From: Nocardia iowensis
GTDB taxonomy: Bacteria; Actinomycetota; Actinomycetes; Mycobacteriales; Mycobacteriaceae
Reading direction: 5' to 3'
NCBI RefSeq assembly: GCF_019222765.1
Contig: NZ_CP078145.1
Coordinates: 2,666,001 to 2,730,000 of the forward strand
DNA length: 64,000 bases
Position 1 is the first letter of the stretch. Each line of letters begins with the position of its first letter. Under the pieces are notes generated by a model. It did no database searches, had not been told where the DNA came from, and was given only the letters and a program-made list of their open reading frames with translations. Shown here in pieces: positions 1 through 64,000 of the stretch. The translations under genes and the position numbers were made by a program.

Positions 1-2
1 AG

Positions 3-449
3 ATCTCGCACGAGGGTGCTCCCGCCAGGCTGCGGGCACTGCCCACCCGGCTGGTCAACCAAGTCGCCCTCGTCGCCAATCGGGCCACCGAACGGGCGCT
101 GAACACCACCGGCTCCCGGCCCTATCACTACGCACTGCTCGCCGCGCTCGGCGAGTTCGGCTCCATCAGTCAAGCCGACCTGGGCAGGCGCACCCGTATC
201 GATCGCAGCGACATCGTGGCCACCGTCAACGAGTTGGCCGACCGCGGCTTCGTCCAGCGCAGTCCCGACCCCGGCGACCGCAGACGCAAGATCGTCACCA
301 TCACCGCCGCGGGCACGGCCCACCTCACCGAACTCGACGAGCGGCTGGCAGGCGCCCAAGACGAACTCCTGGCCGGTCTGAACGCCGCGGACCGCGCCGA
401 GCTGGTCCGCCTCCTCACCTGCATTCTCGACGCCCAGTCGGGCAAGTAG
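3..449 (+). CDS. MarR-family transcriptional regulator (5' end outside window)
   Basis: The reading frame is open from base 3 and runs to a TAG stop at 447-449, so the start lies upstream of the window. The visible 148 residues carry a MarR winged helix: a helix-turn-helix around LGRRTRIDRSDIVATVNEL, then the wing GFVQRSPDPGDRRRKIVTIT, then a C-terminal dimerisation helix. Such proteins are dimeric DNA-binding repressors, often responsive to phenolic ligands or oxidants. In M. tuberculosis hisH sits directly before hisA, so this regulator marks a difference from that order. Its target cannot be read from the window. Confidence 0.85.
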   Translation: MSHEGAPARLRALPTRLVNQVALVANRATERALNTTGSRPYHYALLAALGEFGSISQADLGRRTRIDRSDIVATVNELADRGFVQRSPDPGDRRRKIVTITAAGTAHLTELDERLAGAQDELLAGLNAADRAELVRLLTCILDAQSGK

Positions 450-507
450 ACGTCGTTCGCCGTTCGTATACCCGCAGGCCGGAGACCGGGCGTGAGGAGG
501 GGACTAC

Positions 508-513
508 TAGGCT
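508..513 (+). promoter_or_regulatory. Candidate -10 element (TAGGCT) of the hisA mini-ORF, leaderless
   Basis: TAGGCT lies six bases before the GTG at 520, so transcription would start at or next to that codon. The same spacing recurs before hisI, lgt, pyk, polA and uvrB in this window. No Shine-Dalgarno sequence can fit between. Confidence 0.5.
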
Positions 514-519
514 GCTCCC

Positions 520-600
520 GTGAGTGAGCGTAGCGACCGAACCATCAACACAGCGTCAAAGACGTCGACGGAGCCGAGCGCCAGCGAGGCGCAGTCGTGA
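520..600 (+). repeat. MIRU-like element with a 26-codon mini-ORF, upstream of hisA
   Basis: An 81-base unit (77-base period plus a 4-base overlap) holds a GTG-started ORF beginning [13 protein letters not shown] and ending SASEAQS, with its TGA at 598-600. The hisA start GTG (597-599) overlaps this stop as GTGA. The unit closely resembles those at 11656-11736 and 20830-20987: a 5' GTGAGTGAGCG-type end and a 3' GAGCGCCAGCGAGGCGCAG-type end. The size, the start/stop overlap and the SerGluArg-rich peptide agree with mycobacterial interspersed repetitive units. Whether the peptide itself has a function or simply couples translation to hisA is unknown. Confidence 0.75.
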
Positions 601-1328
601 GTCTTGTGCTGCTGCCCGCCGTCGATGTTGCCAATGGAGAGGCTGTGCGCCTCGTGCAGGGGGAGGCCGGTAGCGAAACCAGCTACGGCTCGCCGCGCGA
701 GGCGGCGCTGGCCTGGCAGCAAGCCGGCGCGGACTGGGTGCATCTGGTCGACCTCGACGCGGCGTTCGGCCGTGGCTCGAATCGCGAACTGCTGGCCGGG
801 GTGGTCGGCGAACTCGATGTCAAAGTGGAGCTGTCCGGCGGCATTCGCGACGACGACACCCTGGAGGCCGCGCTGGCCACCGGTTGCGCCAGGGTGAATC
901 TCGGCACCGCCGCGCTGGAGGACCCGGTGTGGTGCGCCAAGGCCATCGCCCGGCACGGCGAGCGGGTCGCGGTCGGCCTGGACGTGCGCATCATCGACGG
1001 TGACTACCGGCTGCGCGGCCGCGGCTGGGTCAGCGACGGCGGCGACCTGTGGGAGGTGCTGGAGCGGCTGGAGCGTGACGGCTGCTCGCGCTACGTGGTC
1101 ACCGACGTCACCAAGGACGGCACGCTGACCGGCCCGAACCTGGACCTGCTCCGCGAGGTGTGCGCAGCCACCGACGCGCCGGTCATCGCCTCCGGTGGCG
1201 TGTCCACCATCGAGGACCTGGTCGCGATCGCCGAACTGGTGCCGGAGGGCGTCGAGGGCTCGATCGTCGGCAAGGCGCTCTACGCGGGCCGGTTCACCCT
1301 GCCCGAGGCGCTGGCCGCGGTGAGATGA
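597..1328 (+). CDS. hisA: Phosphoribosyl isomerase A (HisA/PriA)
   Basis: This 243-residue (beta-alpha)8 barrel isomerises ProFAR to PRFAR in histidine synthesis. In actinobacteria without a separate trpF the same enzyme (PriA) also isomerises phosphoribosyl anthranilate for tryptophan; no trpF is seen in the trp genes of this window, which fits the dual role. The N-terminal motif [10 protein letters not shown] carries the catalytic Asp10, and the phosphate-binding SGG and IASGGVS loops are present. The GTG start overlaps the stop of the upstream mini-ORF, and the TGA overlaps the ATG of the next gene, so translation is probably coupled on both sides. Confidence 0.95.
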
Positions 1329-2140
1329 CCCAGGACCTATCGGCACTGCTCGCGGTCGCCCGCGAGATCCTGGACTCGGTCACCTCGCGGTTCATCGAGG
1401 GGGTCGGCGCGCCGAGCGCGGTCACCAAGGGCCGCAACGATTTCGCCACCGAACTCGATCTGGAGCTGGAACGCACCATCTCCGCTGAGTTGCAGCAGCG
1501 CACCGGAATCAATGTGCACGGTGAGGAATTCGGCGGGCCGCAGCTCGTCTCGGGTACCGCGTGGGTGCTCGACCCGATCGACGGCACCTTCAATTACTCG
1601 TCCGGCCATCCGCTTTCGGGCATGCTGCTCGCGCTGGTGCACGAGGGCGAGCCGGTGCTCGGGCTGACCTGGCTGCCGCTGCTCGGGCAGCGTTACGCCG
1701 CGATGGCGGGCGGGCCGGTCCTGCTGAACGGGCAACCGTTGCCGCCGCTGCCGCACGGGAAGCTGGCCGAGGCGATGATCGGGTTCGGCGCGTTCAATGT
1801 GGATGCGCGCGGGCGGATCCCAGGACAGTTCCGTTTCGATCTGCTGGGCCCGCTCAGCAGGCTTTCCTCTCGGGTGCGCATGCACGGTTCGACCGGCATC
1901 GATCTGGCGTTCACCGCGTCCGGGGTGCTCGGTGGGGCGATCGTGTTCGGCCACCATCCCTGGGACAACGCCGCGGGGGTCGCGCTGATCCGCGCCGCGG
2001 GCGGCGTTGTCACCGATCTCGAGGGCGCGCCGTGGACCATCACCTCGGGTTCGGTGCTGGCCGCCGCGCCCGGTGTGCACGAGGAACTGCTCGAAATGAT
2101 CTGCACGGTCGCCGATCCGGTGGCCGCGGAGGAAGGGTGA
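1325..2140 (+). CDS. impA: Inositol monophosphatase-family phosphatase (ImpA)
   Basis: The 271-residue protein has the metal-binding signatures of the family: HGEEFG (first metal glutamates), DPIDGTFNY near residue 80, and a C-terminal [15 protein letters not shown] motif. The family dephosphorylates inositol 1-phosphate or related sugar and amino-alcohol phosphates. Its place between hisA and hisF matches impA (Rv1604) of M. tuberculosis. A role as histidinol-phosphate phosphatase is possible from the context but not shown. The ATG at 1325 overlaps the hisA stop; an upstream in-frame extension inside hisA is ignored because similarity begins at [10 protein letters not shown]. Confidence 0.9.
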
Positions 2141-2144
2141 GGCA

Positions 2145-2918
2145 ATGACGTTGGCGGTACGCGTGATTCCGTGTCTGGATGTCGACGCGGGCCGGGTGGT
2201 CAAGGGCGTGAACTTCGAAAACCTACGGGACGCGGGCGATCCCGTCGAACTGGCCGCCACCTACGACGCGCAGGGCGCCGACGAGCTGACCTTCCTCGAT
2301 GTCACCGCCTCCACCGGCGACCGCGGCACCATGATCGACGTGGTCACCCGCACGGCCGAGCAGATCTTCATTCCGCTCACCGTCGGCGGCGGGGTGCGCA
2401 CCGTCGAGGACGTCGACCGGCTGCTGCGCGCCGGCGCGGACAAGGTTTCGGTCAACACCGCCGCGATCGCGCGACCCGAGGTGCTGCGCGAGATGTCGGA
2501 GCGGTTCGGCTCGCAGTGCATCGTGCTGTCCGTCGACGCCCGAACGGTTCCGGAAGGTCAGCCCGCGACGCCGTCCGGCTGGGAAGTCACCACGCACGGC
2601 GGTAAGCGCGGCACCGGCATCGACGCCATCGAATGGGCCACTCGGGGAGCCGAATTGGGCGTCGGCGAGATCCTGCTCAACTCGATGGACGCCGACGGCA
2701 CCAAGGCCGGCTTCGATCTCCCGATGATCCGCGCCGTCCGCGCCTCGGTCTCCGTCCCGGTCATCGCCAGCGGCGGCGCGGGCGCCGTCGAACACTTCGC
2801 CCCCGCCGTCCAAGCGGGCGCGGACGCGGTCCTGGCCGCCAGCGTCTTCCACTTCGGCGACCTGACCATCAGCCAGGTCAAGGACTCGATGCGCGCCGAG
2901 CACATCGTCGTCCGCTAG
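2145..2918 (+). CDS. hisF: Imidazole glycerol phosphate synthase cyclase subunit
   Basis: This 257-residue barrel with HisH turns PRFAR and glutamine-derived ammonia into imidazole glycerol phosphate and AICAR. The N-terminus [21 protein letters not shown] contains the catalytic Asp of the IPCLDVD motif; a second catalytic Asp lies in VLSVDARTV, and phosphate-binding loops GGGVRT and ASGGAGA follow. The start is four bases after impA, with GAGG-rich sequence just before it. A strong hairpin at 3012-3042 closes the operon, whereas in M. tuberculosis hisI follows directly. Confidence 0.97.
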
Positions 2919-2934
2919 CCCAACCAGTCACGCC

Positions 2935-3000
2935 GCGCACGAATTCACCTGCTGTGCACGGAATTACTAGCGCTTTCGTGCGCGGGCGGGGAAGGTGCGC
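2935..3000. repeat. Copy of an intergenic repeat built round a CTAGCG core
   Basis: This stretch after hisF aligns with the two units at 32010-32081 and 32130-32201: GCGCAC, a short variable part, a TGCnCG-GAATT segment, the core CTAGCG, then TTTCGTGCGCGGGCGGG. It is more diverged than the other pair. It does not encode an evident protein. Confidence 0.4.
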
Positions 3001-3011
3001 GTGGGACGGCG

Positions 3012-3042
3012 CGACCCGCTCGGCGGTGTGCCGAGCGGGTCG
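3012..3042. terminator. Bidirectional hairpin between hisF and the SMR genes
   Basis: A perfect 13-base-pair stem (CGACCCGCTCGGC with its complement) encloses the loop GGTGT. It lies between two converging genes and has no long T-run, as is usual for high-GC actinobacteria. Confidence 0.7.
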
Positions 3043-3057
3043 TTGCGTGGGGCCGGG

Positions 3058-3378
3058 TCAGGCTCCGGCGGCTACTTTCAGTAGCACTGCGCCGGCGATG
3101 ATGGCGGCGAAGGACGCGACCTTGGGGAGGGTGATCTTCTCGTGGTAGATGAGGGCGCCGAGGATTACCGTGCCGATGGCGCCGACACCGGTCCAGATGG
3201 TGTATCCGACACCGACATCCAGGGTGCGCAGGGCCAGGCTCAGGGTGAAGATGCCGCCTGCCGCGGCGAGCAGGGTGAAGACGGACGGCCAGAGCTTGGT
3301 GAAGCCGTTGGTCGCGTTGGTGCCGAGTGCGAACGCGATCTCGAAGACGATGGCGATGCCGAGGAAGATCCAGGCCAT
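3058..3378 (-). CDS. SMR-family multidrug efflux subunit, second gene of a pair
   Basis: The 106-residue protein has four membrane helices and the small multidrug resistance signature: the start MAWIFLGIAIVFEIAFALGTNAT with the essential membrane Glu14, then LSLALRTLDVGVGYTIWTGVG. SMR proteins exchange protons for cationic drugs or guanidinium and work as dimers. Its partner lies 35 bases upstream at 3414-3770, and the two are alike but not identical, so an antiparallel heterodimer of the EbrAB/YkkCD kind is likely. The start is set at MAWIF because all residues upstream of it fall outside the family. Confidence 0.92.
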   Translation of the reverse strand: MAWIFLGIAIVFEIAFALGTNATNGFTKLWPSVFTLLAAAGGIFTLSLALRTLDVGVGYTIWTGVGAIGTVILGALIYHEKITLPKVASFAAIIAGAVLLKVAAGA

Positions 3379-3413
3379 GACGAAAACTCCTGTTGCGGTG
3401 GGGGCGTGGGGGA

Positions 3414-3770
3414 TCAGGGGGTGACCGCGGCGGGCGCAGCGGCGCGGTTGGCCAGGGTGTCGGCGAGTTTGAGGCCGAGCACGCCGCCGATGATCAGCAC
3501 GAAGGCAAGCACCTTCCAGACGTTGAGCGTCTCGTGGAAGATCACCGTGCCGAGGGTGACGGTGCCGACCGAGCCGATGCCGGTCCACACCGTGTAACCC
3601 ACCCCGACGTCGAGGGTGCGCAACGCCAGGCTGAGGAAGAAGATGCCTGCCCCCGCGGCGGCCGCGGTGAGCAACGACGGGGCGAGCACGGTGAATCCTT
3701 CGGTGGCATTGGTCGCGAGGGCGAACACCACTTCGAAAACCGCCGCGATCATCAGGTAGATCCAGGCCAT
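3414..3770 (-). CDS. SMR-family multidrug efflux subunit, first gene of a pair
   Basis: The 118-residue protein begins MAWIYLMIAAVFEVVFALATNAT, with the conserved Glu14, and has LSLALRTLDVGVGYTVWTGIG in the third helix region. It is about 12 residues longer at the C-terminus than its partner (LANRAAAPAAVTP), a common feature of one half of paired SMR transporters. It is divergently transcribed from a MarR gene across a 73-base region with a palindrome. The pair and its regulator are inserted between hisF and hisI, which adjoin in M. tuberculosis. Confidence 0.92.
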   Translation of the reverse strand: MAWIYLMIAAVFEVVFALATNATEGFTVLAPSLLTAAAAGAGIFFLSLALRTLDVGVGYTVWTGIGSVGTVTLGTVIFHETLNVWKVLAFVLIIGGVLGLKLADTLANRAAAPAAVTP

Positions 3771-3784
3771 GAGAACAGCTCCTT

Positions 3785-3806
3785 TAGTTGTATGTATATG
3801 CAACTA
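3785..3806. promoter_or_regulatory. Palindromic operator between the SMR pair and its MarR regulator
   Basis: TAGTTGTAT-GTAT-ATGCAACTA is an inverted repeat of nine positions per arm with one mismatch. Its length and AT-richness suit a MarR dimer. It lies immediately before the SMR start and could repress both divergent promoters. Confidence 0.6.
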
Positions 3807-3843
3807 CCTTGCGTGAGGAGAAGTATGCATGTACAAATAATCT

Positions 3844-4260
3844 GTGTCAAATACTGAGCACGACGACCAGATGTGGAACCGGCTGATCGCCCTGCACGCC
3901 CAGGTAGAAGGCCGATTGGCGGCGGCGGTTCAGCGCGGGCACGGCCTCGGGCTTTCGGAATACCGGGCGCTCGGCTTCCTGGCCGAAGCCTCCGACGGCG
4001 AACTGCGCATGCAGGACCTGTCCGCCCGCCTCGGCCTGAACCAGAGTTCGGTGACCAGACTGGTCGGCAGGCTCGACGCCGCCGGACTGGCCTACCGCGA
4101 TCTGTGCCCGGATGATCGCCGCGGCGTCTACACGGTGATCACCGACAAGGGCCGGGAACGGCACCGGGCCGCGGGCGAGACCTACCGCGCCACCCTCACC
4201 GCCGCGCTCGACGAATCCGACGACGACACCGTCGCCGCCCTGCGCCGGGCTCATGTCTGA
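3844..4260 (+). CDS. MarR-family regulator of the SMR efflux pair
   Basis: The 138-residue protein has the MarR fold: N-terminal helices, a recognition helix in [20 protein letters not shown], and the wing [20 protein letters not shown]. It starts at GTG 3844. Divergent placement and the palindrome at 3785-3806 suggest that it represses the exporter genes and itself until an effluxed compound binds. The C-terminus (AALRRAHV) is rather short for the family, and the gene stops 58 bases before hisI. Confidence 0.88.
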
Positions 4261-4306
4261 TCCCATACCGGGCACTGCCGAAGCGGAGGCCGAGGTACGC
4301 CCCTGT

Positions 4307-4312
4307 TATAAC
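4307..4312 (+). promoter_or_regulatory. Candidate -10 element (TATAAC) of hisI, leaderless
   Basis: TATAAC lies six bases before the hisI ATG. This gives hisI a promoter of its own, consistent with its separation from hisF by the SMR insertion. Confidence 0.5.
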
Positions 4313-4318
4313 GGTCGT

Positions 4319-4666
4319 ATGACTCTCGATCCCGCCATCGCCGCCCGGCTCAAGCGCAACGACGCGGGCCTGGTCTCGGCCGTCGCGCAGGAACGCGGCA
4401 CCGGCGATGTGCTGATGGTGGCGTGGATGGACGACGAGGCGCTGGCCCGCACGCTGGAAACGCGCAAGGCGACGTACTTTTCGCGTTCGCGTCAGCAGTA
4501 TTGGGTCAAGGGGGAGACCTCCGGTCACACCCAGTACGTGCACGAGGTTCGCCTGGATTGTGACGGCGACACCATTCTCTTGGTCGTCGATCAAGAAGGC
4601 GCCGCCTGCCATACCGGGACGCACACGTGTTTCGACTCGGATGTCCTGCTCGCTGAGCAGTCCTGA
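4319..4666 (+). CDS. hisI: Phosphoribosyl-AMP cyclohydrolase
   Basis: The 115-residue enzyme opens the purine ring of PR-AMP in the third step of histidine synthesis. It is the stand-alone cyclohydrolase, without a HisE domain. Metal ligands are plain: Asp80, Asp82 and Asp84 for magnesium in RLDCDGDT, and Cys81, Cys97 and Cys104 ([11 protein letters not shown]) for zinc, partly shared across the dimer. The chosen ATG matches family starts and sits six bases after a TATAAC element; a longer in-frame start at 4253 lies within the MarR gene. Confidence 0.95.
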
Positions 4667-4681
4667 CGTCGAGGGCCCCGA

Positions 4682-5179
4682 CTACGTGTCCGACGGCCGA
4701 TCGTCCTCGCTGGCATTACCGAGTCGGCTCAACGCATCGGTGAGATGATCGGCGAGCAGTTCGCTCAGTTCGGCCAGCTGAGCCGTCTGCTCGGGCTCCA
4801 AACCGTCGAACACCAGGTGGCGCACCGCATCCAGATATCCGGGGGCGGCCTCGATGACCTTGTGGTAGCCGTCGTCTGTCAGTACGGCCTGGACCCCACG
4901 CCGCCCGGCGGTAGCGGAGCGCTCCGCCCAGCCCATCCGCTCCAGCTTCGACACCACGTGGGAAAGCCGTGATAGCGATGCATTTGCCTTGTGGGCAAGG
5001 TCACTCATCTGCAAACGATGGCCCGGTTCCTCGGACAGCAGGGTCAATACCCAATACTCGAAATGGGTGACCCCGGATTCGCGCTGCAGCTGCGTATCCA
5101 AAGCGCCTGGTAGGCGCGTCATCAGCGCAACAATCGCGCGCCAAGCTCGTTGTTCGACGGGGTCGAGCCACTTCGTCAC
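4682..5179 (-). CDS. MarR-family transcriptional regulator
   Basis: The 165-residue protein starts at GTG with an AGAAGG ribosome site upstream. Its MarR core runs from THFEYWVLTLLSEEPG through the recognition helix ANASLSRLSHVVSKLERMGW to the wing ERSATAGRRGVQAVLTDDG. The tail ends in an acidic SEDDRPSDT. It converges on hisI and stands alone, with a membrane protein gene downstream of its 5' side in the same direction. No obvious target gene is adjacent, so its regulon is not predicted. Confidence 0.87.
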   Translation of the reverse strand: MTKWLDPVEQRAWRAIVALMTRLPGALDTQLQRESGVTHFEYWVLTLLSEEPGHRLQMSDLAHKANASLSRLSHVVSKLERMGWAERSATAGRRGVQAVLTDDGYHKVIEAAPGYLDAVRHLVFDGLEPEQTAQLAELSELLADHLTDALSRLGNASEDDRPSDT

Positions 5180-5323
5180 TGTGTGCCTTCTTTCAAGCCA
5201 AGTGACGTGTTTTTGTTAGTAAGCCTATCGATTATTGAAAAGCATGTTCACAGTCACCCGCGACACCGAGTTTGCCACGACTTCGCTCGCCCGTCATGAA
5301 GTTGCTAAGGGACGTGAGCTCAC

Positions 5324-5905
5324 TCACAAACCGTCCGGACGCGTCATGGTCGGATCGGCGGTGGTCGGCGGTGCGGTGCGCGTGGTCTGCTTCCTGGGGC
5401 GCCTTCGCCGCCACCAACGCGTGATGACCAGGAACAACGCCGCCAGGAAGACAGCGGCGGCGGCGAGCGCGCCGGCCAGGGTGGCGCCACGGAAGGCGGG
5501 TGCATCGACGTCCAGAATGCGCTCTCCGGCATGGGCGGCGTTGCTACCCCCCAGCACGATGGTGAGCGTCATCAGATTGGGGATCGCGACGAGCGCGGCA
5601 ACGACAACGGCCGCACCCGCCATGAATCGGCCCGCCCTTCGCCCCCACACCCGCACCGCGAACAGCAACAGGAACAGCGGCACGACCGTGCACACGCCGC
5701 CGAAGACCAGGCCCCAGCCGATGCCCTTGGCGAAGCTGCCGTTGACCATCTCCGCGACCCGCTGTGCCCACCAGCGCGGGATGAACGCGGACAAGATGAA
5801 GTAGGCGATGAACAGGAGGGCGAGCAGCGCCAGCCCGCCGATGATCCAGCTCCGCCAGGCGGGTCCGGTCGATTTCTGCTCCAGCTGTCCGTCGGTCGCA
5901 GTCAT
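5324..5905 (-). CDS. Hypothetical four-helix membrane protein
   Basis: The 193-residue protein has four hydrophobic spans: WIIGGLALLALLFIAYFILS near residue 20, GLVFGGVCTVVPLFLLLFAV near 65, FMAGAAVVVAALVAIPNLM near 95, and GALAAAAVFLAALFLVI near 145. A basic stretch TRWWRRRRPRKQTTR and a disordered Thr/Pro tail follow, giving an inside C-terminus. Family and function are not recognised. It lies where M. tuberculosis carries chaA, but shows no calcium/proton antiporter feature. Confidence 0.75.
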   Translation of the reverse strand: MTATDGQLEQKSTGPAWRSWIIGGLALLALLFIAYFILSAFIPRWWAQRVAEMVNGSFAKGIGWGLVFGGVCTVVPLFLLLFAVRVWGRRAGRFMAGAAVVVAALVAIPNLMTLTIVLGGSNAAHAGERILDVDAPAFRGATLAGALAAAAVFLAALFLVITRWWRRRRPRKQTTRTAPPTTADPTMTRPDGL

Positions 5906-6013
5906 GCAGCCAGGGTAAGCCGGGTGAACGGCGGAAACGTGATGATCGCCCCGGCGTTTCCGGTGCGTCCGTCCCGAGTGTTGCCCTGGATCGGGTTAGG
6001 CGTCTCGCCGGAA

Positions 6014-6475
6014 TTACTTCGTGCGCTCCCGGAGGAACGCCAGCGCCTCGTCGGCATGCACGTTGGCGCGCAACTCGCCGGTGATGATCTTGCGGACGGT
6101 GCGGTCCTGATCGATCACGAAGGTCTGTCGCTTGACCGGCACCAGTTTTCCGAGCAGCCCCCGCTTGACGCCGAACTGCGCGGCGACCTTGCCGTCGGTG
6201 TCGGAGAGCAACGGATAACCGAGGCCCTGCTTGTCGGCGAAACCGGCTTGGGCGTCGACGCCGTCGGCACTGATGCCAGCGCACGACGCGCCGACGGCCG
6301 CGAAGTCGGCGGCCACATCACGGAAGTGGCAGGCCTCGGCCGTGCACACCGGGCTGTTCGCCGCGGGATAGAAGAACAGGACCAGCGGACCGTCCGCGAG
6401 CAACGCGTCGAGCGAACGGGGGGTGCCTGATTGATCGGGGAGCTCGAACTGCGGGGCGAGCTGACCTGTCTGCAT
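6014..6475 (-). CDS. bcp: Peroxiredoxin of the Bcp/PrxQ type
   Basis: The 153-residue protein reduces hydroperoxides with thiols. The active-site segment ANSPVCTAEACHFRD has the peroxidatic Cys44 and the resolving Cys49, the C-x4-C spacing of the alpha-helix type of Bcp. The length matches BcpB of M. tuberculosis (Rv1608c), which is likewise opposite in direction to trpE. The start MQTGQLAPQFEL is chosen because family similarity begins there and a TACTGT -10-like element precedes it by eight bases. Confidence 0.93.
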   Translation of the reverse strand: MQTGQLAPQFELPDQSGTPRSLDALLADGPLVLFFYPAANSPVCTAEACHFRDVAADFAAVGASCAGISADGVDAQAGFADKQGLGYPLLSDTDGKVAAQFGVKRGLLGKLVPVKRQTFVIDQDRTVRKIITGELRANVHADEALAFLRERTK

Positions 6476-6526
6476 GGAAAGCGACAGTACCGGGCACATG
6501 TCGCACCCGGTACCTGTCCGGGCCCG

Positions 6527-6820
6527 TCAGACGCCGATCAACGCCGCAACTTCGGGGTTCTTGATCTGCATGACATCGAGAATGCCGTGCGCGCGCAGGA
6601 ACGGCTTGAGCTCCTTGATCCGGTCGGCGTGCGTGGCGTACTCGTCCGGGAAATGGTTCTTGTCCAGGGCTTCCAGTGCCTTCGCATAGGTGACGAAGGT
6701 GGCTAGCGCGTTCGGGGCACCCTGGGCGCCGGTCTTCGACTGCAGTCCGACCATCCGTGGGGGCTGGCTCGGCGCACCGCCAGGGGCGGCGTGCCTGCCC
6801 TCCGGTTGCGAGGGGTACAT
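6527..6820 (-). CDS. Conserved hypothetical small protein
   Basis: A 97-residue protein whose first 35 residues are rich in Pro, Gly and Gln and look disordered, followed by a helical domain from about residue 36 (NALATFVTYAKALEAL) to the end (EVAALIGV). The start MYPSQPEGRH has a GAGGAG ribosome site about ten bases upstream; a start seven codons earlier is less likely. There is no signal peptide or known motif. It lies just upstream of and in the same direction as bcp. Confidence 0.65.
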   Translation of the reverse strand: MYPSQPEGRHAAPGGAPSQPPRMVGLQSKTGAQGAPNALATFVTYAKALEALDKNHFPDEYATHADRIKELKPFLRAHGILDVMQIKNPEVAALIGV

Positions 6821-6905
6821 CGGTTGTCTCCTCTCGATCATGGATACCGCGTGCGAGATGGAACGGAGCGAGTGTAGAGACGTCCGTCACACGGCCTACG
6901 CGGGC

Positions 6906-6941
6906 ATGAGAACCGGGCGGTCGAGTTTGTGGCTGGTGTGA
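6906..6941 (+). promoter_or_regulatory. Weak candidate leader ORF upstream of trpE
   Basis: An 11-codon ORF ending SSLWLV has one Trp codon and is followed by the GC-rich palindrome CGGCCGCGCGGCCG. Attenuation of trpE by Trp leader peptides is known in several actinobacteria, but those usually have two or more adjacent Trp codons, so this is only a possibility. Confidence 0.2.
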
Positions 6942-7038
6942 TCGGCCGCGCGGCCGTGAAGGGCGTTTATCAGACTCGCGCGTGGCTGGTTGGGGTGCGC
7001 CGCGCTGGGTGTCGGTACCGCCTGGGATGATGTTGCGC

Positions 7039-8598
7039 ATGCAAGGCGCGTCGACTCCTACCACTACGACCCGCGAACAGTTTCATCAGCTGGCCGCGGA
7101 GCATCGGGTGGTGCCGGTTACCCGAAAGGTGTTGGCGGACTCCGAAACTCCGCTTTCCGCCTACCGTAAGTTGGCCGGAGATCGGGCGGGAACGTTCCTG
7201 TTCGAGTCGGCGGAGAACGGGCGATCGTGGTCGCGGTGGTCGTTCATCGGCGCGGGGAGTCCGTCGGCGTTGACCGTGGTCGACGGTGCGGCGGCCTGGT
7301 TGGGGAACATTCCGGTGGACGCGCCCTCGGGCGGTGATCCGCTGCTCGCTCTGCGGGAAACACTGGAGTTGCTGAAGACCGAGCGGTTGCCGGGGCTGCC
7401 GCCGCTGACGGGCGGCATGGTCGGCTACCTCGGGTACGACGCGGTGCGCCGGATCGAGCGGCTGCCGAACCTGGCCCTCGACGACCTGCAGCTGCCGGAG
7501 ATGGTGTTGCTGCTGGCCACCGATCTCGCCGCGTTCGACCACCACGAGGGTGCGATCACGCTGATCGCCAATGCGGTCAACTGGAACGGCACCGCCGAAC
7601 GGGTCGACGAAGCCTATGACGACGCGCTCGCCAGGCTGGACCGGATGACCGAGGCGCTCGCCGCCCCGGCACCGTCCACGGTGTCGGTCTTCGACCGGCC
7701 CGAACCCGAGTTCCGGCGCCGCCGCACCACCGAGGAGTTCGGTGCGGGGGTGCGTCGCCTGGTCAAGGAGATCGAAGCGGGCGAGGCGTTCCAGGTGGTG
7801 CTGTCGCAGCGCTTCGAAATGGACTACGACGGCGCACCGCTGGACCTGTACCGGATGTTGCGCGCCTCGAACCCGAGCCCGTACATGTACCTGCTGCACG
7901 TCCCGGACGGCGACGGCGGCACCGCGTTCTCCATCGTCGGCTCCAGCCCGGAATCCCTGGTCACCGTGAAAGAGGGTGTGGCGACTACACATCCGATCGC
8001 GGGTACCCGCTGGCGCGGAGTCACCGAAGAAGACGACCTGCTGCTGGAAAAGGGCCTGCTCGCCGACGAGAAGGAGAACGCCGAGCATTTGATGCTCGTC
8101 GACCTCGGCCGCAACGACCTCGGTCGGGTCTGTCAGCCCGGCACGGTGCGGGTCACCGAGTACCGGCACATCGAGCGGTACAGCCACGTGATGCACCTGG
8201 TCTCGACGGTGTCCGGCCGGCTCGCCGCGGGCAAGATCGCGCTCGACGCGGTGCGCGCCTGCTTCCCCGCGGGCACCTTGTCCGGTGCGCCGAAGGTGCG
8301 CGCGATGGAGTTGATCGAAGAGCTGGAGCCGACCCGCCGCGGCGTCTACGGCGGCGTCGTCGGCTATCTCGACTTCGCCGGGGACGCGGACACCGCGATC
8401 GCCATCCGCACCGCATTGCTGAAGGACGGCACCGCCTACGTTCAGGCTGGCGCGGGCATCGTCGCCGATTCGAACGCCGAGTACGAAGACCTCGAAGCCC
8501 GCAACAAGGCGATGGCGGTGCTCAAGGCGGTCGCCGCGGCGAAAACCGTGCGCGCATACAGCACGGAACCGGGCGCGACGAACAGCGGCCCCGCATGA
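7039..8598 (+). CDS. trpE: Anthranilate synthase component I
   Basis: The 519-residue enzyme converts chorismate to anthranilate with ammonia from a TrpG subunit not encoded here. Early residues [20 protein letters not shown] and the feedback element [18 protein letters not shown] (tryptophan-binding LLES-type motif) are clear. The chorismate-binding half includes [33 protein letters not shown] and [16 protein letters not shown]. The ATG at 7039 gives a length close to the M. tuberculosis enzyme; ATG 7027 or 6982 are alternatives. It overlaps the next gene by ATGA. Confidence 0.96.
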
Positions 8599-9398
8599 CG
8601 GCGGCCGAGCCCGGCGGGGCCGCCGATCCGGCGCGCACCCCCGACCCCGACCTCGTCACCCCGGAGACCGGTACCGAGCCGGGAGCCGCGTCCGACGAGC
8701 GCCGCAAGTATCCGACCGGCGCCCTCGTCCTGCTCGCCCTCGCGGCCGCCGCGCTGTGGGGTTCCTCGCGGATGACCTGGGTGACGGTCACGTCCGCCGA
8801 CGGCCTCACCGAACCGCGCACCGATCACCTCAACGGCGGCGTCTGGTTCGGTGCGCTCACCCCGCTGGCCCTAGTACTGCTGGCGTCCATCGCGGCCGTG
8901 CTGGCCACCCGAGGTTGGCTGCGTCGCGTGCTGGGCGTGCTCATCGCACTGGTCGGCGCGGTGGCGGCGGTACCTGCCTTCGCCCTGCTCACCAACTCCG
9001 GCAAGATCGCCGAGCGGGCGGCGAAGCTGGCCGAACTTCCGGCCAGGGCGCAGGTGGGTGCGGCGACGACGTCGGCACTTCCGGCCGTGCTCGCCTTGCT
9101 CGGCGCACTGGCGGCCTTCGCCGCCGGCGGCTTGCTCGCGCGGATGCCGCAGGACACCGCCCGCCTGTCCGGCAAGTACGACAACCCGGTGTTCCGCCGC
9201 GCCGCCGCCACCGAGCAGGTGACCCAGCGGCGCACCGAGGCCGCGACACCCGGCGCGGAGCCGAACTCGACCCAGCTGTCCGAACGCGTGCTCTGGGATG
9301 CCTTGGACGCGGGCACCGACCCCACCGAGGACCCGCTGAACTCCGGTGGGCGGCCCGACGATCCGGACTCCGGCGAGGCAGGCGGACGTGTCCGCTGA
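8595..9398 (+). CDS. Trp-operon-associated membrane protein (Rv1610-like)
   Basis: This 267-residue protein belongs to the family of membrane proteins that lie between trpE and trpC in many actinobacteria (Trp_oprn_chp). After a disordered, acidic N-terminus, four helices lie near residues 42-60, 85-103, 108-130 and 155-180; the loop [16 protein letters not shown] after the first helix is typical. The cytoplasmic tail of about 85 residues is acidic. The start overlaps the trpE stop, so the two are translated together. The function is not established; the fixed place suggests a part in aromatic amino-acid transport or control. Confidence 0.88.
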
Positions 9399-9581
9399 GG
9401 AATCCGCGGGCGGTGACTGTGTCGGTTCCCACCTTGTGCGCGGACTGGTTGCCTGGTCCACAACAAGCCCCGGCGCAAACGCGGCCGGTACGGCCATTTA
9501 TTCTTTGTCAGCATCGGTGAGACAGCGCCTGGGGGGATTCTCAGGCAGCAAGTCCGTCTCCCCAGAAAGGATTCGAGCCAG

Positions 9582-10400
9582 ATGACGGTACTCGACTCGA
9601 TTCTCGACGGGGTCCGCGCGGATGTGGCCGCTCGGGAAGCCCTCCTCGATTTCCAGGCGATCAAAGCGGCCGCAGCGGCGAAGCCGAGCCCGCTCGACGC
9701 GCGCGCGGCGCTCCTCGAAGACGGCATCGGCGTCATCGCCGAGGTGAAGCGGGCCAGCCCCTCCAAGGGCGAGCTCGCCGACATCCCCGACCCGGCCAGC
9801 CTGGCCAAGGCGTACGAGGACGGCGGCGCCAGGATCATCAGCGTGCTCACCGAGGGCCGCCGCTTCCACGGGTCCCTGGACGACCTGGACGCGGTCCGGG
9901 CCACCGTGAGCATCCCGATCCTGCGCAAGGACTTCGTCGTCGGGCCGTACCAGATCCACGAGGCCCGCGCGCACGGCGCCGACGTGATCCTGCTGATCGT
10001 CGCGGCGCTGGAGCAGGACGTGCTGTCCTCGCTGATCGACCGCACCGAATCGCTCGGGATGACCGCACTGGTCGAGGTGCACACCGAGGAAGAGGCCGAC
10101 CGCGCGCTCGAGGCAGGCGCCTCGGTGATCGGCGTGAATGCCCGCAATCTCAAGACGCTGGAAGTCGACCGGGATGTCTTCGCCCGGATCGCACCCGGCC
10201 TGCCCACCGAGGTCATCCGGATCGCCGAGTCCGGCATCCGCGGCACCGCCGACCTGCTGGCCTATGCCGGCGCGGGCGCGGACGCCGTCCTGGTCGGCGA
10301 GGGCTTGGTGACCAGTGGTGATCCGCGCGCGGCCGTGTCCGAACTGGTGACCGCGGGCACCCACCCGTCCTGCCCGAAGCCGGCGCGGCGGGGCCGGTGA
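9582..10400 (+). CDS. trpC: Indole-3-glycerol phosphate synthase
   Basis: The 272-residue barrel closes the indole ring from CdRP. Family residues are visible: [13 protein letters not shown] with the catalytic Lys and Ser, [30 protein letters not shown] with the catalytic Lys, and IAESGIRG. It is not fused to TrpF, in line with PriA-type HisA serving both pathways. A gap of 183 bases precedes it, unusual inside this operon, with GAAAGGA before the start. Its stop overlaps the GTG of trpB. Confidence 0.96.
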
Positions 10401-11659
10401 CCCGAGTGACCGAACTACCCAAGGCCAGCGACGGCATCGCGCACCGCAGCGCGCACGAGCCCGATAGCGGCGGCCACTTCGGCGTCTACGGCGGCAGGCA
10501 CGTGCCGGAGGCGCTCATGGCTGTCATCGAGGACGTCACCGCGATGTACGAGAAGTCCCGGCTCGACCCGGACTTCCTCAACGAGCTGGACCGGCTGCAG
10601 CGCGACTACACCGGCCGTCCGTCGCCGGTGTTCGAATGCACCCGGCTCGCCGAGCACGCGGGTGGCGCGCGCATCCTGCTCAAGCGCGAAGACCTGAACC
10701 ACACCGGTTCACACAAGATCAACAACGTGCTCGGCCAGGCACTGCTGGCCAAGCGCATGGGCAAGACCCGGGTTATCGCGGAGACCGGCGCGGGCCAGCA
10801 CGGCGTCGCCACCGCGACCGCGTGCGCGCTGCTCGGCCTGGACTGCGTCATCTACATGGGCGCCGTCGACACCGCACGGCAGGCGCTGAACGTGGCCAGG
10901 ATGCGGCTGCTCGGCGCCGAGGTGATCTCGGTGACCACCGGCTCGCAGACGCTCAAGGACGCGATCAACGAGGCACTGCGCGACTGGGTGAGCAACGCCG
11001 ACGACACCTACTACTGCTTCGGCACCGCCGCGGGCCCGCACCCGTTCCCCATGCTGGTGCGTGACTTCCAGCGCGTCATCGGCCTGGAGGCCCGCGTGCA
11101 GGTGCAGGAGGCCACCGGCCAGCTGCCCGACGCGGTCGTCGCCTGCGTCGGCGGCGGCTCCAATGCCATCGGCATCTTTCACGCCTTCCTCGACGACGCC
11201 GATGTCCGGCTGGTCGGCTACGAGGCGGCCGGTGACGGCGTCGAAACCGGCAGGCACGCGGCCACCTTCACCGGCGGAACACCGGGCGCGTTCCAGGGCG
11301 CCTACTCGTACCTGCTGCAGGACGAGGACGGCCAGACCGTCGAGTCGCACTCCATCTCGGCCGGTCTGGACTACCCCGGCGTCGGCCCCGAGCACGCCCT
11401 GCTCAAGGACATCGGCCGCGCCGAATACCGGCCGATCACCGACACCGAGGCGATGGACGCGCTGCTGCTGCTCAGCCGGAGCGAGGGCATCATCCCGGCG
11501 ATCGAGTCCGCGCACGCGGTGGCGGGCGCGCTGCAACTGGGCAAGGAACTCGGCCCCGGCTCGATCATCCTGGTGAACCTGTCCGGCCGCGGTGACAAGG
11601 ACATGGACACGGCGGCGCGCTGGTTCGGGCTGTTGGACGAGAAGGACGAACAGAAGTGA
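10397..11659 (+). CDS. trpB: Tryptophan synthase beta chain
   Basis: The 420-residue PLP enzyme joins indole and serine. The PLP Lys lies in [17 protein letters not shown], the glutamate motif in [13 protein letters not shown], and the PLP phosphate loop in [10 protein letters not shown]. This is the TrpB1 type that partners TrpA. The GTG start overlaps the trpC stop. Its TGA (11657-11659) overlaps the GTG of a mini-ORF element that in turn overlaps trpA, so the whole array may be translated by coupled re-initiation. Confidence 0.97.
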
Positions 11660-11736
11660 GCGAGCGTAGCGAGCGAACCATCAATACAGCGCCCATGGCG
11701 TCGACGGAGCCGAGCGTCAGCGAGGCGCAGTCGTGA
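11656..11736 (+). repeat. MIRU-like element with mini-ORF between trpB and trpA
   Basis: The 26-codon ORF starts [12 protein letters not shown] and ends SVSEAQS. Its GTG overlaps the trpB stop (GTGA at 11656-11659), and its TGA at 11734-11736 overlaps the trpA GTG at 11733. Net insertion is 77 bases. The sequence is nearly the same as the hisA unit, differing mainly in the central AAAGACG/CCCATGG part. In most relatives trpB and trpA abut directly. Confidence 0.8.
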
Positions 11737-12533
11737 GCCAACAGTCCCGTCTTGCCAATACCTTCGCCGCATGCCGTAGCGACAATCGTGCCGCGCTCAT
11801 CGGTTACCTACCCGCGGGCTACCCCGACCTGGCCGGTTCCATCGAGGTCTGCCGCACCATGGTCGAATCTGGTTGCGACATCGTCGAAGTCGGTGTCGCC
11901 TACTCTGATCCGGTGATGGACGGCCCGACCATCCAGGCCGCCGCCGACCAGGCGCTGCGCGGCGGTGTGCGGGTCCGCGACGTGTTCTCCGTCGTCGAGG
12001 CGATCACCTCGGCGGCCGGCCAGGCCGTGGTGATGAGCTACTGGAACCCGGTGCTGAAGTACGGCGTCGACACGTTCGCGCGTGACCTCGCCGCCGCGGG
12101 CGGTGCCGGGATCATCACCCCGAACCTCATTCCGGAGGAGGCCGACGACTGGTTCGTCGCCTCGTCCACGCACAACCTGGACCGCATCTTTCTGGTCGCG
12201 CCGTCCTCCACCGAGGAGCGTCTGGTCAAGACCCTCGAGGCGTCGCGCGGTTTCGTGTACGCCGCCTCGACCATGGGTGTCACCGGCGCGCGCGACGCGG
12301 TGTCCTCCGCCGCGCCGGCGCTGTGCGCGCGGATCAGGGCGCATTCCGACATCCCGATCGGCGTCGGCCTCGGCGTCCGCTCGGGTGCGCAGGCGGCCGA
12401 AATCGCTTCCTACGCAGATGGAGTCATCGTCGGCTCGGCGCTGGTGACGGCCGCGGGCGAGAGTCTGGACGCGGTCCGTGCGCTCACCGCCGAGTTGGCC
12501 GAGGGCGTGCGTTCGGCGACCGTCGCTTCCTAG
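11733..12533 (+). CDS. trpA: Tryptophan synthase alpha chain
   Basis: The 266-residue barrel cleaves indole glycerol phosphate and passes indole to TrpB. The N-terminal catalytic Glu is in VEVGVAYSDPVMDGPTIQ, with the second catalytic Asp in that loop. The phosphate loops GVGLGVRSG and DGVIVGSALV are present, as is SYWNPVLKYGV. The GTG start overlaps the mini-ORF stop; no separate ribosome site is evident, so translation probably depends on coupling. Confidence 0.96.
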   Translation: MSQQSRLANTFAACRSDNRAALIGYLPAGYPDLAGSIEVCRTMVESGCDIVEVGVAYSDPVMDGPTIQAAADQALRGGVRVRDVFSVVEAITSAAGQAVVMSYWNPVLKYGVDTFARDLAAAGGAGIITPNLIPEEADDWFVASSTHNLDRIFLVAPSSTEERLVKTLEASRGFVYAASTMGVTGARDAVSSAAPALCARIRAHSDIPIGVGLGVRSGAQAAEIASYADGVIVGSALVTAAGESLDAVRALTAELAEGVRSATVAS

Positions 12534-12608
12534 GGTCGCCGCCGCCGTGACGGCGCGCGGTTTCGGTCGCCACTCGGCGGTGGTTCCAGCGTTGCGGGCG
12601 TTCTCCGC

Positions 12609-12614
12609 TACGGT
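12609..12614 (+). promoter_or_regulatory. Candidate -10 element (TACGGT) of lgt, leaderless
   Basis: TACGGT lies six bases before the GTG start of lgt, the leaderless spacing seen at other genes here. Confidence 0.45.
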
Positions 12615-12620
12615 GGCCCC

Positions 12621-13856
12621 GTGACCTTACGAGTCCTGGCAGACAACGTCTTGGCGCGCAGCGATGTGCTGGCCTACATTCCCAGCCCACCGCAGGGCGT
12701 GTGGCACATCGGCCCGTTCCCGCTCAGGGCATACGCGCTGTGCATCATCATCGGCATCATCGTCGCCATCTGGTGGGGTGAGCGGCGCTGGCGCGCCCGC
12801 GGCGGGCAACCGGGCACGATCCTGGACGTCGCGATGTTCGCGGTGCCGTTCGGTCTGGTCGGCGGTCGGCTTTATCACGTCGCCACCGACTGGCAGAAGT
12901 ACTTCGGCGCCGACGGCGACCCGATGGCGGCGCTGCAGATCTGGAACGGCGGCCTCGGCATCTGGGGCGCGGTGCTGCTCGGCGGCGTCGGCGCCTGGAT
13001 CGGCTGCCGGGTATATCGAATCCCGTTGCCCGCGTTGGGTGACGCGATCGCGCCGCCGATCCTGCTGGCCCAGGCGATCGGCCGCCTCGGCAACTATTTC
13101 AACCAGGAACTCTACGGCCGCGAGACCGACCTCCCATGGGGCCTGGAGATCTACTTCCGGTACGACGACAACCTGAAGCCGGACGCGATGAACGGCGTCT
13201 CCAACGGCGTCGTCGACAAGGTCGTGCACCCCACGTTCCTGTACGAGCTCATCTGGAACGTACTGATCGTGGTGCTGCTGGTCCGACTGGACCGGCACTA
13301 CCGGATCGGCCACGGACGCCTGTTCGCGCTGTATGTGGCGGGTTACAGCTTCGGCCGCTTCTTCGTGGAGCTGATGCGCGACGACGAGGCGACCAAGCTG
13401 GCCGGCATCCGGATCAACTCGTTCACCTCGGCGGTCGTATTCCTCGCGGCCATCGCCTATTTCGTGTTCGCGACCAAGGGCCGCGAGACCGCTGAGCAGT
13501 TGCAACCGGGCGCGGGTCCACGTCCTTGGCCGTGGCAGATCAGCGCGTTGCGTGCGGCGGGTGCCGCGTCCGAGGGTGCCGGGAGCTCGGCCGAGGCGAG
13601 CACGGACAAGGTTGGGCTGGTCAAGGATTCGGCCCCGGAGACCGCCGGTGCGACGGCGGTGGATGCCACCGAGGAATCCACGGAGCCGGACAAGGACGAA
13701 ACCAGCGGCTCCGTCGATGCCGAGGACCCTGTGGCCGACAAGTCCGCTGACGCGGCGGACACCGACGCCGAGTCGGCGAAAGCCGATGCCGAGGAAACCG
13801 CCACCTCCGCGCAGCCCACCGCGCCGAAGAAGGCCGCGGACTCCGACAAGTCCTGA
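12621..13856 (+). CDS. lgt: Prolipoprotein diacylglyceryl transferase with acidic C-terminal tail
   Basis: Lgt attaches diacylglycerol to the lipobox Cys of prelipoproteins in the inner membrane. The family signature GRLGNYFNQELYGRETDLPWG (Arg and Asn for phosphatidylglycerol binding) is near residue 155, HPTFLYELIWN near 205, and YSFGRFFVELMRDDE near 245, with about seven membrane helices. Residues after about 295 form a 115-residue Ala/Asp/Glu/Ser-rich disordered tail, which is longer than in typical Lgt but usual in kin of M. tuberculosis. At least three lipoproteins in this window are substrates by inference. Confidence 0.94.
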   Translation: MTLRVLADNVLARSDVLAYIPSPPQGVWHIGPFPLRAYALCIIIGIIVAIWWGERRWRARGGQPGTILDVAMFAVPFGLVGGRLYHVATDWQKYFGADGDPMAALQIWNGGLGIWGAVLLGGVGAWIGCRVYRIPLPALGDAIAPPILLAQAIGRLGNYFNQELYGRETDLPWGLEIYFRYDDNLKPDAMNGVSNGVVDKVVHPTFLYELIWNVLIVVLLVRLDRHYRIGHGRLFALYVAGYSFGRFFVELMRDDEATKLAGIRINSFTSAVVFLAAIAYFVFATKGRETAEQLQPGAGPRPWPWQISALRAAGAASEGAGSSAEASTDKVGLVKDSAPETAGATAVDATEESTEPDKDETSGSVDAEDPVADKSADAADTDAESAKADAEETATSAQPTAPKKAADSDKS

Positions 13857-13865
13857 AAACGATGG

Positions 13866-13890
13866 TGCCGCCGCCGATTACGCGGCGGCA
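13866..13890 (+). terminator. Possible lgt terminator hairpin
   Basis: An 8-base-pair stem TGCCGCCG/CGGCGGCA with a nine-base loop lies ten bases after the lgt stop. It has no T-tract. Confidence 0.35.
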
Positions 13891-14112
13891 TCACCGCTCG
13901 TCGCGCACCGGGTTTGCGCCGAATTCCCCGCCGCCGATAACGGCGGTCCGCGGCACGGGCGATAACCCGGGCGAATGCCGAGGGTTACCGGGGCGACAAA
14001 CAACACCCGTTTGACAACAATGTCTCGTGATCGTCGCGAGCGTCTCCCGCTCGGCAGATCGATCGATGCCGGGCCGAGCAGAGGGTGCCCGCACGAATGA
14101 GGAGGACATTTA

Positions 14113-14604
14113 GTGACCGACCCTTACCAGCAGAACCCAGGCGGCGGACCACAGTACGGTCCGCCCGGTACGGGTCCGGATCTGAACAAGCCACAGGACA
14201 CCGTGGCGTTCCCGCAGTTCGACGGCCAGCAGCCCGCCGACCCGTACGCGCAGCCGCAGTTCGGCCAGCCCAACCCGTACGGCCAGCAGCCGGGTGGCTA
14301 CCCACCGGCGCAGTACGGCCCCCAGGGCTACAACCCGAATGACCCCGAAGCACCGTACGGCCGTGACCAATTCGGTGTGCCACTCTCGGACAAGCAGAAG
14401 CTCGTCGCGGGTCTGCTGCAGATCTTCCTCGGCAGTTTCGGGGTCGGCCGCTTCTATCTCGGCCACAACGGACTCGGTATCGCCCAGTTGGTCGTCAGTG
14501 CCGTCACCTGTTTCACGCTCGGCTGGATCTGGGGTGTCGTCGACGGCATCCTGATGCTGACCGGCAAGGTGACCGACAGCGAAGGTCGCCCGCTGCGCGA
14601 GTGA
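14113..14604 (+). CDS. TM2-domain membrane protein
   Basis: The 163-residue protein has a disordered first 85 residues rich in Pro, Gln, Tyr and Gly (repeated PYxQP/QYGP pieces). A TM2 domain follows: a positively charged lead DKQKLVAGLLQIFLGSFGVGRFYLGHNGLGIAQL and a second helix VVSAVTCFTLGWIWGVVDGILML, joined by a short turn. The start GTG has GAGGAGG eight bases upstream. In mycobacteria a TM2 gene also follows lgt. Biochemical role is unknown; the domain is often tied to envelope functions. Confidence 0.88.
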   Translation: MTDPYQQNPGGGPQYGPPGTGPDLNKPQDTVAFPQFDGQQPADPYAQPQFGQPNPYGQQPGGYPPAQYGPQGYNPNDPEAPYGRDQFGVPLSDKQKLVAGLLQIFLGSFGVGRFYLGHNGLGIAQLVVSAVTCFTLGWIWGVVDGILMLTGKVTDSEGRPLRE

Positions 14605-14621
14605 GTCATCCCGAGAGGACG

Positions 14622-14660
14622 ACGGGCATCGCCGATCCGGCGGTGCCCGTCCGGGCTTTT
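14622..14660 (+). terminator. Intrinsic terminator after the TM2 gene
   Basis: The stem ACGGGCA...TGCCCGT encloses a second inner stem (CGCCG/CGGCG), and CCGGGCTTTT follows. It stops transcription before the amino-acid transporter genes. Confidence 0.75.
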
Positions 14661-14794
14661 AGCGCGGCTGTTCCGCGAGTACAACCCTTAAACGCACCAT
14701 GATCGGGATAATGTCCTTCGCAGAAGTCCCGGCGTAGCATGAGCCGGATTTGCGTGTTGTGTGTGGAACTCCATGCACCGAAGAGAGGGAACCC

Positions 14795-15550
14795 GTGCGT
14801 CGCAAGCTGTTCGCCGCCGCCATGCTCGCCATCGTCGCCGCCACCGGGCTCACCGCCTGCGGTAGCAGCAGCGATCCGAACGTGTTGAAGGTCGGTACGG
14901 AAGGGACCTACTCGCCGTTCAGCTATCAGGGTTCCGACGGCAAGATCACCGGCTACGACATCGAGGTGATCCAGGCCGTCGGCGACAAGCTCGGCAAGCG
15001 GGTCGAATTCGTGCAGACCCCGTGGGACGCCATCTTCGCCGGCCTCGAGTCCAAGCGCTTCGACCTGGTCGCCAACCAGGTGACCATCAACGACGAGCGC
15101 AAGAACAAGTACGCGCTGTCCACCCCGTACACCACCTCCGACGGCGTGATCGTCACTCGCACCGACAACAACGCCATCACCACCCTCGCCGACCTGAACG
15201 GCAAGACCTGCGCCCAGTCCGCGACCAGCAACTGGGGCAAGGTCGCCGCGGGCGCCGGCGCGAAGGTCGAGGCGGTGGAGGGCTTCGTGCAGGCCATCCA
15301 GCTGCTGAAGAACGGCCGCGTCGACGCCACCGTCAACGACACCCTCGCCGTCGCCGAGTACACCAAGAAGACCGGCGACAACGGCGTGAAGGTCGCGGGC
15401 AAGACCGGTGAGACCAGCAAGCAGGCCTTCGCCGCCCGCAAGGACGACGCGCTGATCAAGGACGTGGACAAGGCGCTGAGCGAGCTGCGCGCCGAGGGCA
15501 AGCTGGCCGCGATTTCCGACAAGTACTTCGGCACCGACGTCAGCAAGTAG
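14795..15550 (+). CDS. Amino-acid ABC transporter substrate-binding lipoprotein, cystine type
   Basis: The 251-residue protein has a signal peptide with lipobox LTAC (Cys at about residue 22). Its SBP family 3 domain resembles the cystine-binding FliY/TcyJ group: VGTEGTYSPFSYQGSDGKITGYDIEV, NQVTINDERKNKYALSTPY and the C-terminal DKYFGTDVSK. The GTG start is preceded by GAGAGGGAA; upstream in-frame codons from a TTG are less likely. The permease follows within 12 bases. Cystine as substrate is inferred from family resemblance only. Confidence 0.88.
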   Translation: MRRKLFAAAMLAIVAATGLTACGSSSDPNVLKVGTEGTYSPFSYQGSDGKITGYDIEVIQAVGDKLGKRVEFVQTPWDAIFAGLESKRFDLVANQVTINDERKNKYALSTPYTTSDGVIVTRTDNNAITTLADLNGKTCAQSATSNWGKVAAGAGAKVEAVEGFVQAIQLLKNGRVDATVNDTLAVAEYTKKTGDNGVKVAGKTGETSKQAFAARKDDALIKDVDKALSELRAEGKLAAISDKYFGTDVSK

Positions 15551-15562
15551 CCGACGCCGTCC

Positions 15563-16231
15563 ATGGATGCCGATACCAGGGAACTGATCTGGCACAACCT
15601 GTGGCCGATGCTGCAGGCCACCGTCGAGAAAACGCTGCCGCTCACCGCGATCAGCTTCGCCATCGGCTTGGTGATCGCGTTGTTCGTGGCATTGGCCAGG
15701 ATGTCACCGGTGTGGCCGCTGTCCGCGGCCGCCCGGTTCTACATCTCGATCATTCGGGGCACGCCGCTGCTGGTGCAGCTGTTCATCGTGTTCTACGCGC
15801 TGCCGCAGTTCAACGTCGTGATCGATCCGTTCCCGGCGGCGGTGATCGCGTTCAGCCTCAATGTCGGTGGCTACGCGGCCGAGGTGGTGCGCGCGTCCAT
15901 CCTCAGCGTCGCGCACGGGCAGTGGGAGGCGGCCAAGGCGCTCGGCATGTCGTATGCGCAGGAACTGCGGCTGATCATCCTGCCGCAGGCTTCGCGCATC
16001 GCCGTGCCGCCGCTGTCCAACACGCTGATCTCGTTGGTGAAGGACACCTCGCTGGCCTCCACCATCCTGGTGACCGAACTGCTCCGGGTCGCCCAGCTGG
16101 CGGCCGCCCCGACCTTCGACTTCTTCGCGCTCTACGGCGTCGCGGCGATCTACTACTGGATCATCTGTTTGATTCTGGGTTTCGCGCAGACCAGATTGGA
16201 GACCCGGCTCGCCCGGCACGTAGCGCGCTGA
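15563..16231 (+). CDS. Amino-acid ABC transporter permease, cystine type
   Basis: The 222-residue permease has five or so membrane helices and the HisM/GlnP family pattern: ARFYISIIRGTPLLVQLFIVFY, then the EAA loop GQWEAAKALGMSYAQELRLIILPQASRIAVPPLSN that docks the ATPase, then LISLVKDTSLAS. It resembles the cystine permease YecS/TcyL. No ATPase gene follows, so the transporter must use one coded elsewhere; the polar amino-acid ATPase at 37111-37902 is one candidate. Confidence 0.9.
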   Translation: MDADTRELIWHNLWPMLQATVEKTLPLTAISFAIGLVIALFVALARMSPVWPLSAAARFYISIIRGTPLLVQLFIVFYALPQFNVVIDPFPAAVIAFSLNVGGYAAEVVRASILSVAHGQWEAAKALGMSYAQELRLIILPQASRIAVPPLSNTLISLVKDTSLASTILVTELLRVAQLAAAPTFDFFALYGVAAIYYWIICLILGFAQTRLETRLARHVAR

Positions 16232-16352
16232 CCGACCGCGCTTACCAGGCATGTTGCGCAATGCGTAACGGTTGTAGGTTTCACCAAGTCGGAGCCGATT
16301 TTTTCACGCAGCTTTCACCTGGGCCACAGCAGGCGCGGGTACCGGTCGGGAC

Positions 16353-16358
16353 TAGGCT
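16353..16358 (+). promoter_or_regulatory. Candidate -10 element (TAGGCT) of pyk, leaderless
   Basis: TAGGCT lies six bases before the GTG at 16365. This supports GTG rather than the adjacent ATG as the first codon. Confidence 0.5.
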
Positions 16359-16364
16359 CTACCC

Positions 16365-17783
16365 GTGATGCGACGGACGAAGATTGTGTGCACGCTCGGC
16401 CCGGCCACTGCCACCGAGGACCGTATCCGCGAACTCGTCGAGAGCGGCATGGACGTGGCTCGGCTGAACTTCAGTCACGGCGAACACGCGGATCACGCCG
16501 AGAACTACAAGAAGGTACGGCAGGCCTCCGACCACCTCGGCAGAGCGGTCGGCATCCTTGCCGACCTGCAAGGACCGAAGATTCGGCTGGGCCGCTTCAT
16601 CGAGGGCAAGACCGTCTGGGCGACGGGTGAAGAGGTACGGATCACCGTCGACGAGGTCGACGGAACCCATGACCGCGTTTCGACCACGTACAAGGAACTC
16701 GCCGCGGATGCCAAGCCGGGCGACCGCCTGCTCGTCGACGACGGCAAGGTCGGTCTCACCGTCACCAAGGTGGACGGCAACGATGTCGTCTGTCGGGTGA
16801 CCGAGGGCGGACCGGTCTCCAACAACAAGGGTGTTTCGCTGCCCGGCATGGACGTGTCGGTGCCCGCGCTGTCCGAAAAGGACATCGAGGACCTGGAATT
16901 CGCGCTGAAGCTCGGTGTCGACTTCATCGCACTGTCGTTCGTGCGGTCCCCGGCCGACGTCGAGCTGGTGCACGACATCATGGACCGGGTCGGCCGCCGG
17001 GTGCCGGTGATCGGCAAGCTGGAGAAGCCGGAGGCCATCGACAACCTGGAAGCCATCGTGCTCGCCTTCGACGCGGTCATGGTCGCCCGTGGTGACCTCG
17101 GCGTCGAGCTGCCGCTGGAGCAGGTGCCGCTGGTGCAGAAGCGGGCCATCCAGATGGCGCGGGAGAACGCGAAGCCGGTGATCGTGGCGACCCAGATGCT
17201 GGAGTCGATGATCGAGAACTCGCGCCCAACCAGGGCCGAGGCCTCCGATGTCGCGAACGCGGTGCTCGACGGCGCCGACGCGGTGATGCTCTCCGGCGAG
17301 ACCTCGGTCGGCGCCTACCCGATCGAGACGGTGCGCACCATGGCGCGCATCGTGCACGCGGTGGAGACCGAATCGACCAGGGTGCCGCCGCTGACCCACG
17401 TGCCGCGCACCAAGCGCGGCGTCATCTCCTACGCCGCCCGCGATATCGGCGAGCGGCTCAACGCCAAGGCGCTGGTCGCGTTCACTCAGTCCGGTGACAC
17501 GGTGCGCCGACTGGCCCGGCTACACACCCCGCTGCCGCTGCTGGCGTTCACCCCGCTGCCCGAAGTCCGCAGCCAACTCGCGCTGACCTGGGGCACCGAG
17601 ACCTTCATCGTGCCGATGGTGGACACCACCGACGCTATGATCCACCAGGTCGATGTAGCACTGCTGTCGATGGAGCGATACCAGAAGGGTGACCTCGTGG
17701 TGATCGTCGCCGGCTCCCCGCCGGGTACGGTCGGCTCTACCAACCTGATCCACGTGCATCGTATCGGTGAGGAGGATCATTAA
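16365..17783 (+). CDS. pyk: Pyruvate kinase
   Basis: The 472-residue enzyme makes pyruvate and ATP from phosphoenolpyruvate. The N-terminal RRTKIVCTLGPATATEDRI, the metal and PEP site ADLQGPKIRLGR, the conserved VIGKLEKPEAIDNL with the catalytic Lys, MVARGDLGVELP, and the signature ATQMLESMIENSRPTRAEASDVANAVLDG are all present. The B domain lies around residues 70-165. It is close to PykA (Rv1617). The TAA is directly followed by the TTG of the thioesterase gene, whose ribosome site GAGGAGG lies inside pyk. Confidence 0.97.
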   Translation: MMRRTKIVCTLGPATATEDRIRELVESGMDVARLNFSHGEHADHAENYKKVRQASDHLGRAVGILADLQGPKIRLGRFIEGKTVWATGEEVRITVDEVDGTHDRVSTTYKELAADAKPGDRLLVDDGKVGLTVTKVDGNDVVCRVTEGGPVSNNKGVSLPGMDVSVPALSEKDIEDLEFALKLGVDFIALSFVRSPADVELVHDIMDRVGRRVPVIGKLEKPEAIDNLEAIVLAFDAVMVARGDLGVELPLEQVPLVQKRAIQMARENAKPVIVATQMLESMIENSRPTRAEASDVANAVLDGADAVMLSGETSVGAYPIETVRTMARIVHAVETESTRVPPLTHVPRTKRGVISYAARDIGERLNAKALVAFTQSGDTVRRLARLHTPLPLLAFTPLPEVRSQLALTWGTETFIVPMVDTTDAMIHQVDVALLSMERYQKGDLVVIVAGSPPGTVGSTNLIHVHRIGEEDH

Positions 17784-18704
17784 TTGAACGCTTCCCTAGG
17801 CGGTTCGGTGGTCGATTCGTCGGCGGCCGGGCGGTCCGACCTGGACGTGCTGCTCGGTCTGCTCGATCTGGAGCAGATGGACGAGGACGTCTTCGTCGGT
17901 CAGCATCCGGAGAAGGTGTGGAGCCGGACCTTCGGTGGCCAGCTCGTCGCGCAGGCGATCGTCGCGGCGGGCCGCACGGTGGGCGACCGGCCGGTGCACG
18001 CGGTCAACGCGCATTTCGTGCGCGGCGGCGACACCAAGAAGCCGATCGAGTACCGGGTGGACCGGCACCGCGACGGCCGCGCGTTCGCCAACCGCACCGT
18101 CACCGCGCTGCAGGACGATCAGGAGCTGTTCGTCATGCTCGCGGCGTTCCAGGACTGGAACAAGGGGCTCGAGCACGGGCATCCGCTGCCGGAAGTGCCG
18201 GACCCGGAGACGCTGCCTCGGGTGGAGGAGAGCTTCGAAGGCTTGGAAGACAAGCTGGAGATGTTCATCAAGGCGCCGCACCCGATCGACATGCGCTACA
18301 CCAACGACCCGGCCTGGATTTTGAAGGGCACGGGGGAGCGGCTCAACCACAATCGGGTGTGGATGCGCACGGACGGGAAACTGCCCGACGATCCGCTGTT
18401 GCACGTCGCGACGCTGGGTTATTCATCCGACACCACGGTGCTGGATTCGATCATCACCACGCACGGACTTTCCTGGGGACTCGACCGGATCGTCGCGGCG
18501 ACGGTGAATCATTCGATCTGGTTCCACCGGCCGTTCCGATTCGACGAGTGGGCGCTCTACGCCACCGAATCCCCGGTTGCCTCGGGCTCGCGCGGCCTGG
18601 CCACCGGTCGCTTCTTCTCCCGCTCCGGTGAGCTGCTGGCCACCACCGTGCAGGAGGGGCTGATTCGCCACTTCCCGGCGCGGCAGTCCGCGCGCAAGGG
18701 GTGA
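17784..18704 (+). CDS. tesB: Acyl-CoA thioesterase II
   Basis: The 306-residue double-hotdog protein hydrolyses acyl-CoA esters. The N-terminal hotdog has FVGQHPEKVWSRTFGGQLVAQAIVAAGRTV and the loop VHAVNAHFVRGGDTKKPIEYRVDRHRDGRAFANRTVTALQ. The C-terminal hotdog has HVATLGYSSDTTVLDS with the catalytic Asp, and the late motif WFHRPFRFDEWALY. TTG directly after the pyk stop is used as start, with GAGGAGG eight bases before it. The pairing with pyk matches M. tuberculosis tesB1 (Rv1618). Confidence 0.93.
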   Translation: MNASLGGSVVDSSAAGRSDLDVLLGLLDLEQMDEDVFVGQHPEKVWSRTFGGQLVAQAIVAAGRTVGDRPVHAVNAHFVRGGDTKKPIEYRVDRHRDGRAFANRTVTALQDDQELFVMLAAFQDWNKGLEHGHPLPEVPDPETLPRVEESFEGLEDKLEMFIKAPHPIDMRYTNDPAWILKGTGERLNHNRVWMRTDGKLPDDPLLHVATLGYSSDTTVLDSIITTHGLSWGLDRIVAATVNHSIWFHRPFRFDEWALYATESPVASGSRGLATGRFFSRSGELLATTVQEGLIRHFPARQSARKG

Positions 18705-18727
18705 GCACGCACCGATAGCTACCGAGC

Positions 18728-18760
18728 CGACTTCCCGGTTGTCGATCCGCCGGGAAGTCG
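18728..18760 (+). terminator. Terminator hairpin after tesB
   Basis: An 11-base-pair perfect stem CGACTTCCCGG/CCGGGAAGTCG with an 11-base loop lies between two converging genes. Confidence 0.6.
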
Positions 18761-18808
18761 CTGCGGTGCAGTCGGATTCAGTGTTGATGCGCGTTCAGTG
18801 GCGGTACG

Positions 18809-19228
18809 TCAGATCCGTTCCCGCTCGATGTCGAGGTCGACGTCGGCGCGCTGCCTGGCGCGGATCGAGAACGGAATGTTCTGGCCAGGCTCGGTGCGCG
18901 CGACGCCGTAGATCCCGTGCAGCAGTTGCTGTTCCAGTCGCGCCGTGTCGGCATCGGTGAGTTCGGTCGGCGCGCCGACCAGGCTGAGTGCGATCTCGTA
19001 GGTGCCGCGGTCGCCCGGCTCGTCGCCGGGATGTTCCATCCGCCACTGTGTTTCGAGCGTCACGTGGATCGGATCGTCGGTGTCCACCGGCAGCGTGAAG
19101 CGCCACGCGAACACCTCGCGGTCCTGCAGATGGTCGTCCACGACCGCGCGCACGGTCTCGACGACTCGTTCGAGGGTTTCCGGTGTCACATACACATGGA
19201 GCGAAACATCCGAAATGCGTTTCGGCAT
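18809..19228 (-). CDS. Conserved hypothetical protein
   Basis: The 139-residue protein starts MPKRISDVSLHVYVTPETLER, with an AGGAA-type ribosome site in the preceding bases; a start 28 codons earlier is possible but lacks support. It is soluble, alternates strands and helices, and has neither a signal peptide nor a motif that I recognise. Its N-terminal half contains the pattern VVETVRAVVDDHLQDREVFAWRFTLPVD. It lies downstream of the phosphatase gene on the same strand, 133 bases away. Confidence 0.65.
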   Translation of the reverse strand: MPKRISDVSLHVYVTPETLERVVETVRAVVDDHLQDREVFAWRFTLPVDTDDPIHVTLETQWRMEHPGDEPGDRGTYEIALSLVGAPTELTDADTARLEQQLLHGIYGVARTEPGQNIPFSIRARQRADVDLDIERERI

Positions 19229-19361
19229 GTCTATTCCTGTCGTGTGTCGAACCAGCAACGGCGGAAGTTGTTGTCCGCGGGAGTGTAATACCTTTTGCGC
19301 GAAAATGGACATAGCAGCCCTGCATTGCTGTGTCGGGCGGGCCTATTGTCCGGTCCGGGGC

Positions 19362-19982
19362 CTACTTGATGCGGTGCGCCGCCAGGAAAGACGCCAGTGG
19401 TGCGTCGGCCGCGTCCGGCTCGATGACCAGGCCGGTGCGCTCGTCGGCGACCGGCCGGGACTGCTCGTAGGGCGCAAGCGCGAGCAGCAGCGGAACCAAT
19501 GCTTCGGCGATCCGATCGCTCACCTCGCAGTAGGCCTGCTCGGATAGCCCGATCGGGTCGGCGATGTTCTCCCGGCCGACGAACGCCAGATCGTTGCGGG
19601 CCTGATGCAGTTCGGCGATCGTGCGCGCACCGGTGACGTGCGCGATCCGGCGTGCTTCCAGCAGGGTGAAGGTGCGTGCGGCCACCCCGAAGCCCATTTC
19701 GCTGATCTGGTCGCGGATCTGCTGGGTCATGGCCAGCACCAGATCGGCGTTGTCGACCATCTCGTCCTTCAGCCGCCGTGCCTTGAAGTCGCTTGGATCC
19801 GCGCCGAGTCCGGCGATGGCCTGCGCGGCCAGCGGTTCGACCGGAAAGCCCACCAGCGCACGCGTTCCGGCGCTTTCCGCGGTCAGGTTCGGCAGGGCGT
19901 GTTCGACCGCGAGCGCGCGGGTGAGGCGCTCGGCAATCACCGAACGGCAGACATTGCCGTTGCAGACGAACAGGACGTGCAT
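19362..19982 (-). CDS. Low-molecular-weight protein tyrosine phosphatase family
   Basis: The 206-residue protein begins MHVLFVCNGNVCRSVIAERL. The phosphate loop CNGNVCRS gives nucleophile Cys7 and Arg13, and the general acid Asp lies in ENIADPIGLSE. Known proteins of this fold dephosphorylate tyrosine or reduce arsenate. It is longer than the usual 150-160 residues: after about 165 there is an extra C-terminal part. The -10-like TACCGT six bases before the ATG suggests a leaderless mRNA. Confidence 0.88.
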   Translation of the reverse strand: MHVLFVCNGNVCRSVIAERLTRALAVEHALPNLTAESAGTRALVGFPVEPLAAQAIAGLGADPSDFKARRLKDEMVDNADLVLAMTQQIRDQISEMGFGVAARTFTLLEARRIAHVTGARTIAELHQARNDLAFVGRENIADPIGLSEQAYCEVSDRIAEALVPLLLALAPYEQSRPVADERTGLVIEPDAADAPLASFLAAHRIK

Positions 19983-20405
19983 ACGAATACGGTAAACGTT
20001 CGATAACGCCGCCGATGTCCGAAAACCTCCGAAACGCCCCCGCTGGAGGAATATTCATCTGCAGGTCAGGTGCCGTACACGGACCTCCGCGTACAAAGGG
20101 TACGCGGTGAGGTGTACGTCGCATTCGCAAATGATCATCAGGAGTGTGTCCCCCTACACTTACCCTGCGCGCAGAGCATCGAAACACACCGTTGTGATTG
20201 CCTCGTGATACGACCCGGGTAGCTACTCGAATTCGCTACTGTAGTAAGTCTTTTCGTCCACCACCGACCCGACCTCAGCCGGTTGGCCCTCAACCCGGCT
20301 CAGCCCTGCCGCTGAGTGCACACGACGTAGAAGGCACGCGACTGCGCGCATCACATTGTCGGCCCGCGATAGATCAACCATTCGCGCACACACGCAACCA
20401 CTGCA
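19983..20405. other. Long intergenic region without a supported gene
   Basis: No convincing coding frame is seen between the phosphatase start and the palindrome before tRNA-Leu. The first bases (-10-like ACGGTA complement at 19989-19994) hold the phosphatase promoter. Short inverted repeats such as AGTGT/ACACT around 20150 are too weak to name. An AT-richer patch lies near 20220-20260. Confidence 0.5.
19989..19994 (-). promoter_or_regulatory. Candidate -10 element (TACCGT) of the phosphatase gene
   Basis: On the minus strand TACCGT lies six bases before the ATG at 19980-19982, the leaderless spacing common in this window. Confidence 0.45.
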
Positions 20406-20461
20406 AGGGGGGTTCGGGGGGCGAAGCCCCGCCGAGCGGGGTCTGGGGGTTGCACCCCCAG
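20406..20461. repeat. GC-rich palindromic repeat downstream of tRNA-Leu
   Basis: Nested inverted repeats (GGGGGGCGAAGCCCC, CCCCGC/GCGGGG and TGGGGGTTGCACCCCCA) fill this stretch about 60 bases downstream of the tRNA on the minus strand. It may act as the tRNA transcript terminator. Similar G/C-palindromes are common as dispersed repeats in actinobacteria. Confidence 0.5.
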
Positions 20462-20522
20462 TGTGATGACGAGACGACCCCCGTCCGCGCGTTCCGCGGA
20501 CAGAGTTCGCCTGTCGTCGAGT

Positions 20523-20605
20523 GCCGAGTGTGGGACTCGAACCCACACGTCCTTTCGGACAACGGTTTTTGAGACCGTCGCGTCTGCCAGTTCCGCCAAC
20601 CCGGC
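20523..20605 (-). tRNA. tRNA-Leu (anticodon CAA)
   Basis: On the minus strand the acceptor stem GCCGGGT pairs with ACTCGGC (one G-T). The D-arm GGCGGAACTGGCAGACGC, the anticodon stem ACGGT/ACCGT with loop CTCAAAA (anticodon CAA, reading TTG), a long variable arm typical of Leu tRNAs, and the T-arm GTGGGTTCGAGTCCCAC are all clear. The CCA end is not encoded. Confidence 0.95.
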
Positions 20606-20767
20606 GCACCGGGGGGAAATGATAGCGGGTGGTAGGGGTCGGAAGCGAACTGGCTGCTTCCTTCGGCGGGCAAGCGCGGTTTGCCCTGGGTATATGCGTT
20701 CTATGCCGAAGTGAAAGGTACTCTTTACATCACTCGATAGCGCGGTGGCGAGGTCGATGGTCGGCTA

Positions 20768-20785
20768 GTTGGACCAACGTCCAAC
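20768..20785 (+). promoter_or_regulatory. Inverted repeat in the pdtaR upstream region
   Basis: GTTGGAC-CAAC-GTCCAAC is a perfect 7-base-pair hairpin about 45 bases before the tandem repeat units. It has no T-run, so it could be an operator or mRNA element rather than a terminator. Confidence 0.3.
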
Positions 20786-20829
20786 CTCCGGCGGGTCGGG
20801 ACAGGCATCTGAAGCAGAGGGGTCTACCT

Positions 20830-20987
20830 ATGAGTGAGCGCAGCGAGCGAATCATGTGCCAGCGCGCCGTGCGCATGCTGGAACCGAGCGTCAGCGAGGT
20901 GCAGGCATGAGTGAGCGCAGCGAGCGAATCATGTGCCAGCGCGCCGTGCGCATGCCGGAACCGAGCGTCAGCGAGGTGCAGGCATGA
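20830..20987 (+). repeat. Tandem pair of MIRU-like 77-base units upstream of pdtaR
   Basis: Two 27-codon mini-ORFs stand head to tail: 20830-20910 and 20907-20987. Each starts ATGAGTGAGCG, codes for MSERSERIMCQRAVRM and ends VSEVQA-stop, and each stop overlaps the next ATG as ATGA. The two units differ at a single base (CTG versus CCG in the codon after RM). The last overlap is with the pdtaR ATG at 20984. This is the arrangement described for MIRU arrays in the mycobacterial senX3-regX3 operon. Confidence 0.8.
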
Positions 20988-21601
20988 GCACAGCAGCAGG
21001 GGGCGCAAGCACGAAGCGCGACACGGGGGCAAAGCGGGTTGTCGTCGCCGAGGACGAAGCGCTCATCCGCATGGATCTGGTCGAGATGCTGACCGAAGAG
21101 GGCTATCTGGTGGTCGGCGAGGCGGGTGACGGCCAGCAGGCGGTGGATCTCGCGGTGGAGCATCGGCCGGATCTGGTCATCATGGATGTGAAGATGCCGC
21201 GCCGCGACGGTATCGACGCCGCCGCCGAGATCGCGTCGAAACGTGTTGCGCCGGTGGTGATCTTGACCGCGTTCAGTCAGCGCGACCTGGTCGAGCGGGC
21301 CCGCGACGCGGGCGCGATGGCCTATCTGGTGAAGCCGTTCACCAAGTCGGATCTGGTGCCCGCGATCGAGCTGGCGGCCAGCCGCTTCCACGAGATCACC
21401 GCGCTGGAGAGCGAGGTGGCGAATCTGTCCGACCGGCTGGAGACGCGCAAGCTGGTGGAGCGCGCCAAGGGCGTGCTGATGCAGACGCAGGGTCTTTCCG
21501 AGCCGCAGGCCTTCAAGTGGATTCAGCGGACCGCAATGGACCGACGCACTACCATGAAGGCGGTTGCCGAGGTCGTGCTGGAGAACCTCGCACCCAAGTG
21601 A
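20984..21601 (+). CDS. pdtaR: ANTAR-domain response regulator PdtaR
   Basis: The 205-residue protein has a receiver domain (VVVAEDEALIRMDLVEML acidic pocket, phospho-acceptor in DLVIMDVKMP, TAFSQ threonine, VKPF lysine) and a C-terminal ANTAR RNA-binding domain (ETRKLVERAKGVLMQTQGLSEPQAFKWIQRTAMDRRTTM). By analogy with Rv1626, also 205 residues, it is phosphorylated by the kinase PdtaS and acts as an antiterminator on RNA hairpins. The ATG at 20984, overlapped by the last mini-ORF stop, is preferred over an in-frame ATG at 20933 inside the repeat. Confidence 0.93.
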   Translation: MSTAAGGASTKRDTGAKRVVVAEDEALIRMDLVEMLTEEGYLVVGEAGDGQQAVDLAVEHRPDLVIMDVKMPRRDGIDAAAEIASKRVAPVVILTAFSQRDLVERARDAGAMAYLVKPFTKSDLVPAIELAASRFHEITALESEVANLSDRLETRKLVERAKGVLMQTQGLSEPQAFKWIQRTAMDRRTTMKAVAEVVLENLAPK

Positions 21602-21790
21602 CCTCCGCTTGCCTTCCGGGCGAGAATTTTACGCACGTGAAACGCGATCGTGAACAAAAAATTCGACCCGATGTCGCTTTCATGATGCGAATGTGATGCG
21701 GAACTAACGTACCAACGCTATGTTCTGACCGGGCTGACGTGGTCGGCCTCCTCGGCGATCCCGGGGGAGCACAGGACTTAGAGGTGAAAC

Positions 21791-23029
21791 GTGCTTAGTT
21801 CGACATGGCACAGTCGTACGACGCGAGGGGTTTTGGCTATCGGCGCTGCCGCCGCGCTGGTGCTGACCGGTTGTAGTGACAAATCGACCGACAACGGTTC
21901 GGGCCCGACCGGCACCAACGGTGCAGCCGGCCTGTCCATCCAGCCGGTAGTGCAGGTGGACATCAACGGCAAAGAAGTTCCGAAGACCGACCCGGCCAAG
22001 GCCGCCGACCCCGCGGGTGACGGCAAGGCGACCTGCGCGCCGACCACGGTCGCCTTCGCCGGCCCGTTGACCGGCCCGAACGCCGCTCTCGGGATCAACA
22101 TCGACATGGGCGCGAAGCTGGCCATCGACCAGCACAACAAGGCCAACCCCGGCTGCCAGATCACGTTGAAGTCGTTCGACACCGAGGGTGACCCGCAGAA
22201 GGCCACCCAGGTGATCCCGCAGATCGTCAACGACAGGTCGATCGTCGCGCTGCTCGGCCCCACCTTCTCCGGTGAGACCAAGGCGACCGGCAAGATCCTC
22301 AGCGACGCGGGGTTGGCCTCGCTGAGCTCCTCGGCGACCAATGCCACGCTCACCCAGAACGGCTGGACCAGCTTCTTCCGCGGTCTGGCCCATGACGACG
22401 TGCAGGGTCCGTCGGTGGCGAAGTACCTGACCGGCACCGCGGGCTACAAGAAGGTCTGCGTCGTCCAGGACAACACCGACTACGGCACCGGCCTGGCCAA
22501 GAGCATCACCGACGGCCTCGGCGCCGTTGCCGATCCCGGCTGCTCGTCCAGCATCAAGGCCGGTGACAAGGACTTCTCCGCAACGGTCACCAAGGTCGCC
22601 TCGGCGAACGCGGACGCCGTGTTCTTCGCCGGTTACTACGCCGAGGGCGCGCCGCTCGCCCAGCAGCTGAAGTCCGGTGGCTTCAAGGGCGTCTTCGTCG
22701 GCCCGGACGGGGTCAACGATCCGCAGTTCCTGTCCCAGGCGGGCAGCGCGGCCAAGGGTGCGACGCTGACCTGCCCGTGTGGCCCGGCGCCGGAGAAGTT
22801 CGCGAAGGACTACAAGGCGTTGAACGGCCAGGAGTCGGGTGTGTACTCGGTGGAGGCATACGACCTGGCCACGATCCTGGCCAAGGGCATCGACGGCGGC
22901 AAGGTGACTCGCCCTGACCTGCTCGAATTCGTCCGGAACTACGACGGTGCCGGTTTGGCGCGTCAGTACAAGTGGAGCCCCAACGGGGAACTGAGCAACG
23001 CGCTGATCTGGATCTACACGGTCAAGTAA
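21791..23029 (+). CDS. livJ: Branched-chain amino-acid ABC transporter binding lipoprotein
   Basis: The 412-residue protein has a signal peptide with lipobox LTGC (Cys near residue 27), a low-complexity linker, and a type I periplasmic-binding domain of the Leu/Ile/Val family (VAFAGPLTGPNAALGINIDMGAKLAIDQHN at about residue 95). The GTG start follows GAGGTGAAAC. Its own promoter lies in the 189 bases after pdtaR. A hairpin at 23049-23088 stands between it and the permease genes, so more binding protein than permease mRNA is expected. Confidence 0.93.
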   Translation: MLSSTWHSRTTRGVLAIGAAAALVLTGCSDKSTDNGSGPTGTNGAAGLSIQPVVQVDINGKEVPKTDPAKAADPAGDGKATCAPTTVAFAGPLTGPNAALGINIDMGAKLAIDQHNKANPGCQITLKSFDTEGDPQKATQVIPQIVNDRSIVALLGPTFSGETKATGKILSDAGLASLSSSATNATLTQNGWTSFFRGLAHDDVQGPSVAKYLTGTAGYKKVCVVQDNTDYGTGLAKSITDGLGAVADPGCSSSIKAGDKDFSATVTKVASANADAVFFAGYYAEGAPLAQQLKSGGFKGVFVGPDGVNDPQFLSQAGSAAKGATLTCPCGPAPEKFAKDYKALNGQESGVYSVEAYDLATILAKGIDGGKVTRPDLLEFVRNYDGAGLARQYKWSPNGELSNALIWIYTVK

Positions 23030-23048
23030 CCCATACACACGAGTCGCG

Positions 23049-23088
23049 CAGCACGTACCGGGGTTCGCGCGAATCCCGATACGTGCTG
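23049..23088 (+). terminator. Hairpin between livJ and livH
   Basis: CAGCACGTA...TACGTGCTG with an inner CGGG/CCCG extension forms a long stem followed by CTGTTT. It probably stops part of the transcripts, leaving the permease genes expressed at a lower level. Confidence 0.65.
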
Positions 23089-23105
23089 CTGTTTCGTGAG
23101 GGCGA

Positions 23106-24164
23106 ATGAATGAGGGCGAATTACGAATGACTTCCACTGCAATAGTCGGCGCGGTACAACTCGCCGACGGCTCGATCGACTTCAACTATCAAGGAGTGAT
23201 CGACGATTTCTGGCGACTGACCGTCGACGGATTGTCCTATGGTGCTATCTACGCACTGGTCGCTGTCGGCTACACCCTGGTCTACGGCGTTTTGCGGCTT
23301 ATCAATTTTGCCCATTCGGAAATATTCATGCTCGGCCTGTTCGGTCAGTATGTCGGACTGATGTTGCTCGGATTTTCGCCGAGCGGTGATGTCTACTCGC
23401 AGGGCATCATCCTCACCATCACCTATCTGGCGTTGGCGATGATCTTCGGCATGGCGGTCTCCGGTGCCGCGGCTGTCGGATTGGAACGCGTCGCCTATCG
23501 GCCGCTGCGCAGGCGCGGCGCCAAGCCCCTGATCTTTCTCATCACCGCCATCGGCGCCTCGTTCGTGATCCAGGAGATCGTGCACTTCGTGCTGCCCAAG
23601 ATCTGGCCGAGTCTGGGTGGCACCAACGCCCAGAAGCCGATCATGCTGGTGGAGCCGACCAAACAGTTCAGCTTCGGCGGCGCGGACATCACCAACATCA
23701 CCATCGTGATCATCGTCGCCGCGGTGATCTTGGCGATCGTCACCGAACTGCTGATCAACCAGACCAAGTTCGGCCGCGGCATCCGAGCTGTGGCGCAGGA
23801 TCCCGACACCGCGACGCTCATGGGCGTCTCGCGAGAACGCGTCATCATGCTCACCTTCCTCATCGGCGGTGTGCTCGCCGGTGCGGCCGCGCTGCTGTAC
23901 GCGCTCAAGATTCCGAACGGGATCATCTACTCGGGCGGATTCATCCTCGGCATCAAGGCTTTCAGTGCCGCGGTGCTCGGCGGTATCGGCAACCTGCGCG
24001 GCGCGCTGCTCGGCGGCCTGCTGCTCGGGCTGGCGGAGAACTACGGCCAGATCCTGTTCGGCACCGAATGGCGCGACGTGGTCGCGTTCGTGGTGCTGGT
24101 GCTGGTCTTGATGATTCGGCCCACCGGCATTCTGGGTGAGAGTCTCGGGAAGGCGCGCGCATGA
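23106..24164 (+). CDS. livH: Branched-chain amino-acid ABC transporter permease LivH
   Basis: The 352-residue protein has about eight membrane helices. The N-terminal GLSYGAIYALVAVGYTLVYGVLRLINFAHSEIFMLG and the coupling loop RGIRAVAQDPDTATLMGVSRERV are typical of LivH. An N-terminal extension of about 35 residues precedes the first helix. Either ATG 23106 (GAGGG nearby) or ATG 23127 could be the start. It overlaps livM by ATGA. Confidence 0.93.
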   Translation: MNEGELRMTSTAIVGAVQLADGSIDFNYQGVIDDFWRLTVDGLSYGAIYALVAVGYTLVYGVLRLINFAHSEIFMLGLFGQYVGLMLLGFSPSGDVYSQGIILTITYLALAMIFGMAVSGAAAVGLERVAYRPLRRRGAKPLIFLITAIGASFVIQEIVHFVLPKIWPSLGGTNAQKPIMLVEPTKQFSFGGADITNITIVIIVAAVILAIVTELLINQTKFGRGIRAVAQDPDTATLMGVSRERVIMLTFLIGGVLAGAAALLYALKIPNGIIYSGGFILGIKAFSAAVLGGIGNLRGALLGGLLLGLAENYGQILFGTEWRDVVAFVVLVLVLMIRPTGILGESLGKARA

Positions 24165-25588
24165 GCAACACATCAACCAAGCCCGCCGTCCCGCCCGCAC
24201 CGGAGCGGCCGATGCACGGTGTCGGTGACGCCTTGCGCTCCTGGTGGGGTGGTCTGTCCCGGCCGGCCCAGTGGGCCGTCGGTATTCCCGCCATTATCGC
24301 GCTGGCGTTGCTTCCGCTGTTCCCGCCGCCGTTCCTGGATACCCCGGGCACCAGTTTCGGCGGGGTCATGGCGCAGTTCGCCATGTATGCCCTCCTCGCT
24401 ATCGGCTTGAATGTCGTTGTCGGACAGGCTGGTCTGCTCGACCTCGGCTACGTCGGCTTCTACGCCGTCGGTGCCTATACGGTCGGTCTGCTCACCAGCC
24501 CGAACAGTCCGTGGAATCAAACCGACGGCGGCTGGCTGAGTGAAGACTGGGCGTGGCTGGCGTGCCTACCGCTGGCCGCGGCGGTCACCGCGATGTCCGG
24601 TCTGGTCCTGGGTACCCCGACGCTGCGGCTGCGCGGCGACTATCTGGCGATCGTGACGCTCGGCTTCGGCGAGATCGTCCGGTTGCTCGCCGACAACCTC
24701 GGCGATGTGACCAACGGCAGCCTCGGCTTGTCCGGTATCGCCTACCCACAGGTCGGTGAGTCGGCTGAGCGACCAAACGGCATCTTCTCCTCCGGCAATG
24801 TCGGCGACGCGGATTCGGCGAACATCTTCGACAAGGCCAATGCCGGAACCTGGTGGTTCTGGATCGGCATGGTGCTGGTGATCCTCACCCTGCTGATCGT
24901 CGGCAACCTCGAGCGCAGCCGAGTCGGCCGGGCCTGGGTCGCGATCCGCGAAGACGAGGACGCGGCCGAGGTCATGGGCGTGCCCGCGTTCAAGTTCAAG
25001 CTGTGGGCCTTCACGATCGGCGCCGCGGTCGGCGGATTGTCCGGCGCGCTGTACGCGGGTCAGGTGCAGTTCATCAACCCGACCGGGTTCAACATCATCA
25101 ACTCGATGCTGTTCCTGTGCGCGGTCGTCATCGGCGGGCAGGGCAACAAGCTCGGCGTGATCGTCGGCGCATTCATCATCGTGTACTTGCCGAACCGACT
25201 GCTGTCGGTGCAGGCGGTCGGTCAGACGGCGGTCGGCTGGATCTCCCTCGCCTTCACCGTCGCCCTCGTCGTCGCGCTGATCGTGGTGTGGCGCAGGTGG
25301 GCTCGCAATCAGGAACGTCCGATCAAATTCGGCTATCTGGCCGCGGCGGCCGTGTCGGTGATCGTGATGCTCGTGGTGCTCAACAACGTGCTCAGGTTCC
25401 AGGCGCCCGGCGCACAGTCGCTCGGTGACTACAAGTATCTGTTCTTCGGGATCACGCTGATGGTGCTCATGATCTTCAAACCGCAGGGCCTGTTCCCGGT
25501 CCGGCAGAAGTTGCTCGCCTACGGGCGGCAGGTATATCAAGCCGTGCGTAAGCCGTTCGGCGACGAGACGATCGGAGCGAACCGATGA
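24161..25588 (+). CDS. livM: Branched-chain amino-acid ABC transporter permease LivM
   Basis: The 475-residue permease has about ten helices. Family residues include GLNVVVGQAGLLDLGYVGFYAVGAYT and the ATPase docking loop SRVGRAWVAIREDEDAAEVMGVPAFKFKLWAF. It extends beyond the usual LivM with a further helix pair after residue 390. Start and stop overlap livH and livG by four bases, so the subunits are translationally coupled. Confidence 0.93.
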   Translation: MSNTSTKPAVPPAPERPMHGVGDALRSWWGGLSRPAQWAVGIPAIIALALLPLFPPPFLDTPGTSFGGVMAQFAMYALLAIGLNVVVGQAGLLDLGYVGFYAVGAYTVGLLTSPNSPWNQTDGGWLSEDWAWLACLPLAAAVTAMSGLVLGTPTLRLRGDYLAIVTLGFGEIVRLLADNLGDVTNGSLGLSGIAYPQVGESAERPNGIFSSGNVGDADSANIFDKANAGTWWFWIGMVLVILTLLIVGNLERSRVGRAWVAIREDEDAAEVMGVPAFKFKLWAFTIGAAVGGLSGALYAGQVQFINPTGFNIINSMLFLCAVVIGGQGNKLGVIVGAFIIVYLPNRLLSVQAVGQTAVGWISLAFTVALVVALIVVWRRWARNQERPIKFGYLAAAAVSVIVMLVVLNNVLRFQAPGAQSLGDYKYLFFGITLMVLMIFKPQGLFPVRQKLLAYGRQVYQAVRKPFGDETIGANR

Positions 25589-26580
25589 CCGGGCCTGGCG
25601 CGGGTGGCGCGCTGTTCGACAACGAGGACATGGCCGCGGGCTATGTCGCGGAACCCGAAGCGGCGCCCAGTGCCGGTGTGGTCGACCTGACCGCGGTGAT
25701 ACCGGACCTGGCCGACGCGGAGACGGTCGCGGAGGTCGTCGCCTCCAGCCGCGAGATCGAAACGGCCGTCGGTGCGCCGCTTTTGCGCACCGAGGACCTG
25801 ACCGTCAAGTTCGGCGGTCTCACGGCATTGGACGCGGTGAGCTTCGAGATCCGCCGCGGCGAGATCCTCGGGCTCATCGGGCCCAACGGTGCCGGAAAAA
25901 CGACCTGCTTCAACGCGATCACCGGTGTCTACCGGCCGTCGTCTGGAACGGTGTATTTCGATGGCGCGCCCCTGACGAAGACCAAGCGCAACGCCATCAC
26001 CCGGCTCGGTATCGCCCGCACCTTCCAGAACATCCGGCTCTTCAACGAGATGACCGCGCTGGAGAACGTGGTGGTCGGCACCGACGCCAGGCACCGAACC
26101 TCGGTGCCGGGCGCCATTTTCCGGACCGCGCGGCATCGCCGCGAGGAACACGACGCGATCGAGCGGGGCATGGCGCTGCTCGAATTCGTCGGCATCGCAC
26201 CGAAGGCGGTGGAGAAGGCGCGCAACCTCTCCTACGGCGATCAACGCCGGTTGGAGATCGCCAGGGCGCTGGCCACCGAGCCGAAGCTGCTGTGTCTGGA
26301 TGAGCCCGCGGCCGGTTTCAATCCGAGCGAGAAGTCGGCGCTGATGGATCTGATCCGCAAGATCCGCGATGACGGGTTCACGGTGCTGCTGATCGAGCAC
26401 GATATGCGCCTGGTCATGGGCGTGACCGACCGAATCGTGGTGCTGGAGTTCGGCCGCAAGATCGCCGACGGACTGCCAGCGGATATCCGGGAGAACCCCG
26501 CGGTGATCGCCGCCTATCTCGGTGTGCCCGATGACGACACCGGCTCGGGGACGGCAAGCGCGCACGGGACGGATGGGTAG
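25585..26580 (+). CDS. livG: Branched-chain amino-acid ABC transporter ATPase LivG
   Basis: The 331-residue ATPase has Walker A GPNGAGKTT, signature LSYGDQRRLEIARAL, Walker B LLCLDEPAAGF and the switch His in LLIEHDM. The N-terminal 70 residues are an acidic Ala-rich extension absent from E. coli LivG; the domain proper starts at LLRTEDLTVKFGG. A shorter start cannot be excluded, but the ATG at 25585 overlaps the livM stop in the manner of the rest of the operon. Confidence 0.93.
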   Translation: MTGPGAGGALFDNEDMAAGYVAEPEAAPSAGVVDLTAVIPDLADAETVAEVVASSREIETAVGAPLLRTEDLTVKFGGLTALDAVSFEIRRGEILGLIGPNGAGKTTCFNAITGVYRPSSGTVYFDGAPLTKTKRNAITRLGIARTFQNIRLFNEMTALENVVVGTDARHRTSVPGAIFRTARHRREEHDAIERGMALLEFVGIAPKAVEKARNLSYGDQRRLEIARALATEPKLLCLDEPAAGFNPSEKSALMDLIRKIRDDGFTVLLIEHDMRLVMGVTDRIVVLEFGRKIADGLPADIRENPAVIAAYLGVPDDDTGSGTASAHGTDG

Positions 26581-26588
26581 GAGCGGCG

Positions 26589-27371
26589 ATGGTATCGAAC
26601 AAAGAACCAGGCACCGGCGAGCAGACCGTGGGTCTGGCAAAGAGTGGCGCGGACGCACTGCTCGAAGTCGAGGACATGGTCGTCAACTACGGCAGAATCC
26701 AGGCGCTGCACGGGATTTCGCTGCGGGTGGCGCAGGGCGAGCTGGTGACACTGCTCGGCGCGAACGGTGCGGGCAAGACCACCACCATGCGCGCGCTTTC
26801 CGGTCTGCTGCCGTTGACTCGTGGCCGGGTCATCTTCGAGGGCCGCGACATCACCCACATGAAGGCGCATGAGCGAGTGGGCGAGGGCCTGATCCAGGCA
26901 CCGGAAGGCCGGGGTGTCTTCCCCGGCATGACGGTGCAGGAAAACCTCGACATGGGTTGCTACGGAAGGCCGTTCAAGCAGAAGGCGGAGTACAGCCAGA
27001 CCCTCGAGTGGGTGTTCGAGTTGTTCCCGCGCATGTCGGAACGACGCAAGCAGGTCGGCGGCACCCTGTCCGGCGGCGAGCAGCAGATGCTGGCCATCGG
27101 GCGGGCGCTGATGGCCAGGCCGCGACTGCTGTTGCTGGATGAGCCGTCGATGGGCTTGGCGCCCATGATCATTCAGCAGATCTTCCGGATCATCTCGGAG
27201 ATCAACCAGCAGGGCACCACGGTGCTGCTGGTCGAGCAGAACGCCCAGCAGGCGCTCTCGCGCAGCAGCCGCGCCTACATCATGGAGACGGGCGAGGTGA
27301 CCAAGACCGGCTCCGGCGCGGAGTTGCTCACCGATCCCGCGGTCAAGTCGGCGTACCTGGGCGTCGGCTAG
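26589..27371 (+). CDS. livF: Branched-chain amino-acid ABC transporter ATPase LivF
   Basis: The 260-residue ATPase has Walker A GANGAGKTT, the LivF-type EGRGVFPGMTVQENLDMG, signature LSGGEQQMLAIGRALM, Walker B LLLLDEPSMGL and switch LLVEQNAQQAL. It starts eight bases after livG with GGAGCG upstream. This completes a five-gene liv transporter: lipoprotein, two permeases, two ATPases. Confidence 0.94.
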   Translation: MVSNKEPGTGEQTVGLAKSGADALLEVEDMVVNYGRIQALHGISLRVAQGELVTLLGANGAGKTTTMRALSGLLPLTRGRVIFEGRDITHMKAHERVGEGLIQAPEGRGVFPGMTVQENLDMGCYGRPFKQKAEYSQTLEWVFELFPRMSERRKQVGGTLSGGEQQMLAIGRALMARPRLLLLDEPSMGLAPMIIQQIFRIISEINQQGTTVLLVEQNAQQALSRSSRAYIMETGEVTKTGSGAELLTDPAVKSAYLGVG

Positions 27372-27418
27372 TTCAGCGGTAAACCCCAGTGCCGCAAGGC
27401 CGTCCTCGAGGCATGATC

Positions 27419-29101
27419 ATGACCATGAGTGGTCACGATGAGCTGATGGGTCTGGCCGAGCGGTACTGGGATTCCTTCCTGGCGGCCAAACCGAGTGATG
27501 CGACGCTGCTCGGCGACCGGCGGTTCGACGATCGCATCGAAGACCTGTCCGTCGCGGCCGAAGAGCGGTTGCTCTCGACCTGGCGCGAACTGTTGCGTCA
27601 GGTCGAGGCGCTCGACGCCGAACGGCTCGACCCGACCGACCGCATCACTCGCGGCCTGCTGCGCACCGAATTGACCAATGCGGTCGAGCGGTTGGAGTGG
27701 CGGCCGCTGGAAATGGCCGCCGACCAGATGGAGGGCGTGCACGCCTATGTGCTGACGCTGGCGCCGCAGACCAACGCGCCGCAGCCGGAAAATGCGCTCG
27801 CGCTGGTCCAGCGGTACCGGCAGTTCGGCACCATGCTGAGCCAGGCCGTCGCGCGGTTCCGGGACGGCCTCGCCGCGGGCCGCGTACCCGCGCGGATCAC
27901 CATCGAGCGGTCGCTGAACCAGCTCGACGGATATCTGTCCTCGGAGCTGTCCGAAGACCCGTTCGTCACCCTCGCCGGTCCGCCGGACTGGGCCGGTACG
28001 GCCGACTGGCGCGCCGAATTGACCGAGGTGGCACGGGAAGTCATCCGCCCGGCGTTCCAGAGCTACCGGGAAACGCTGTTCGACGAGCTGCTGCCGGTGA
28101 GTCGTCCCGACGACAAACCGGGCCTGTGCTGGCTCGGTGCGGACGGCGAGGACATCTACCGTCGCCAGCTGCGCTACCACACCACCCTGCCCGACCTCGG
28201 CGCCGACGAGATCCACGACCTCGGGCTGACCGAGCTCGCCGCGCTGCGCGAGGAATACGCGACCATCGGCGAGCGGCTGTTCGGTACCGCCGACCTCGGC
28301 GAGATCTTCGGCAGGCTGCGCGACGATCCCGCGCTGCGCTACGCCGACGGCGAGCAGATCATGTTCGACGCCCGCCGGGCACTAACCTCGGCGACCGCCG
28401 AGATGGGCAACTGGTTCGGCAGGCTGCCCAAGGAATCCTGCGACATCGTGCCGGTGCCCGAATTCCTCGCCGCGGACGCGCCCGCGGCCTACTACTTTCC
28501 GCCTGCCGCGGACGGTTCCCGGCCCGGGACCTATTTCGTCAACCAGTACCACCCCACCGGTCGCGGGCAGTTCGAGACGGCCTCGGTGGCCTTCCACGAG
28601 GCCATCCCCGGCCATCACCTCCAGCTCACCATCGCCAACGAGCTCGACCACCTGCCGCGCTTCCAGCGGCAGTCCTACGCGAACACCGCGTTCGTCGAGG
28701 GCTGGGCGCTCTACACCGAGCGGCTCGCCGACGAAATGGGCTTGTACGAGGACGATTTGGGGCGGCTCGGGATGCTGTCGGGTGATTCGTGGCGATCGTG
28801 CCGCCTGGTCGTCGACACCGGTCTGCACACGAAAGGCTGGAGCAGGCAGCAGGCGATCGACTTCATGGTGGCCAACGCGCCGGTCGGCATCGCCGAGATC
28901 ACCACCGAGGTCGACCGCTATATCGCCATGCCGGGGCAGGCGGTCGGCTACAAGATCGGTCAGCTGGAGATCCGGCGGCAGCGGTTGGCGGCCACCGAGC
29001 GCCTCGGCAGCGCCTTCGACATCAAGGCCTTCCACGACGTGGTGCTCGGCTCCGGCTCGGTCAGCTTGCCGGTGCTGCGGGAGCTCGTCGCGACCCTGTG
29101 A
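27419..29101 (+). CDS. DUF885-family metallopeptidase-like protein
   Basis: The roughly 560-residue protein is of the DUF885 family, whose members resemble zinc carboxypeptidases. The zinc motif FHEAIPGHHLQ (HExxPGHH) is near residue 400, followed by FVEGWALYTERLADEMG with a third probable ligand Glu. There is no signal peptide, so a cytoplasmic peptide or amide hydrolase is likely. Of three clustered ATG codons the one at 27419 has GAGG seven bases before it. The context gives no firm substrate. Confidence 0.85.
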   Translation: MTMSGHDELMGLAERYWDSFLAAKPSDATLLGDRRFDDRIEDLSVAAEERLLSTWRELLRQVEALDAERLDPTDRITRGLLRTELTNAVERLEWRPLEMAADQMEGVHAYVLTLAPQTNAPQPENALALVQRYRQFGTMLSQAVARFRDGLAAGRVPARITIERSLNQLDGYLSSELSEDPFVTLAGPPDWAGTADWRAELTEVAREVIRPAFQSYRETLFDELLPVSRPDDKPGLCWLGADGEDIYRRQLRYHTTLPDLGADEIHDLGLTELAALREEYATIGERLFGTADLGEIFGRLRDDPALRYADGEQIMFDARRALTSATAEMGNWFGRLPKESCDIVPVPEFLAADAPAAYYFPPAADGSRPGTYFVNQYHPTGRGQFETASVAFHEAIPGHHLQLTIANELDHLPRFQRQSYANTAFVEGWALYTERLADEMGLYEDDLGRLGMLSGDSWRSCRLVVDTGLHTKGWSRQQAIDFMVANAPVGIAEITTEVDRYIAMPGQAVGYKIGQLEIRRQRLAATERLGSAFDIKAFHDVVLGSGSVSLPVLRELVATL

Positions 29102-29156
29102 GTGCGCGCTGGGGCGCCGCGCAGCCGTAGTTACCTGCGTCACTGTGCGGCGGGGT

Positions 29157-29186
29157 CGACACCCGGTAGGGCCGCCGCGGGTGTCG
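29157..29186 (+). terminator. Hairpin after the DUF885 gene
   Basis: CGACACCCG pairs with CGGGTGTCG across a 12-base loop, between the DUF885 gene and the polA promoter. Confidence 0.5.
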
Positions 29187-29213
29187 GCGTATCAGCTTGT
29201 CGGTGGCGGTCCC

Positions 29214-29219
29214 TAGACT
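29214..29219 (+). promoter_or_regulatory. Candidate -10 element (TAGACT) of polA, leaderless
   Basis: TAGACT lies seven bases before the GTG at 29227, which argues for that start over a longer ORF from 29197. Confidence 0.5.
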
Positions 29220-29226
29220 CTTGGGC

Positions 29227-31971
29227 GTGAGTTCACCCACGACTGCTCAGCGTCCCGCCACCGCGTCCGGCTCCAGCGAATCCGCACCGGGAGACCGGCC
29301 GACTCTGATGCTGCTGGACGGGCATTCGATCGCCTATCGCGCGTTCTTCGCGCTACCGGCGGAGAACTTCAAGACGGTGACCGGACAGACCACCAACGCG
29401 GTGTACGGATTCACCGCGATGCTGATCAATCTGCTGCGCGACGAGAAGCCGACGCATATCGCCACGGCCTTCGACGTGAACCGCAAGACGTTCCGTACCG
29501 AGGCTTACCCGGAATACAAGGCGAACCGCAGCGCCACACCGGACGAGTTCCGCGGGCAGGTCGAACTCACCAAGGACGTGCTCGGCGCGATGGGCATCCC
29601 GGTGATGGCGATCGAGGGTTTCGAGGCCGACGACATCATCGCGACACTCACCACGCGGGCGGTGGCCGAGGGATTCCGGGTGCTGATCGTCTCCGGTGAC
29701 CGGGACGCCATCCAGCTGGTCAACGAGAACGTGACGGTGCTGTACCCGCGCAAGGGTGTGTCCGACTTGACCAGGTTCACCCCCGACGAGGTGTTCACCA
29801 AGTACGGCCTCACGCCGAGCCAGTACCCGGACTACGCGGCGCTGCGCGGCGACCCGAGCGACAACCTGCCCGGCATTCCCGGCGTCGGCGAGAAGACCGC
29901 CGCCAAGTGGATTCGCGAATACGGCGACCTGAACACGCTCGTCGAAAAGGTGGACGAGGTGAAGGGCAAGGTCGGCGACGCACTGCGGGCCAACCTGAGC
30001 AGCGTGGTGCTCAACCGTCAGCTCACCGAGATGGTGCGCGACATGCCGCTGCCTTACACACCCGACCAGCTGGCGCAGGCGCCGTGGGACCGCAACAAGA
30101 TCCATCAGCTCTTCGACGACCTGGAGTTCCGCGTGCTGCGGGACCGGCTGTTCGAGACGCTGGCCCCGAAGGAGCCGGAGGCCGAGGCGGGCTTCGAGAT
30201 CAGCGGCGGCGCGCTGGAGGTGGGCGCGGTGGCCGACTGGCTCGCCGAGCACGCGAAAGCCGGTGCCCGGCAGGGCGTCTCGATCGTCGGATCGGGCACC
30301 CCCGGCAGTGGCGACGTGCGCGCGGTTGCCATCGCGGCGGCCGACGGCGAGAGCGGCTACATCGACGTCGCCGTGCTGACCCCGGAAGACGAAGCGGCAC
30401 TCGGCGCTTGGCTCGCCGACCCGGCCGTGCCGAAGGCGCTGCACGAGGCGAAGTCCGCCATGCACGCGTTGCGTGGTCGCGGCTGGACCCTCGGCGGACT
30501 CACCAGCGACACCGCGCTGGCCGCCTACCTGGTGCGTCCCGGTCAGCGCAGCTTCAACCTCGACGACCTTTCGCTGCGTTACCTGCGCCGCGAACTGCGG
30601 GCCGAGACCAATGAGACCCCGCAGCTGTCGCTGCTCGACGACGAGGACACCGTCGACGCCGAAGTCGCGCAGACCGAGATGCTGCGCGCCAGGGCCGTCG
30701 CCGACCTCGCCGCCGCGCTCGACACCGAGCTCGAGCAGATCGAATCCGTCCCGCTGCTCGAGGACATGGAACTGCCGCTGCTCAGCGTGCTCGCCAACCT
30801 GGAGGACGCGGGCATCGCGGTCGACACCGACCAACTGGAGACATTGCAGCGCCAGTTCGCCGACAAGGTGACCGAGGCGGCCAACGCGGCCTACGAGGTG
30901 ATCGGCAAGCAGATCAACCTCGGCTCGCCGAAGCAGCTGCAAGTGGTGCTGTTCGACGAGCTCGACATGCCGAAGACCAAGCGCACCAAGACCGGCTACA
31001 CCACCGACGCCGACGCGCTGGAATCGCTGTTCGAGAAGACCGAGCACCCGTTCCTGCAACATCTGCTCGAACACCGCGACGCCACCAGGCTGAAGGTGAC
31101 CGTCGACGGCCTGTTGAAGTGCGTCGCCGACGACGGGCGCATCCACACCACGTTCAACCAGACCATCGCCGCCACCGGCCGGCTCTCGTCCACCGAGCCG
31201 AACCTGCAGAACATCCCGATCCGCACCGACACCGGCAGGCAGATCCGCGACACCTTCGTCGTCGGCTCGGGTTACCAGTCGCTGATGACCGCGGACTACA
31301 GCCAGATCGAGATGCGCATCATGGCGCATCTGTCCGCCGATGAGGGCCTGATCGAGGCCTTCAACTCCGGCGAAGACCTGCACACCTTCGTGGCGTCCAA
31401 GGCATTCGACATCCCGATCGCCGAGGTGACCCCCGAACTGCGCCGCCGGATCAAGGCGATGTCCTACGGTCTCGCCTACGGCCTGAGCTCCTATGGTCTT
31501 GCCGCCCAGCTGAAGATCAGCACCACCGAGGCCAAGGAGCAGATGGACGTCTACTTCGCGCGCTTCGGCGGCATCCGCGACTACCTGTACGAGGTGGTCG
31601 AGCAGGCCCGCAAGGTCGGCTACACCTCCACCCTGTTCGGCAGGCGTCGCTACCTGCCGGATCTGGATTCCAGCAACCGGCAGCGCCGCGAGGCCGCCGA
31701 GCGGATGGCCCTCAACGCCCCGATCCAGGGCACCGCCGCCGACATCATCAAGGTCGCGATGATCAATGTGCACAAGGCGATTCAAGAGGCCGGACTGCGC
31801 TCCCGGATGCTGCTGCAGATCCACGACGAATTGCTGTTCGAAGTCGCCGACGGCGAGCGGGAAACCTTGGAAACACTGGCCCGCGAACAAATGTCGGCCG
31901 CCATCCACCTCTCGGTACCCCTGGACGTCTCGGTCGGCACCGGCCGAAGCTGGGATAACGCCGCCCACTGA
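29227..31971 (+). CDS. polA: DNA polymerase I
   Basis: The 914-residue enzyme fills gaps and removes Okazaki primers. The N-terminal 5'-3' nuclease has TLMLLDGHSIAYRAFFALP, YPEYKANRSATPDEF and GFEADDIIATL. The middle 3'-5' exonuclease-like domain lacks the usual DxE metal residues, as in mycobacterial PolA, so proofreading is unlikely. The polymerase domain has motif A TADYSQIEMRIMAHLS, motif B RRIKAMSYGLAYGLSSYG and motif C LLQIHDELLFEV. The GTG start is set by family similarity and the -10 at 29214-29219. Confidence 0.97.
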   Translation: MSSPTTAQRPATASGSSESAPGDRPTLMLLDGHSIAYRAFFALPAENFKTVTGQTTNAVYGFTAMLINLLRDEKPTHIATAFDVNRKTFRTEAYPEYKANRSATPDEFRGQVELTKDVLGAMGIPVMAIEGFEADDIIATLTTRAVAEGFRVLIVSGDRDAIQLVNENVTVLYPRKGVSDLTRFTPDEVFTKYGLTPSQYPDYAALRGDPSDNLPGIPGVGEKTAAKWIREYGDLNTLVEKVDEVKGKVGDALRANLSSVVLNRQLTEMVRDMPLPYTPDQLAQAPWDRNKIHQLFDDLEFRVLRDRLFETLAPKEPEAEAGFEISGGALEVGAVADWLAEHAKAGARQGVSIVGSGTPGSGDVRAVAIAAADGESGYIDVAVLTPEDEAALGAWLADPAVPKALHEAKSAMHALRGRGWTLGGLTSDTALAAYLVRPGQRSFNLDDLSLRYLRRELRAETNETPQLSLLDDEDTVDAEVAQTEMLRARAVADLAAALDTELEQIESVPLLEDMELPLLSVLANLEDAGIAVDTDQLETLQRQFADKVTEAANAAYEVIGKQINLGSPKQLQVVLFDELDMPKTKRTKTGYTTDADALESLFEKTEHPFLQHLLEHRDATRLKVTVDGLLKCVADDGRIHTTFNQTIAATGRLSSTEPNLQNIPIRTDTGRQIRDTFVVGSGYQSLMTADYSQIEMRIMAHLSADEGLIEAFNSGEDLHTFVASKAFDIPIAEVTPELRRRIKAMSYGLAYGLSSYGLAAQLKISTTEAKEQMDVYFARFGGIRDYLYEVVEQARKVGYTSTLFGRRRYLPDLDSSNRQRREAAERMALNAPIQGTAADIIKVAMINVHKAIQEAGLRSRMLLQIHDELLFEVADGERETLETLAREQMSAAIHLSVPLDVSVGTGRSWDNAAH

Positions 31972-32009
31972 GCACCAGCGATCGGCGCCGCGCCAAAGCA
32001 CGCCTGCCG

Positions 32010-32081
32010 CGCACCTTTTCGCAGAGTGCGCGCGAATTCGCTAGCGATTTCGTGTGCGGCAGGGTGAGTTGTGAGCGGCGG
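32010..32081. repeat. Intergenic repeat unit A (72 bases) after polA
   Basis: The unit runs GCGCACCTTTTC, a TGCGCGCG part, the near-palindrome CGAATTCGCTAGCGATTTCG, then GTGTGCGGCAGGGTGAGTTGTG. A second copy starts 120 bases later at 32130 and a diverged third is at 2935-3000. It is not coding by any evident frame. Confidence 0.6.
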
Positions 32082-32129
32082 CCGAGCTGTGCGCAGCGGG
32101 GCGTACTGACGCGCTAATCGCCCCTCGTG

Positions 32130-32201
32130 CGCACCTTTTCGGTTGGCGCGCGTAGTTATCCGCTAGCGATTGGTGCGCGGCGGGATGAGTTGTGCGCGGC
32201 G
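32130..32201. repeat. Intergenic repeat unit B (72 bases) after polA
   Basis: This copy shares GCGCACCTTTTCG, the CGCTAGCGATT core and the end GGTGCGCGGCGGGATGAGTTGTG with unit A. Differences are scattered substitutions without gaps. Confidence 0.6.
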
Positions 32202-32237
32202 GGGCGGGGGCGTGCGGGGTGGGGCGTTGGCGAGTTG

Positions 32238-32549
32238 CTACGGCTGGTGGCGGACGAGGCGGGCCGAGCCGGAGGTGAGGTCCACTTCGTCGCGCGGGGG
32301 TGCACCATCGGACTTGTCTTCCTTGTGCATCAGCGTTGTCAGTCGTTGCTCGAACTCGTACTGCTTGGACCCCTGGAAGACGGCGGTCACTTCCTCGAAG
32401 CCGGTGGCCGAGATCGGACTACCGGCGCGCTTGCGCGTCCACGGCAGGATCCGGCTGCCGGTGAGCCTGTTCCACAGCACTTCGGCGAAGGCGACGACGA
32501 TGAGCAGGATGGCCAGCCCGGGGATGGTCATGGCGACGAGAGCACCCAT
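32238..32549 (-). CDS. Small membrane protein of the DUF6191 type
   Basis: The 103-residue protein has one N-terminal membrane helix (MTIPGLAILLIVVAFAEVLW), then WTRKRAGSPISATGFEEVTAVFQGSKQYEFEQRLTTLMHKED and SGSARLV near the end. The order helix, basic stretch, SATGFEE, EQR and DD/GAPPR pattern is that of the small actinobacterial DUF6191 family, from memory. Function is unknown. The start MGALVAM is preferred; 27 upstream codons are unlike the family. Confidence 0.7.
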   Translation of the reverse strand: MGALVAMTIPGLAILLIVVAFAEVLWNRLTGSRILPWTRKRAGSPISATGFEEVTAVFQGSKQYEFEQRLTTLMHKEDKSDGAPPRDEVDLTSGSARLVRHQP

Positions 32550-32900
32550 GGCTCCGAAGGTACGCGGCCGCGGGGTCGCCGGGCCTGAGCTGGGTAAACA
32601 ATACTCGCCAGTAGACAAAACGGGCAGCAAATATGGTTGCTATTGCGCCGAGATGTCCCTATCCTCAAGCGCGTGCCGAATCCCGCCGACCGCCACAGCG
32701 CAGCGCTCAACGTCGCAGACCGCGACAGCGTTGTGCTACTTCCGCTTACCGCGATGGTGGCGCAGCGGCGACTTCTCGTAGTAACCCGCCGTAGCGGGGT
32801 CTGATTCGGACCGGCCCCCTCGCTGCGGGCTGAATGACTTGTTAGTGCTGGTCCCCTCTGTCAACTGAGCCACGACATTCCTCGGGAAGACCTACTTTCA
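32550..32900 (+). promoter_or_regulatory. Leader region of the LeuA-like gene with a Leu/Val leader peptide
   Basis: The ORF 32754-32804 encodes MVAQRRLLVVTRRSGV and stops at TGA. Adjacent Leu-Leu-Val-Val codons followed by Thr-Arg-Arg match the style of leader peptides before ilvB and leuA in actinobacteria. Downstream, GGACCGGC near 32818 can pair with GCTGGTCC near 32842, and ACCCGC can pair with GCGGGGT within the peptide's end, giving competing stems. This suggests attenuation by branched-chain amino acids. The rest of the region shows no other gene. Confidence 0.5.
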
Positions 32901-33335
32901 ATGACAATCCTCACTCTCGATACCCACACGTTCCATGCCGCCGCCCCCAAGGGCCTGCGCGCCGAAAGTGCCGGTCTCACACCGGCGCAATTCCACCAGC
33001 GCTACTGCGAACACACCGGGCCGATCCGGCTGGGCGACTGGTCGCCCGCGGGTAGCCGGACCGCGGATTTCGCCGTCACGCTGGAGTTCGCCGACCACCT
33101 GCGCACGGTTGTCGCCTCCGGCAGCCTCGTCGCGGCGATGACCTCCGCCCTCTACGAGGAGGGCTACCACGTCGAGATCCTGCAATTCCACCAGCGCAAA
33201 ACCGGCGAAGGCACCGCGACCTTCGTGCAGTGCGAATGCAACGGCAGGCGCGGCTGGGGTGCGGCACTGGCCGACGACGGCGCCGAATCGACGGTTCGCG
33301 CGATGATCGCCGGCGTCAACCTGCTCGGTAGCTGA
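32901..33335 (+). CDS. Stand-alone LeuA allosteric (regulatory) domain protein
   Basis: The 144-residue protein resembles the C-terminal leucine-binding domain of 2-isopropylmalate synthase: GPIRLGDWSPAGSRTADFAVTLEF, then GSLVAAMTSALYEEGYHVEIL, then the end GTATFVQCECNGRRGWGAALADDGAESTVRAMIAGVNLL, which parallels the LeuA tail pattern of strand, WG, then helix ending AVN. The catalytic barrel is missing. It may bind leucine and regulate a partner or act alone. The upstream Leu/Val leader peptide supports a branched-chain amino-acid role. Start ATG 32901. Confidence 0.7.
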   Translation: MTILTLDTHTFHAAAPKGLRAESAGLTPAQFHQRYCEHTGPIRLGDWSPAGSRTADFAVTLEFADHLRTVVASGSLVAAMTSALYEEGYHVEILQFHQRKTGEGTATFVQCECNGRRGWGAALADDGAESTVRAMIAGVNLLGS

Positions 33336-33343
33336 GAACCGAA

Positions 33344-33382
33344 ACAAGGGCCGTTCCTCGCCATGAGAGGAACGGCCCTTGT
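33344..33382. terminator. Bidirectional terminator between the LeuA-like gene and trxA
   Basis: A perfect 16-base-pair stem ACAAGGGCCGTTCCTC and its complement enclose a 7-base loop, between converging genes. Confidence 0.85.
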
Positions 33383-33398
33383 GATTCGACGAGACGAG

Positions 33399-33773
33399 TT
33401 ACTGGTCGGCGCCGGCCTGTTGCTCGGCGAGCTGCTTGCGCACTTCGTCCATGTCCAGTTCCTTCACCTGGGTGACCAGGTCCTCCAGCGCGGCGGGCGG
33501 CAGTGCGCCGGGCTGCGCGAAGACCAGCACACCCTCGCGGAACGCCATGATGGTCGGGATGGAGCGAATATTGGCGGCGGCCGCGAGCCCCTGCTGGGCT
33601 TCGGTGTCGACCTTGCCGTGCACGACATCGGCGTGCTTCTCCGAGGAGGCCTCGAAGGTGGGTGCGAAGCTCTTGCATGGGCCGCACCACTCAGCCCAGA
33701 AATCGACGAGTACCACGTCGTTTCCGGTGACTACCTCGTCAAAATTCTGTTCGGTCAGCGTCTGGGTGGCCAT
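33399..33773 (-). CDS. trxA: Thioredoxin
   Basis: The 124-residue protein has the thioredoxin fold with active site WCGPC (Cys30, Cys33) in DVVLVDFWAEWCGPCKSFAP and the cis-Pro in RSIPTIMAF. A C-terminal extension of about 18 residues (DEVRKQLAEQQAGADQ) lies beyond the usual 105. It reduces cytoplasmic disulfides. The ribosome site GAGAGGAC lies just before the ATG. Confidence 0.95.
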   Translation of the reverse strand: MATQTLTEQNFDEVVTGNDVVLVDFWAEWCGPCKSFAPTFEASSEKHADVVHGKVDTEAQQGLAAAANIRSIPTIMAFREGVLVFAQPGALPPAALEDLVTQVKELDMDEVRKQLAEQQAGADQ

Positions 33774-34016
33774 GACGTCCTCTCGTATTCGGTATGCCAG
33801 CTGTAACGCCGGCCGTTGTCTTTATCTTCCACGGCCGAGGCAGCCAACGGATGCCGAGTCGGGTTGTTGTCCTCAATGAGGTCTTCCCCGGCAGGGGCGG
33901 CCTGACACCCCCCTAATTCGGCCGACTACACCCCCTGCCTCCAGGAAATAGCGGGTCGCGGCCCGCCTGGATGGGCCGGTGCGCGGGCACTCGCGGCTCG
34001 ACGCGAGGATGGTGCG

Positions 34017-35105
34017 GTGAACGAGGCGAATGAGCAGCGGATGCGACTCGGACTGATCGACGGGGACGGCATCGGCCCCGAAGTGGTGCGTGCCACCCAG
34101 CAGGTCGTCGACGAGGCGGTGTCGGCGGTGGGCGCCGCGCCGATCGAATGGGTGCCGCTGCTCATGGGCCATCGAGCCATCGAGGAATACGGCGATCCGC
34201 TGCCGGAGCAGACCCTGACCGCGCTGGACGACGTGCACGCCTGGATCCTCGGCCCGCACGACAATGCCTCCTACCCGGCGCAATACCGCACCGCGGTCGC
34301 GCCGGGCGGTGCGATCCGCAAGCGATTCGGCCTGTACGCCAACATCCGCCCGGCCCGGGCATTCGTCGGCGTGCACGCGGCGGCGCCGAAGATCGACCTG
34401 GTCATCGTCCGGGAGAACAGCGAAGGTTTCTACGCCGATCGCAATATGTTCGCCGGATCGGGGGAGTTCCGGCCGACCGAGGACGTGGCGATGGCGGTCG
34501 GCGTGGTGACCCGGAAGGCATGTGAGCGAATCGCGCACGAGGCGCTGCGGCTCGCCGCGACGCGTCGCAATCGGCTCACCATTGTGCACAAGGCCAATGT
34601 GCTGCCGATGACCATGGGCCTGTTCCGCGACGTTTGCTATGAGATTGCCCACGCTTATCCGGGGGTGCGGGTGGACGACGAACACGTCGACGCCACCGCC
34701 GCCCATCTGGTCCGTGCCGCCGCCGACTACGACGTTTTGGTCACCGAAAACCTCTTCGGCGACATCCTCTCCGACCTCGCGGGCGAGCTGAGCGGCTCGC
34801 TCGGCCTGGCCGCTTCGCTCAACTGCTCGGCCGAACACGCCATGGCACAGGCCGTGCACGGTGCCGCGCCCACCCTCGCCGGGCACAACAGCGCGAATCC
34901 GGCCGCCCTGCAACTGTCCTCGGCAATGTTGTTGCGCTGGTTGGGAACTCGCGCGGGTGACGGCGCCATTGGACACGCCGCGGAGCGCATCGAACGAGCC
35001 GTCGCGGCCACCTTCGAGGCGGGTATCGCGACCGCGGACCTTGGCGGACTCGCATCGACCAGCGAGTTCACCGAACAGGTTTGTGCTAGGGTCCACCGCC
35101 GGTAG
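34017..35105 (+). CDS. Isocitrate/isopropylmalate dehydrogenase-family enzyme
   Basis: The 362-residue protein oxidatively decarboxylates a malate-type substrate with NAD(P). Family features are LGLIDGDGIGPEVV at the N-terminus, the substrate loop RENSEGFYADRNMF, KANVLPMTMGLF with the catalytic Lys, and VTENLFGDILSDLAGELSGSLGLAASLN with the metal Asp residues. It could be 3-isopropylmalate, tartrate or homoisocitrate dehydrogenase; the RENSEGFYA loop differs from classical LeuB. With the LeuA-domain gene nearby it may share a branched-chain or 2-oxoacid pathway. Confidence 0.85.
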   Translation: MNEANEQRMRLGLIDGDGIGPEVVRATQQVVDEAVSAVGAAPIEWVPLLMGHRAIEEYGDPLPEQTLTALDDVHAWILGPHDNASYPAQYRTAVAPGGAIRKRFGLYANIRPARAFVGVHAAAPKIDLVIVRENSEGFYADRNMFAGSGEFRPTEDVAMAVGVVTRKACERIAHEALRLAATRRNRLTIVHKANVLPMTMGLFRDVCYEIAHAYPGVRVDDEHVDATAAHLVRAAADYDVLVTENLFGDILSDLAGELSGSLGLAASLNCSAEHAMAQAVHGAAPTLAGHNSANPAALQLSSAMLLRWLGTRAGDGAIGHAAERIERAVAATFEAGIATADLGGLASTSEFTEQVCARVHRR

Positions 35106-35197
35106 TCAGAGTGTGGTAGCTCGGAGTGTTCAGCAAGGAACGGATCAATCTTCCGTTACTGTCCAGCACGAAGCGTCTCGGTCGCTTAGATTGCCAA

Positions 35198-35213
35198 CGG
35201 GTGGTGACACCCG
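35198..35213 (+). promoter_or_regulatory. Hairpin in the leader of the amino-acid transporter operon
   Basis: CGGGTG-GTGA-CACCCG followed by GGTTTCTT looks like a short intrinsic terminator 33 bases before the start. It might attenuate the operon, but the stem is short. Confidence 0.25.
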
Positions 35214-35245
35214 GGTTTCTTGAATCCGAAATGTGGAGGGCTGCT

Positions 35246-36151
35246 GTGTCTGTTCGATCGGTTCTTGGCAGGCGCGCCCTGCAGGCGATGTGCGTACTCG
35301 CCGGAGGCGCACTTGTCCTGACGGGCTGTAGTAATACCGAAGACTCCGGACCTGCCGTGGAGAAGGTGCAGGGGGTCGAGAAAGTCGACGCGATCGCGGC
35401 GCAGCTCCCCGACAAGATCAAGCAGTCCGGCAAGCTCATTGTCGGCGTGAACGTCCCGTACCAGCCCAACGAGTACAAGGACCCGAGCGGCAAGATCGTC
35501 GGTTACGACGTGGATCTGATGGACGCAGTCGCCGCCACCCTCGGCCTGAAGGCCGAATACGTCGAGTCCGCCTTCGAGAAAATCATTCCCGCGATCCAGG
35601 CCGGTACCTACGACGTGGGCATGTCGTCGATGACCGACTCCAAGGAGCGGGAGAAGGAAGTCGATTTCGTCACCTACTACAGCGCGGGCATCCAGTGGGC
35701 GCAGCAGAAGGGCAAGCCGATCGACCCGAACAACGCGTGCGGCAAGCGGGTTGCCGTGCAGGCCACGACGGTCGAGCACACTGAAGAGGTACCGGCAAAG
35801 AGCGCGAAGTGCGTGGCCGAAGGCAAGCCCCCCATCGATATGAAGGCCTTCGATGAGCAGAGCGCCGCGACCAACGCCGTCGTGCTCGGCCAGGTCGACG
35901 CGATGTCGGCCGATTCTCCGGTGACCGCGTACGCGATCAAGCTGAGCGAGGGCAAGCTCGAAAAGGCCGGTGCCGCTTTTGAATCCGCTCCCTACGGCTG
36001 GCCAGTTCCGAAGGGCTCGCCGCTGGCAGCGGCGCTGCAGAAGGCGGTGCAGCACCTGATGGACAACGGAAAGTACCTGGAGATCGCGAAGAATTGGGGC
36101 GTCGAGGAAGGCGCGATCACCAAGTCGGTTATCAACGGTGCCGTGAGCTGA
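35246..36151 (+). CDS. Polar amino-acid ABC transporter binding lipoprotein
   Basis: The 301-residue protein has a signal peptide with lipobox LTGC (Cys near residue 28) and an SBP family 3 domain: VGVNVPYQPNEYKDPSGKIVGYDVDLMDAVAATLGLKAEYV, MSSMTDSKEREKEVDFVTYYSAG, and GWPVPKGSPLAAALQKAVQHL. The GTG start has TGGAGGG six bases upstream; a longer frame from 35126 is discarded. It heads a three-gene operon. The substrate is likely a polar or acidic amino acid; the sequence alone does not decide. Confidence 0.9.
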   Translation: MSVRSVLGRRALQAMCVLAGGALVLTGCSNTEDSGPAVEKVQGVEKVDAIAAQLPDKIKQSGKLIVGVNVPYQPNEYKDPSGKIVGYDVDLMDAVAATLGLKAEYVESAFEKIIPAIQAGTYDVGMSSMTDSKEREKEVDFVTYYSAGIQWAQQKGKPIDPNNACGKRVAVQATTVEHTEEVPAKSAKCVAEGKPPIDMKAFDEQSAATNAVVLGQVDAMSADSPVTAYAIKLSEGKLEKAGAAFESAPYGWPVPKGSPLAAALQKAVQHLMDNGKYLEIAKNWGVEEGAITKSVINGAVS

Positions 36152-36154
36152 TCG

Positions 36155-37114
36155 ATGACCTCGAACGAAACCAAGCCGGAGCCCGGCGATCCCGGGCCCG
36201 GTATGGCAGACCTGTCGGGTGAGCCGGAACCGATCAAAGCGGTTCCGTTGCGCAGGCCCGGGCGGTGGATCGCCGCCGTGCTCATCCTGGTGCTCGTCGG
36301 GCTTTTCCTCTACGGTGCCGCGACCAACCCGGCCTATCGCTGGGAGATCTACGCGAAGTACCTGTTCGACAGCCGGATCGTCGCCGGTGCGGTGGTCACC
36401 CTCGAACTGACCGTGCTCGCCATGGCGATCGCCGTCTCGCTCGGCACGGTGCTCGCGGTAATGCGGCTTTCGCCGAACCCGGTGCTGCGCTCGGCGGCCT
36501 GGGTGTATCTGTGGATCTTCCGCGGCACACCGGTGTATGTGCAGTTGGTGTTCTGGGGCCTGTTCCCGTCGCTGTATACGACGATCGTGCTCGGCGTCCC
36601 GTTCGGCCCGCATCTGCTGGAGCTGGACATCCAGCACCTGCAGGCGGCATTCACCTTCGCGGTGATCGGTCTCGGCCTCAACGAGGCCGCCTACATGGCC
36701 GAAATCGTCCGTGCCGGAATCAATTCCGTCGGTGAAGGACAGCGCGAGGCCTCGACGGCGCTCGGCATGTCCTGGAGTCTGACAATGCGGCGGACCGTAC
36801 TGCCGCAGGCCATGCGGGTGATCATCCCGCCGACCGGCAACGAGCTGATCGGCATGCTGAAAACCACGTCGCTGGTCACCGCGATCCCGCTCAGCATCGA
36901 CCTCTACGGTCGGGCCCGCGACATCTCCGCCGTGAACCTGCGCCCGATCCCGCTGTTGCTCGCCTCGGCCACCTGGTACCTCGCGATCACCAGCGTGCTG
37001 ATGGTCGGGCAGTTCTACCTGGAGCGTTACTACTCGCGCGGCCTGTCCCGGCAGTTGACCGGCAAGCAGCTGCAGGAGCTCGCCGACGCCCAGACGATTG
37101 TGAAGGCCAAATGA
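36155..37114 (+). CDS. Polar amino-acid ABC transporter permease
   Basis: The 319-residue permease has a cytoplasmic N-terminus of about 35 residues, then five or six helices. The family pattern [18 protein letters not shown] and the EAA loop [48 protein letters not shown] are clear. It starts three bases after the binding-protein stop and overlaps the ATPase by ATGA. Confidence 0.93.
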
Positions 37115-37902
37115 GTGCGGACGCGAGTGTTGATAAAGACACTCTTCCGATGATCGTCGCCGACCGGGTGTGCAAGAACTTCGGCGCGTTGCAGGTGCTC
37201 AAGGGTGTTTCGCTGGAGGTCGGCCGCGGCGAGGTGTTGTGTGTCATCGGGCCGTCCGGCTCAGGCAAGTCCACCTTCCTGCGCTGCATCAACCACCTCG
37301 AGCAGGTGAATGCCGGTCGGCTCTATGTGGACGGCGAGCTCGTCGGCTACCAGGAGAAGAACGGCAAGCTCTACGAGCTGCACCCGCGCGAGGCCGCCCG
37401 GCAGCGCCGCGAAATCGGCATGGTGTTCCAGCATTTCAATCTGTTCCCGCACCGCACGGTGCTGGAGAACGTGATCGAGGCGCCGACCCAGGTCAAGAAG
37501 CTCCGCAAGGCCGAGGCGGTGACCAGGGCGCAGGAGCTGCTGGACCGAGTCGGCTTGGCGGAGAAGGCGAACGCCTACCCGGCGCAGCTGTCCGGCGGAC
37601 AGCAGCAGCGCGTCGCCATCGCCCGCGCGCTGGCGATGGACCCGAAGCTGATGCTGTTCGACGAGCCGACTTCGGCCCTGGACCCGGAGTTGGTCGGCGA
37701 GGTGCTCGCGGTGATGCGTGAGCTCGCCCAGTCGGGCATGACCATGGTCGTGGTCACCCACGAAATGGGCTTCGCCCGCGAGGTCGCCGACAAGCTCGTC
37801 TTCATGGACGCCGGGGTGATCGTCGAAGCAGGCGCGCCCCGCGACCTGCTCGCCAACCCGAAACACGAACGCACCCAAGCCTTCCTGTCCCGTCTCCTCT
37901 GA
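37111..37902 (+). CDS. Polar amino-acid ABC transporter ATPase (GlnQ type)
   Basis: The 263-residue ATPase has Walker [11 protein letters not shown]-loop [17 protein letters not shown], signature [16 protein letters not shown], Walker [13 protein letters not shown] and switch [15 protein letters not shown]. An insert [20 protein letters not shown] near residue 75 is seen in some actinobacterial members. It could also energise the ATPase-less cystine-type permease at 15563-16231, though that is inference. Confidence 0.94.
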
Positions 37903-37913
37903 GCCAGGGTGCG

Positions 37914-37966
37914 CACACCCTTTCCGCAAGCCGCACACCGGGTGTGCGGCTGACGGAAAGGGTGTG
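37914..37966. terminator. Long bidirectional hairpin after the amino-acid transporter operon
   Basis: A 13-base-pair outer stem CACACCCTTTCCG and its complement, plus an inner 11-base-pair stem AGCCGCACACC/GGTGTGCGGCT, lie between converging genes. Confidence 0.8.
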
Positions 37967-37977
37967 CGGCCGCGGTT

Positions 37978-38886
37978 TCAGGACGGTTCTGGGGTCTGGC
38001 GGAGTGCGATGCGTAGTTGGCCCAGGAGGACTTTCGCCGCTGGGGTGCCTGGGCGGTCGGTGCGCCAAACCAGGGCGAGTCTGCCGTGGAGTTCGGGCTG
38101 GATGATGCGGACGGTGCGCACGCCGAAAGCCGTTGCCTCCTCGGCGGTGAGCGCCGGTACCACGGCGATGCCGAGTCCGCGCGCGGCGAGCTGGAGCAGG
38201 AGCGGGGGAGCTGCCGCTTCGAAGGCGATGTTCGGTGTGAAACCGGCTGCGGCGCAGGAGCGTTCGAAGACGCCGCGGATGCCGGTGCCGGGCGGTAGGC
38301 AGATCAGTGGGTGGTCACGCAGTGCGGTGAGCGGGATTTCGTCGCCGTGCGTCCGATCATCGGCCGCTACGGCGGCGACCACCGCCGTCTCCAACACCAC
38401 ATCCAGGCCGATGCCGGAATCCATTGGACCGCCGGATAATCCGATCAAAGCAATGTCGAGGTCGCCGCGGCTCAGTGCCGCGAGCATCCGTTCGGAGGTG
38501 TCCTCGGTGAGACTGATGCCGACCTGCGGGTGATCGTCGTGGAAGTCCGCCAGCACGGCGGCGACATCGAATTCCTCGGTGGCGGCGCCGGAGATGAGGC
38601 CGACGCGGACGTGCCCGCGCAGCAGGCCGGTGAATTCGTCCACCGTCTGGGTGATCCGTTCGGTCGCCGCCAGTGCGGCGCGGGCGTGCTTCAGCACCGC
38701 CGTCCCGATCTCGGTTGGCGTCACCGTGCGGCCGCTGCGGTCGAGCAATTGCTGCCCGAGCTCGCGTTCGAGCTGGCGGATCTGCGCGCTCAAGCCCGGT
38801 TGCGCCAGGTGCAGGCGCGCGGCGGCACGGGTGAAGTTGGCTTCCTCCACCACGGTGACGAAATAGCGGAGCTGACGCAGTTCCAT
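37978..38886 (-). CDS. LysR-family transcriptional regulator
   Basis: The 302-residue protein starts MELRQLRYFVTVVEEANFTRAAARLHLAQPGLSAQIRQLE, the standard LysR helix-turn-helix, and continues with a two-lobe ligand-binding domain (GHVRVGLISGAATEEF to the end). It is divergent from the flavin oxidoreductase at 38958 across 71 bases, the classic arrangement for control of the neighbour. The ligand is unknown. Start MELRQ is chosen over a GTG/ATG three codons earlier by family alignment. Confidence 0.92.
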   Translation of the reverse strand: MELRQLRYFVTVVEEANFTRAAARLHLAQPGLSAQIRQLERELGQQLLDRSGRTVTPTEIGTAVLKHARAALAATERITQTVDEFTGLLRGHVRVGLISGAATEEFDVAAVLADFHDDHPQVGISLTEDTSERMLAALSRGDLDIALIGLSGGPMDSGIGLDVVLETAVVAAVAADDRTHGDEIPLTALRDHPLICLPPGTGIRGVFERSCAAAGFTPNIAFEAAAPPLLLQLAARGLGIAVVPALTAEEATAFGVRTVRIIQPELHGRLALVWRTDRPGTPAAKVLLGQLRIALRQTPEPS

Positions 38887-38957
38887 AACTATCAATTCTA
38901 GAGTCGAGAAGATCTATCTGTTGTACTTCTGACTCAACGGCGAGCATCGTCGGAGTC

Positions 38958-40313
38958 ATGGGAAACAACGCAGCACACAACATCGACACTGACACCTTCA
39001 CCGGCCCGGTCTTCCGCCCGGGAGACACCGGATACGACGAGGAGATCGCGGGCTTCCAGACCGCCTACGCGCACCGGCCCGCCCTCGTCGTCGGCGCCGT
39101 GCACGCCGAGGACGTCCGCGCCGCAGTGGAATACGCTGCGCGTCAGGCTCTTCCGGTTGCGGTGCAGGCGACCGGTCACGGGCTGTCGGTCGCGGCCGAT
39201 GGGGGAGTGCTGATCAGCACGCGCCGGATGACCGCCGTCGAGATCGACCCGGCCGCCCGGACCGCACGGATCGGCGCCGGAGTGCGCGCAGGCGCCCTGG
39301 TCGAGGCCGCCGCGGCGCACGGTCTCGCACCGCTGAGCGGTTCCTCGCCCTCGGTCGGCGTGGTCGGCTATCTGCTCGGTGGTGGAGTCGGCCTGCTGGC
39401 AAGGCAATTCGGCTACGCGGCCGAGCAGGTGCGCGCCGTCGAACTGGTCACCGCCGACGGGCGGATGCGCAGGCTCGTCCCCGGCGACGAGCTGTTCGGT
39501 GCCGTGCTGGGCAGTGGCGGCAATTTCGGCGTGGTGACCGCGGTCGAGCTCGCCCTGCTGCCGGTCACCGAGGTGTACGGCGGCCAGCTGGTATTCGACG
39601 CCCCGCTGGTCGAGCAGGCGCTGGAGGTCTGGCGGCGATGGGCCGCAACGGTTCCCGACGAGCTGACCTCCACCGTCGCCACGCTGACCTTCCCCGACAT
39701 CCCGCAGGTCCCCGCCGCGCTGCGCGGCCGCTATGTGGCGTCGTTCCGCATCGCCTACAACGGTTCCGCCGAGGCGGGCGAGCGGCTGGTGGCGCCGCTG
39801 CGCGCGGTGGGCGACCGACTGAAGGACGATCTACGCACGATGCCCTACACCGAGTCGCACACCATCCACAGCGACCCCGACCACCCGCATGCCTACGCCG
39901 CCACCAACGCGTTGCTCAGCGACCTCAACGGAGACACGTTGTCCGCCTTGCGCGCTGCGGCGGGACCGGGTTCCGACGCCGTCGTCGACATCCGTCACCT
40001 CGGCGGCGCGTTGAGCACGCCGAGCCGGACCGGTACCGTCGTCGACCACCGCGATGCCGCCTACCTCGTCCGCGTCATCACCGACTCCGACGACGCCACC
40101 GCCGCCAAGGACAAGATCCGCACCGCCCTCGCCCCCTGGACCATCGGCCACAGCCTCAACTTCCTTTACGGTGCGGGCGCGGACGCCGACGAGGCCCAAA
40201 CCCGGGCCGGATACACCCCAGGCACCTACACCCGCCTCGCCACCCTGAAGGCAAAGTACGACCCGCACAACATGTTCCGCTTCAACCGCAACATTCGCCC
40301 CGCCGCGAACTGA
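38958..40313 (+). CDS. FAD-linked oxidoreductase of the berberine-bridge-enzyme family
   Basis: The 451-residue enzyme has a PCMH-type FAD domain: RPALVVGAVHAEDVRAAVEYAAR, AVQATGHGLSVAADGGVLI with the His usually joined to FAD, and GVVGYLLGGGVGLLARQFGYAAEQV. The C-terminal BBE motif KYDPHNMFRFNRNI is present. A Cys for a second flavin bond is not evident near GVVGYLLGGG, so a single covalent link is likely. There is no secretion signal. The adjacent divergent LysR gene probably controls it. The substrate is unknown. Confidence 0.9.
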   Translation: MGNNAAHNIDTDTFTGPVFRPGDTGYDEEIAGFQTAYAHRPALVVGAVHAEDVRAAVEYAARQALPVAVQATGHGLSVAADGGVLISTRRMTAVEIDPAARTARIGAGVRAGALVEAAAAHGLAPLSGSSPSVGVVGYLLGGGVGLLARQFGYAAEQVRAVELVTADGRMRRLVPGDELFGAVLGSGGNFGVVTAVELALLPVTEVYGGQLVFDAPLVEQALEVWRRWAATVPDELTSTVATLTFPDIPQVPAALRGRYVASFRIAYNGSAEAGERLVAPLRAVGDRLKDDLRTMPYTESHTIHSDPDHPHAYAATNALLSDLNGDTLSALRAAAGPGSDAVVDIRHLGGALSTPSRTGTVVDHRDAAYLVRVITDSDDATAAKDKIRTALAPWTIGHSLNFLYGAGADADEAQTRAGYTPGTYTRLATLKAKYDPHNMFRFNRNIRPAAN

Positions 40314-40396
40314 GCCGCTACCGGGCCCCCGCGAACCGGCACCGAGATTCGCGGGAGCTTCCGGTAGTGCCAATCGGAGTATCAGTCTGCTAGCCT

Positions 40397-40408
40397 AGTG
40401 ATATCACT
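40397..40408. promoter_or_regulatory. Palindrome AGTGATATCACT upstream of the SPFH gene
   Basis: A perfect 12-base palindrome 19 bases before the SPFH ATG, followed by a partial repeat TTGATAC. It overlaps the probable promoter, so it could be an operator, for instance for the ribbon-helix-helix protein coded downstream. Confidence 0.45.
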
Positions 40409-40427
40409 TTGATACTTGGAGGATGTC

Positions 40428-41312
40428 ATGAAGCTTCGGCCCGCATTACACGTCAACGGCTTCTTGGTGCTGGTGGCGTGGCTGGTGCTCACCCTCGTGT
40501 TCGGTGGCGCCGCCGCGTGGGGCTACCTCGCGATGGCGCGGGACCAGAACGTGCCCGCCCTGATCGGCGCGATCGTCGCCACCTTCGTGGTGCTCGTGCT
40601 GCTGCTGGCGGCGACCGGTCTGATCATCGTGAACCCGAACGAAGCCCAGGTGGTGCAGTTCTTCGGCCGCTACATCGGCTCGGTGAGCGAGCCCGGCTTC
40701 TACTCGGTGCTCCCGCTCACCGACCGTCGCCGGATCTCCTTGCGGGTGCGTAACTTCGAGACGCAGAAGCTGAAGGTCAACGACGCCGACGGCAACCCGG
40801 TCGAGATCGCCGCCGTGGTGGTCTACCGCGTGGTCGACAGCTTCAAGGCCGCGTTCTCCGTCGACGACTACGAGGAGTACGTGCAGACCCAGTCCGAGGC
40901 CGCGGTCCGGCACCTGGCCACCACGCACCCGTACGACTCGCACGACGCGACCCGCACCAGCCTGCGCGACGGCGCCGAGGTGGCCGAGGAACTCACCGTC
41001 GAGTTGCGCGACCGCACCGAGCTGGCCGGCATCGAGGTCCTCGAGGCCCGCATCACCCACCTCGCCTACGCCCCGGAAATCGCCCAGGCCATGCTGGTCC
41101 GCCAGCAGGCCGCCCAGGTGGTCGCCGCCCGCACCCAGATCGTCGAGGGCGCGGTCGGCATGGTCAGCCTCGCGCTGGAGCGGCTCACCGAACAGGGCGT
41201 CGTGGAATTGGACGAGGAGCGCCGCGCCGCAATGGTTTCCAACCTGCTTGTGGTCCTTTGCGGTGACCGGGCCACCCAGCCTGTCGTGAACACCGGCTCC
41301 CTCTACAACTGA
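40428..41312 (+). CDS. SPFH/Band-7 domain membrane protein
   Basis: The 294-residue protein has two N-terminal membrane helices ([18 protein letters not shown] and [25 protein letters not shown]), then an SPFH domain: [69 protein letters not shown], ending in a helical coiled part with [21 protein letters not shown] proteins form membrane microdomain rings. GGAGG precedes the ATG. A 50-residue ribbon-helix-helix gene follows within 12 bases. Confidence 0.92.
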
Positions 41313-41324
41313 GCGCCGAAGCCC

Positions 41325-41477
41325 ATGGCTGAGCGCAAAAAGCTGCTGTTACGGCTCGATCCGGCCGTCCACGAGGCCATCGCCAAGTGGGCAGCCGACG
41401 ACCTGCGCAGCATCAATGCCCAAATCGAGTACGCCATCCGGCTAGCCCTCGAACAAGCAGGCCGCAAGCCGAAATAG
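41325..41477 (+). CDS. Ribbon-helix-helix (Arc/HicB-like) small protein
   Basis: The 50-residue ORF begins MAERKKLLLRLDPAVHEAIAKW and ends LALEQAGRKPK. The pattern, a short strand with alternating residues (KLLLRLD), helix, turn with DLRSINAQIEYAIRLAL, is the ribbon-helix-helix fold of Arc, CopG and HicB antitoxins. No toxin gene adjoins. The tight linkage to the SPFH gene, 12 bases after its stop, suggests one mRNA. It may autoregulate through the palindrome at 40397-40408. Confidence 0.8.
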   Translation: MAERKKLLLRLDPAVHEAIAKWAADDLRSINAQIEYAIRLALEQAGRKPK

Positions 41478-41492
41478 CCGAATCGATCAACC

Positions 41493-41522
41493 GACGGGTC
41501 CGGGCCTATGCCCGGACCCGTC
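41493..41522 (+). terminator. Terminator after the SPFH operon
   Basis: A perfect 13-base-pair stem GACGGGTCCGGGC with loop CTAT is followed by TTCGTTCTTCG, between converging genes. Confidence 0.85.
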
Positions 41523-41553
41523 TTCGTTCTTCGAACGGGACATAGCGGAGGGC

Positions 41554-42291
41554 TTATTCGCGTTTTGCCGCAGCCGTGTCCCGCTCGGTGAGCAGGGCTA
41601 GGTAGGTGGCCAGGTGGGCGCCGCCGGTGAGCATGGCGTGGCCGCGGTGGGTGAGGCGGGCTTGCCATTCGTCGAGGACGTCGGCTAGGTCGGGTGAATC
41701 GCCTGCGGCGCGTAGGTGATCGATGAAGAGTTTGATGCGGGGGAGGGGGTAGCCGCCGCGGCGGAGTTGGTTGGTCACGTGGGCGTCGCGCACTACGTCG
41801 GGTGGGTAGACGCGGTAGCCGGTCGCTCGATCGCGGTGCGGGCGCAGGATGCCCGCGGCTTCCCATTTGCGCAGGGACGCGGGATGGATGCCGACGCGAT
41901 GCGCCAAGGCGCCGATAGTCATTGCGGCGGTGCTGTTCTCGGTGGGGGCTGGGTCGGCGGACAGGGCGTCGAGGGCGGCGGCGACCTCGTCGAGGGTGCG
42001 GCGTTCGTGCAAGAGGTCGGCGTGCGCCTGATCGATGAGACGAAACATTGTCGCCTGGTCCGGTCGGTGCGCGGCGCGCAGAATGGCGGCGGACGTCTGA
42101 TGCCCGTAGCCATGGCGCAGGGCCAGGAAGGCGCGCAGCGCTTGCGCGTGTGCCTCGGTGTATCGGCGGTACCCGGTGTCGCTGCGTTCGGCGGGCGGGA
42201 GGATTCCTTCGTCCTCATAGTTGCGGACCGCCTGGGTGGACAGACCGTGTTCGTGTGCAAGGTCGGCGGGCCGCAGAGCTCGTGCTGGCAT
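41554..42291 (-). CDS. Regulator with two MerR-type DNA-binding domains (TioE-like)
   Basis: The 245-residue protein has two MerR helix-turn-helix units: residues 5-50 (ALRPADLAHEHGLSTQAVRNYEDEGILPP, YRRY) and residues 124-190 (MTIGALAHRVGIHPASLRKWEAAGILRP, GYRVY). A helical linker lies between. The double-MerR plan is that of TioE-like regulators. It is divergent from the erythromycin-esterase-like gene and probably controls it. The start MPARAL is set by the first domain. Confidence 0.85.
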   Translation of the reverse strand: MPARALRPADLAHEHGLSTQAVRNYEDEGILPPAERSDTGYRRYTEAHAQALRAFLALRHGYGHQTSAAILRAAHRPDQATMFRLIDQAHADLLHERRTLDEVAAALDALSADPAPTENSTAAMTIGALAHRVGIHPASLRKWEAAGILRPHRDRATGYRVYPPDVVRDAHVTNQLRRGGYPLPRIKLFIDHLRAAGDSPDLADVLDEWQARLTHRGHAMLTGGAHLATYLALLTERDTAAAKRE

Positions 42292-42404
42292 CTCACTATT
42301 TTGAAGGTTTACGCCGCCTTTATCAGCTAGTACTTGGAAAAGTGCCAACCGAGTGTTCAACGATACGGTCGAAGGTGTCGAACGGAATTCCAGAAAGGCA
42401 CCTC

Positions 42405-43643
42405 ATGACCAGGCAACTCTCCCTTCGCGACATCGCCTTCGATCTCGGCACCGGCAGCACCGAACTCGGTGTCGGTGTCGGCCGGTTCCTCGGCACGCTC
42501 GAACGGCCGCCCGTCCTCCTCGGTCTCGGTGAGCCGACACATGGCGTCGAGGCGTTCCCCCAACTGCGCAATCAACTGCTGGCGTACTTGGTCGAGCAGC
42601 AGGGGTACCGCGCCATCGCTCTCGAAAGCGATTGCCTCGCAGCAGTTGTCGTGGACGACTACGTGCGGACCGGTGCGGGCGACCTGGACGAGGTCCTCGC
42701 CACCGGATTCAGCCACGGCTTCGGTGCGGCTCCGGCCAATCGAGAGTTGGTCACCTGGCTGCGTGAGCACAACGCGGGCCGCGACCCCCGCGATCAGGTG
42801 CGGTTCTATGGCTTCGACGCACCGCTGGAAATGGCCGCCGCCCCGAGCCCGCGCGCCGCTTTGCTCGGCGCGCACGAGTATCTGCGCGAGCACCTGCCCG
42901 CCGGACGCGTCCCGCACGACCGCGACACCCTCGACGCTCTGCTCGGGGCCGACGCCGACTGGTCCAACCCCGCCGCCATGTACGACGCGGCAGACTCCAT
43001 CGGTGACACCGACAACGCGCGCGCACTGCGTTTGGCCGCCGACGACATCGTGGCCCGCTTCGAGGCACACGCGCCCGGTCTGCGACAAGCCAGCTCGGAC
43101 AACGACTTCGAACGCGCGTTGATGCTCGCGAGGGCGGCGCACGGCCTGCTGCGCTACCACGCGGAGATGGCGAAGCCGGGACCGGAACGGTTCAGCCTGC
43201 TGACCGGGTTGCGCGACGCCACGATGGCGGAGAATTTGCTCGCCATCGCCCGCGTGCAGGCGCACCACGGACCCTGCCTGGTCTTCGCCCAGAACGCACA
43301 CCTGCGGCGCACCGAGTCCGCCATGCGTTTCGGCGGCATGGACGTGCACTGGTGGAGCGCGGGCGCGCTGACCGCGCCTGTTCTCGACAGTGGCTACGCG
43401 TTCATCGCGCTCGACTGCGATCGGTGGGTGGACAATCCCGCGGTTCAGCGACAACCGCACGACTTCCAGGCGGTGCTCGGGGACGCCACGGCGAGCCGGG
43501 CGCTGTTTCCGGCGCGCCCGTTGGCTGCCGCCTTGGCCGGACAGGTGGTGTCCGCACGCGTCTCGGACGACCAGCGATACGCCCCATTCGACCCCGCCGG
43601 ACTCGATGGCGCCGACGCCATCGTCTTGCTCGAGTCGATCTAG
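42405..43643 (+). CDS. Erythromycin esterase-family protein
   Basis: The 412-residue protein is of the EreA family. Features are GLGEPTHGVEAFPQLRNQLLAYLV with the putative catalytic His46 and Glu43, AIALESDCLAAVVVDDYV, ATGFSHGFGAAPANRELVTWLREHN, and FAQNAHLRR late in the chain. Some members open macrolide lactones, but many are of unknown function, so resistance is only a possibility. Start ATG 42405 is preceded by AGAAAGG. The double-MerR regulator is divergent. Confidence 0.85.
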   Translation: MTRQLSLRDIAFDLGTGSTELGVGVGRFLGTLERPPVLLGLGEPTHGVEAFPQLRNQLLAYLVEQQGYRAIALESDCLAAVVVDDYVRTGAGDLDEVLATGFSHGFGAAPANRELVTWLREHNAGRDPRDQVRFYGFDAPLEMAAAPSPRAALLGAHEYLREHLPAGRVPHDRDTLDALLGADADWSNPAAMYDAADSIGDTDNARALRLAADDIVARFEAHAPGLRQASSDNDFERALMLARAAHGLLRYHAEMAKPGPERFSLLTGLRDATMAENLLAIARVQAHHGPCLVFAQNAHLRRTESAMRFGGMDVHWWSAGALTAPVLDSGYAFIALDCDRWVDNPAVQRQPHDFQAVLGDATASRALFPARPLAAALAGQVVSARVSDDQRYAPFDPAGLDGADAIVLLESI

Positions 43644-44488
43644 CGGGGCTTCTCGGTGACGAAAATGGCGGTGCCGGGGAAGATTTCGCCGCGCAGCGGG
43701 CTCCACTGACCCCACTCGCGCTCCAGCCACTCGGGCCAGTCCGGTTCGACGATGTCCACCAGCAGCAGCCCCGCGCCGACGATCTCCCGGACCCGGTCGC
43801 CCATCGTGCGGTGGTGTTCGACGTAGGTCGGTTCGCCCTCGCTGTCGACCTCCACATAGGGCGTGCGATCGAAGTACGGGATGGTGGCGGTGAGCCCGGC
43901 CGGGCCGGGGTCGTCGGGGAAGATCCAGCGCATCGGGTGGTTCACCGAGAACACCCAGCGGCCGCCCGGCCGCAGCACCCGCGCCACCTCGCGCATCACC
44001 TGCGCGGAATCGGCCACGAACGGGATCGCACCGAACGCCGAGCAGGCCAGGTCGAACGATTCGTCACCGAACGGCAGCGTCTCGGCACCCGCCTGGATCA
44101 GCGGCACCTGCGGCCCGCCGCGCTCCATCGCGGCCCGGCCGCGCGCCAGCATCCCGATCGACAGATCGAGCCCAACCGGGTGCGCGCCCTGTCCGGCCAG
44201 CCAGCGCGAGCACGGCGCCGAGCCACACCCGATCTCCAGGATCCGCTTGCCCGCGACGTCACCGAGGAATCGCATATCGCCCTCGTGCAGGCCCTCCGGG
44301 CACCAGATGAACTCACCGTCTGGGGAATCGACGCCCAGAAAATCGGCATGCGTCTCGTGATATTGACCCGCGTCGGCGTCCCACCAGCGGCGGCTGGCCT
44401 GCTGGCTCGCGGCCGAGTCGATCCGGGTTCGCGCGGTCCCCGCGGTTCCGAGCAGTGTGTTTGCCTCTGCATGGCGATCTTCCGACAC
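43640..44488 (-). CDS. Class I SAM-dependent methyltransferase
   Basis: The 282-residue protein has motif I ILEIGCGSAPCSRWLAGQGAHPVGLDLS, motif II around FDLACSAFGAIPFVAD and motif III VARVLRPGGRWVFSV. N-terminal WWDADAGQYHETHADFLG is shared with a group of actinobacterial methyltransferases. The substrate is unknown. GTG start, with a TACGCT -10-like element six bases upstream. Its stop overlaps that of the esterase-like gene, so the two converge without a gap. Confidence 0.88.
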   Translation of the reverse strand: MSEDRHAEANTLLGTAGTARTRIDSAASQQASRRWWDADAGQYHETHADFLGVDSPDGEFIWCPEGLHEGDMRFLGDVAGKRILEIGCGSAPCSRWLAGQGAHPVGLDLSIGMLARGRAAMERGGPQVPLIQAGAETLPFGDESFDLACSAFGAIPFVADSAQVMREVARVLRPGGRWVFSVNHPMRWIFPDDPGPAGLTATIPYFDRTPYVEVDSEGEPTYVEHHRTMGDRVREIVGAGLLLVDIVEPDWPEWLEREWGQWSPLRGEIFPGTAIFVTEKPR

Positions 44489-44494
44489 GCCGTC

Positions 44495-44500
44495 AGCGTA
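44495..44500 (-). promoter_or_regulatory. Candidate -10 element (TACGCT) of the methyltransferase gene
   Basis: On the minus strand TACGCT lies six bases before the GTG start, consistent with a leaderless mRNA. Confidence 0.45.
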
Positions 44501-44733
44501 TCCCGGCGTGGCGGCCGGACCGGTTTGCCCGGCCGGACCAAGGTCGCGTACGCTGAACGCGCGAGTGCCTTCAGTACAGCCGTACCGGAGTCAACCACCC
44601 GTGCTGAGTTTCACGTGCGTTACGTGCGGTACGTTCCTAGTGTCCGTCTTCACACCACCGCGGTGAATTCGCCAGCGTACCGAAAGTTCCAATGTCCGCA
44701 ACCGACCACAATCCGTCCGGAGCAAACCGACAT

Positions 44734-46212
44734 ATGCCCACCACCGTCACCTCGCCGCAGGTAGCCGTCAACGACATCGGCTCCGCCGAGGATTTCCTCG
44801 CCGCCATCGACGCCACGATCAAGTACTTCAACGACGGCGACATCGTCGAAGGAACCATCGTCAAGGTCGACCGCGACGAGGTCCTGCTCGACATCGGTTA
44901 TAAGACCGAAGGCGTCATCCCTTCCCGCGAACTCTCCATCAAGCACGATGTCGACCCCAATGAGGTCGTTTCCGTGGGCGATGAGGTCGAGGCCCTCGTT
45001 CTCACCAAGGAGGACAAGGAAGGCCGCCTGATCCTGTCGAAGAAGCGGGCGCAGTACGAGCGCGCGTGGGGCACGATCGAGGAGCTCAAGGAGAAGGACG
45101 AGGCCGTCAAGGGCACCGTCATCGAGGTCGTCAAGGGCGGCCTGATCCTCGACATCGGTCTCCGCGGCTTCCTGCCCGCCTCGCTCGTCGAGATGCGCCG
45201 GGTTCGCGACCTCCAGCCGTACGTCGGCAAGGAGATCGAGGCCAAGATCATCGAGCTGGACAAGAACCGCAACAACGTGGTCCTGTCCCGCCGCGCCTGG
45301 CTCGAGCAGACCCAGTCCGAGGTCCGCAGCGAGTTCCTGCACCAGCTGCAGAAGGGCCAGGTCCGCAAGGGTGTGGTCTCCTCGATCGTCAACTTCGGTG
45401 CCTTCGTGGACTTGGGCGGCGTCGACGGCCTTGTGCACGTCTCCGAGCTGTCCTGGAAGCACATCGACCACCCGTCCGAGGTTGTCGAGGTCGGCACCGA
45501 GGTCACCGTCGAGGTGCTCGACGTCGACCTGGACCGCGAGCGGGTTTCGCTGTCGCTCAAGGCGACTCAGGAAGACCCGTGGCGTCAGTTCGCCCGGACC
45601 CACGCGATCGGCCAGATCGTGCCAGGAAAGGTCACCAAGCTGGTCCCGTTCGGTGCGTTCGTGCGCGTCGAAGAGGGCATCGAGGGCCTGGTGCACATCT
45701 CCGAGCTGGCCGAGCGCCACGTGGAGGTCCCGGACCAGGTTGTCGCGGTCGGCGACGACGCGATGGTCAAGGTCATCGACATCGACCTGGAGCGTCGCCG
45801 GATCTCGCTGAGCCTCAAGCAGGCCAACGAGGACTACCACGCCGAGTTCGACCCGTCGAAGTACGGCATGGCTGACAGCTACGACGACCAGGGCAACTAC
45901 ATCTTCCCCGAGGGCTTCGATCCCGACACCAACGAGTGGCTCGAGGGCTTCGACAAGCAGCGCGAAGAGTGGGAAGGCCGCTACGCCGAGGCGGAGCGTC
46001 GCCACAAGATGCACACCGCTCAGATGGAGAAGATGGCGGCCGACGCCGCGGCCGAGGCCGCGAACGGTGGCGGCGGCTCGAACTACTCCTCCGAGAGTGG
46101 CGCGCAGGCTGCTTCGTCCTCCTCCACCAGCTCGTCCGAGTCGGCCGGCGGTTCGCTGGCCAGCGACGCGCAGCTGGCGGCTCTGCGGGAGAAGCTCTCC
46201 GGCAACGCCTGA
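44734..46212 (+). CDS. rpsA: 30S ribosomal protein S1
   Basis: The 492-residue protein has four S1 RNA-binding domains (starting near residues 30, 118, 203 and 288; for example GDIVEGTIVKVDRDEVLLDIGYKTEGVIP). A long Glu/Ala/Ser-rich tail ending AALREKLSGNA follows. It is very close to M. tuberculosis RpsA, and the start MPTTVTSPQVAVNDIGS matches it; an in-frame ATG 14 codons earlier is possible. It helps mRNA binding and trans-translation. In M. tuberculosis it directly follows polA and precedes coaE; here both gaps are filled with 13-14 kb. Confidence 0.97.
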   Translation: MPTTVTSPQVAVNDIGSAEDFLAAIDATIKYFNDGDIVEGTIVKVDRDEVLLDIGYKTEGVIPSRELSIKHDVDPNEVVSVGDEVEALVLTKEDKEGRLILSKKRAQYERAWGTIEELKEKDEAVKGTVIEVVKGGLILDIGLRGFLPASLVEMRRVRDLQPYVGKEIEAKIIELDKNRNNVVLSRRAWLEQTQSEVRSEFLHQLQKGQVRKGVVSSIVNFGAFVDLGGVDGLVHVSELSWKHIDHPSEVVEVGTEVTVEVLDVDLDRERVSLSLKATQEDPWRQFARTHAIGQIVPGKVTKLVPFGAFVRVEEGIEGLVHISELAERHVEVPDQVVAVGDDAMVKVIDIDLERRRISLSLKQANEDYHAEFDPSKYGMADSYDDQGNYIFPEGFDPDTNEWLEGFDKQREEWEGRYAEAERRHKMHTAQMEKMAADAAAEAANGGGGSNYSSESGAQAASSSSTSSSESAGGSLASDAQLAALREKLSGNA

Positions 46213-46226
46213 TAGGTACACGTGAC

Positions 46227-46259
46227 GAAGGCCCCGGTCCGGAATGGACCGGGGCCTTC
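46227..46259 (+). terminator. rpsA terminator
   Basis: A perfect 14-base-pair stem GAAGGCCCCGGTCC with its complement and a five-base loop, 15 bases after the stop. Confidence 0.85.
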
Positions 46260-46335
46260 GCCCATTTCGGACCCGGTTGCCGCACGGCGTGCACCGCTTC
46301 GCCCGCTCCGGAGACGGCTCCCGGTATCCTGAGCG

Positions 46336-46971
46336 ATGATGTCCGATGCCGCGGTAGAGCTTCCGTCGACTTCCTGGGAGCGCAGGAAGATCGAGGCGAT
46401 GAGCCGCATTCAGCGGGTCGCGCTGGATCTCTTCGACGCGCACGGATACCGGAATGTGACGATCGAGCGGGTCGCCGCCGAGGCGGGGGTATCGCCGAGC
46501 TCGGTCTACCGATACTTCGGGACCAAAGAGATGCTCGTCCTGCACGACGAGGCGGATCCGAAGGTCCTCGACGCCATCCGCACCGCAGGCGGGGCCGCCA
46601 CCGTCGAACCCGTCGATCTGATCGCCGTCGCGCGGATGCTGGTCCCGCTGTTGATCGATTCACTGCTGACCGAGGAGTCGGAACGCCGGATCCGGCAACG
46701 ACTGCAATACATGGCGGCCATCCCCGAGATCAAGGTCGGCCAGACCAAGCAGATGCGCGATCTAGAGGATCAGTTCCGGACGCTGTTCGCCGACCGAACC
46801 GGCTTCGGCCCCAACGATCTTCGGGTGCGGATGGCCGCGGCGACCGCGGTCTGGGGCTGCGTGGCAGCCCTCGACCATTGGGCCGGAAAGGATTTCGCCG
46901 GACCACTGAAGGACGTCTACACCCAGGCCATCGGCTCGATCATCGACCAGATCGAGGTCATGTTCCGATAG
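46336..46971 (+). CDS. TetR-family regulator
   Basis: The 211-residue protein has a TetR DNA-binding domain (IQRVALDLFDAHGYRNVTIERVAAEAGVSPSSVYRYFGTKEML) and a helical ligand domain. The TATCCT element five bases before the ATG suggests a leaderless start at 46336 or 46339. It converges on the MMPL transporter gene, with a 14-base overlap of the two 3' ends. The 15-base palindrome at 49210-49224 before the transporter is its likely operator. Confidence 0.9.
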   Translation: MMSDAAVELPSTSWERRKIEAMSRIQRVALDLFDAHGYRNVTIERVAAEAGVSPSSVYRYFGTKEMLVLHDEADPKVLDAIRTAGGAATVEPVDLIAVARMLVPLLIDSLLTEESERRIRQRLQYMAAIPEIKVGQTKQMRDLEDQFRTLFADRTGFGPNDLRVRMAAATAVWGCVAALDHWAGKDFAGPLKDVYTQAIGSIIDQIEVMFR

Positions 46972-49186
46972 TCACCCGGTCCACGCGCGACCCGCGCTTC
47001 GGCAGCCACCAATTCCACCGACCGAACAATCGCATGAACGCGGGGACAAGCACCAACCGCACCAGAACGGCGTCGATCGCGATGGCGACGGCCAGCGCGA
47101 ACCCGATCTGCTTCAGCTCCAACACATCCGCGGTCACGAAGCTGGCGAAGACGGCAACCATGATGGCGGCCGCCGCGCTGATCGGCCGGGCCGTGCGCTG
47201 TAATCCATCGGCGACGGCCGCCGCGTTGTCGTGGTTGGCATCCCAGTGTTCCTTCATGCGGCGGATGAGGAACACCTCGTAATCCATTGACAGGCCGAAC
47301 AACACCGCGAACACCAGCATCGGCAGATAGATCTGCAAGAACCCGCTGCTGTGGAAGCCGAGTGCGGATTCGCCGATGCCGTGCTGGAAGACCGCGACGG
47401 TAATGCCAAGTGCCGCACCGGTGGCCAGCAGATTCAGCACGATCGCCTTGACCGCCAGCACGATGCTGCGGAACGCGACGACGAGGAAGGCGAGCGAAAC
47501 GGCCAGCACCAGGGTGATCACCCAAGGGAATCGGCTGGTAATCCGTTGGGACACATCGACGAACAACGCCGTCGTGCCGCCGATCCGCACCTCGGCGTCG
47601 CCGAGAGACGAGGCGCGGGAACGGATATCGGAAACCAGGTCGGTGGCGGCGGTCGACCCGAACGACGCGTGCGGGACGACGGCCGCGAACATCCGGCCGT
47701 CCGCGTACTGCGGCAGCACGGTGGCGATCCGGGGATCGCGGGACAGTTCGGCGATGAACCGGTCGGCCTCGTCGCGTGCGGCGCTGGTCAACGGTGCCGC
47801 GTCGGTGCCGGTCGCGACCACCTCGATCGGGGCAAGCAGACCCGGGACGAAGTTCTGTTCGACCAGGGTGATCGCCTGTCCGGACGGGCGGCCGGTGAGC
47901 GAGTCGAGCCCGAGATCGACGCCGTAGCGCAGACCGGTGAGCGGGGCCGCCGCCACGACCAACAGCGCCACCCCGATCGTGCCGAACAGCACCGGCCGCG
48001 CCATCACCGTGTGTGCCCATCGTGCCCAGGCACTCGACGCCGACACCGAGCGCACCTCCGCCGGACGCAGCCGCTCGGGTAGGGCGCCGCGATTCACCGC
48101 CGGGCCGAGCGTCGCGAGCACAGCGGGCAGCAGGGTGAAGGCCGCGGTCATGGTCGCGACCACCGCGGTGACCACCCCGACGGCGATCCCGTTCAACATC
48201 GGCAGCCCCACGATGGCCAGCGAGCACAGCGAGATCATCACGATGAGACCGGAGGCGAGGACGGTGCGGCCGGTGGTGTCCATCGCCGCGCCGACGGCCT
48301 GCTGAATACCGCCGCGGTCCCGGCGGTTTCGCACGCCACGCCGGGTCAGCTCCTCGTTGAAGCGGCTCACGATGAACATCGCGTAGTCGATCGCGGTACC
48401 GGTGGCGATCATGGTCGCCACCGAGAGCACCAGCGAGTCGAACGCGAGGAAGGAGGTCAGGCCGAACAGTGCGCCGATGGCGACCGCGATGCCCGCCGCG
48501 GTGACGGTGATGGGTAGCAGTGCGGCGGTCAGCGCGCCGAGCGCCAGCACCAGCAGCACCGTCGCCACCGGGATGCCGAGGGCTTCGGCGCGCTGTAGGT
48601 CGGCGGTCTCGATCTCCATCAGATCGGCTTGGATCGGTGCATAACCGGTGAGCATGGCCTGGGTACCCTCGCCGGGCGCGGTTGCGATGGCGGTCCGCAA
48701 TTCCTGCACGACCCGCACGCGTTCGGAGATGTCGCCGTTGAGGCCGACGATGCCGAAGGCAGTGTGCCGATCGGCGGATATCTGGGCCGCATTGCCGTCG
48801 AAGGGCCCGATCGCACCGGCGACGCCCGTCGTCTGCCGGGCGATGCCGATGGTCCGATCGATGGTCGCGCGGTACTCCGGCGTGTCGACGGTGTGCTGCG
48901 CCGAGTGGAAGACGATCAGGTCCTGTTCGCTGCCGAAGCGGGAGAAGTGTTCCGCGACAAGGTGTTCGACCGCGACCGAATCGGATCCCGGTACCGAGTA
49001 GTCGGGTGTCCCGAGTCGGTCGTGCAGCGCGGGGTAAGCCGCGCCGCACGCCACCACGAGCAATAGCCAGACACCGAGCACGATCTTGCGGTGCTTCGCC
49101 ATGGCGATACCCCACCGCCCGGCGGCGCCCCACCGCGGTTCGGGACGGGGCGGTTGCGGCCGTTCGAGGATGGTGGATTGTGCCAT
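46958..49186 (-). CDS. MMPL/RND-family transporter
   Basis: The 742-residue protein has twelve membrane helices in the MMPL plan: helix 1 (HRKIVLGVWLLLVVACGAAYP), a first extracytoplasmic domain, helices 2-6 with TMIATGTAIDYAMFIVSRFNEEL, then helix 7, a second outer domain, and helices 8-12 with VFAVLFGLSMDYEVFLIRRMKEHW. The two paired Asp-Tyr motifs (AIDYAMF and SMDYEVF) are the proton-relay sites. It exports lipids or drugs; the substrate is unknown. GGAGGGG precedes the chosen ATG at 49186; a longer frame from 49378 covers the operator region. Confidence 0.92.
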   Translation of the reverse strand: MAQSTILERPQPPRPEPRWGAAGRWGIAMAKHRKIVLGVWLLLVVACGAAYPALHDRLGTPDYSVPGSDSVAVEHLVAEHFSRFGSEQDLIVFHSAQHTVDTPEYRATIDRTIGIARQTTGVAGAIGPFDGNAAQISADRHTAFGIVGLNGDISERVRVVQELRTAIATAPGEGTQAMLTGYAPIQADLMEIETADLQRAEALGIPVATVLLVLALGALTAALLPITVTAAGIAVAIGALFGLTSFLAFDSLVLSVATMIATGTAIDYAMFIVSRFNEELTRRGVRNRRDRGGIQQAVGAAMDTTGRTVLASGLIVMISLCSLAIVGLPMLNGIAVGVVTAVVATMTAAFTLLPAVLATLGPAVNRGALPERLRPAEVRSVSASSAWARWAHTVMARPVLFGTIGVALLVVAAAPLTGLRYGVDLGLDSLTGRPSGQAITLVEQNFVPGLLAPIEVVATGTDAAPLTSAARDEADRFIAELSRDPRIATVLPQYADGRMFAAVVPHASFGSTAATDLVSDIRSRASSLGDAEVRIGGTTALFVDVSQRITSRFPWVITLVLAVSLAFLVVAFRSIVLAVKAIVLNLLATGAALGITVAVFQHGIGESALGFHSSGFLQIYLPMLVFAVLFGLSMDYEVFLIRRMKEHWDANHDNAAAVADGLQRTARPISAAAAIMVAVFASFVTADVLELKQIGFALAVAIAIDAVLVRLVLVPAFMRLFGRWNWWLPKRGSRVDRVTIGT

Positions 49187-49202
49187 CGCCCCTCCATGGG
49201 CT

Positions 49203-49284
49203 CGATATCTGACAGTCACTATCAGGTTCTGTCGGCAAGCATACGAATACCGATGGAAAGTTTGCAAGGGACTGTCAGATATCG
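49203..49284. promoter_or_regulatory. Operator region of the MMPL transporter: large inverted repeat plus palindrome
   Basis: CGATATCTGACAGTC at 49203-49217 is repeated as its exact complement at 49270-49284, 52 bases apart. Overlapping the left arm is TGACAGTCACTATCA (49210-49224), a palindrome with three mismatched positions, in the style of a TetR operator. The sites surround the transporter promoter, so TetR binding to both arms, with DNA looping, is a possibility. Confidence 0.6.
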
Positions 49285-49313
49285 GCGGAGCCGAGCACGA
49301 AGGCGGGCCGAAG

Positions 49314-49880
49314 TCAGTTGTCGGCGTGCCGCTTCTTCCGGGAGCCATGGGTGCGTCGTGACGGCTTGGTCGTCCCACGGTTCACCTCCGGCGTGCTGGC
49401 CGGGGGCTCGGGTGGGTCGACACCCTGGGCGGTGGTGAGGGCGACGACCTGGATTTGCTCGAGCCGCAGGCCGAGGCCGGCGAGCCGGGCGATCACGCCG
49501 AGGCGGTGCTCCGGCAGGCCGGGCCGAATGGGCAGGGGAGTCCGGCCGGGTCGCCGCAGCACATAACCGCGGCTGTCCGGGTCGAACTCGATCGGCGCGC
49601 CGTCCCGGATGGCCCGGTAGGCGTCCAGGTCGAGATCGTTGTGCCGGATCGGATCGATCAGCAACGCATCAATCAGCCGTTCGGCATGCGCCAGCCGCAT
49701 ATCCCGCTCGTAGGGCTCGAGGGATTCCACCTGCCGGGCGACCCGCCACCGATAGTCGTCGGCTGCGGCGCGCAGCAGGTACCGATGCCGCTCGACCTCA
49801 GCCGCCAGCTCGACCAGCCGCTCGAGGTTGTCCCACATCGGGTCGCGCGGGTCGGGCATCGAAGCTGGGACGTCAGGCAT
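49314..49880 (-). CDS. Hypothetical protein with helical N-terminus
   Basis: The 188-residue protein starts MPDVPASMPDPRDPMWDN with GAGGAGG eight bases before the ATG. Residues 15-75 are strongly helical with a heptad-like pattern (LERLVELAAEVERHRYLLRAAADDYRWRVARQVESLEPYERDM), then LRRPGRTPLPIRPGLPEHRLGVIARLAGLGLRLEQIQVVAL, and a basic disordered tail THGSRKKRHADN. No family is recognised. It lies upstream of and in the same direction as the MMPL gene. Confidence 0.7.
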   Translation of the reverse strand: MPDVPASMPDPRDPMWDNLERLVELAAEVERHRYLLRAAADDYRWRVARQVESLEPYERDMRLAHAERLIDALLIDPIRHNDLDLDAYRAIRDGAPIEFDPDSRGYVLRRPGRTPLPIRPGLPEHRLGVIARLAGLGLRLEQIQVVALTTAQGVDPPEPPASTPEVNRGTTKPSRRTHGSRKKRHADN

Positions 49881-50018
49881 TGTGCCTCCTCGGTCGAGTT
49901 GCCAATTACGTTGGGCAACAACTCGATCGACGTCCGACCTGGTTTCTATTGTGCCGTAGGGGTACGACAGGTTTCGGTAGGCTGTGCCGCACGGTGGTAA
50001 TGCGGCACAGCCGGTTTA

Positions 50019-50705
50019 TCAGTAGCCGACGGTGAAACGGCGTTGGATATGGCGCGGCTGTTCGGCTTCGTCGATCAGGGCGACCGCGACGTCCTCGGCG
50101 GAAATATCGCCCGCGCCGTCCGCGGGAACGAGCAGCTGATCGCCGCCGATCCGGAAGCGCCCCGTGCGCTCGCCCGGCTCGATCCGGCCCGCGGAGGGAC
50201 TGAGATAGGTCCAGTGGCGATTGGACAACCGGTAGACGTTCAAGGCATCCCGCAGTGCCCGCACCACTTCGGCGTATTCGGCGGGAACCTCGAGCACCTC
50301 GGTGAGGGTGCGGGTGAAGTCCGCGCCGGTATCGACCAGTTGCACCCCGGGTGCGACCTCCAGGCTGCCCGCACCGCCGACGGTGATCACCCGGATGCGC
50401 GGATGCCGTTCGAGCGCGCTGACCATCGCCTGCGCTCCGACGACGAAATTCTCTGCGTTGGCGATGGTATCGGCGATGCCGTGCCCGGCGTTGACCGCGC
50501 TGATCACCACGTCGAGGCCGGTGATGGCCGCCGCGATGCTGTCGGCGTCGAGCCAGTCGGCCACTTTCCAGGTGACGGTCCCTCGGTCGGCGGGGAACCG
50601 CGCGGCGGCACGGGTGAATGCGGTAACCCGATGCCCTCGCTGCTGTGCTTCGGCGACGACGCGAGCGCCGATGACACCTGTCGCCCCGAAAATCCCGATC
50701 TCCAC
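50019..50705 (-). CDS. NAD(P)-binding NmrA/SDR-like protein
   Basis: The 228-residue Rossmann protein begins MEIGIFGATGVIGARVVAEAQQRGHRVTAFTR, with the nucleotide loop GATGVIG, and includes DVVISAVNAGHG and RIRVITVGGAGSLEV. It lacks an obvious YxxxK pair, so it may be a redox sensor or atypical reductase. GTG 50705 is chosen because GGGAG precedes it; GTG 50711 is an alternative. It is divergent from a TetR gene across direct repeats that may hold its operator. Confidence 0.82.
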   Translation of the reverse strand: MEIGIFGATGVIGARVVAEAQQRGHRVTAFTRAAARFPADRGTVTWKVADWLDADSIAAAITGLDVVISAVNAGHGIADTIANAENFVVGAQAMVSALERHPRIRVITVGGAGSLEVAPGVQLVDTGADFTRTLTEVLEVPAEYAEVVRALRDALNVYRLSNRHWTYLSPSAGRIEPGERTGRFRIGGDQLLVPADGAGDISAEDVAVALIDEAEQPRHIQRRFTVGY

Positions 50706-50718
50706 GATCACTCCCTAA

Positions 50719-50784
50719 ACGCTGTTCATTTACTACACGCCGTTCAGTATCGGCACGGCTGATAGTAGCCAAACGCTGTAGAGT
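50719..50784. promoter_or_regulatory. Three direct repeats between the NmrA-like and TetR genes
   Basis: ACGCTGTTCATT (50719-50730), ACGCCGTTCAGT (50737-50748) and ACGCTGTAGAGT (50773-50784) lie 18 and 36 bases apart, all on the same face at near-two-turn spacing. They fill the divergent promoter region and may bind the TetR protein. Confidence 0.45.
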
Positions 50785-50792
50785 GTCAAACC

Positions 50793-51494
50793 GTGGTGGA
50801 GGTCGCGAAGAGTCGCAGGGAGCGTCTGCGCGAGCAGGCCGCAGCGGATATCAAGGCGATTGCGCTGCGGTTATTGGCCGAAGGAGGCCCCGATGCGATC
50901 TCGTTGCGCGCCATCGCCCGGGATATGGGGATGACGGCGGGCGCCATCTACGGCTACTACGCCACCCGCGACGAGCTCATCTCCACGCTCATCTCCGACG
51001 TCTACACCGCCCTGGTGGACCGGCTCGAAGCGGCCCGCGACGCGATCCCCGCCGACGACCCCGCCGGTCGCATCGTGGCGTGGGGCGAGGGCGTGCGCGA
51101 CTGGGCGGTCACCCATCCCGCGGAATTCCGGCTCATCTACGGCGACCCGGTACCGGGCTACCAGCCTCCGCCGGGCGGACCGGCCACCGCCGCCGAATTG
51201 CGTGCCTGCACCGGCCTCGTCGGGCTGGCCGCTGCCGCGTGGCCGTATGCCGAAAAGAGCCAATCCTCCAGCGGCACAACGTGGTCCGATTTCGACGTGG
51301 GCCTCGTCGAGCACGTCCGCGCGGACTTCCCCGACCTCCCGCCCTCGGCCCTCGGGCTGGCGCTGCGCATGTGGGGTCGCATGCACGGCCTGATCGCGCT
51401 CGAGGTCTACGGCCACCTGGTGCCCCAATCCCGGGATCCCGCAAAGCTTTTCCGCATCGAGATGCTCGATCTGGTCCGCTCACTCGGGCTGTAG
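50793..51494 (+). CDS. TetR-family regulator
   Basis: The 233-residue protein has a basic start MVEVAKSRRERLREQAAADIKAIALRLLAEGGPDAISLRAIARDMGMTAGAIYGYYATRDELI, a TetR helix-turn-helix, then a C-terminal domain of the large TetR group that contains FRLIYGDPVPGY and LRMWGRMHGLIALEVYGHL. GTG start; a TAGAGT element lies eight bases before it. Divergent from the NmrA-like gene, which it probably represses. Confidence 0.9.
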   Translation: MVEVAKSRRERLREQAAADIKAIALRLLAEGGPDAISLRAIARDMGMTAGAIYGYYATRDELISTLISDVYTALVDRLEAARDAIPADDPAGRIVAWGEGVRDWAVTHPAEFRLIYGDPVPGYQPPPGGPATAAELRACTGLVGLAAAAWPYAEKSQSSSGTTWSDFDVGLVEHVRADFPDLPPSALGLALRMWGRMHGLIALEVYGHLVPQSRDPAKLFRIEMLDLVRSLGL

Positions 51495-51570
51495 GTATAC
51501 CGAATGGGCCTCGCCGACACCCCTCCGCTGCTGTTGTCTGGATGATTGCTAGCCGTCTGATATCAGTGCG

Positions 51571-52704
51571 TCAGACCCCGAGATAGCCGATGGTCGCCGC
51601 GAACATGATGCCGGTGAACAGCGGCCAGAAGAGCAGTTTGGGCAGCAGGTTGTCGCGCCAGGCGATGAGCTTGCCGAACGCGCCCGAGAGCAGCACCGTG
51701 GCGTTGAGGGCGACCAGCAAGGTCATCACATACAGGGTGAAGTACCAGTATTCGATGTAGGCGATGCCCGCGGACCCGATCTCCTGTCGGGCCGCGTTGT
51801 CGTTGACCGCGACGACCAGCACCGTGGAAACGGAGAAGGTGATGATCGCGAAGGCGGTGAACCCGGAGATCGGTCGCCGATCCGGGTCGGTGGTGATGAC
51901 GAACAGCGACAGGAACATCAGCACCGCCAGCAGCATGACCGGGACGATCCGGCCGATCAGCGGGCCGAGCAGGCCGCGGCTGACGCCGACGTTGAAGTAC
52001 AACTCGTCGGTGTTGGCCAGCCCGGGATGGTCCAGCATGCTGTAGTCCTGGCGGTTCAGGCTGAAGACCGTGTAATCGGGGCGCCAGTCACCGAAGACGA
52101 GGCCGGGGTCCAAGCCGTTGAGCGCGTGCCCACGCCACGGCGGGAACGAGTCGAAGGCGGGCACCAACTGGACCAGATGGGTCATGTCGACCGGGCGCAT
52201 CCGCAGCCAGATGTCCTGGTGGTCGAGCGGATAGTCCTCGTAGTGGAACTGCTGGCGAATGACGGTCGAGAACGACCAGACCAGCACCCGGTTCTCGCCG
52301 AGCGGATACTCGAAGACCTTCTTGAGGCAGTGCGGGTCCTCGGCCTCGAGCAGCAGCACCCCCGGTTGGATCTCCGCCGGAAAGCCCGGCGGTATGTGCT
52401 GCCAGATGTGGCCGGTGGCCTTGACATTGTGCGCGTTGATGAACTGGAGCGAGTTCAGCAGCACGCCGGTCGAGAGCCGAGGGACGACGCGATCCTGCGG
52501 CAGGTGCGGCGTCACCGCCTTCTCCACCTCGGCGTAATTCGAGACGGTGGTACCGATCTCCGCGATCGGCGCGTGGCTGCTCCCGGCGTGCGTCCAGGAG
52601 TAGACGGTGCCGAAGGCGAACAGCAGTGACACGCCGAATGCGCCGAGCCACAGCAGCGGCTGCCACTTGTGCGCCCGGCGTGGGATCACATCTCTGATCG
52701 GCAC
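51571..52704 (-). CDS. Putative pentameric ligand-gated ion channel homologue
   Basis: The 377-residue protein has an N-terminal membrane anchor (residues 16-36), an extracytoplasmic domain (37-245) and four further helices near 250-271, 281-300, 316-340 and 355-375. The outer domain has RLSTGVLLNSLQFIN...IWQHI like strands 1-2 of Cys-loop receptors, and VWSFSTVIRQQFHYEDYPLDHQDIWLRM like the strand-6 to Cys-loop region (fPfDxQ). The first channel helix GRIVPVMLLAVLMFLSLF has the Arg-then-Pro pattern of M1. The extra N-terminal anchor is unusual. Start GTG with TAATCT seven bases upstream. Distant-homology call. Confidence 0.5.
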   Translation of the reverse strand: MPIRDVIPRRAHKWQPLLWLGAFGVSLLFAFGTVYSWTHAGSSHAPIAEIGTTVSNYAEVEKAVTPHLPQDRVVPRLSTGVLLNSLQFINAHNVKATGHIWQHIPPGFPAEIQPGVLLLEAEDPHCLKKVFEYPLGENRVLVWSFSTVIRQQFHYEDYPLDHQDIWLRMRPVDMTHLVQLVPAFDSFPPWRGHALNGLDPGLVFGDWRPDYTVFSLNRQDYSMLDHPGLANTDELYFNVGVSRGLLGPLIGRIVPVMLLAVLMFLSLFVITTDPDRRPISGFTAFAIITFSVSTVLVVAVNDNAARQEIGSAGIAYIEYWYFTLYVMTLLVALNATVLLSGAFGKLIAWRDNLLPKLLFWPLFTGIMFAATIGYLGV

Positions 52705-52711
52705 AGGCAGG

Positions 52712-52717
52712 AGATTA
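52712..52717 (-). promoter_or_regulatory. Candidate -10 element (TAATCT) of the channel-like gene
   Basis: On the minus strand TAATCT is seven bases before the GTG start. The Zur-like box lies about 90 bases further upstream, so direct Zur control of this gene is less likely than of the operon on the other side. Confidence 0.45.
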
Positions 52718-52808
52718 GCTCGAGGTTAACCAGTTGCCGGTGTTTCGCCTCGTCGCGCGTGCATGTCGTGCCCGGGTTGGCTGATGTGTCCGATTTCACC
52801 TCAGATGC

Positions 52809-52826
52809 TAATGAAAATCATTATCG
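52809..52826. promoter_or_regulatory. Zur/Fur-type operator before the metallophore operon
   Basis: The sequence TGAAAATCATTATCG (52812-52826), preceded by TAA, matches the 7-1-7 palindrome TGAnAATCATTnTCA bound by actinobacterial Zur, at 13 or more of 15 positions. It occupies the -35 zone of the promoter whose -10 is TACGAT at 52833-52838. An IdeR-type iron box (TTAGGTTAGGCTAACCTAA) is not seen. Confidence 0.7.
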
Positions 52827-52832
52827 ATAGTC

Positions 52833-52838
52833 TACGAT
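52833..52838 (+). promoter_or_regulatory. Candidate -10 element (TACGAT) of the metallophore operon
   Basis: TACGAT stands seven bases after the Zur-like box and six bases before an ATG at 52845, so the mRNA would begin with or near that leader ORF. Confidence 0.5.
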
Positions 52839-52844
52839 GCTCTT

Positions 52845-52925
52845 ATGGCTTTGCCTCGGATCGGGATATGTGCTGCCGCAATGGCATTCGTAATCCGCAC
52901 CACGACATCGGAGTTCTATGAGTAA
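52845..52925 (+). CDS. Leader ORF overlapping the first metallophore gene
   Basis: A 26-codon ORF begins MALPRIGICAAAMAFVIRT and ends with TAA at 52923-52925, after the ATG of the next gene at 52918, so the two overlap by eight bases. With the -10 six bases upstream it would be read from a leaderless mRNA and could couple translation to the first enzyme. Whether the peptide is conserved is not known, and it may simply be chance. Confidence 0.35.
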   Translation: MALPRIGICAAAMAFVIRTTTSEFYE

Positions 52926-53895
52926 CGCACTACACATTCTCACTCGCACCGATCTGGCCGACATCGACATTCCGCCCGCCGAGGTCATCGATCTGGTCGA
53001 GGACGGCTACCTGGCCTTCGCGCGCGGCGACTCCCGCTGTCCGGTGAAACTGATGATGCCGATCCCGAAGCCGGAACGCGACGCGGTGTCGTATTCGATG
53101 CTGGGTTACGACAGTTCGCTCGAGCACCTGGGATTCAAGACGTCCTACCGGCAGGGCAGCGAGAGTGCGGACAAGTACTACACGACGATCAGCCTGTACG
53201 ACGACACCACCGGTCTGCCGTTCGCGTTCATGGACTGCCAGCGCGTCGGCGCCGCCCGTACCCCGGCCACCACCGCCATCATCGCGAAACACAGTGCCCG
53301 CGCGGGCGCGACGAGCGCACTCATGATCGGCACGGGCATTCAGGGGCGAAACACGTTGCCGTACTTGCTGACCGCGCTACCGGAGTTGCGGCAACTGCGG
53401 TTGTTCGGAACCCACCCCGACGGCATCGCGGAAAGTATTGGGGCGCTGCACCGCTGGTTCCCGGACCGGCAGCTCGAGCTCGTCGACGATGTGCCATCGG
53501 CGGTCGCCGAGTCCGACATCGTGGTGGTGGCGTCCGGCCGGGCCGCGCATCCCAAGGTACGAACCGAATGGCTGCCGCGGGGTGGGTTGCTGATCTCGGT
53601 GGCCAGCAAGGGCGTCGAGAGTGGCGCCCTGCGCGCCGCCGACTACGCGATCGCCACCAGCGCAGGACAACTCGGCGTCACCGGCAGCCGGCTGGCGGGG
53701 CCGGACGGTCAGCCGGTCATCGACGCCGAACTGCCGGACATCGTGGCGGGGCGGGCGTTGGGACGGTCCACCGAGGACGATCGGGTATTCGCCTTCGCCA
53801 GCGGCATGATCATCACCGATATCCCGGTCGCCCACGCACTGGCGACCCGCGCGGTGGCGGCGGGACGCGGACAGCGGGTGCAACTGTGGTCCTGA
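52918..53895 (+). CDS. Ornithine-cyclodeaminase/SbnB-family NAD-dependent dehydrogenase of a metallophore pathway
   Basis: The 325-residue protein has the OCD/mu-crystallin fold: LGFKTSYRQG near residue 71 in the substrate site, GAARTPATTAIIAKHSAR, and the NAD loop ALMIGTGIQGRN (138-143). In staphyloferrin B synthesis SbnB oxidatively splits N-(2-amino-2-carboxyethyl)-glutamate to give 2,3-diaminopropionate. Clustered with an SbnA-like enzyme, a decarboxylase and a MATE exporter behind a Zur-like box, it fits the aes genes for [S,S]-EDDS of Amycolatopsis japonicum (recalled, not searched). GGAG precedes the ATG. Confidence 0.82.
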   Translation: MSNALHILTRTDLADIDIPPAEVIDLVEDGYLAFARGDSRCPVKLMMPIPKPERDAVSYSMLGYDSSLEHLGFKTSYRQGSESADKYYTTISLYDDTTGLPFAFMDCQRVGAARTPATTAIIAKHSARAGATSALMIGTGIQGRNTLPYLLTALPELRQLRLFGTHPDGIAESIGALHRWFPDRQLELVDDVPSAVAESDIVVVASGRAAHPKVRTEWLPRGGLLISVASKGVESGALRAADYAIATSAGQLGVTGSRLAGPDGQPVIDAELPDIVAGRALGRSTEDDRVFAFASGMIITDIPVAHALATRAVAAGRGQRVQLWS

Positions 53896-55235
53896 ACGCC
53901 GCACTCGTCGATATCCCCGCGCTGCCCGCGGTGGAACAGGAATGGCAGCGGCGGGTTCGGACGGATCAACATCTGCTCTTCGACATCCACCACGCGGTGG
54001 GCGGCCCGTTCCACGTGGTCTATCCCGCGCAGTTCGCCGAGAACCTCCGCTCTTTCCAGAAAACGCTGGCCGGGCACGGGGTGCGCGGCCAGGTCTACTA
54101 CGGCAAGAAGGCCAATAAGGCGGGCTGCTGGCTGCCCGCGATCGCCGACCTCGACGGCGCGGTGGATGTCGCCAGCGAGCCCGAACTGGTGCACGCGCTG
54201 GCGCACGGCGTCCGCGGTCGCGACATCGGGGTGACCGGCGCGGCCAAAACCGATGCGCTACTGCGGCTTGCCGCCCGGCACGACTGCGTGGTCGCCATCG
54301 ACGCGCTCGACGAACTGGAGCGGATCGCCGAGATCGCGCGCAGCGCGGGGCGGGTGCGAATCCTGTTGCGGCGGTTGCCGCCGAACGCGCCGGACAGCCG
54401 ATTCGGCTTGTCGGCAGCGGATCTCGACACCGCGATCGCCCGATGTGTGCGGCTACGACCGTGGGTCGAACTGATCGGGTTCTCTTTCCACCTGGACGGT
54501 TACGCGGTCGCACCGCGAGCCGAACTCGCCTTCGACCTGATCCGGTTGTGCGCCTCGACGAAAGCACAGGGCCTGCCGGTCGACACGCTGTCGATCGGCG
54601 GCGGCTTCGCCTGCCGCTACCTGCGTGAGGACGACTGGAACGGCTTCCTCGCCCACCGGCGCGACGACTGGTTCCACGCCGGAAAACAGTTCGGCAAGTT
54701 CTATCCGTACGCACAGGACCCGACGGGTGCCGACATGCTGGACGCCATCCTCGCGACCACGTTCGAGGGCGGCACGTTGGCGAAGCACCTGCGCGATAAC
54801 GATATCCAGCTCTTCATCGAACCCGGCCGCGCACTGCTCATCGATGCGGGCTTTACGGTGTTCCCGGTTCTCGGCTACAAGCACAATGCCGACTACGGCA
54901 TCACGACTGTGCACGGCCTGAGCATGAGCGTGTCCGAACAGTGGAAAGGGAGCGAATTTCTGCCGGACCCGATCCTGGTGCCCCGCAAGCACGATCCGGC
55001 GGCCGGGCCGATCGCCAGCTGTGTCGGCGGCGCGAGCTGCATGGAATACGACGTGCTCACCTGGCGCAAGGTGCCGCTGCCGCAGCGTCCCGAATACGGC
55101 GACCTACTGCTGTATCCGAACACGGCGGGCTACCAGATGGACAAGAACGAGAGCGAATTCCACCAGCTGCCACTGCCCCCGAAGGTAGTTATCACGGATG
55201 CGGAGGGCCGGTTTCGGTGGCGCTTGGACAAGTGA
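53886..55235 (+). CDS. PLP-dependent group IV decarboxylase (SbnH/LysA-like) of a metallophore pathway
   Basis: The 449-residue alanine-racemase-fold enzyme has the PLP Lys75 in VYYGKKANKAG, the glycine-rich SIGGGFACRYL, FIEPGRALLIDAG, and the C-terminal CVGGASCMEYDVLTWRK with the Cys that crosses the dimer interface. Such enzymes decarboxylate diamino acids or amino-acid conjugates; SbnH decarboxylates a citryl-Dap conjugate. In an EDDS-type route it could remove the carboxyl of the Dap unit to give the ethylenediamine bridge. The GTG start overlaps the previous gene by ten bases, and the TGA overlaps the next start. Confidence 0.82.
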   Translation: MVLNAALVDIPALPAVEQEWQRRVRTDQHLLFDIHHAVGGPFHVVYPAQFAENLRSFQKTLAGHGVRGQVYYGKKANKAGCWLPAIADLDGAVDVASEPELVHALAHGVRGRDIGVTGAAKTDALLRLAARHDCVVAIDALDELERIAEIARSAGRVRILLRRLPPNAPDSRFGLSAADLDTAIARCVRLRPWVELIGFSFHLDGYAVAPRAELAFDLIRLCASTKAQGLPVDTLSIGGGFACRYLREDDWNGFLAHRRDDWFHAGKQFGKFYPYAQDPTGADMLDAILATTFEGGTLAKHLRDNDIQLFIEPGRALLIDAGFTVFPVLGYKHNADYGITTVHGLSMSVSEQWKGSEFLPDPILVPRKHDPAAGPIASCVGGASCMEYDVLTWRKVPLPQRPEYGDLLLYPNTAGYQMDKNESEFHQLPLPPKVVITDAEGRFRWRLDK

Positions 55236-56350
55236 GCACGCATGGACAGGTGAAAACGCACACCGTGCAGCCGCGACCGCTGTCCGCCCAATTGCCGCGC
55301 CGCCGAGAGAACGTCGTCCGCGCCGCCTCCGAACTGATCGGCGCCACCCCGCTGCTCGAACTCGTGCGCACCGGCGCGGGCACCCGTTTGCTGCTCAAGC
55401 TGGAGCAGTTCAACCCGACCGGCTCCGCGAAGGTGCGGATGGCGCGGGAGATGGTGCTACAGGCCGAACGCAGCGGCGAATTGCGTCCCGGCGGGCACAT
55501 CGTCGAACCGACCTCCGGCAATACCGGTACCGGTCTCGCGCTGATGGCCATCGAACGCGGTTACACGTTCACCGCGGTGGTGGACGACCACGCCGCCAAG
55601 GACAAGTTGCGCGCCATGAAAGCGATGGGCGCACAGCTGGTTTCGGTCGACAGCGGCACCGGCGGCGGTCCGAGCACGGTGGAGCGCAGGCGAGTCGCCG
55701 ATGAGATCGCGGCCCGCACCGGCGCGTACCGACCGGACCAGCACAACAATCCGCACAACAACGCGGGCTATCGCGACCTCGCGGGCGAACTGCTCGCCGA
55801 TCTCAACACCGATATCGACTACCTGGTGGGCGCTGTAGGGACCGGCGGATCACTCTGCGGGACAGTCGAGGAACTACGCAGGCTCGGCTCGCGAGTGCGC
55901 GCGCTGGGTGTCGAGCCCGTGGGCTCCATCATCTTCGGTGGCGCGGGTGGCAGCTACTGGCAGTCCGGTGCGGGTAGCCCGGCCGGGTTCTCGGTGGGCG
56001 GCAACGTGAAATACGACGCGATCGATGAGGGCTGCCGAGTGGGCGACATCGACGCGTTCGCCACCGCGCGAGTGGTCGCGCGTCGCACCGGCATCCTGGT
56101 CGGCGGAACGGGCGGTGCGGCAATCCATGTCGCGGTGCGCCGACTGGTGCATCTGCCCGCGGGGAGCACCGTGGTCGTGCTGATCTGCGATGCGGGGGAG
56201 AAGTACCTCGACACCGTGTACGACGACGACTGGTTACACGAGCGCGGGTTGTACGACCGGGCGGCACAGCAGCGGACCGTCCGGCTGCTGCGGGCGTACG
56301 ACGAATCCGTGCGGCTGGCGGCATATGGCGTCGAGCGGACGGGAGCCTAG
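55232..56350 (+). CDS. Cysteine-synthase-like (SbnA family) PLP enzyme of a metallophore pathway
   Basis: The 372-residue protein has PLP Lys67 in KLEQFNPTGSAKVRMAREM, the substrate loop EPTSGNTGTGLALMA, AVGTGGSLCGTVEEL, and GILVGGTGGAAIHVA. SbnA joins O-phospho-L-serine and L-glutamate in diaminopropionate synthesis; here aspartate could be the partner if the product is EDDS, which has aspartate-derived halves. GTG 55232 overlaps the decarboxylase stop. The last 30 residues extend past the normal cysteine synthase end. Confidence 0.85.
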   Translation: MSTHGQVKTHTVQPRPLSAQLPRRRENVVRAASELIGATPLLELVRTGAGTRLLLKLEQFNPTGSAKVRMAREMVLQAERSGELRPGGHIVEPTSGNTGTGLALMAIERGYTFTAVVDDHAAKDKLRAMKAMGAQLVSVDSGTGGGPSTVERRRVADEIAARTGAYRPDQHNNPHNNAGYRDLAGELLADLNTDIDYLVGAVGTGGSLCGTVEELRRLGSRVRALGVEPVGSIIFGGAGGSYWQSGAGSPAGFSVGGNVKYDAIDEGCRVGDIDAFATARVVARRTGILVGGTGGAAIHVAVRRLVHLPAGSTVVVLICDAGEKYLDTVYDDDWLHERGLYDRAAQQRTVRLLRAYDESVRLAAYGVERTGA

Positions 56351-56353
56351 CCC

Positions 56354-57757
56354 ATGGCCTTTCGAGAGTATCGGGCCATCGTCGCGCTGGCCGCCCCGAT
56401 CGCCGGTATCCAGCTCGCCCAGGTGGCGCTGACCACGGTGGATCTGGCGATGATGGGACTGCTCGGTGTCACCTCCGTCGCGGCAGGCGGACTGGCGTTG
56501 CTGCTGTACAACCAACTGCGCACCATGTGTGTCGGCATGATCACCGGTGTCGGGAACATGATCGCCCAGGCGGTCGGGAGTAGTGAAAAACGCAGCGGCA
56601 GTGCCGATATCGATGAGCAAGCGTGCATCGAGATCCAAGGATATGTCCGTGCCGCGGCACTTGTGGCCACGGTGACATCGGCAGCGGGCGCGCTGATCCT
56701 GATCACGCTCGGCTATGCGCTGCGCTGGCTCGGTCAGGATCCCGACGTGCTGGCGCTGGCCCGCCCGATCATGTGGACACTGGCCCCCGGGCTCATCCCC
56801 ATGCTGTGGCTGAACGTGTTGCGCCAGTTCGCCGTCGGCCTGCGGCGCGCGGGCTCGCTGTTGCGCGTGACGCTGCTGTCGATCGGTGTCAACGCGCTGC
56901 TGAACGCGCTGTTCATCTTCGGCTGGTTCGGCATGCCGAAACTGGGCCTTGCCGGAATCGGCCTGTCCACCACGCTGGTTCAGGTCTGGACGTGCTGCCT
57001 GTACCTGCGCACCGTCCGGCGTGACCCACTGCTCGGTGACCTGCTGTCCCTGCGCTTTTGGCAGGCCGATCGCGCGACGGTCACACGAATTGTCCGGATG
57101 GGCACCCCGATATCGCTGACTTACGGTGCGGAAGCGGCGATCACATCCATTGCCGCGGTGCTGATGGGCAGCTTCGGGCCGGTGGCACTGGCCGCGAGCA
57201 ATATCGTCAACCAGCTGGCCTATATCGTGTATCAGGTCAATATCGGCCTCTCCCAAGGCTCCTCGATTCTGGTCAGTAGAACCGTCGGGCAAGGGGACGG
57301 GCCCGCGGTGGCGGGCATCGCCCGGCGGACCTTCGCGCTCGGCTTCGCGTTCATGACCGTGGTCGGCCTCGGCTACGTGCTGTTTCCCGGCGCGGTACTC
57401 GCCCCGTTCCTGAGTTCGCACCACGACGACACCGCCGTCATCGCCGCGGCGTCGACGCTGCTGTGGTTCGCGATCGTCCAGCAGTACTGCAAGGGTTCGC
57501 AAAACCTGTCCATCGGGTTGCTGCGCGGCATCGGAAACACCAAGGCGGGGATGCAGAGCACGCTGATCGGCTACTTCGCCATCGGCGTGCCCGCCATGGC
57601 CGTGTTCGGGTTCGGCCTCGGCTGGCGCGGCCCCGGCATCTGGCTCGGCCTGTGTTTCGGCTTCGGCGCCACGGCATTGTTGGTGTGGCGCAGGTTTCTG
57701 CGCGGTGCCGCCGACTTGGCCACGCCCACGCGGGAATCCGTGACCGCGACGGGATGA
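56354..57757 (+). CDS. MATE-family exporter of the metallophore operon
   Basis: The 467-residue protein has about twelve helices in two MatE halves (IAGIQLAQVALTTVDLAMMGLLG at the start; MGTPISLTYGAEAAITSIAAVLMGSFG in the second half). It follows three bases after the SbnA-like gene and ends the operon, so it is probably the exporter of the product. A MATE gene likewise ends the aes group as I remember it. No receptor or metal importer is in the window. Confidence 0.88.
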   Translation: MAFREYRAIVALAAPIAGIQLAQVALTTVDLAMMGLLGVTSVAAGGLALLLYNQLRTMCVGMITGVGNMIAQAVGSSEKRSGSADIDEQACIEIQGYVRAAALVATVTSAAGALILITLGYALRWLGQDPDVLALARPIMWTLAPGLIPMLWLNVLRQFAVGLRRAGSLLRVTLLSIGVNALLNALFIFGWFGMPKLGLAGIGLSTTLVQVWTCCLYLRTVRRDPLLGDLLSLRFWQADRATVTRIVRMGTPISLTYGAEAAITSIAAVLMGSFGPVALAASNIVNQLAYIVYQVNIGLSQGSSILVSRTVGQGDGPAVAGIARRTFALGFAFMTVVGLGYVLFPGAVLAPFLSSHHDDTAVIAAASTLLWFAIVQQYCKGSQNLSIGLLRGIGNTKAGMQSTLIGYFAIGVPAMAVFGFGLGWRGPGIWLGLCFGFGATALLVWRRFLRGAADLATPTRESVTATG

Positions 57758-57969
57758 AACGGGCAAAAGGGGTGAAACACTCAGGAGCGCGGAGCAATTC
57801 GGGCATTTGTTCGGCTACCGCGCCGAAACGGTCGCCCACCGGCGTGGTCCGGATCACTTCACGGTCCGGCTAAACGATCTTTCTCTGCGGCGTCACAGCA
57901 CGTCGGGTATGGTCGGCGCGGATCGCGAAATTCTGCTCGACAGCCCTGGCGGAAAGGTCGGCCGACGAG

Positions 57970-59514
57970 ATGTGCGCAGCAGGGCCGTTCAGCGGGCTCA
58001 ATCGCAGACAATTCCTAGCGAAGGCGGCGGCGGCCGGTGCGGTGGGCGCGTTGGCATCCTGGGCCGACCCGATCATCGAACGGGCCTACGCCGCCGACCC
58101 CGCCGGGATGGGTGGCCTGGGCGACATCGAGCACTTCGTGTTGCTGATGCAGGAAAACCGCTCCTTCGACCACTATTTCGGCACCCTGTCCGGCGTGCGC
58201 GGGTTCGACGAGGCGGCGACAGCCTGGCGGCAGTACGGCTGGACGCCGGGCGCGGGCCCGACACCCGACGGCTATGTGAATCCGTTCCGGCTCGACACCA
58301 CCCGCGGCGCAACGCTCGACGGCGAATGCATCAATGATCCGGACCACAGCTGGGGCGGCATGCACCGGGCCTGGAACGGTGGACGCAACGATCAGTGGAT
58401 GCCGATGTCGATCGCCAGCGTCGGCGCGGCCAACGCGCCCGCGGCGATGGGTTACTACCTGCCGCAAGACATTCCGGTCCACACCGCGCTCGCGGACGCC
58501 TTCACCCTGTGCGACAACTATCACTGCTCGGTACTGGGCCCCACCGACCCGAACCGGCTGTACTGGATCAGCGGCACCATCGACCCGGACGGCAACGCGG
58601 GCGGCCCGCTGGTGGAAACCCCCAGGCTGATCCCGCAGCACGTCTACAGCTGGCGCACCTATCCGGAGAACCTATCCGAGGCCGGCGTCAGCTGGAAGGT
58701 CTACAACAACCGCGACGTCGGCCCGCTGTCCTCGGTGATCCTCGACGGCATGCTCGGCTGCTTCACCCAATCCGCTGACCCGAACTCTGAATTGGCGCGT
58801 CGCGGCAGGGTGCCGGTGTACCCCAACGATTTTCAGGCCGACGTCGCCAACGACACGCTGCCCGCCGTGTCCTGGGTGATTCCGTCGCTGCTCAATTGCG
58901 AACATCCCGCGCTGCCCGCGGCATTCGGTGCGTTCGGCATCATCGGGCTGCTCGACATCCTCACCTCGAATCCGAAGGTGTGGGAGAAGACCGCGCTGAT
59001 CGTCAGTTATGACGAGAACGGCGGCTTCTTCGACCACGTCACCCCGCCCACGCCACCGCCGGGCACCCCAGGCGAGTTCCTCACCGTGCCGCTCGACCGC
59101 GTGTCGGCGGCCGAGGGCATCGCCGGTCCGATAGGTTTGGGGTATCGCGTTCCCGCGCTGGTGATTTCGCCGTATGCCCGGGGCGGGCTCGTCGCCTCGG
59201 AAACGTTCGACCACACCTCACAGCTGCGACTGCTGGAAACCAGATTCGGTGTGGAGGTGCCGAATGTGACCGCGTGGCGCCGCGGCGTCACCGGCGATAT
59301 GACCTCCACCTTCGATTTCGGCTCGGCACCGGATACCGCGAAACCGGTGCTGCCCGACCCGAAACCGAAAATGGATGCCGCGGTCGCCCAATGCGGCCCG
59401 AATATCGCATTGGGTTCGGTGACCACCGGGATTCCCTATCCGGTGCCGCCGAACGCGATGCCGACACAGCAACCCGGTACCCGGCGCAGGCCGAGTGGGT
59501 TGATTCGGGCATGA
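57970..59514 (+). CDS. Tat-exported phospholipase C (mycobacterial PlcA-D family)
   Basis: The 514-residue protein starts [36 protein letters not shown], with a twin-Arg motif at residues 13-14 and a hydrophobic signal region. The phosphoesterase domain has [28 protein letters not shown] (metal Glu, Asn, His), [12 protein letters not shown] and [14 protein letters not shown], with VISPYARGG late. These match PlcA-D of M. tuberculosis and the AcpA family. It probably cleaves phosphatidylcholine or sphingomyelin outside the cell. It lies 212 bases after the exporter and has its own promoter by inference. Confidence 0.9.
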
Positions 59515-59515
59515 G

Positions 59516-59547
59516 AGTGGCCCAGCCCTGGCGGGGGCTGGGCCACT
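59516..59547 (+). terminator. Terminator after the phospholipase gene
   Basis: A perfect 13-base-pair stem AGTGGCCCAGCCC/GGGCTGGGCCACT encloses a six-base loop, beginning two bases after the stop. Confidence 0.8.
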
Positions 59548-60112
59548 TCTCGAAGTATGAGGTCAGCTGGCGGTGGCAGGCACCCACCGGACCGAGGAGA
59601 CGGCGGAGCGTTTCCGCATGGCCGCGAAGCTGTGCCGGGCCGGGCTGATCAACGCGGTGAACCATGTGCGACGGTGCTCGGCTAACGCGGCTGCGACGGC
59701 GGGAATCTGGACGCAGTGAACTCCGCCCGCCATGCCCAGGCGGTGGCGAGCCGTCTGGTTGTTTCTGGTGCCCAATGGTGTTCCTTTGCTTGCTGGTGCT
59801 GGCGCCTGGATCGCCACGGCGAAGATTAGTCGAACGAAAGGGCCCCGCAGAGTATTTTGCGCAAGTAATTGCCCCGGCGTGTCGAAAAGTTGTGGCTGGT
59901 CGACCGGGTCCGGCCGTAATTGTTGCGAATTGGTCTCGGGCTCGTCACGGATCGGGCAATTGCGGCGGCGGGAGGTGGAAAGTGCCGCCGCGATGGGTAA
60001 TCCAGCTGTTTGTGTCGCAACCTGTACACGGGCCCACCGCGCCCATCGAGCGGCCCCGGTGCGCAACCGGGCGGCGGGTGGGCCGCGGTGGGCGAGATGC
60101 GAGACTGGTCGA
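59548..60112. other. Intergenic region before coaE with an unresolved small ORF
   Basis: A minus-strand ORF at 59563-59733 (56 codons, start [20 protein letters not shown], end VRWVPATAS) stops 15 bases from the shared hairpin. The opposite strand holds a 48-codon frame from a GTG near 59573 that ends TAGIWTQ. Both have high GC at third positions, so I cannot tell which, if either, is real. From about 59740 to 60112 no frame looks coding; the part around 59810-59960 is richer in AT than its surroundings, and the coaE promoter (GAGACT before the ATG) lies at its end. Confidence 0.4.
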
Positions 60113-61315
60113 ATGTTGCGGATCGGCCTCACCGGAGGCATGGGAGCGGGCAAGTCGACGGTGGCGCGGATTCTCGCCGACCTCGGTGCGGTGGTCATCG
60201 ATTCCGACTTGATCGCACGGGAGGTCGTCGCCCCCGGGACCGAGGGCCTCGCGGCACTGGTCGATGCGTTCGGTGCCGAGATCCTGGCCGCCGACGGCAG
60301 CCTGGATCGCCCCGCCTTGGCCGCCAAGGCATTCGCGGACGACGAATCGCGCGCGACATTGAATTCGATAACGCATCCGCTGGTCGGTAAACGCACCGCC
60401 GAACTCATTTCCGCGGCGCCGCAGGATGCCATTGTCGTGCAGGACATTCCATTGCTGGTGGAAAATGGTCTCGCGCCATTGATGAACCTGGTTCTTGTCG
60501 TCGATGTCGATGCCGAAACTCGGCTGCGTCGACTGGTGCAATTCCGCGGTGTCACCGAATCCGACGCGCGGGCGCGTATCGCGGCGCAAGCCACCGACGA
60601 GCAGCGGCATGCGGTGGCGGATGTGTTACTCGACAACAGCGGGGCGCCGGAAGAGGTCGAGGAGGCAGTGCGCGAGCTGTGGCACGCGCGGCTGGTGCCA
60701 TTCGAGCGCAACCTGCGCACGGGCACCCCCGCGCGGCGCAAAGAGATACGGCTGGTGCCGCCGAATCCGGAATGGGCAGCCCAAGCGCAACGACTCATTG
60801 CCCGGCTGTGGGTGGCGTGCGGGTCTTCGGCGGTGCGGATCGACCATATCGGGTCTACCGCGGTGCCGGACTTTCCCGCCAAGGATGTGATCGATCTCCA
60901 GATCACGGTCGCCGACCTCGCGGCGGCCGATGGATTGCGGGATACGTTGGGGGCGGCGGGTTTTCCGGTCCGGCCGGAGAACACGCAGGATGAACCCCGG
61001 CCGACGCCGGAGGATCCGGCGGGAACCGATCTCACGTTGTGGGGCAAGCGTTTTCACCAGAATGCCGATCCTGGTCGCCTCGCCAATGTGCACGTGCGCG
61101 CCGAGGGGTCACCGGGGCAGCAGTACGCGTTGTTGTTCCGCGACTGGCTGCGCGCCGACGCCGCGGCCCGCGCGGAATATCTCGAGGTGAAGCGCGAGGG
61201 TGAAGCGAAAGCGTCCCGCTTGTCCGGTCCGGCAGCGACGGCCGCTTACCTGGAGGTCAAGGAACCTTGGTTCGCGGCCGCTTATCCACGCATGCTGGCC
61301 TGGCGGGATCGCTAG
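60113..61315 (+). CDS. coaE: Dephospho-CoA kinase fused to a GrpB domain
   Basis: The 400-residue protein has two parts. Residues 1-200 are dephospho-CoA kinase, the last step of CoA synthesis: [21 protein letters not shown] (Walker A), [13 protein letters not shown] and LNSITHPLV. Residues 215-400 form a GrpB/UPF0157 nucleotidyltransferase-like domain: [42 protein letters not shown] and [19 protein letters not shown]. The same fusion is found in Rv1631, so it is a lineage trait; the role of the GrpB part is unknown. The ATG at 60113 follows GAGACT by six bases. Confidence 0.94.
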
Positions 61316-61316
61316 C

Positions 61317-61356
61317 GACGCGCCAGCACTGCCGGTCGGCAGAGCGGCGCGGCGTC
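61317..61356. terminator. Hairpin between coaE and the DUF402 genes
   Basis: GACGCGCC and GGCGCGGCGTC can form a bulged outer stem around CTGCC-GGTC-GGCAG, between converging genes. Confidence 0.4.
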
Positions 61357-61372
61357 CAGTCGGTAGAGCGGG

Positions 61373-61897
61373 TCAGATCCAGGTCAGGGTGATGCCCAAC
61401 GGTTCGAGCCAGCGCTCGAGGCTGTAGCCGTTGGCGGCGATGCCGTCGATCGTCGTGGTCGCGTGTTCGATGGCCGACTGGGCCTGGGCGGCCGTGAGGA
61501 GTCCGGCGGCGTGGGCGGCGAGGAGCTCGTCGACGTCGAGCAGTTCGGTGTCGCGGCCGGAGCGCACGACGATGTCCAGATAGTGGTCCACCGACTTCCA
61601 CCGCTGCGGGCCGACCTGGTTGTACTCGCCGAGGTCGAGGTAGAAGTCCTGGTCGCGTTGGTGCTCGGGGTGGTAGTGGAAGACGGTCGCGCGCAGCGCC
61701 AAGCCGGGCAGCAGCCACGATTCGATGTAGTGGAACTGTTCATGGTCGGAGGTCCGCGCCATGTACAGGCCCCATGGCTCCACGTGGTACCGCTCGACCG
61801 GCCGCACGAATCCCTTCGGATCCGTGTTGGTCAGGTCCGCGAGGTCGAAGTACTCGACCTTGGGTCGATGTACGTCAACGGAAGGTGCCTGCGTCAT
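61373..61897 (-). CDS. DUF402-domain protein, copy 1
   Basis: The 174-residue protein has the DUF402 pattern: KGFVRPVERYHVEPWGLYMAR, HYIESWLLPGLALRATVFHY, DQDFYLDLGEYNQVGPQRWKSVDHYLDIVVRSGRDTELLDVDELLAAHAAGLL, and ends in YSLERWLEPLGITLTWI. Some family members are nucleoside di- or triphosphatases or work with tRNA or rRNA modification. The place before uvrB matches Rv1632c. It lies 47 bases after a paralogue in the same direction. Confidence 0.9.
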   Translation of the reverse strand: MTQAPSVDVHRPKVEYFDLADLTNTDPKGFVRPVERYHVEPWGLYMARTSDHEQFHYIESWLLPGLALRATVFHYHPEHQRDQDFYLDLGEYNQVGPQRWKSVDHYLDIVVRSGRDTELLDVDELLAAHAAGLLTAAQAQSAIEHATTTIDGIAANGYSLERWLEPLGITLTWI

Positions 61898-61944
61898 GCA
61901 TTCAGAATCTACCGCTGCGGCGACCGCGTCGAGTGGCCTGGCGG

Positions 61945-62595
61945 TTACATCCAGGTGAGCGTGATGCCCTGGGTGGCCAGCCAGTCCTCCACACAGTGGT
62001 CGTTGGCGGCGAGTCCGTCCAGTGCGGCCGTCGCGCAGTCGAAGGCCCGGTGCGCCTGCACTGTGTCCACCAATCCGGCCGCGTGGGCGGCCAGCAGGTC
62101 GTCGACGCCGCGCAGTTCGACGGTGTGGCCGCGGTGCACCTCGATGTCGAGATAGTGGTCGACGGCCTTCCAGAGTTTCGGCTCGAGCTGGGTGAACTCG
62201 CCGATATCGAGGTGGAAGTCGTGACACACGTGGTGCGCCGGGTTCCGGCGGGTGAGCGACACGCGCAGCGACAACTCGGGCAGCAGCCAGCACTCGAGGT
62301 AGTGGTGGTGTGGAACGGGGACGACCCGCGCCATGTACACGCCCCACGGTTCCTGCTGGTAGCGCTCGACCTGGCGGACGAACCCCTTGCTGTCGGTGCT
62401 GGTGAGCTCCGCGAGATTGAAGAACTCGACCTCGGGCCGGTGCGGCGGGTGACCGGGCGGTAATTCGGTGGTCGGTGGGGTGGCGGCGGGTTCGGAGTGC
62501 ATCAGCCGGGGTACCGCGGCGCGGAGATGCCTGGCGACGTTTCCGGCGAAGCCGGTGGTTGGCACGGTTTTGAGCAATGGAATCAGACCTCTCAT
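61945..62595 (-). CDS. DUF402-domain protein, copy 2
   Basis: The 216-residue protein repeats the same domain (KGFVRQVERYQQEPWGVYMAR, YLECWLLPELSLRVSLTRR, HDFHLDIGEFTQLEPKLWKAVDHYLDIEVHRGHTVEL, end GITLTWM) after a 50-residue N-terminal extension without a signal peptide. The two genes arose by tandem duplication. A near-palindrome GTTGTCCGAACAAC (62626-62639) lies upstream of the ATG and may be an operator. Confidence 0.88.
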   Translation of the reverse strand: MRGLIPLLKTVPTTGFAGNVARHLRAAVPRLMHSEPAATPPTTELPPGHPPHRPEVEFFNLAELTSTDSKGFVRQVERYQQEPWGVYMARVVPVPHHHYLECWLLPELSLRVSLTRRNPAHHVCHDFHLDIGEFTQLEPKLWKAVDHYLDIEVHRGHTVELRGVDDLLAAHAAGLVDTVQAHRAFDCATAALDGLAANDHCVEDWLATQGITLTWM

Positions 62596-62625
62596 GGCTC
62601 TTGGTCCTTCGCCACATCCGAACTT

Positions 62626-62639
62626 GTTGTCCGAACAAC
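62626..62639. promoter_or_regulatory. Inverted repeat upstream of the DUF402 pair
   Basis: GTTGTCCGAACAAC is a 14-base palindrome with two mismatched central positions, within an AT-richer context about 30 bases before the start. Confidence 0.4.
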
Positions 62640-62919
62640 CAAATCAGAGTACACCTGGCAAAAGCCGTGTGGGGGGAATGACGCGACATCATTTCCGACA
62701 CGAATTGTGTTGCCGCAAAGGACATTTCGGACACAGCCTAGGGGAGAAATGTGAAACGGCATCGGTGCGGCAACGGGGCGGCTATCGCGCCCGCTGACCG
62801 ACCGCGGCAACCGTCACTGCCGCGATGGACAGGCTCACGATCGGTCGGGTCGCGGCTCGTCGACGGCACGACCTACCTCGGCCGCCGGACGACCCGAGAA
62901 ATCTGTCGGTGGCTGGGCT

Positions 62920-62925
62920 TAGGCT
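62920..62925 (+). promoter_or_regulatory. Candidate -10 element (TAGGCT) of uvrB, leaderless
   Basis: TAGGCT lies seven bases before the ATG at 62933, the same motif and spacing as pyk and the hisA mini-ORF. Confidence 0.5.
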
Positions 62926-62932
62926 GGTGAGC

Positions 62933-64000
62933 ATGGCATTCGCAACCGAGATTCCGACGGAAGGCTACGAGGAGAGGGCCGCGGGCGAGACCCCGCTGGC
63001 GCACTCCGAGCACCGTCCCGTGGGTGCGATCGAGCGCACCGAGGGGCGCTTCCAGGTGGTCAGCGAGCACGTGCCCGCCGGTGACCAGCCCGCCGCCATC
63101 GAGGAGTTGGAACGCCGGATCCGGGCGGGGGAGCGCGACGTCGTGCTGCTCGGCGCCACCGGCACCGGCAAGTCGGCCACCACGGCGTGGCTCATCGAGC
63201 GACTACAGCGCCCGACGCTGGTGATGGCCCCGAACAAGACCCTGGCCGCCCAGCTGGCCAACGAGCTGCGCGAGATGCTGCCGAACAACGCCGTCGAGTA
63301 CTTCGTCTCGTACTACGACTACTACCAACCCGAGGCATACATCGCGCAGACCGACACCTATATCGAGAAGGACAGCTCGATCAACGACGACGTCGAGCGG
63401 CTGCGGCATTCGGCGACGTCGAGCCTGCTCTCCCGGCGCGACGTCGTGGTGGTCGCATCGGTGTCGTGCATCTACGGCCTCGGCACCCCGCAGTCCTACC
63501 TCGATCGCTCGGTGCAGCTCGAGGTTGGCACCGAGGTGGACCGCGACGCGCTGCTGCGGCTGCTGGTCGACGTGCAGTACACCCGCAACGACATGGCCTT
63601 CACCCGTGGTTCGTTCCGGGTGCGTGGTGACACCGTCGAGATCATCCCGTCCTACGAGGAGCTCGCGGTCCGCATCGAGTTCTTCGGCGACGAGATCGAG
63701 GCGCTGTACTACCTGCACCCGCTCACCGGTGACGTGGTCCGTCAGGTCGACATGCTGCGCATCTTCCCGGCCACCCACTACGTGGCCGGTCCGGACCGGA
63801 TGGAGCGCGCGGTGCGCGACATCGAGGCCGAGTTGGAGCAGCGGCTGGCCGAGTTGGAGAAGCAGGGCAAACTGCTCGAAGCTCAGCGCCTGCGCATGCG
63901 CACCCAGTACGACCTGGAGATGATCCGGCAGGTCGGGTTCTGCTCCGGCATCGAGAACTACTCGCGCCACATCGACGGCCGCCCGGCCGGGTCGGCGCCC
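62933..64000 (+). CDS. uvrB: Excinuclease ABC subunit B (3' end outside window)
   Basis: The first 356 residues are present. UvrB loads UvrC at DNA damage after UvrA hands it over. The Walker A motif is [16 protein letters not shown] near residue 70; [19 protein letters not shown], the beta-hairpin region [15 protein letters not shown], and [16 protein letters not shown] are intact. An N-terminal extension of about 30 residues precedes the domain, which is usual in this order. The frame is open to the last base. Confidence 0.96.

Follow-up and report, generated by a model that had tools for sequence, protein, structure and literature searches.

Gene content of the operon

The window, the whole 64,000-nucleotide stretch of Nocardia iowensis DNA that was analysed, contains four complete genes in a row, designated A to D (Table 1). 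A and B overlap by 10 nt and B and C by 4 nt, and 3 nt separate C from D, which confirms the tight linkage, with overlaps or a 3-base gap, claimed in an earlier reading made from the letters alone (the sequence-only reading). The Pfam and NCBIfam profiles matched were OCD_Mu_crystall and TIGR03944 SbnB for A, Orn_Arg_deC_N for B, PALP and TIGR03945 SbnA for C, and MatE for D. The family calls of that reading (SbnB-like A, PLP decarboxylase B, SbnA-like C and MATE exporter D) were borne out by these matches. C reached 226.7 bits with the SbnA equivalog TIGR03945 (curated cut-off 349.95) and A reached 95.6 bits with the SbnB equivalog TIGR03944 (curated cut-off 326.9); since both scores are far under the cut-offs, "like" is the fitting word for C and A. 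D passed the cut-off of the MATE exporter model TIGR00797 (176.3 against 147.4 bits). The best solved relatives of B were D-ornithine/D-lysine and diaminopimelate decarboxylases, the match being limited to the N-terminal part, and B is presumably comparable to SbnH.

Table 1. Positions of the operon, its predicted box, the importer remnants and the paralogous block (window positions unless stated otherwise)
Feature	Position	Strand	Remarks
Predicted Zur-type box TGAAAATCATTATCG	52812..52826	.	1 mismatch to TGAWAATSATTWTCA; motif search and regulon sites
Remnant of binding-protein gene start of a deleted Nik/Opp-type importer	52845..52895	+	about 17 codons; blastn
Remnant of second importer ATPase gene end, fused to binding-protein start	52893..52917	+	about 8 codons
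Remnant frame, 27 codons, stop included	52845..52925	+	overlaps A start by 8 nt
Gene A, AesA/SbnB-like, OCD/mu-crystallin family	52918..53895	+	ATG start, 325 aa
Gene B, PLP-dependent decarboxylase (Orn/DAP/Arg type)	53886..55235	+	GTG start, 449 aa
Gene C, SbnA-like PLP beta-substitution enzyme	55232..56350	+	GTG start, 372 aa
Gene D, MATE exporter	56354..57757	+	ATG start, 467 aa
Second, paralogous A-D-type block (L125)	genome contig, about 7,826,000-7,831,900		B at 51% identity

The operon is flanked by a divergent gene for a 377-aa protein with no family match and by a gene for a phospholipase-C-like phosphoesterase. In the Pfam/NCBIfam scan, an arginine-type hydroxylase gene was absent among A-D and these two neighbours, and the profile search found no NIS synthetase in the two neighbours. 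The composition and order A-B-C-D are those of an EDDS-type (aes) operon. The likeness to the aesA-D zincophore genes proposed earlier is supported by the four-gene order, which is common to many bacteria, including Amycolatopsis. By its gene content the operon is assigned to the EDDS/EDHA aminopolycarboxylate type, which is already known, and the sequence-only reading appears to have been largely right.

The phosphoesterase gene lies directly downstream of D, at 57970-59514. EDDS was originally described as a phospholipase C inhibitor. The vicinity is curious and perhaps due to chance.

Zur-type box and predicted zinc regulon

TGAWAATSATTWTCA is the Zur palindrome pattern. The box in front of the operon, present as a motif, starts 106 nt upstream of the start of A. 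TGAAAATCATTATC was found exactly at 52812-52825, and six matches with at most 3 mismatches occurred in the window, compared with a mean of 0.56 in shuffled sequences. The box also matches a Fur-type 19-mer with 2 mismatches.

The genome (8.95 Mb, one contig, rated 100% complete) was scanned with TGAWAATSATTWTCA. Three sites were found at no more than 1 mismatch and ten at no more than 2, and the reversed pattern gave none. The second site at no more than 1 mismatch lies between znu-type ABC ATPase and ABC-3 permease genes (L005), and the third lies just before a CobW/COG0523-type gene (L007). Two 2-mismatch sites separate a further CobW-family gene from the genes of ribosomal proteins L28, L33 and S18 (L012/L013); the other five 2-mismatch sites (L008, L009, L010, L011 and L014) showed no recognisable zinc gene. 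COG0523, znu and alternative ribosomal protein genes are listed as Zur targets in actinobacteria in excerpts of PMC6103462. The genome holds four Fur-family genes, one of which (L001), a candidate for Zur, adjoins an ArsR-family gene; the assignment of the box to one of the four proteins would follow from the predicted regulon. Zur control of A-D, for which the sequence-only reading had named a box over the promoter, is well supported in silico by the genome-wide site count and the regulon neighbours.

A different palindrome, TGACAGTCACTATCA, lies at 49210-49224 near the start of an mmpL-like gene, and similar ones occur in L015, L017, L018 and L127. It is possibly the operator of another regulator.

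Importer in relatives of the operon

One scan of named genomes yielded 74 loci encoding a relative of B, in Nocardia, Amycolatopsis, Kribbella, Tsukamurella, Gordonia, Mycobacterium, Corynebacterium, Rhizobium, Methylobacterium and other genera. By a script rule, A, C and D stood in line with B in 62 of them. The sole C match in six of eight mycobacterial-type loci was 35-37% identical and lay upstream of A. The nearest relatives were all from Nocardia. Relatives of B were also found in 116 plasmid records, including Agrobacterium and Rhizobium rhizogenes. An Agrobacterium vitis record titled pTi (L036) carries relatives of A, B and C, with no MATE match in the fetched stretch.

A five-gene Nik/Opp-type ABC importer is encoded directly before A in 16 of the 74 fetched relatives. 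The reference copy (L020) consists of an SBP_bac_5 binding protein, two BPD_transp_1 permeases and two ATPases by Pfam. Its best NCBIfam matches were to nickel/oligopeptide (Nik/Opp) models and weaker ones to staphylopine Cnt, all below cut-off. Upstream DNA of 69 to 327 nt was examined before the binding-protein gene in 13 of the 16 importer-bearing loci, and a Zur-like site with at most 3 mismatches was present in all 13 (at most 2 in ten). L026, L054 and L057 have Zur-like sites only at 3 mismatches and are weakly labelled.

The genus was sampled with 148 genomes, that of N. iowensis included. A B relative of at least 70% identity was present in 24, and in ten of these the binding protein (at least 74% identity) was encoded within about 6 kb of B; the other 14 had no binding-protein match at E<=1e-40. 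Binding-protein relatives at 43-47% identity occurred in 22 of the 148 genomes. Three of these importers were examined (L126, L143 and L144); they are five-gene systems without A-D beside them and were set aside as probable nickel importers. L144 adjoins a HypD gene, and L143 and L144 adjoin an ArsR-like gene (the latter by eye).

Importer scar in N. iowensis and other relatives

The excised importer is the most notable feature of the N. iowensis operon. The leader has been retained in the window, and the binding-protein remnant between the box and A is identical to L020 in 45 of 51 nt, to L016 in 44 and to L019 in 43, with a breakpoint ambiguous by a few nt. The second-ATPase remnant, which touches the start of A, is identical in 24 of 25 nt to L016, 23 to L019 and 21 to L020. 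The overlap of the fused remnant frame with A may have kept translational coupling after the deletion. The span from the binding-protein start to A is 4904 nt in L016, so about 4.8 kb would be missing in the window if the ancestor was alike.

A relocated importer was sought in the one-contig genome with two proteins, the binding protein and the first permease, and this explanation was rejected. The binding protein had no close copy elsewhere (best 29% identity, none at E<=1e-40), nor had the first permease, for which 31% was the highest identity reached over most of the protein; a short 38% piece matching the first permease sits in the permease of the second operon described below. Of a complete zincophore system (synthesis, export and import), the cognate importer is the missing part, deleted in place. 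An unrelated substitute importer may be encoded in the genome.

Scars were also found in other relatives. A related but longer scar is present in L015, L017 and L018. About 150 nt of the binding-protein gene is left at 72% in L028 (and L136, with identical B), and about 50 nt in L135. In Amycolatopsis L062, L063, L067, L070 and L074 the leader and the ATPase end are present and the intervening part is gone, and binding-protein fragments remain in L061 (A. coloradensis). Only the last 16-24 nt before A are left in L022-L024, L127-L131, L133 and L134, some with the leader, and next to nothing of the importer is left in L132 and L056. Several importer-less loci, judged by the retained pieces and their differing breakpoints, can be taken to prove deletion; not every such locus does.

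Zinc-type and iron-type operons

Loci were labelled by script as Zur (at most 3 mismatches) or IdeR (at most 4 mismatches) within 400 nt upstream of A or of a Nik/Opp importer. Among 92 loci, which include six pairs with identical B, 36 were labelled Zur, 12 IdeR and 38 neither, and six were not assessable. In a shuffle control (mononucleotide, 310-nt upstream regions), Zur sites appeared in 2 of 365 and IdeR sites in 0 of 365 at the same thresholds. The label of L127 is weak; its best "Zur" site resembles the palindrome of the mmpL-like gene at window position 49210, and its other site has 3 mismatches.

The Nik/Opp importer was absent from all 12 IdeR-labelled loci. The neighbours of seven of the 12 were inspected. 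Peripla_BP_2 and FecCD genes adjoin L041, L044 and L059 (tested with Pfam), and an ABC ATPase was confirmed for the first two. L045 and L048 have the same appearance by eye, L034 has an incomplete binding protein of similar appearance, and L086 has a Dpp-like set by neighbour inspection. In two Pseudomonadota loci, L032 and L040, the neighbouring genes are FecCD-like by eye, and L032 additionally adjoins a TonB-dependent receptor. Both sorts of operon occur in N. transvalensis (L028 Zur, L041 IdeR).

A and C of N. iowensis are 71-76% and 70-76% identical, respectively, to those of IdeR-boxed Nocardia and 69-71% and 64-66% identical to those of Zur-boxed Amycolatopsis. They are at least as close to the former as to the latter, and therefore the enzymes themselves do not point to zinc.

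The same genome contains a second operon (L125 in Table 1). Ahead of the paralogous block stands a gene of the TauD family, with best NCBIfam matches to the GntD and VioC hydroxylases, below cut-off. A divergent importer extends to about 7,820,400, with an SBP_bac_5 binding protein and a BPD_transp_1 first permease. The binding protein has nickel-type NCBIfam matches and belongs to the same broad family as that of the deleted importer, very distantly. Of the five strict IdeR-like sites in the genome (reversed control 0), two fall between the divergent units; the script left the operon unlabelled, these two sites being outside the region scanned. By these features the second operon fits the EDHA, iron-responsive siderophore type.

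Phylogeny and selection

A quick tree of B was built with 88 proteins, four partial ones being excluded; only SH-aLRT was used as support, and 22 of 79 forks were open. Nocardia (with the window), Amycolatopsis/Kribbella/Tsukamurella/Gordonia and Pseudomonadota formed one 57-row set with SH-aLRT 98, Amycolatopsis being represented by species other than A. japonicum. One change between Zur and IdeR suffices for the rows that carry a label; with unlabelled rows scored as other, each label requires five. Within the Zur-labelled rows, eight changes are needed for the presence of the importer. The importer tree yielded two starred groups, one of Nocardia and one of Amycolatopsis/Kribbella/Gordonia/Tsukamurella; Nocardia L025/L027 joined the latter at 89/87, which is not starred.

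Reading frames were checked over the best-matching span, which covered 90-100% of each gene. A-D were free of in-frame stops in 22 of 23 Zur-labelled importer-less loci, D of L056 being the exception; four of the 23 repeat another locus with identical B. Among importer-bearing loci the count was 15 of 16, with C of L029 as the exception. By a simple counting method, dN/dS of A-D was 0.108-0.164 in three window pairs, 0.072-0.204 in other importer-less pairs and 0.091-0.204 in importer-bearing pairs (Nocardia pairs 0.091-0.201; L064/L068 0.128-0.204). A-D look to be under purifying selection, with importer loss having occurred without visible relaxation.

Proposed function and alternatives

A-D are probably a Zur-repressed operon for synthesis and export of an EDDS-type zinc chelator, from which an ancestral importer was deleted in place. 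This reading builds on what the DNA itself displays: the gene order, the box, the scar, the lack of a closely similar binding protein or first permease elsewhere, and the low dN/dS. We infer the metal, the product, the order of reactions and the importer substrate as follows. When zinc is plentiful, Zn-Zur on 52812-52826 would block transcription, and zinc shortage would lead to expression of A-D. In the reaction of C, the amino group of aspartate would displace phosphate from O-phosphoserine, and B would decarboxylate the product to an aminoethyl-aspartate. A, a putative NAD(P)-dependent imine-type enzyme, would join aminoethyl-aspartate to a second C4 acid, giving an ethylenediamine core with two succinyl arms, which D would export. 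In the ancestral operon, the genes of the five-gene Nik/Opp-type importer would have separated the Zur box from A, and the metal-chelator complex is the presumed substrate of that importer. Its deletion in the lineage of the strain would have left synthesis and export behind the Zur box.

The product may differ from EDDS, by containing an amino acid other than aspartate or by being asymmetric, while still being zinc-controlled and exported. The identity of B to nearly all non-Nocardia relatives is 55-60% (40-43% to two Corynebacterium), and the EDHA-like paralogue with its GntD/VioC-like hydroxylase shows product variation in the family. However, the operon has no tailoring gene and has the composition of the Zur-boxed, importer-less Amycolatopsis operons, and a different product is considered rather unlikely. 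An iron-controlled operon making a siderophore, as predicted for the aminopolycarboxylate cluster of Nocardia mangyaensis NH1, is highly unlikely. IdeR-boxed relatives do exist, and according to excerpts of PMC10920908 the NH1 cluster includes a MATE gene and has a DmdR1 site for iron. In front of the window operon, however, no IdeR match came closer than 9 mismatches, which is chance level, and iron control was rejected for lack of an IdeR box there. The arginine-type hydroxylase gene and iron control of an EDHA siderophore are both missing from the window operon, and the NH1 cluster would more probably correspond to the separate paralogous operon, with two of the five IdeR-like sites.

It was also considered that the importer was never present in the window lineage and was inserted between box and A in others. 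Its presence is scattered over the B tree, with the eight changes given above, and many importer-less loci keep only the short stretch before A or, as in L132 and L056, almost nothing. The importer coding pieces retained in the window and several relatives with differing breakpoints, the fragments in L061 and the two starred groups of the importer tree argue against insertion, which is thus very improbable. Uptake of the complex by another importer, for example that of the EDHA-like operon, so that the deletion cost nothing, is a serious possibility that we nevertheless do not favour. The SBP_bac_5-type importer divergent to the second operon is a candidate, but it lies behind IdeR-like boxes, the fetched stretch has no Zur-like site, and nothing links this importer to the product.

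Within the preferred reading of a zinc-chelator operon with a deleted importer, a further step can be suggested only tentatively. The chelator may no longer be a recapture device here and in other lineages, probably including EDDS-making Amycolatopsis, the importer having been lost repeatedly and synthesis and export kept under selection. It might work extracellularly, for instance by depriving competitors of zinc or by bringing zinc into solution for later uptake as the free ion, and the Nik/Opp-type importer might be the missing EDDS importer where it is kept.

Comparison with known systems

The [S,S]-EDDS operon aesA-D of Amycolatopsis japonicum was reportedly described by Spohn in 2016, and the EDHA siderophore operon is said to have been described by Spohn in 2018. 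Other Amycolatopsis species, which we take to be close to A. japonicum, were used as stand-ins for it. The five Amycolatopsis loci L062, L063, L067, L070 and L074 resemble the window operon in gene order, Zur-like box and importer scar, and differ in breakpoints; they belong to another genus, with identities of 70-71% (A), 57-58% (B), 64-66% (C) and 60-63% (D). According to excerpts of PMC4993170, aesA-D is likewise a Zur-controlled pathway for a small aminopolycarboxylate without NRPS or NIS.

In the portion of PMC10702961 available, EDHA is described as a siderophore that responds to iron, with Nocardia brasiliensis among the organisms reported for it. Its operon has a homologous A-B-C-D block in common with the window operon, whereas the EDHA-type features (GntD/VioC-like hydroxylase, SBP_bac_5-type importer and IdeR-like boxes) are found in the second operon and are absent from the window operon. 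SbnA and SbnB of staphyloferrin B are of the same enzyme superfamilies as C and A, with scores far below the cut-offs. Zinc-regulated NikA/OppA-like importers occur in Corynebacterium diphtheriae (PMC6711530, in part). The importer-bearing relatives resemble that system and staphylopine cnt in that a zinc-type box precedes a Nik/Opp importer next to small-molecule genes, but the biosynthesis is different, the window importer is deleted, and the NikA and CntA matches of the relatives are below cut-off. A rule for aminopolycarboxylic acid metallophores is included in antiSMASH 7 (excerpts of PMC10320115), and such clusters are noted in N. mangyaensis (PMC10920908) and C. striatum (PMC10486106) in the portions of those articles available.

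Neither the importer loss nor the pairing of regulator and importer was found described in the available portions of the literature searched, a set to which Spohn 2016 and 2018 did not belong, and those portions gave no account of how metal-loaded EDDS returns into actinomycetes. The importer-bearing relatives offer a specific candidate in their nickel/oligopeptide-type ABC importer, which follows a Zur-type box; judging by the scars, several lineages live without it. The division into Zur-boxed and IdeR-boxed operons, whose importers differ and which can coexist in a genome as in N. transvalensis and in N. iowensis with its EDHA-like paralogue, provides a clean system for studying chelator reassignment between zinc and iron. 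Compared with these known systems, the N. iowensis operon can be placed in the EDDS-type family as a new member that probably makes and exports a zinc chelator under Zur repression.
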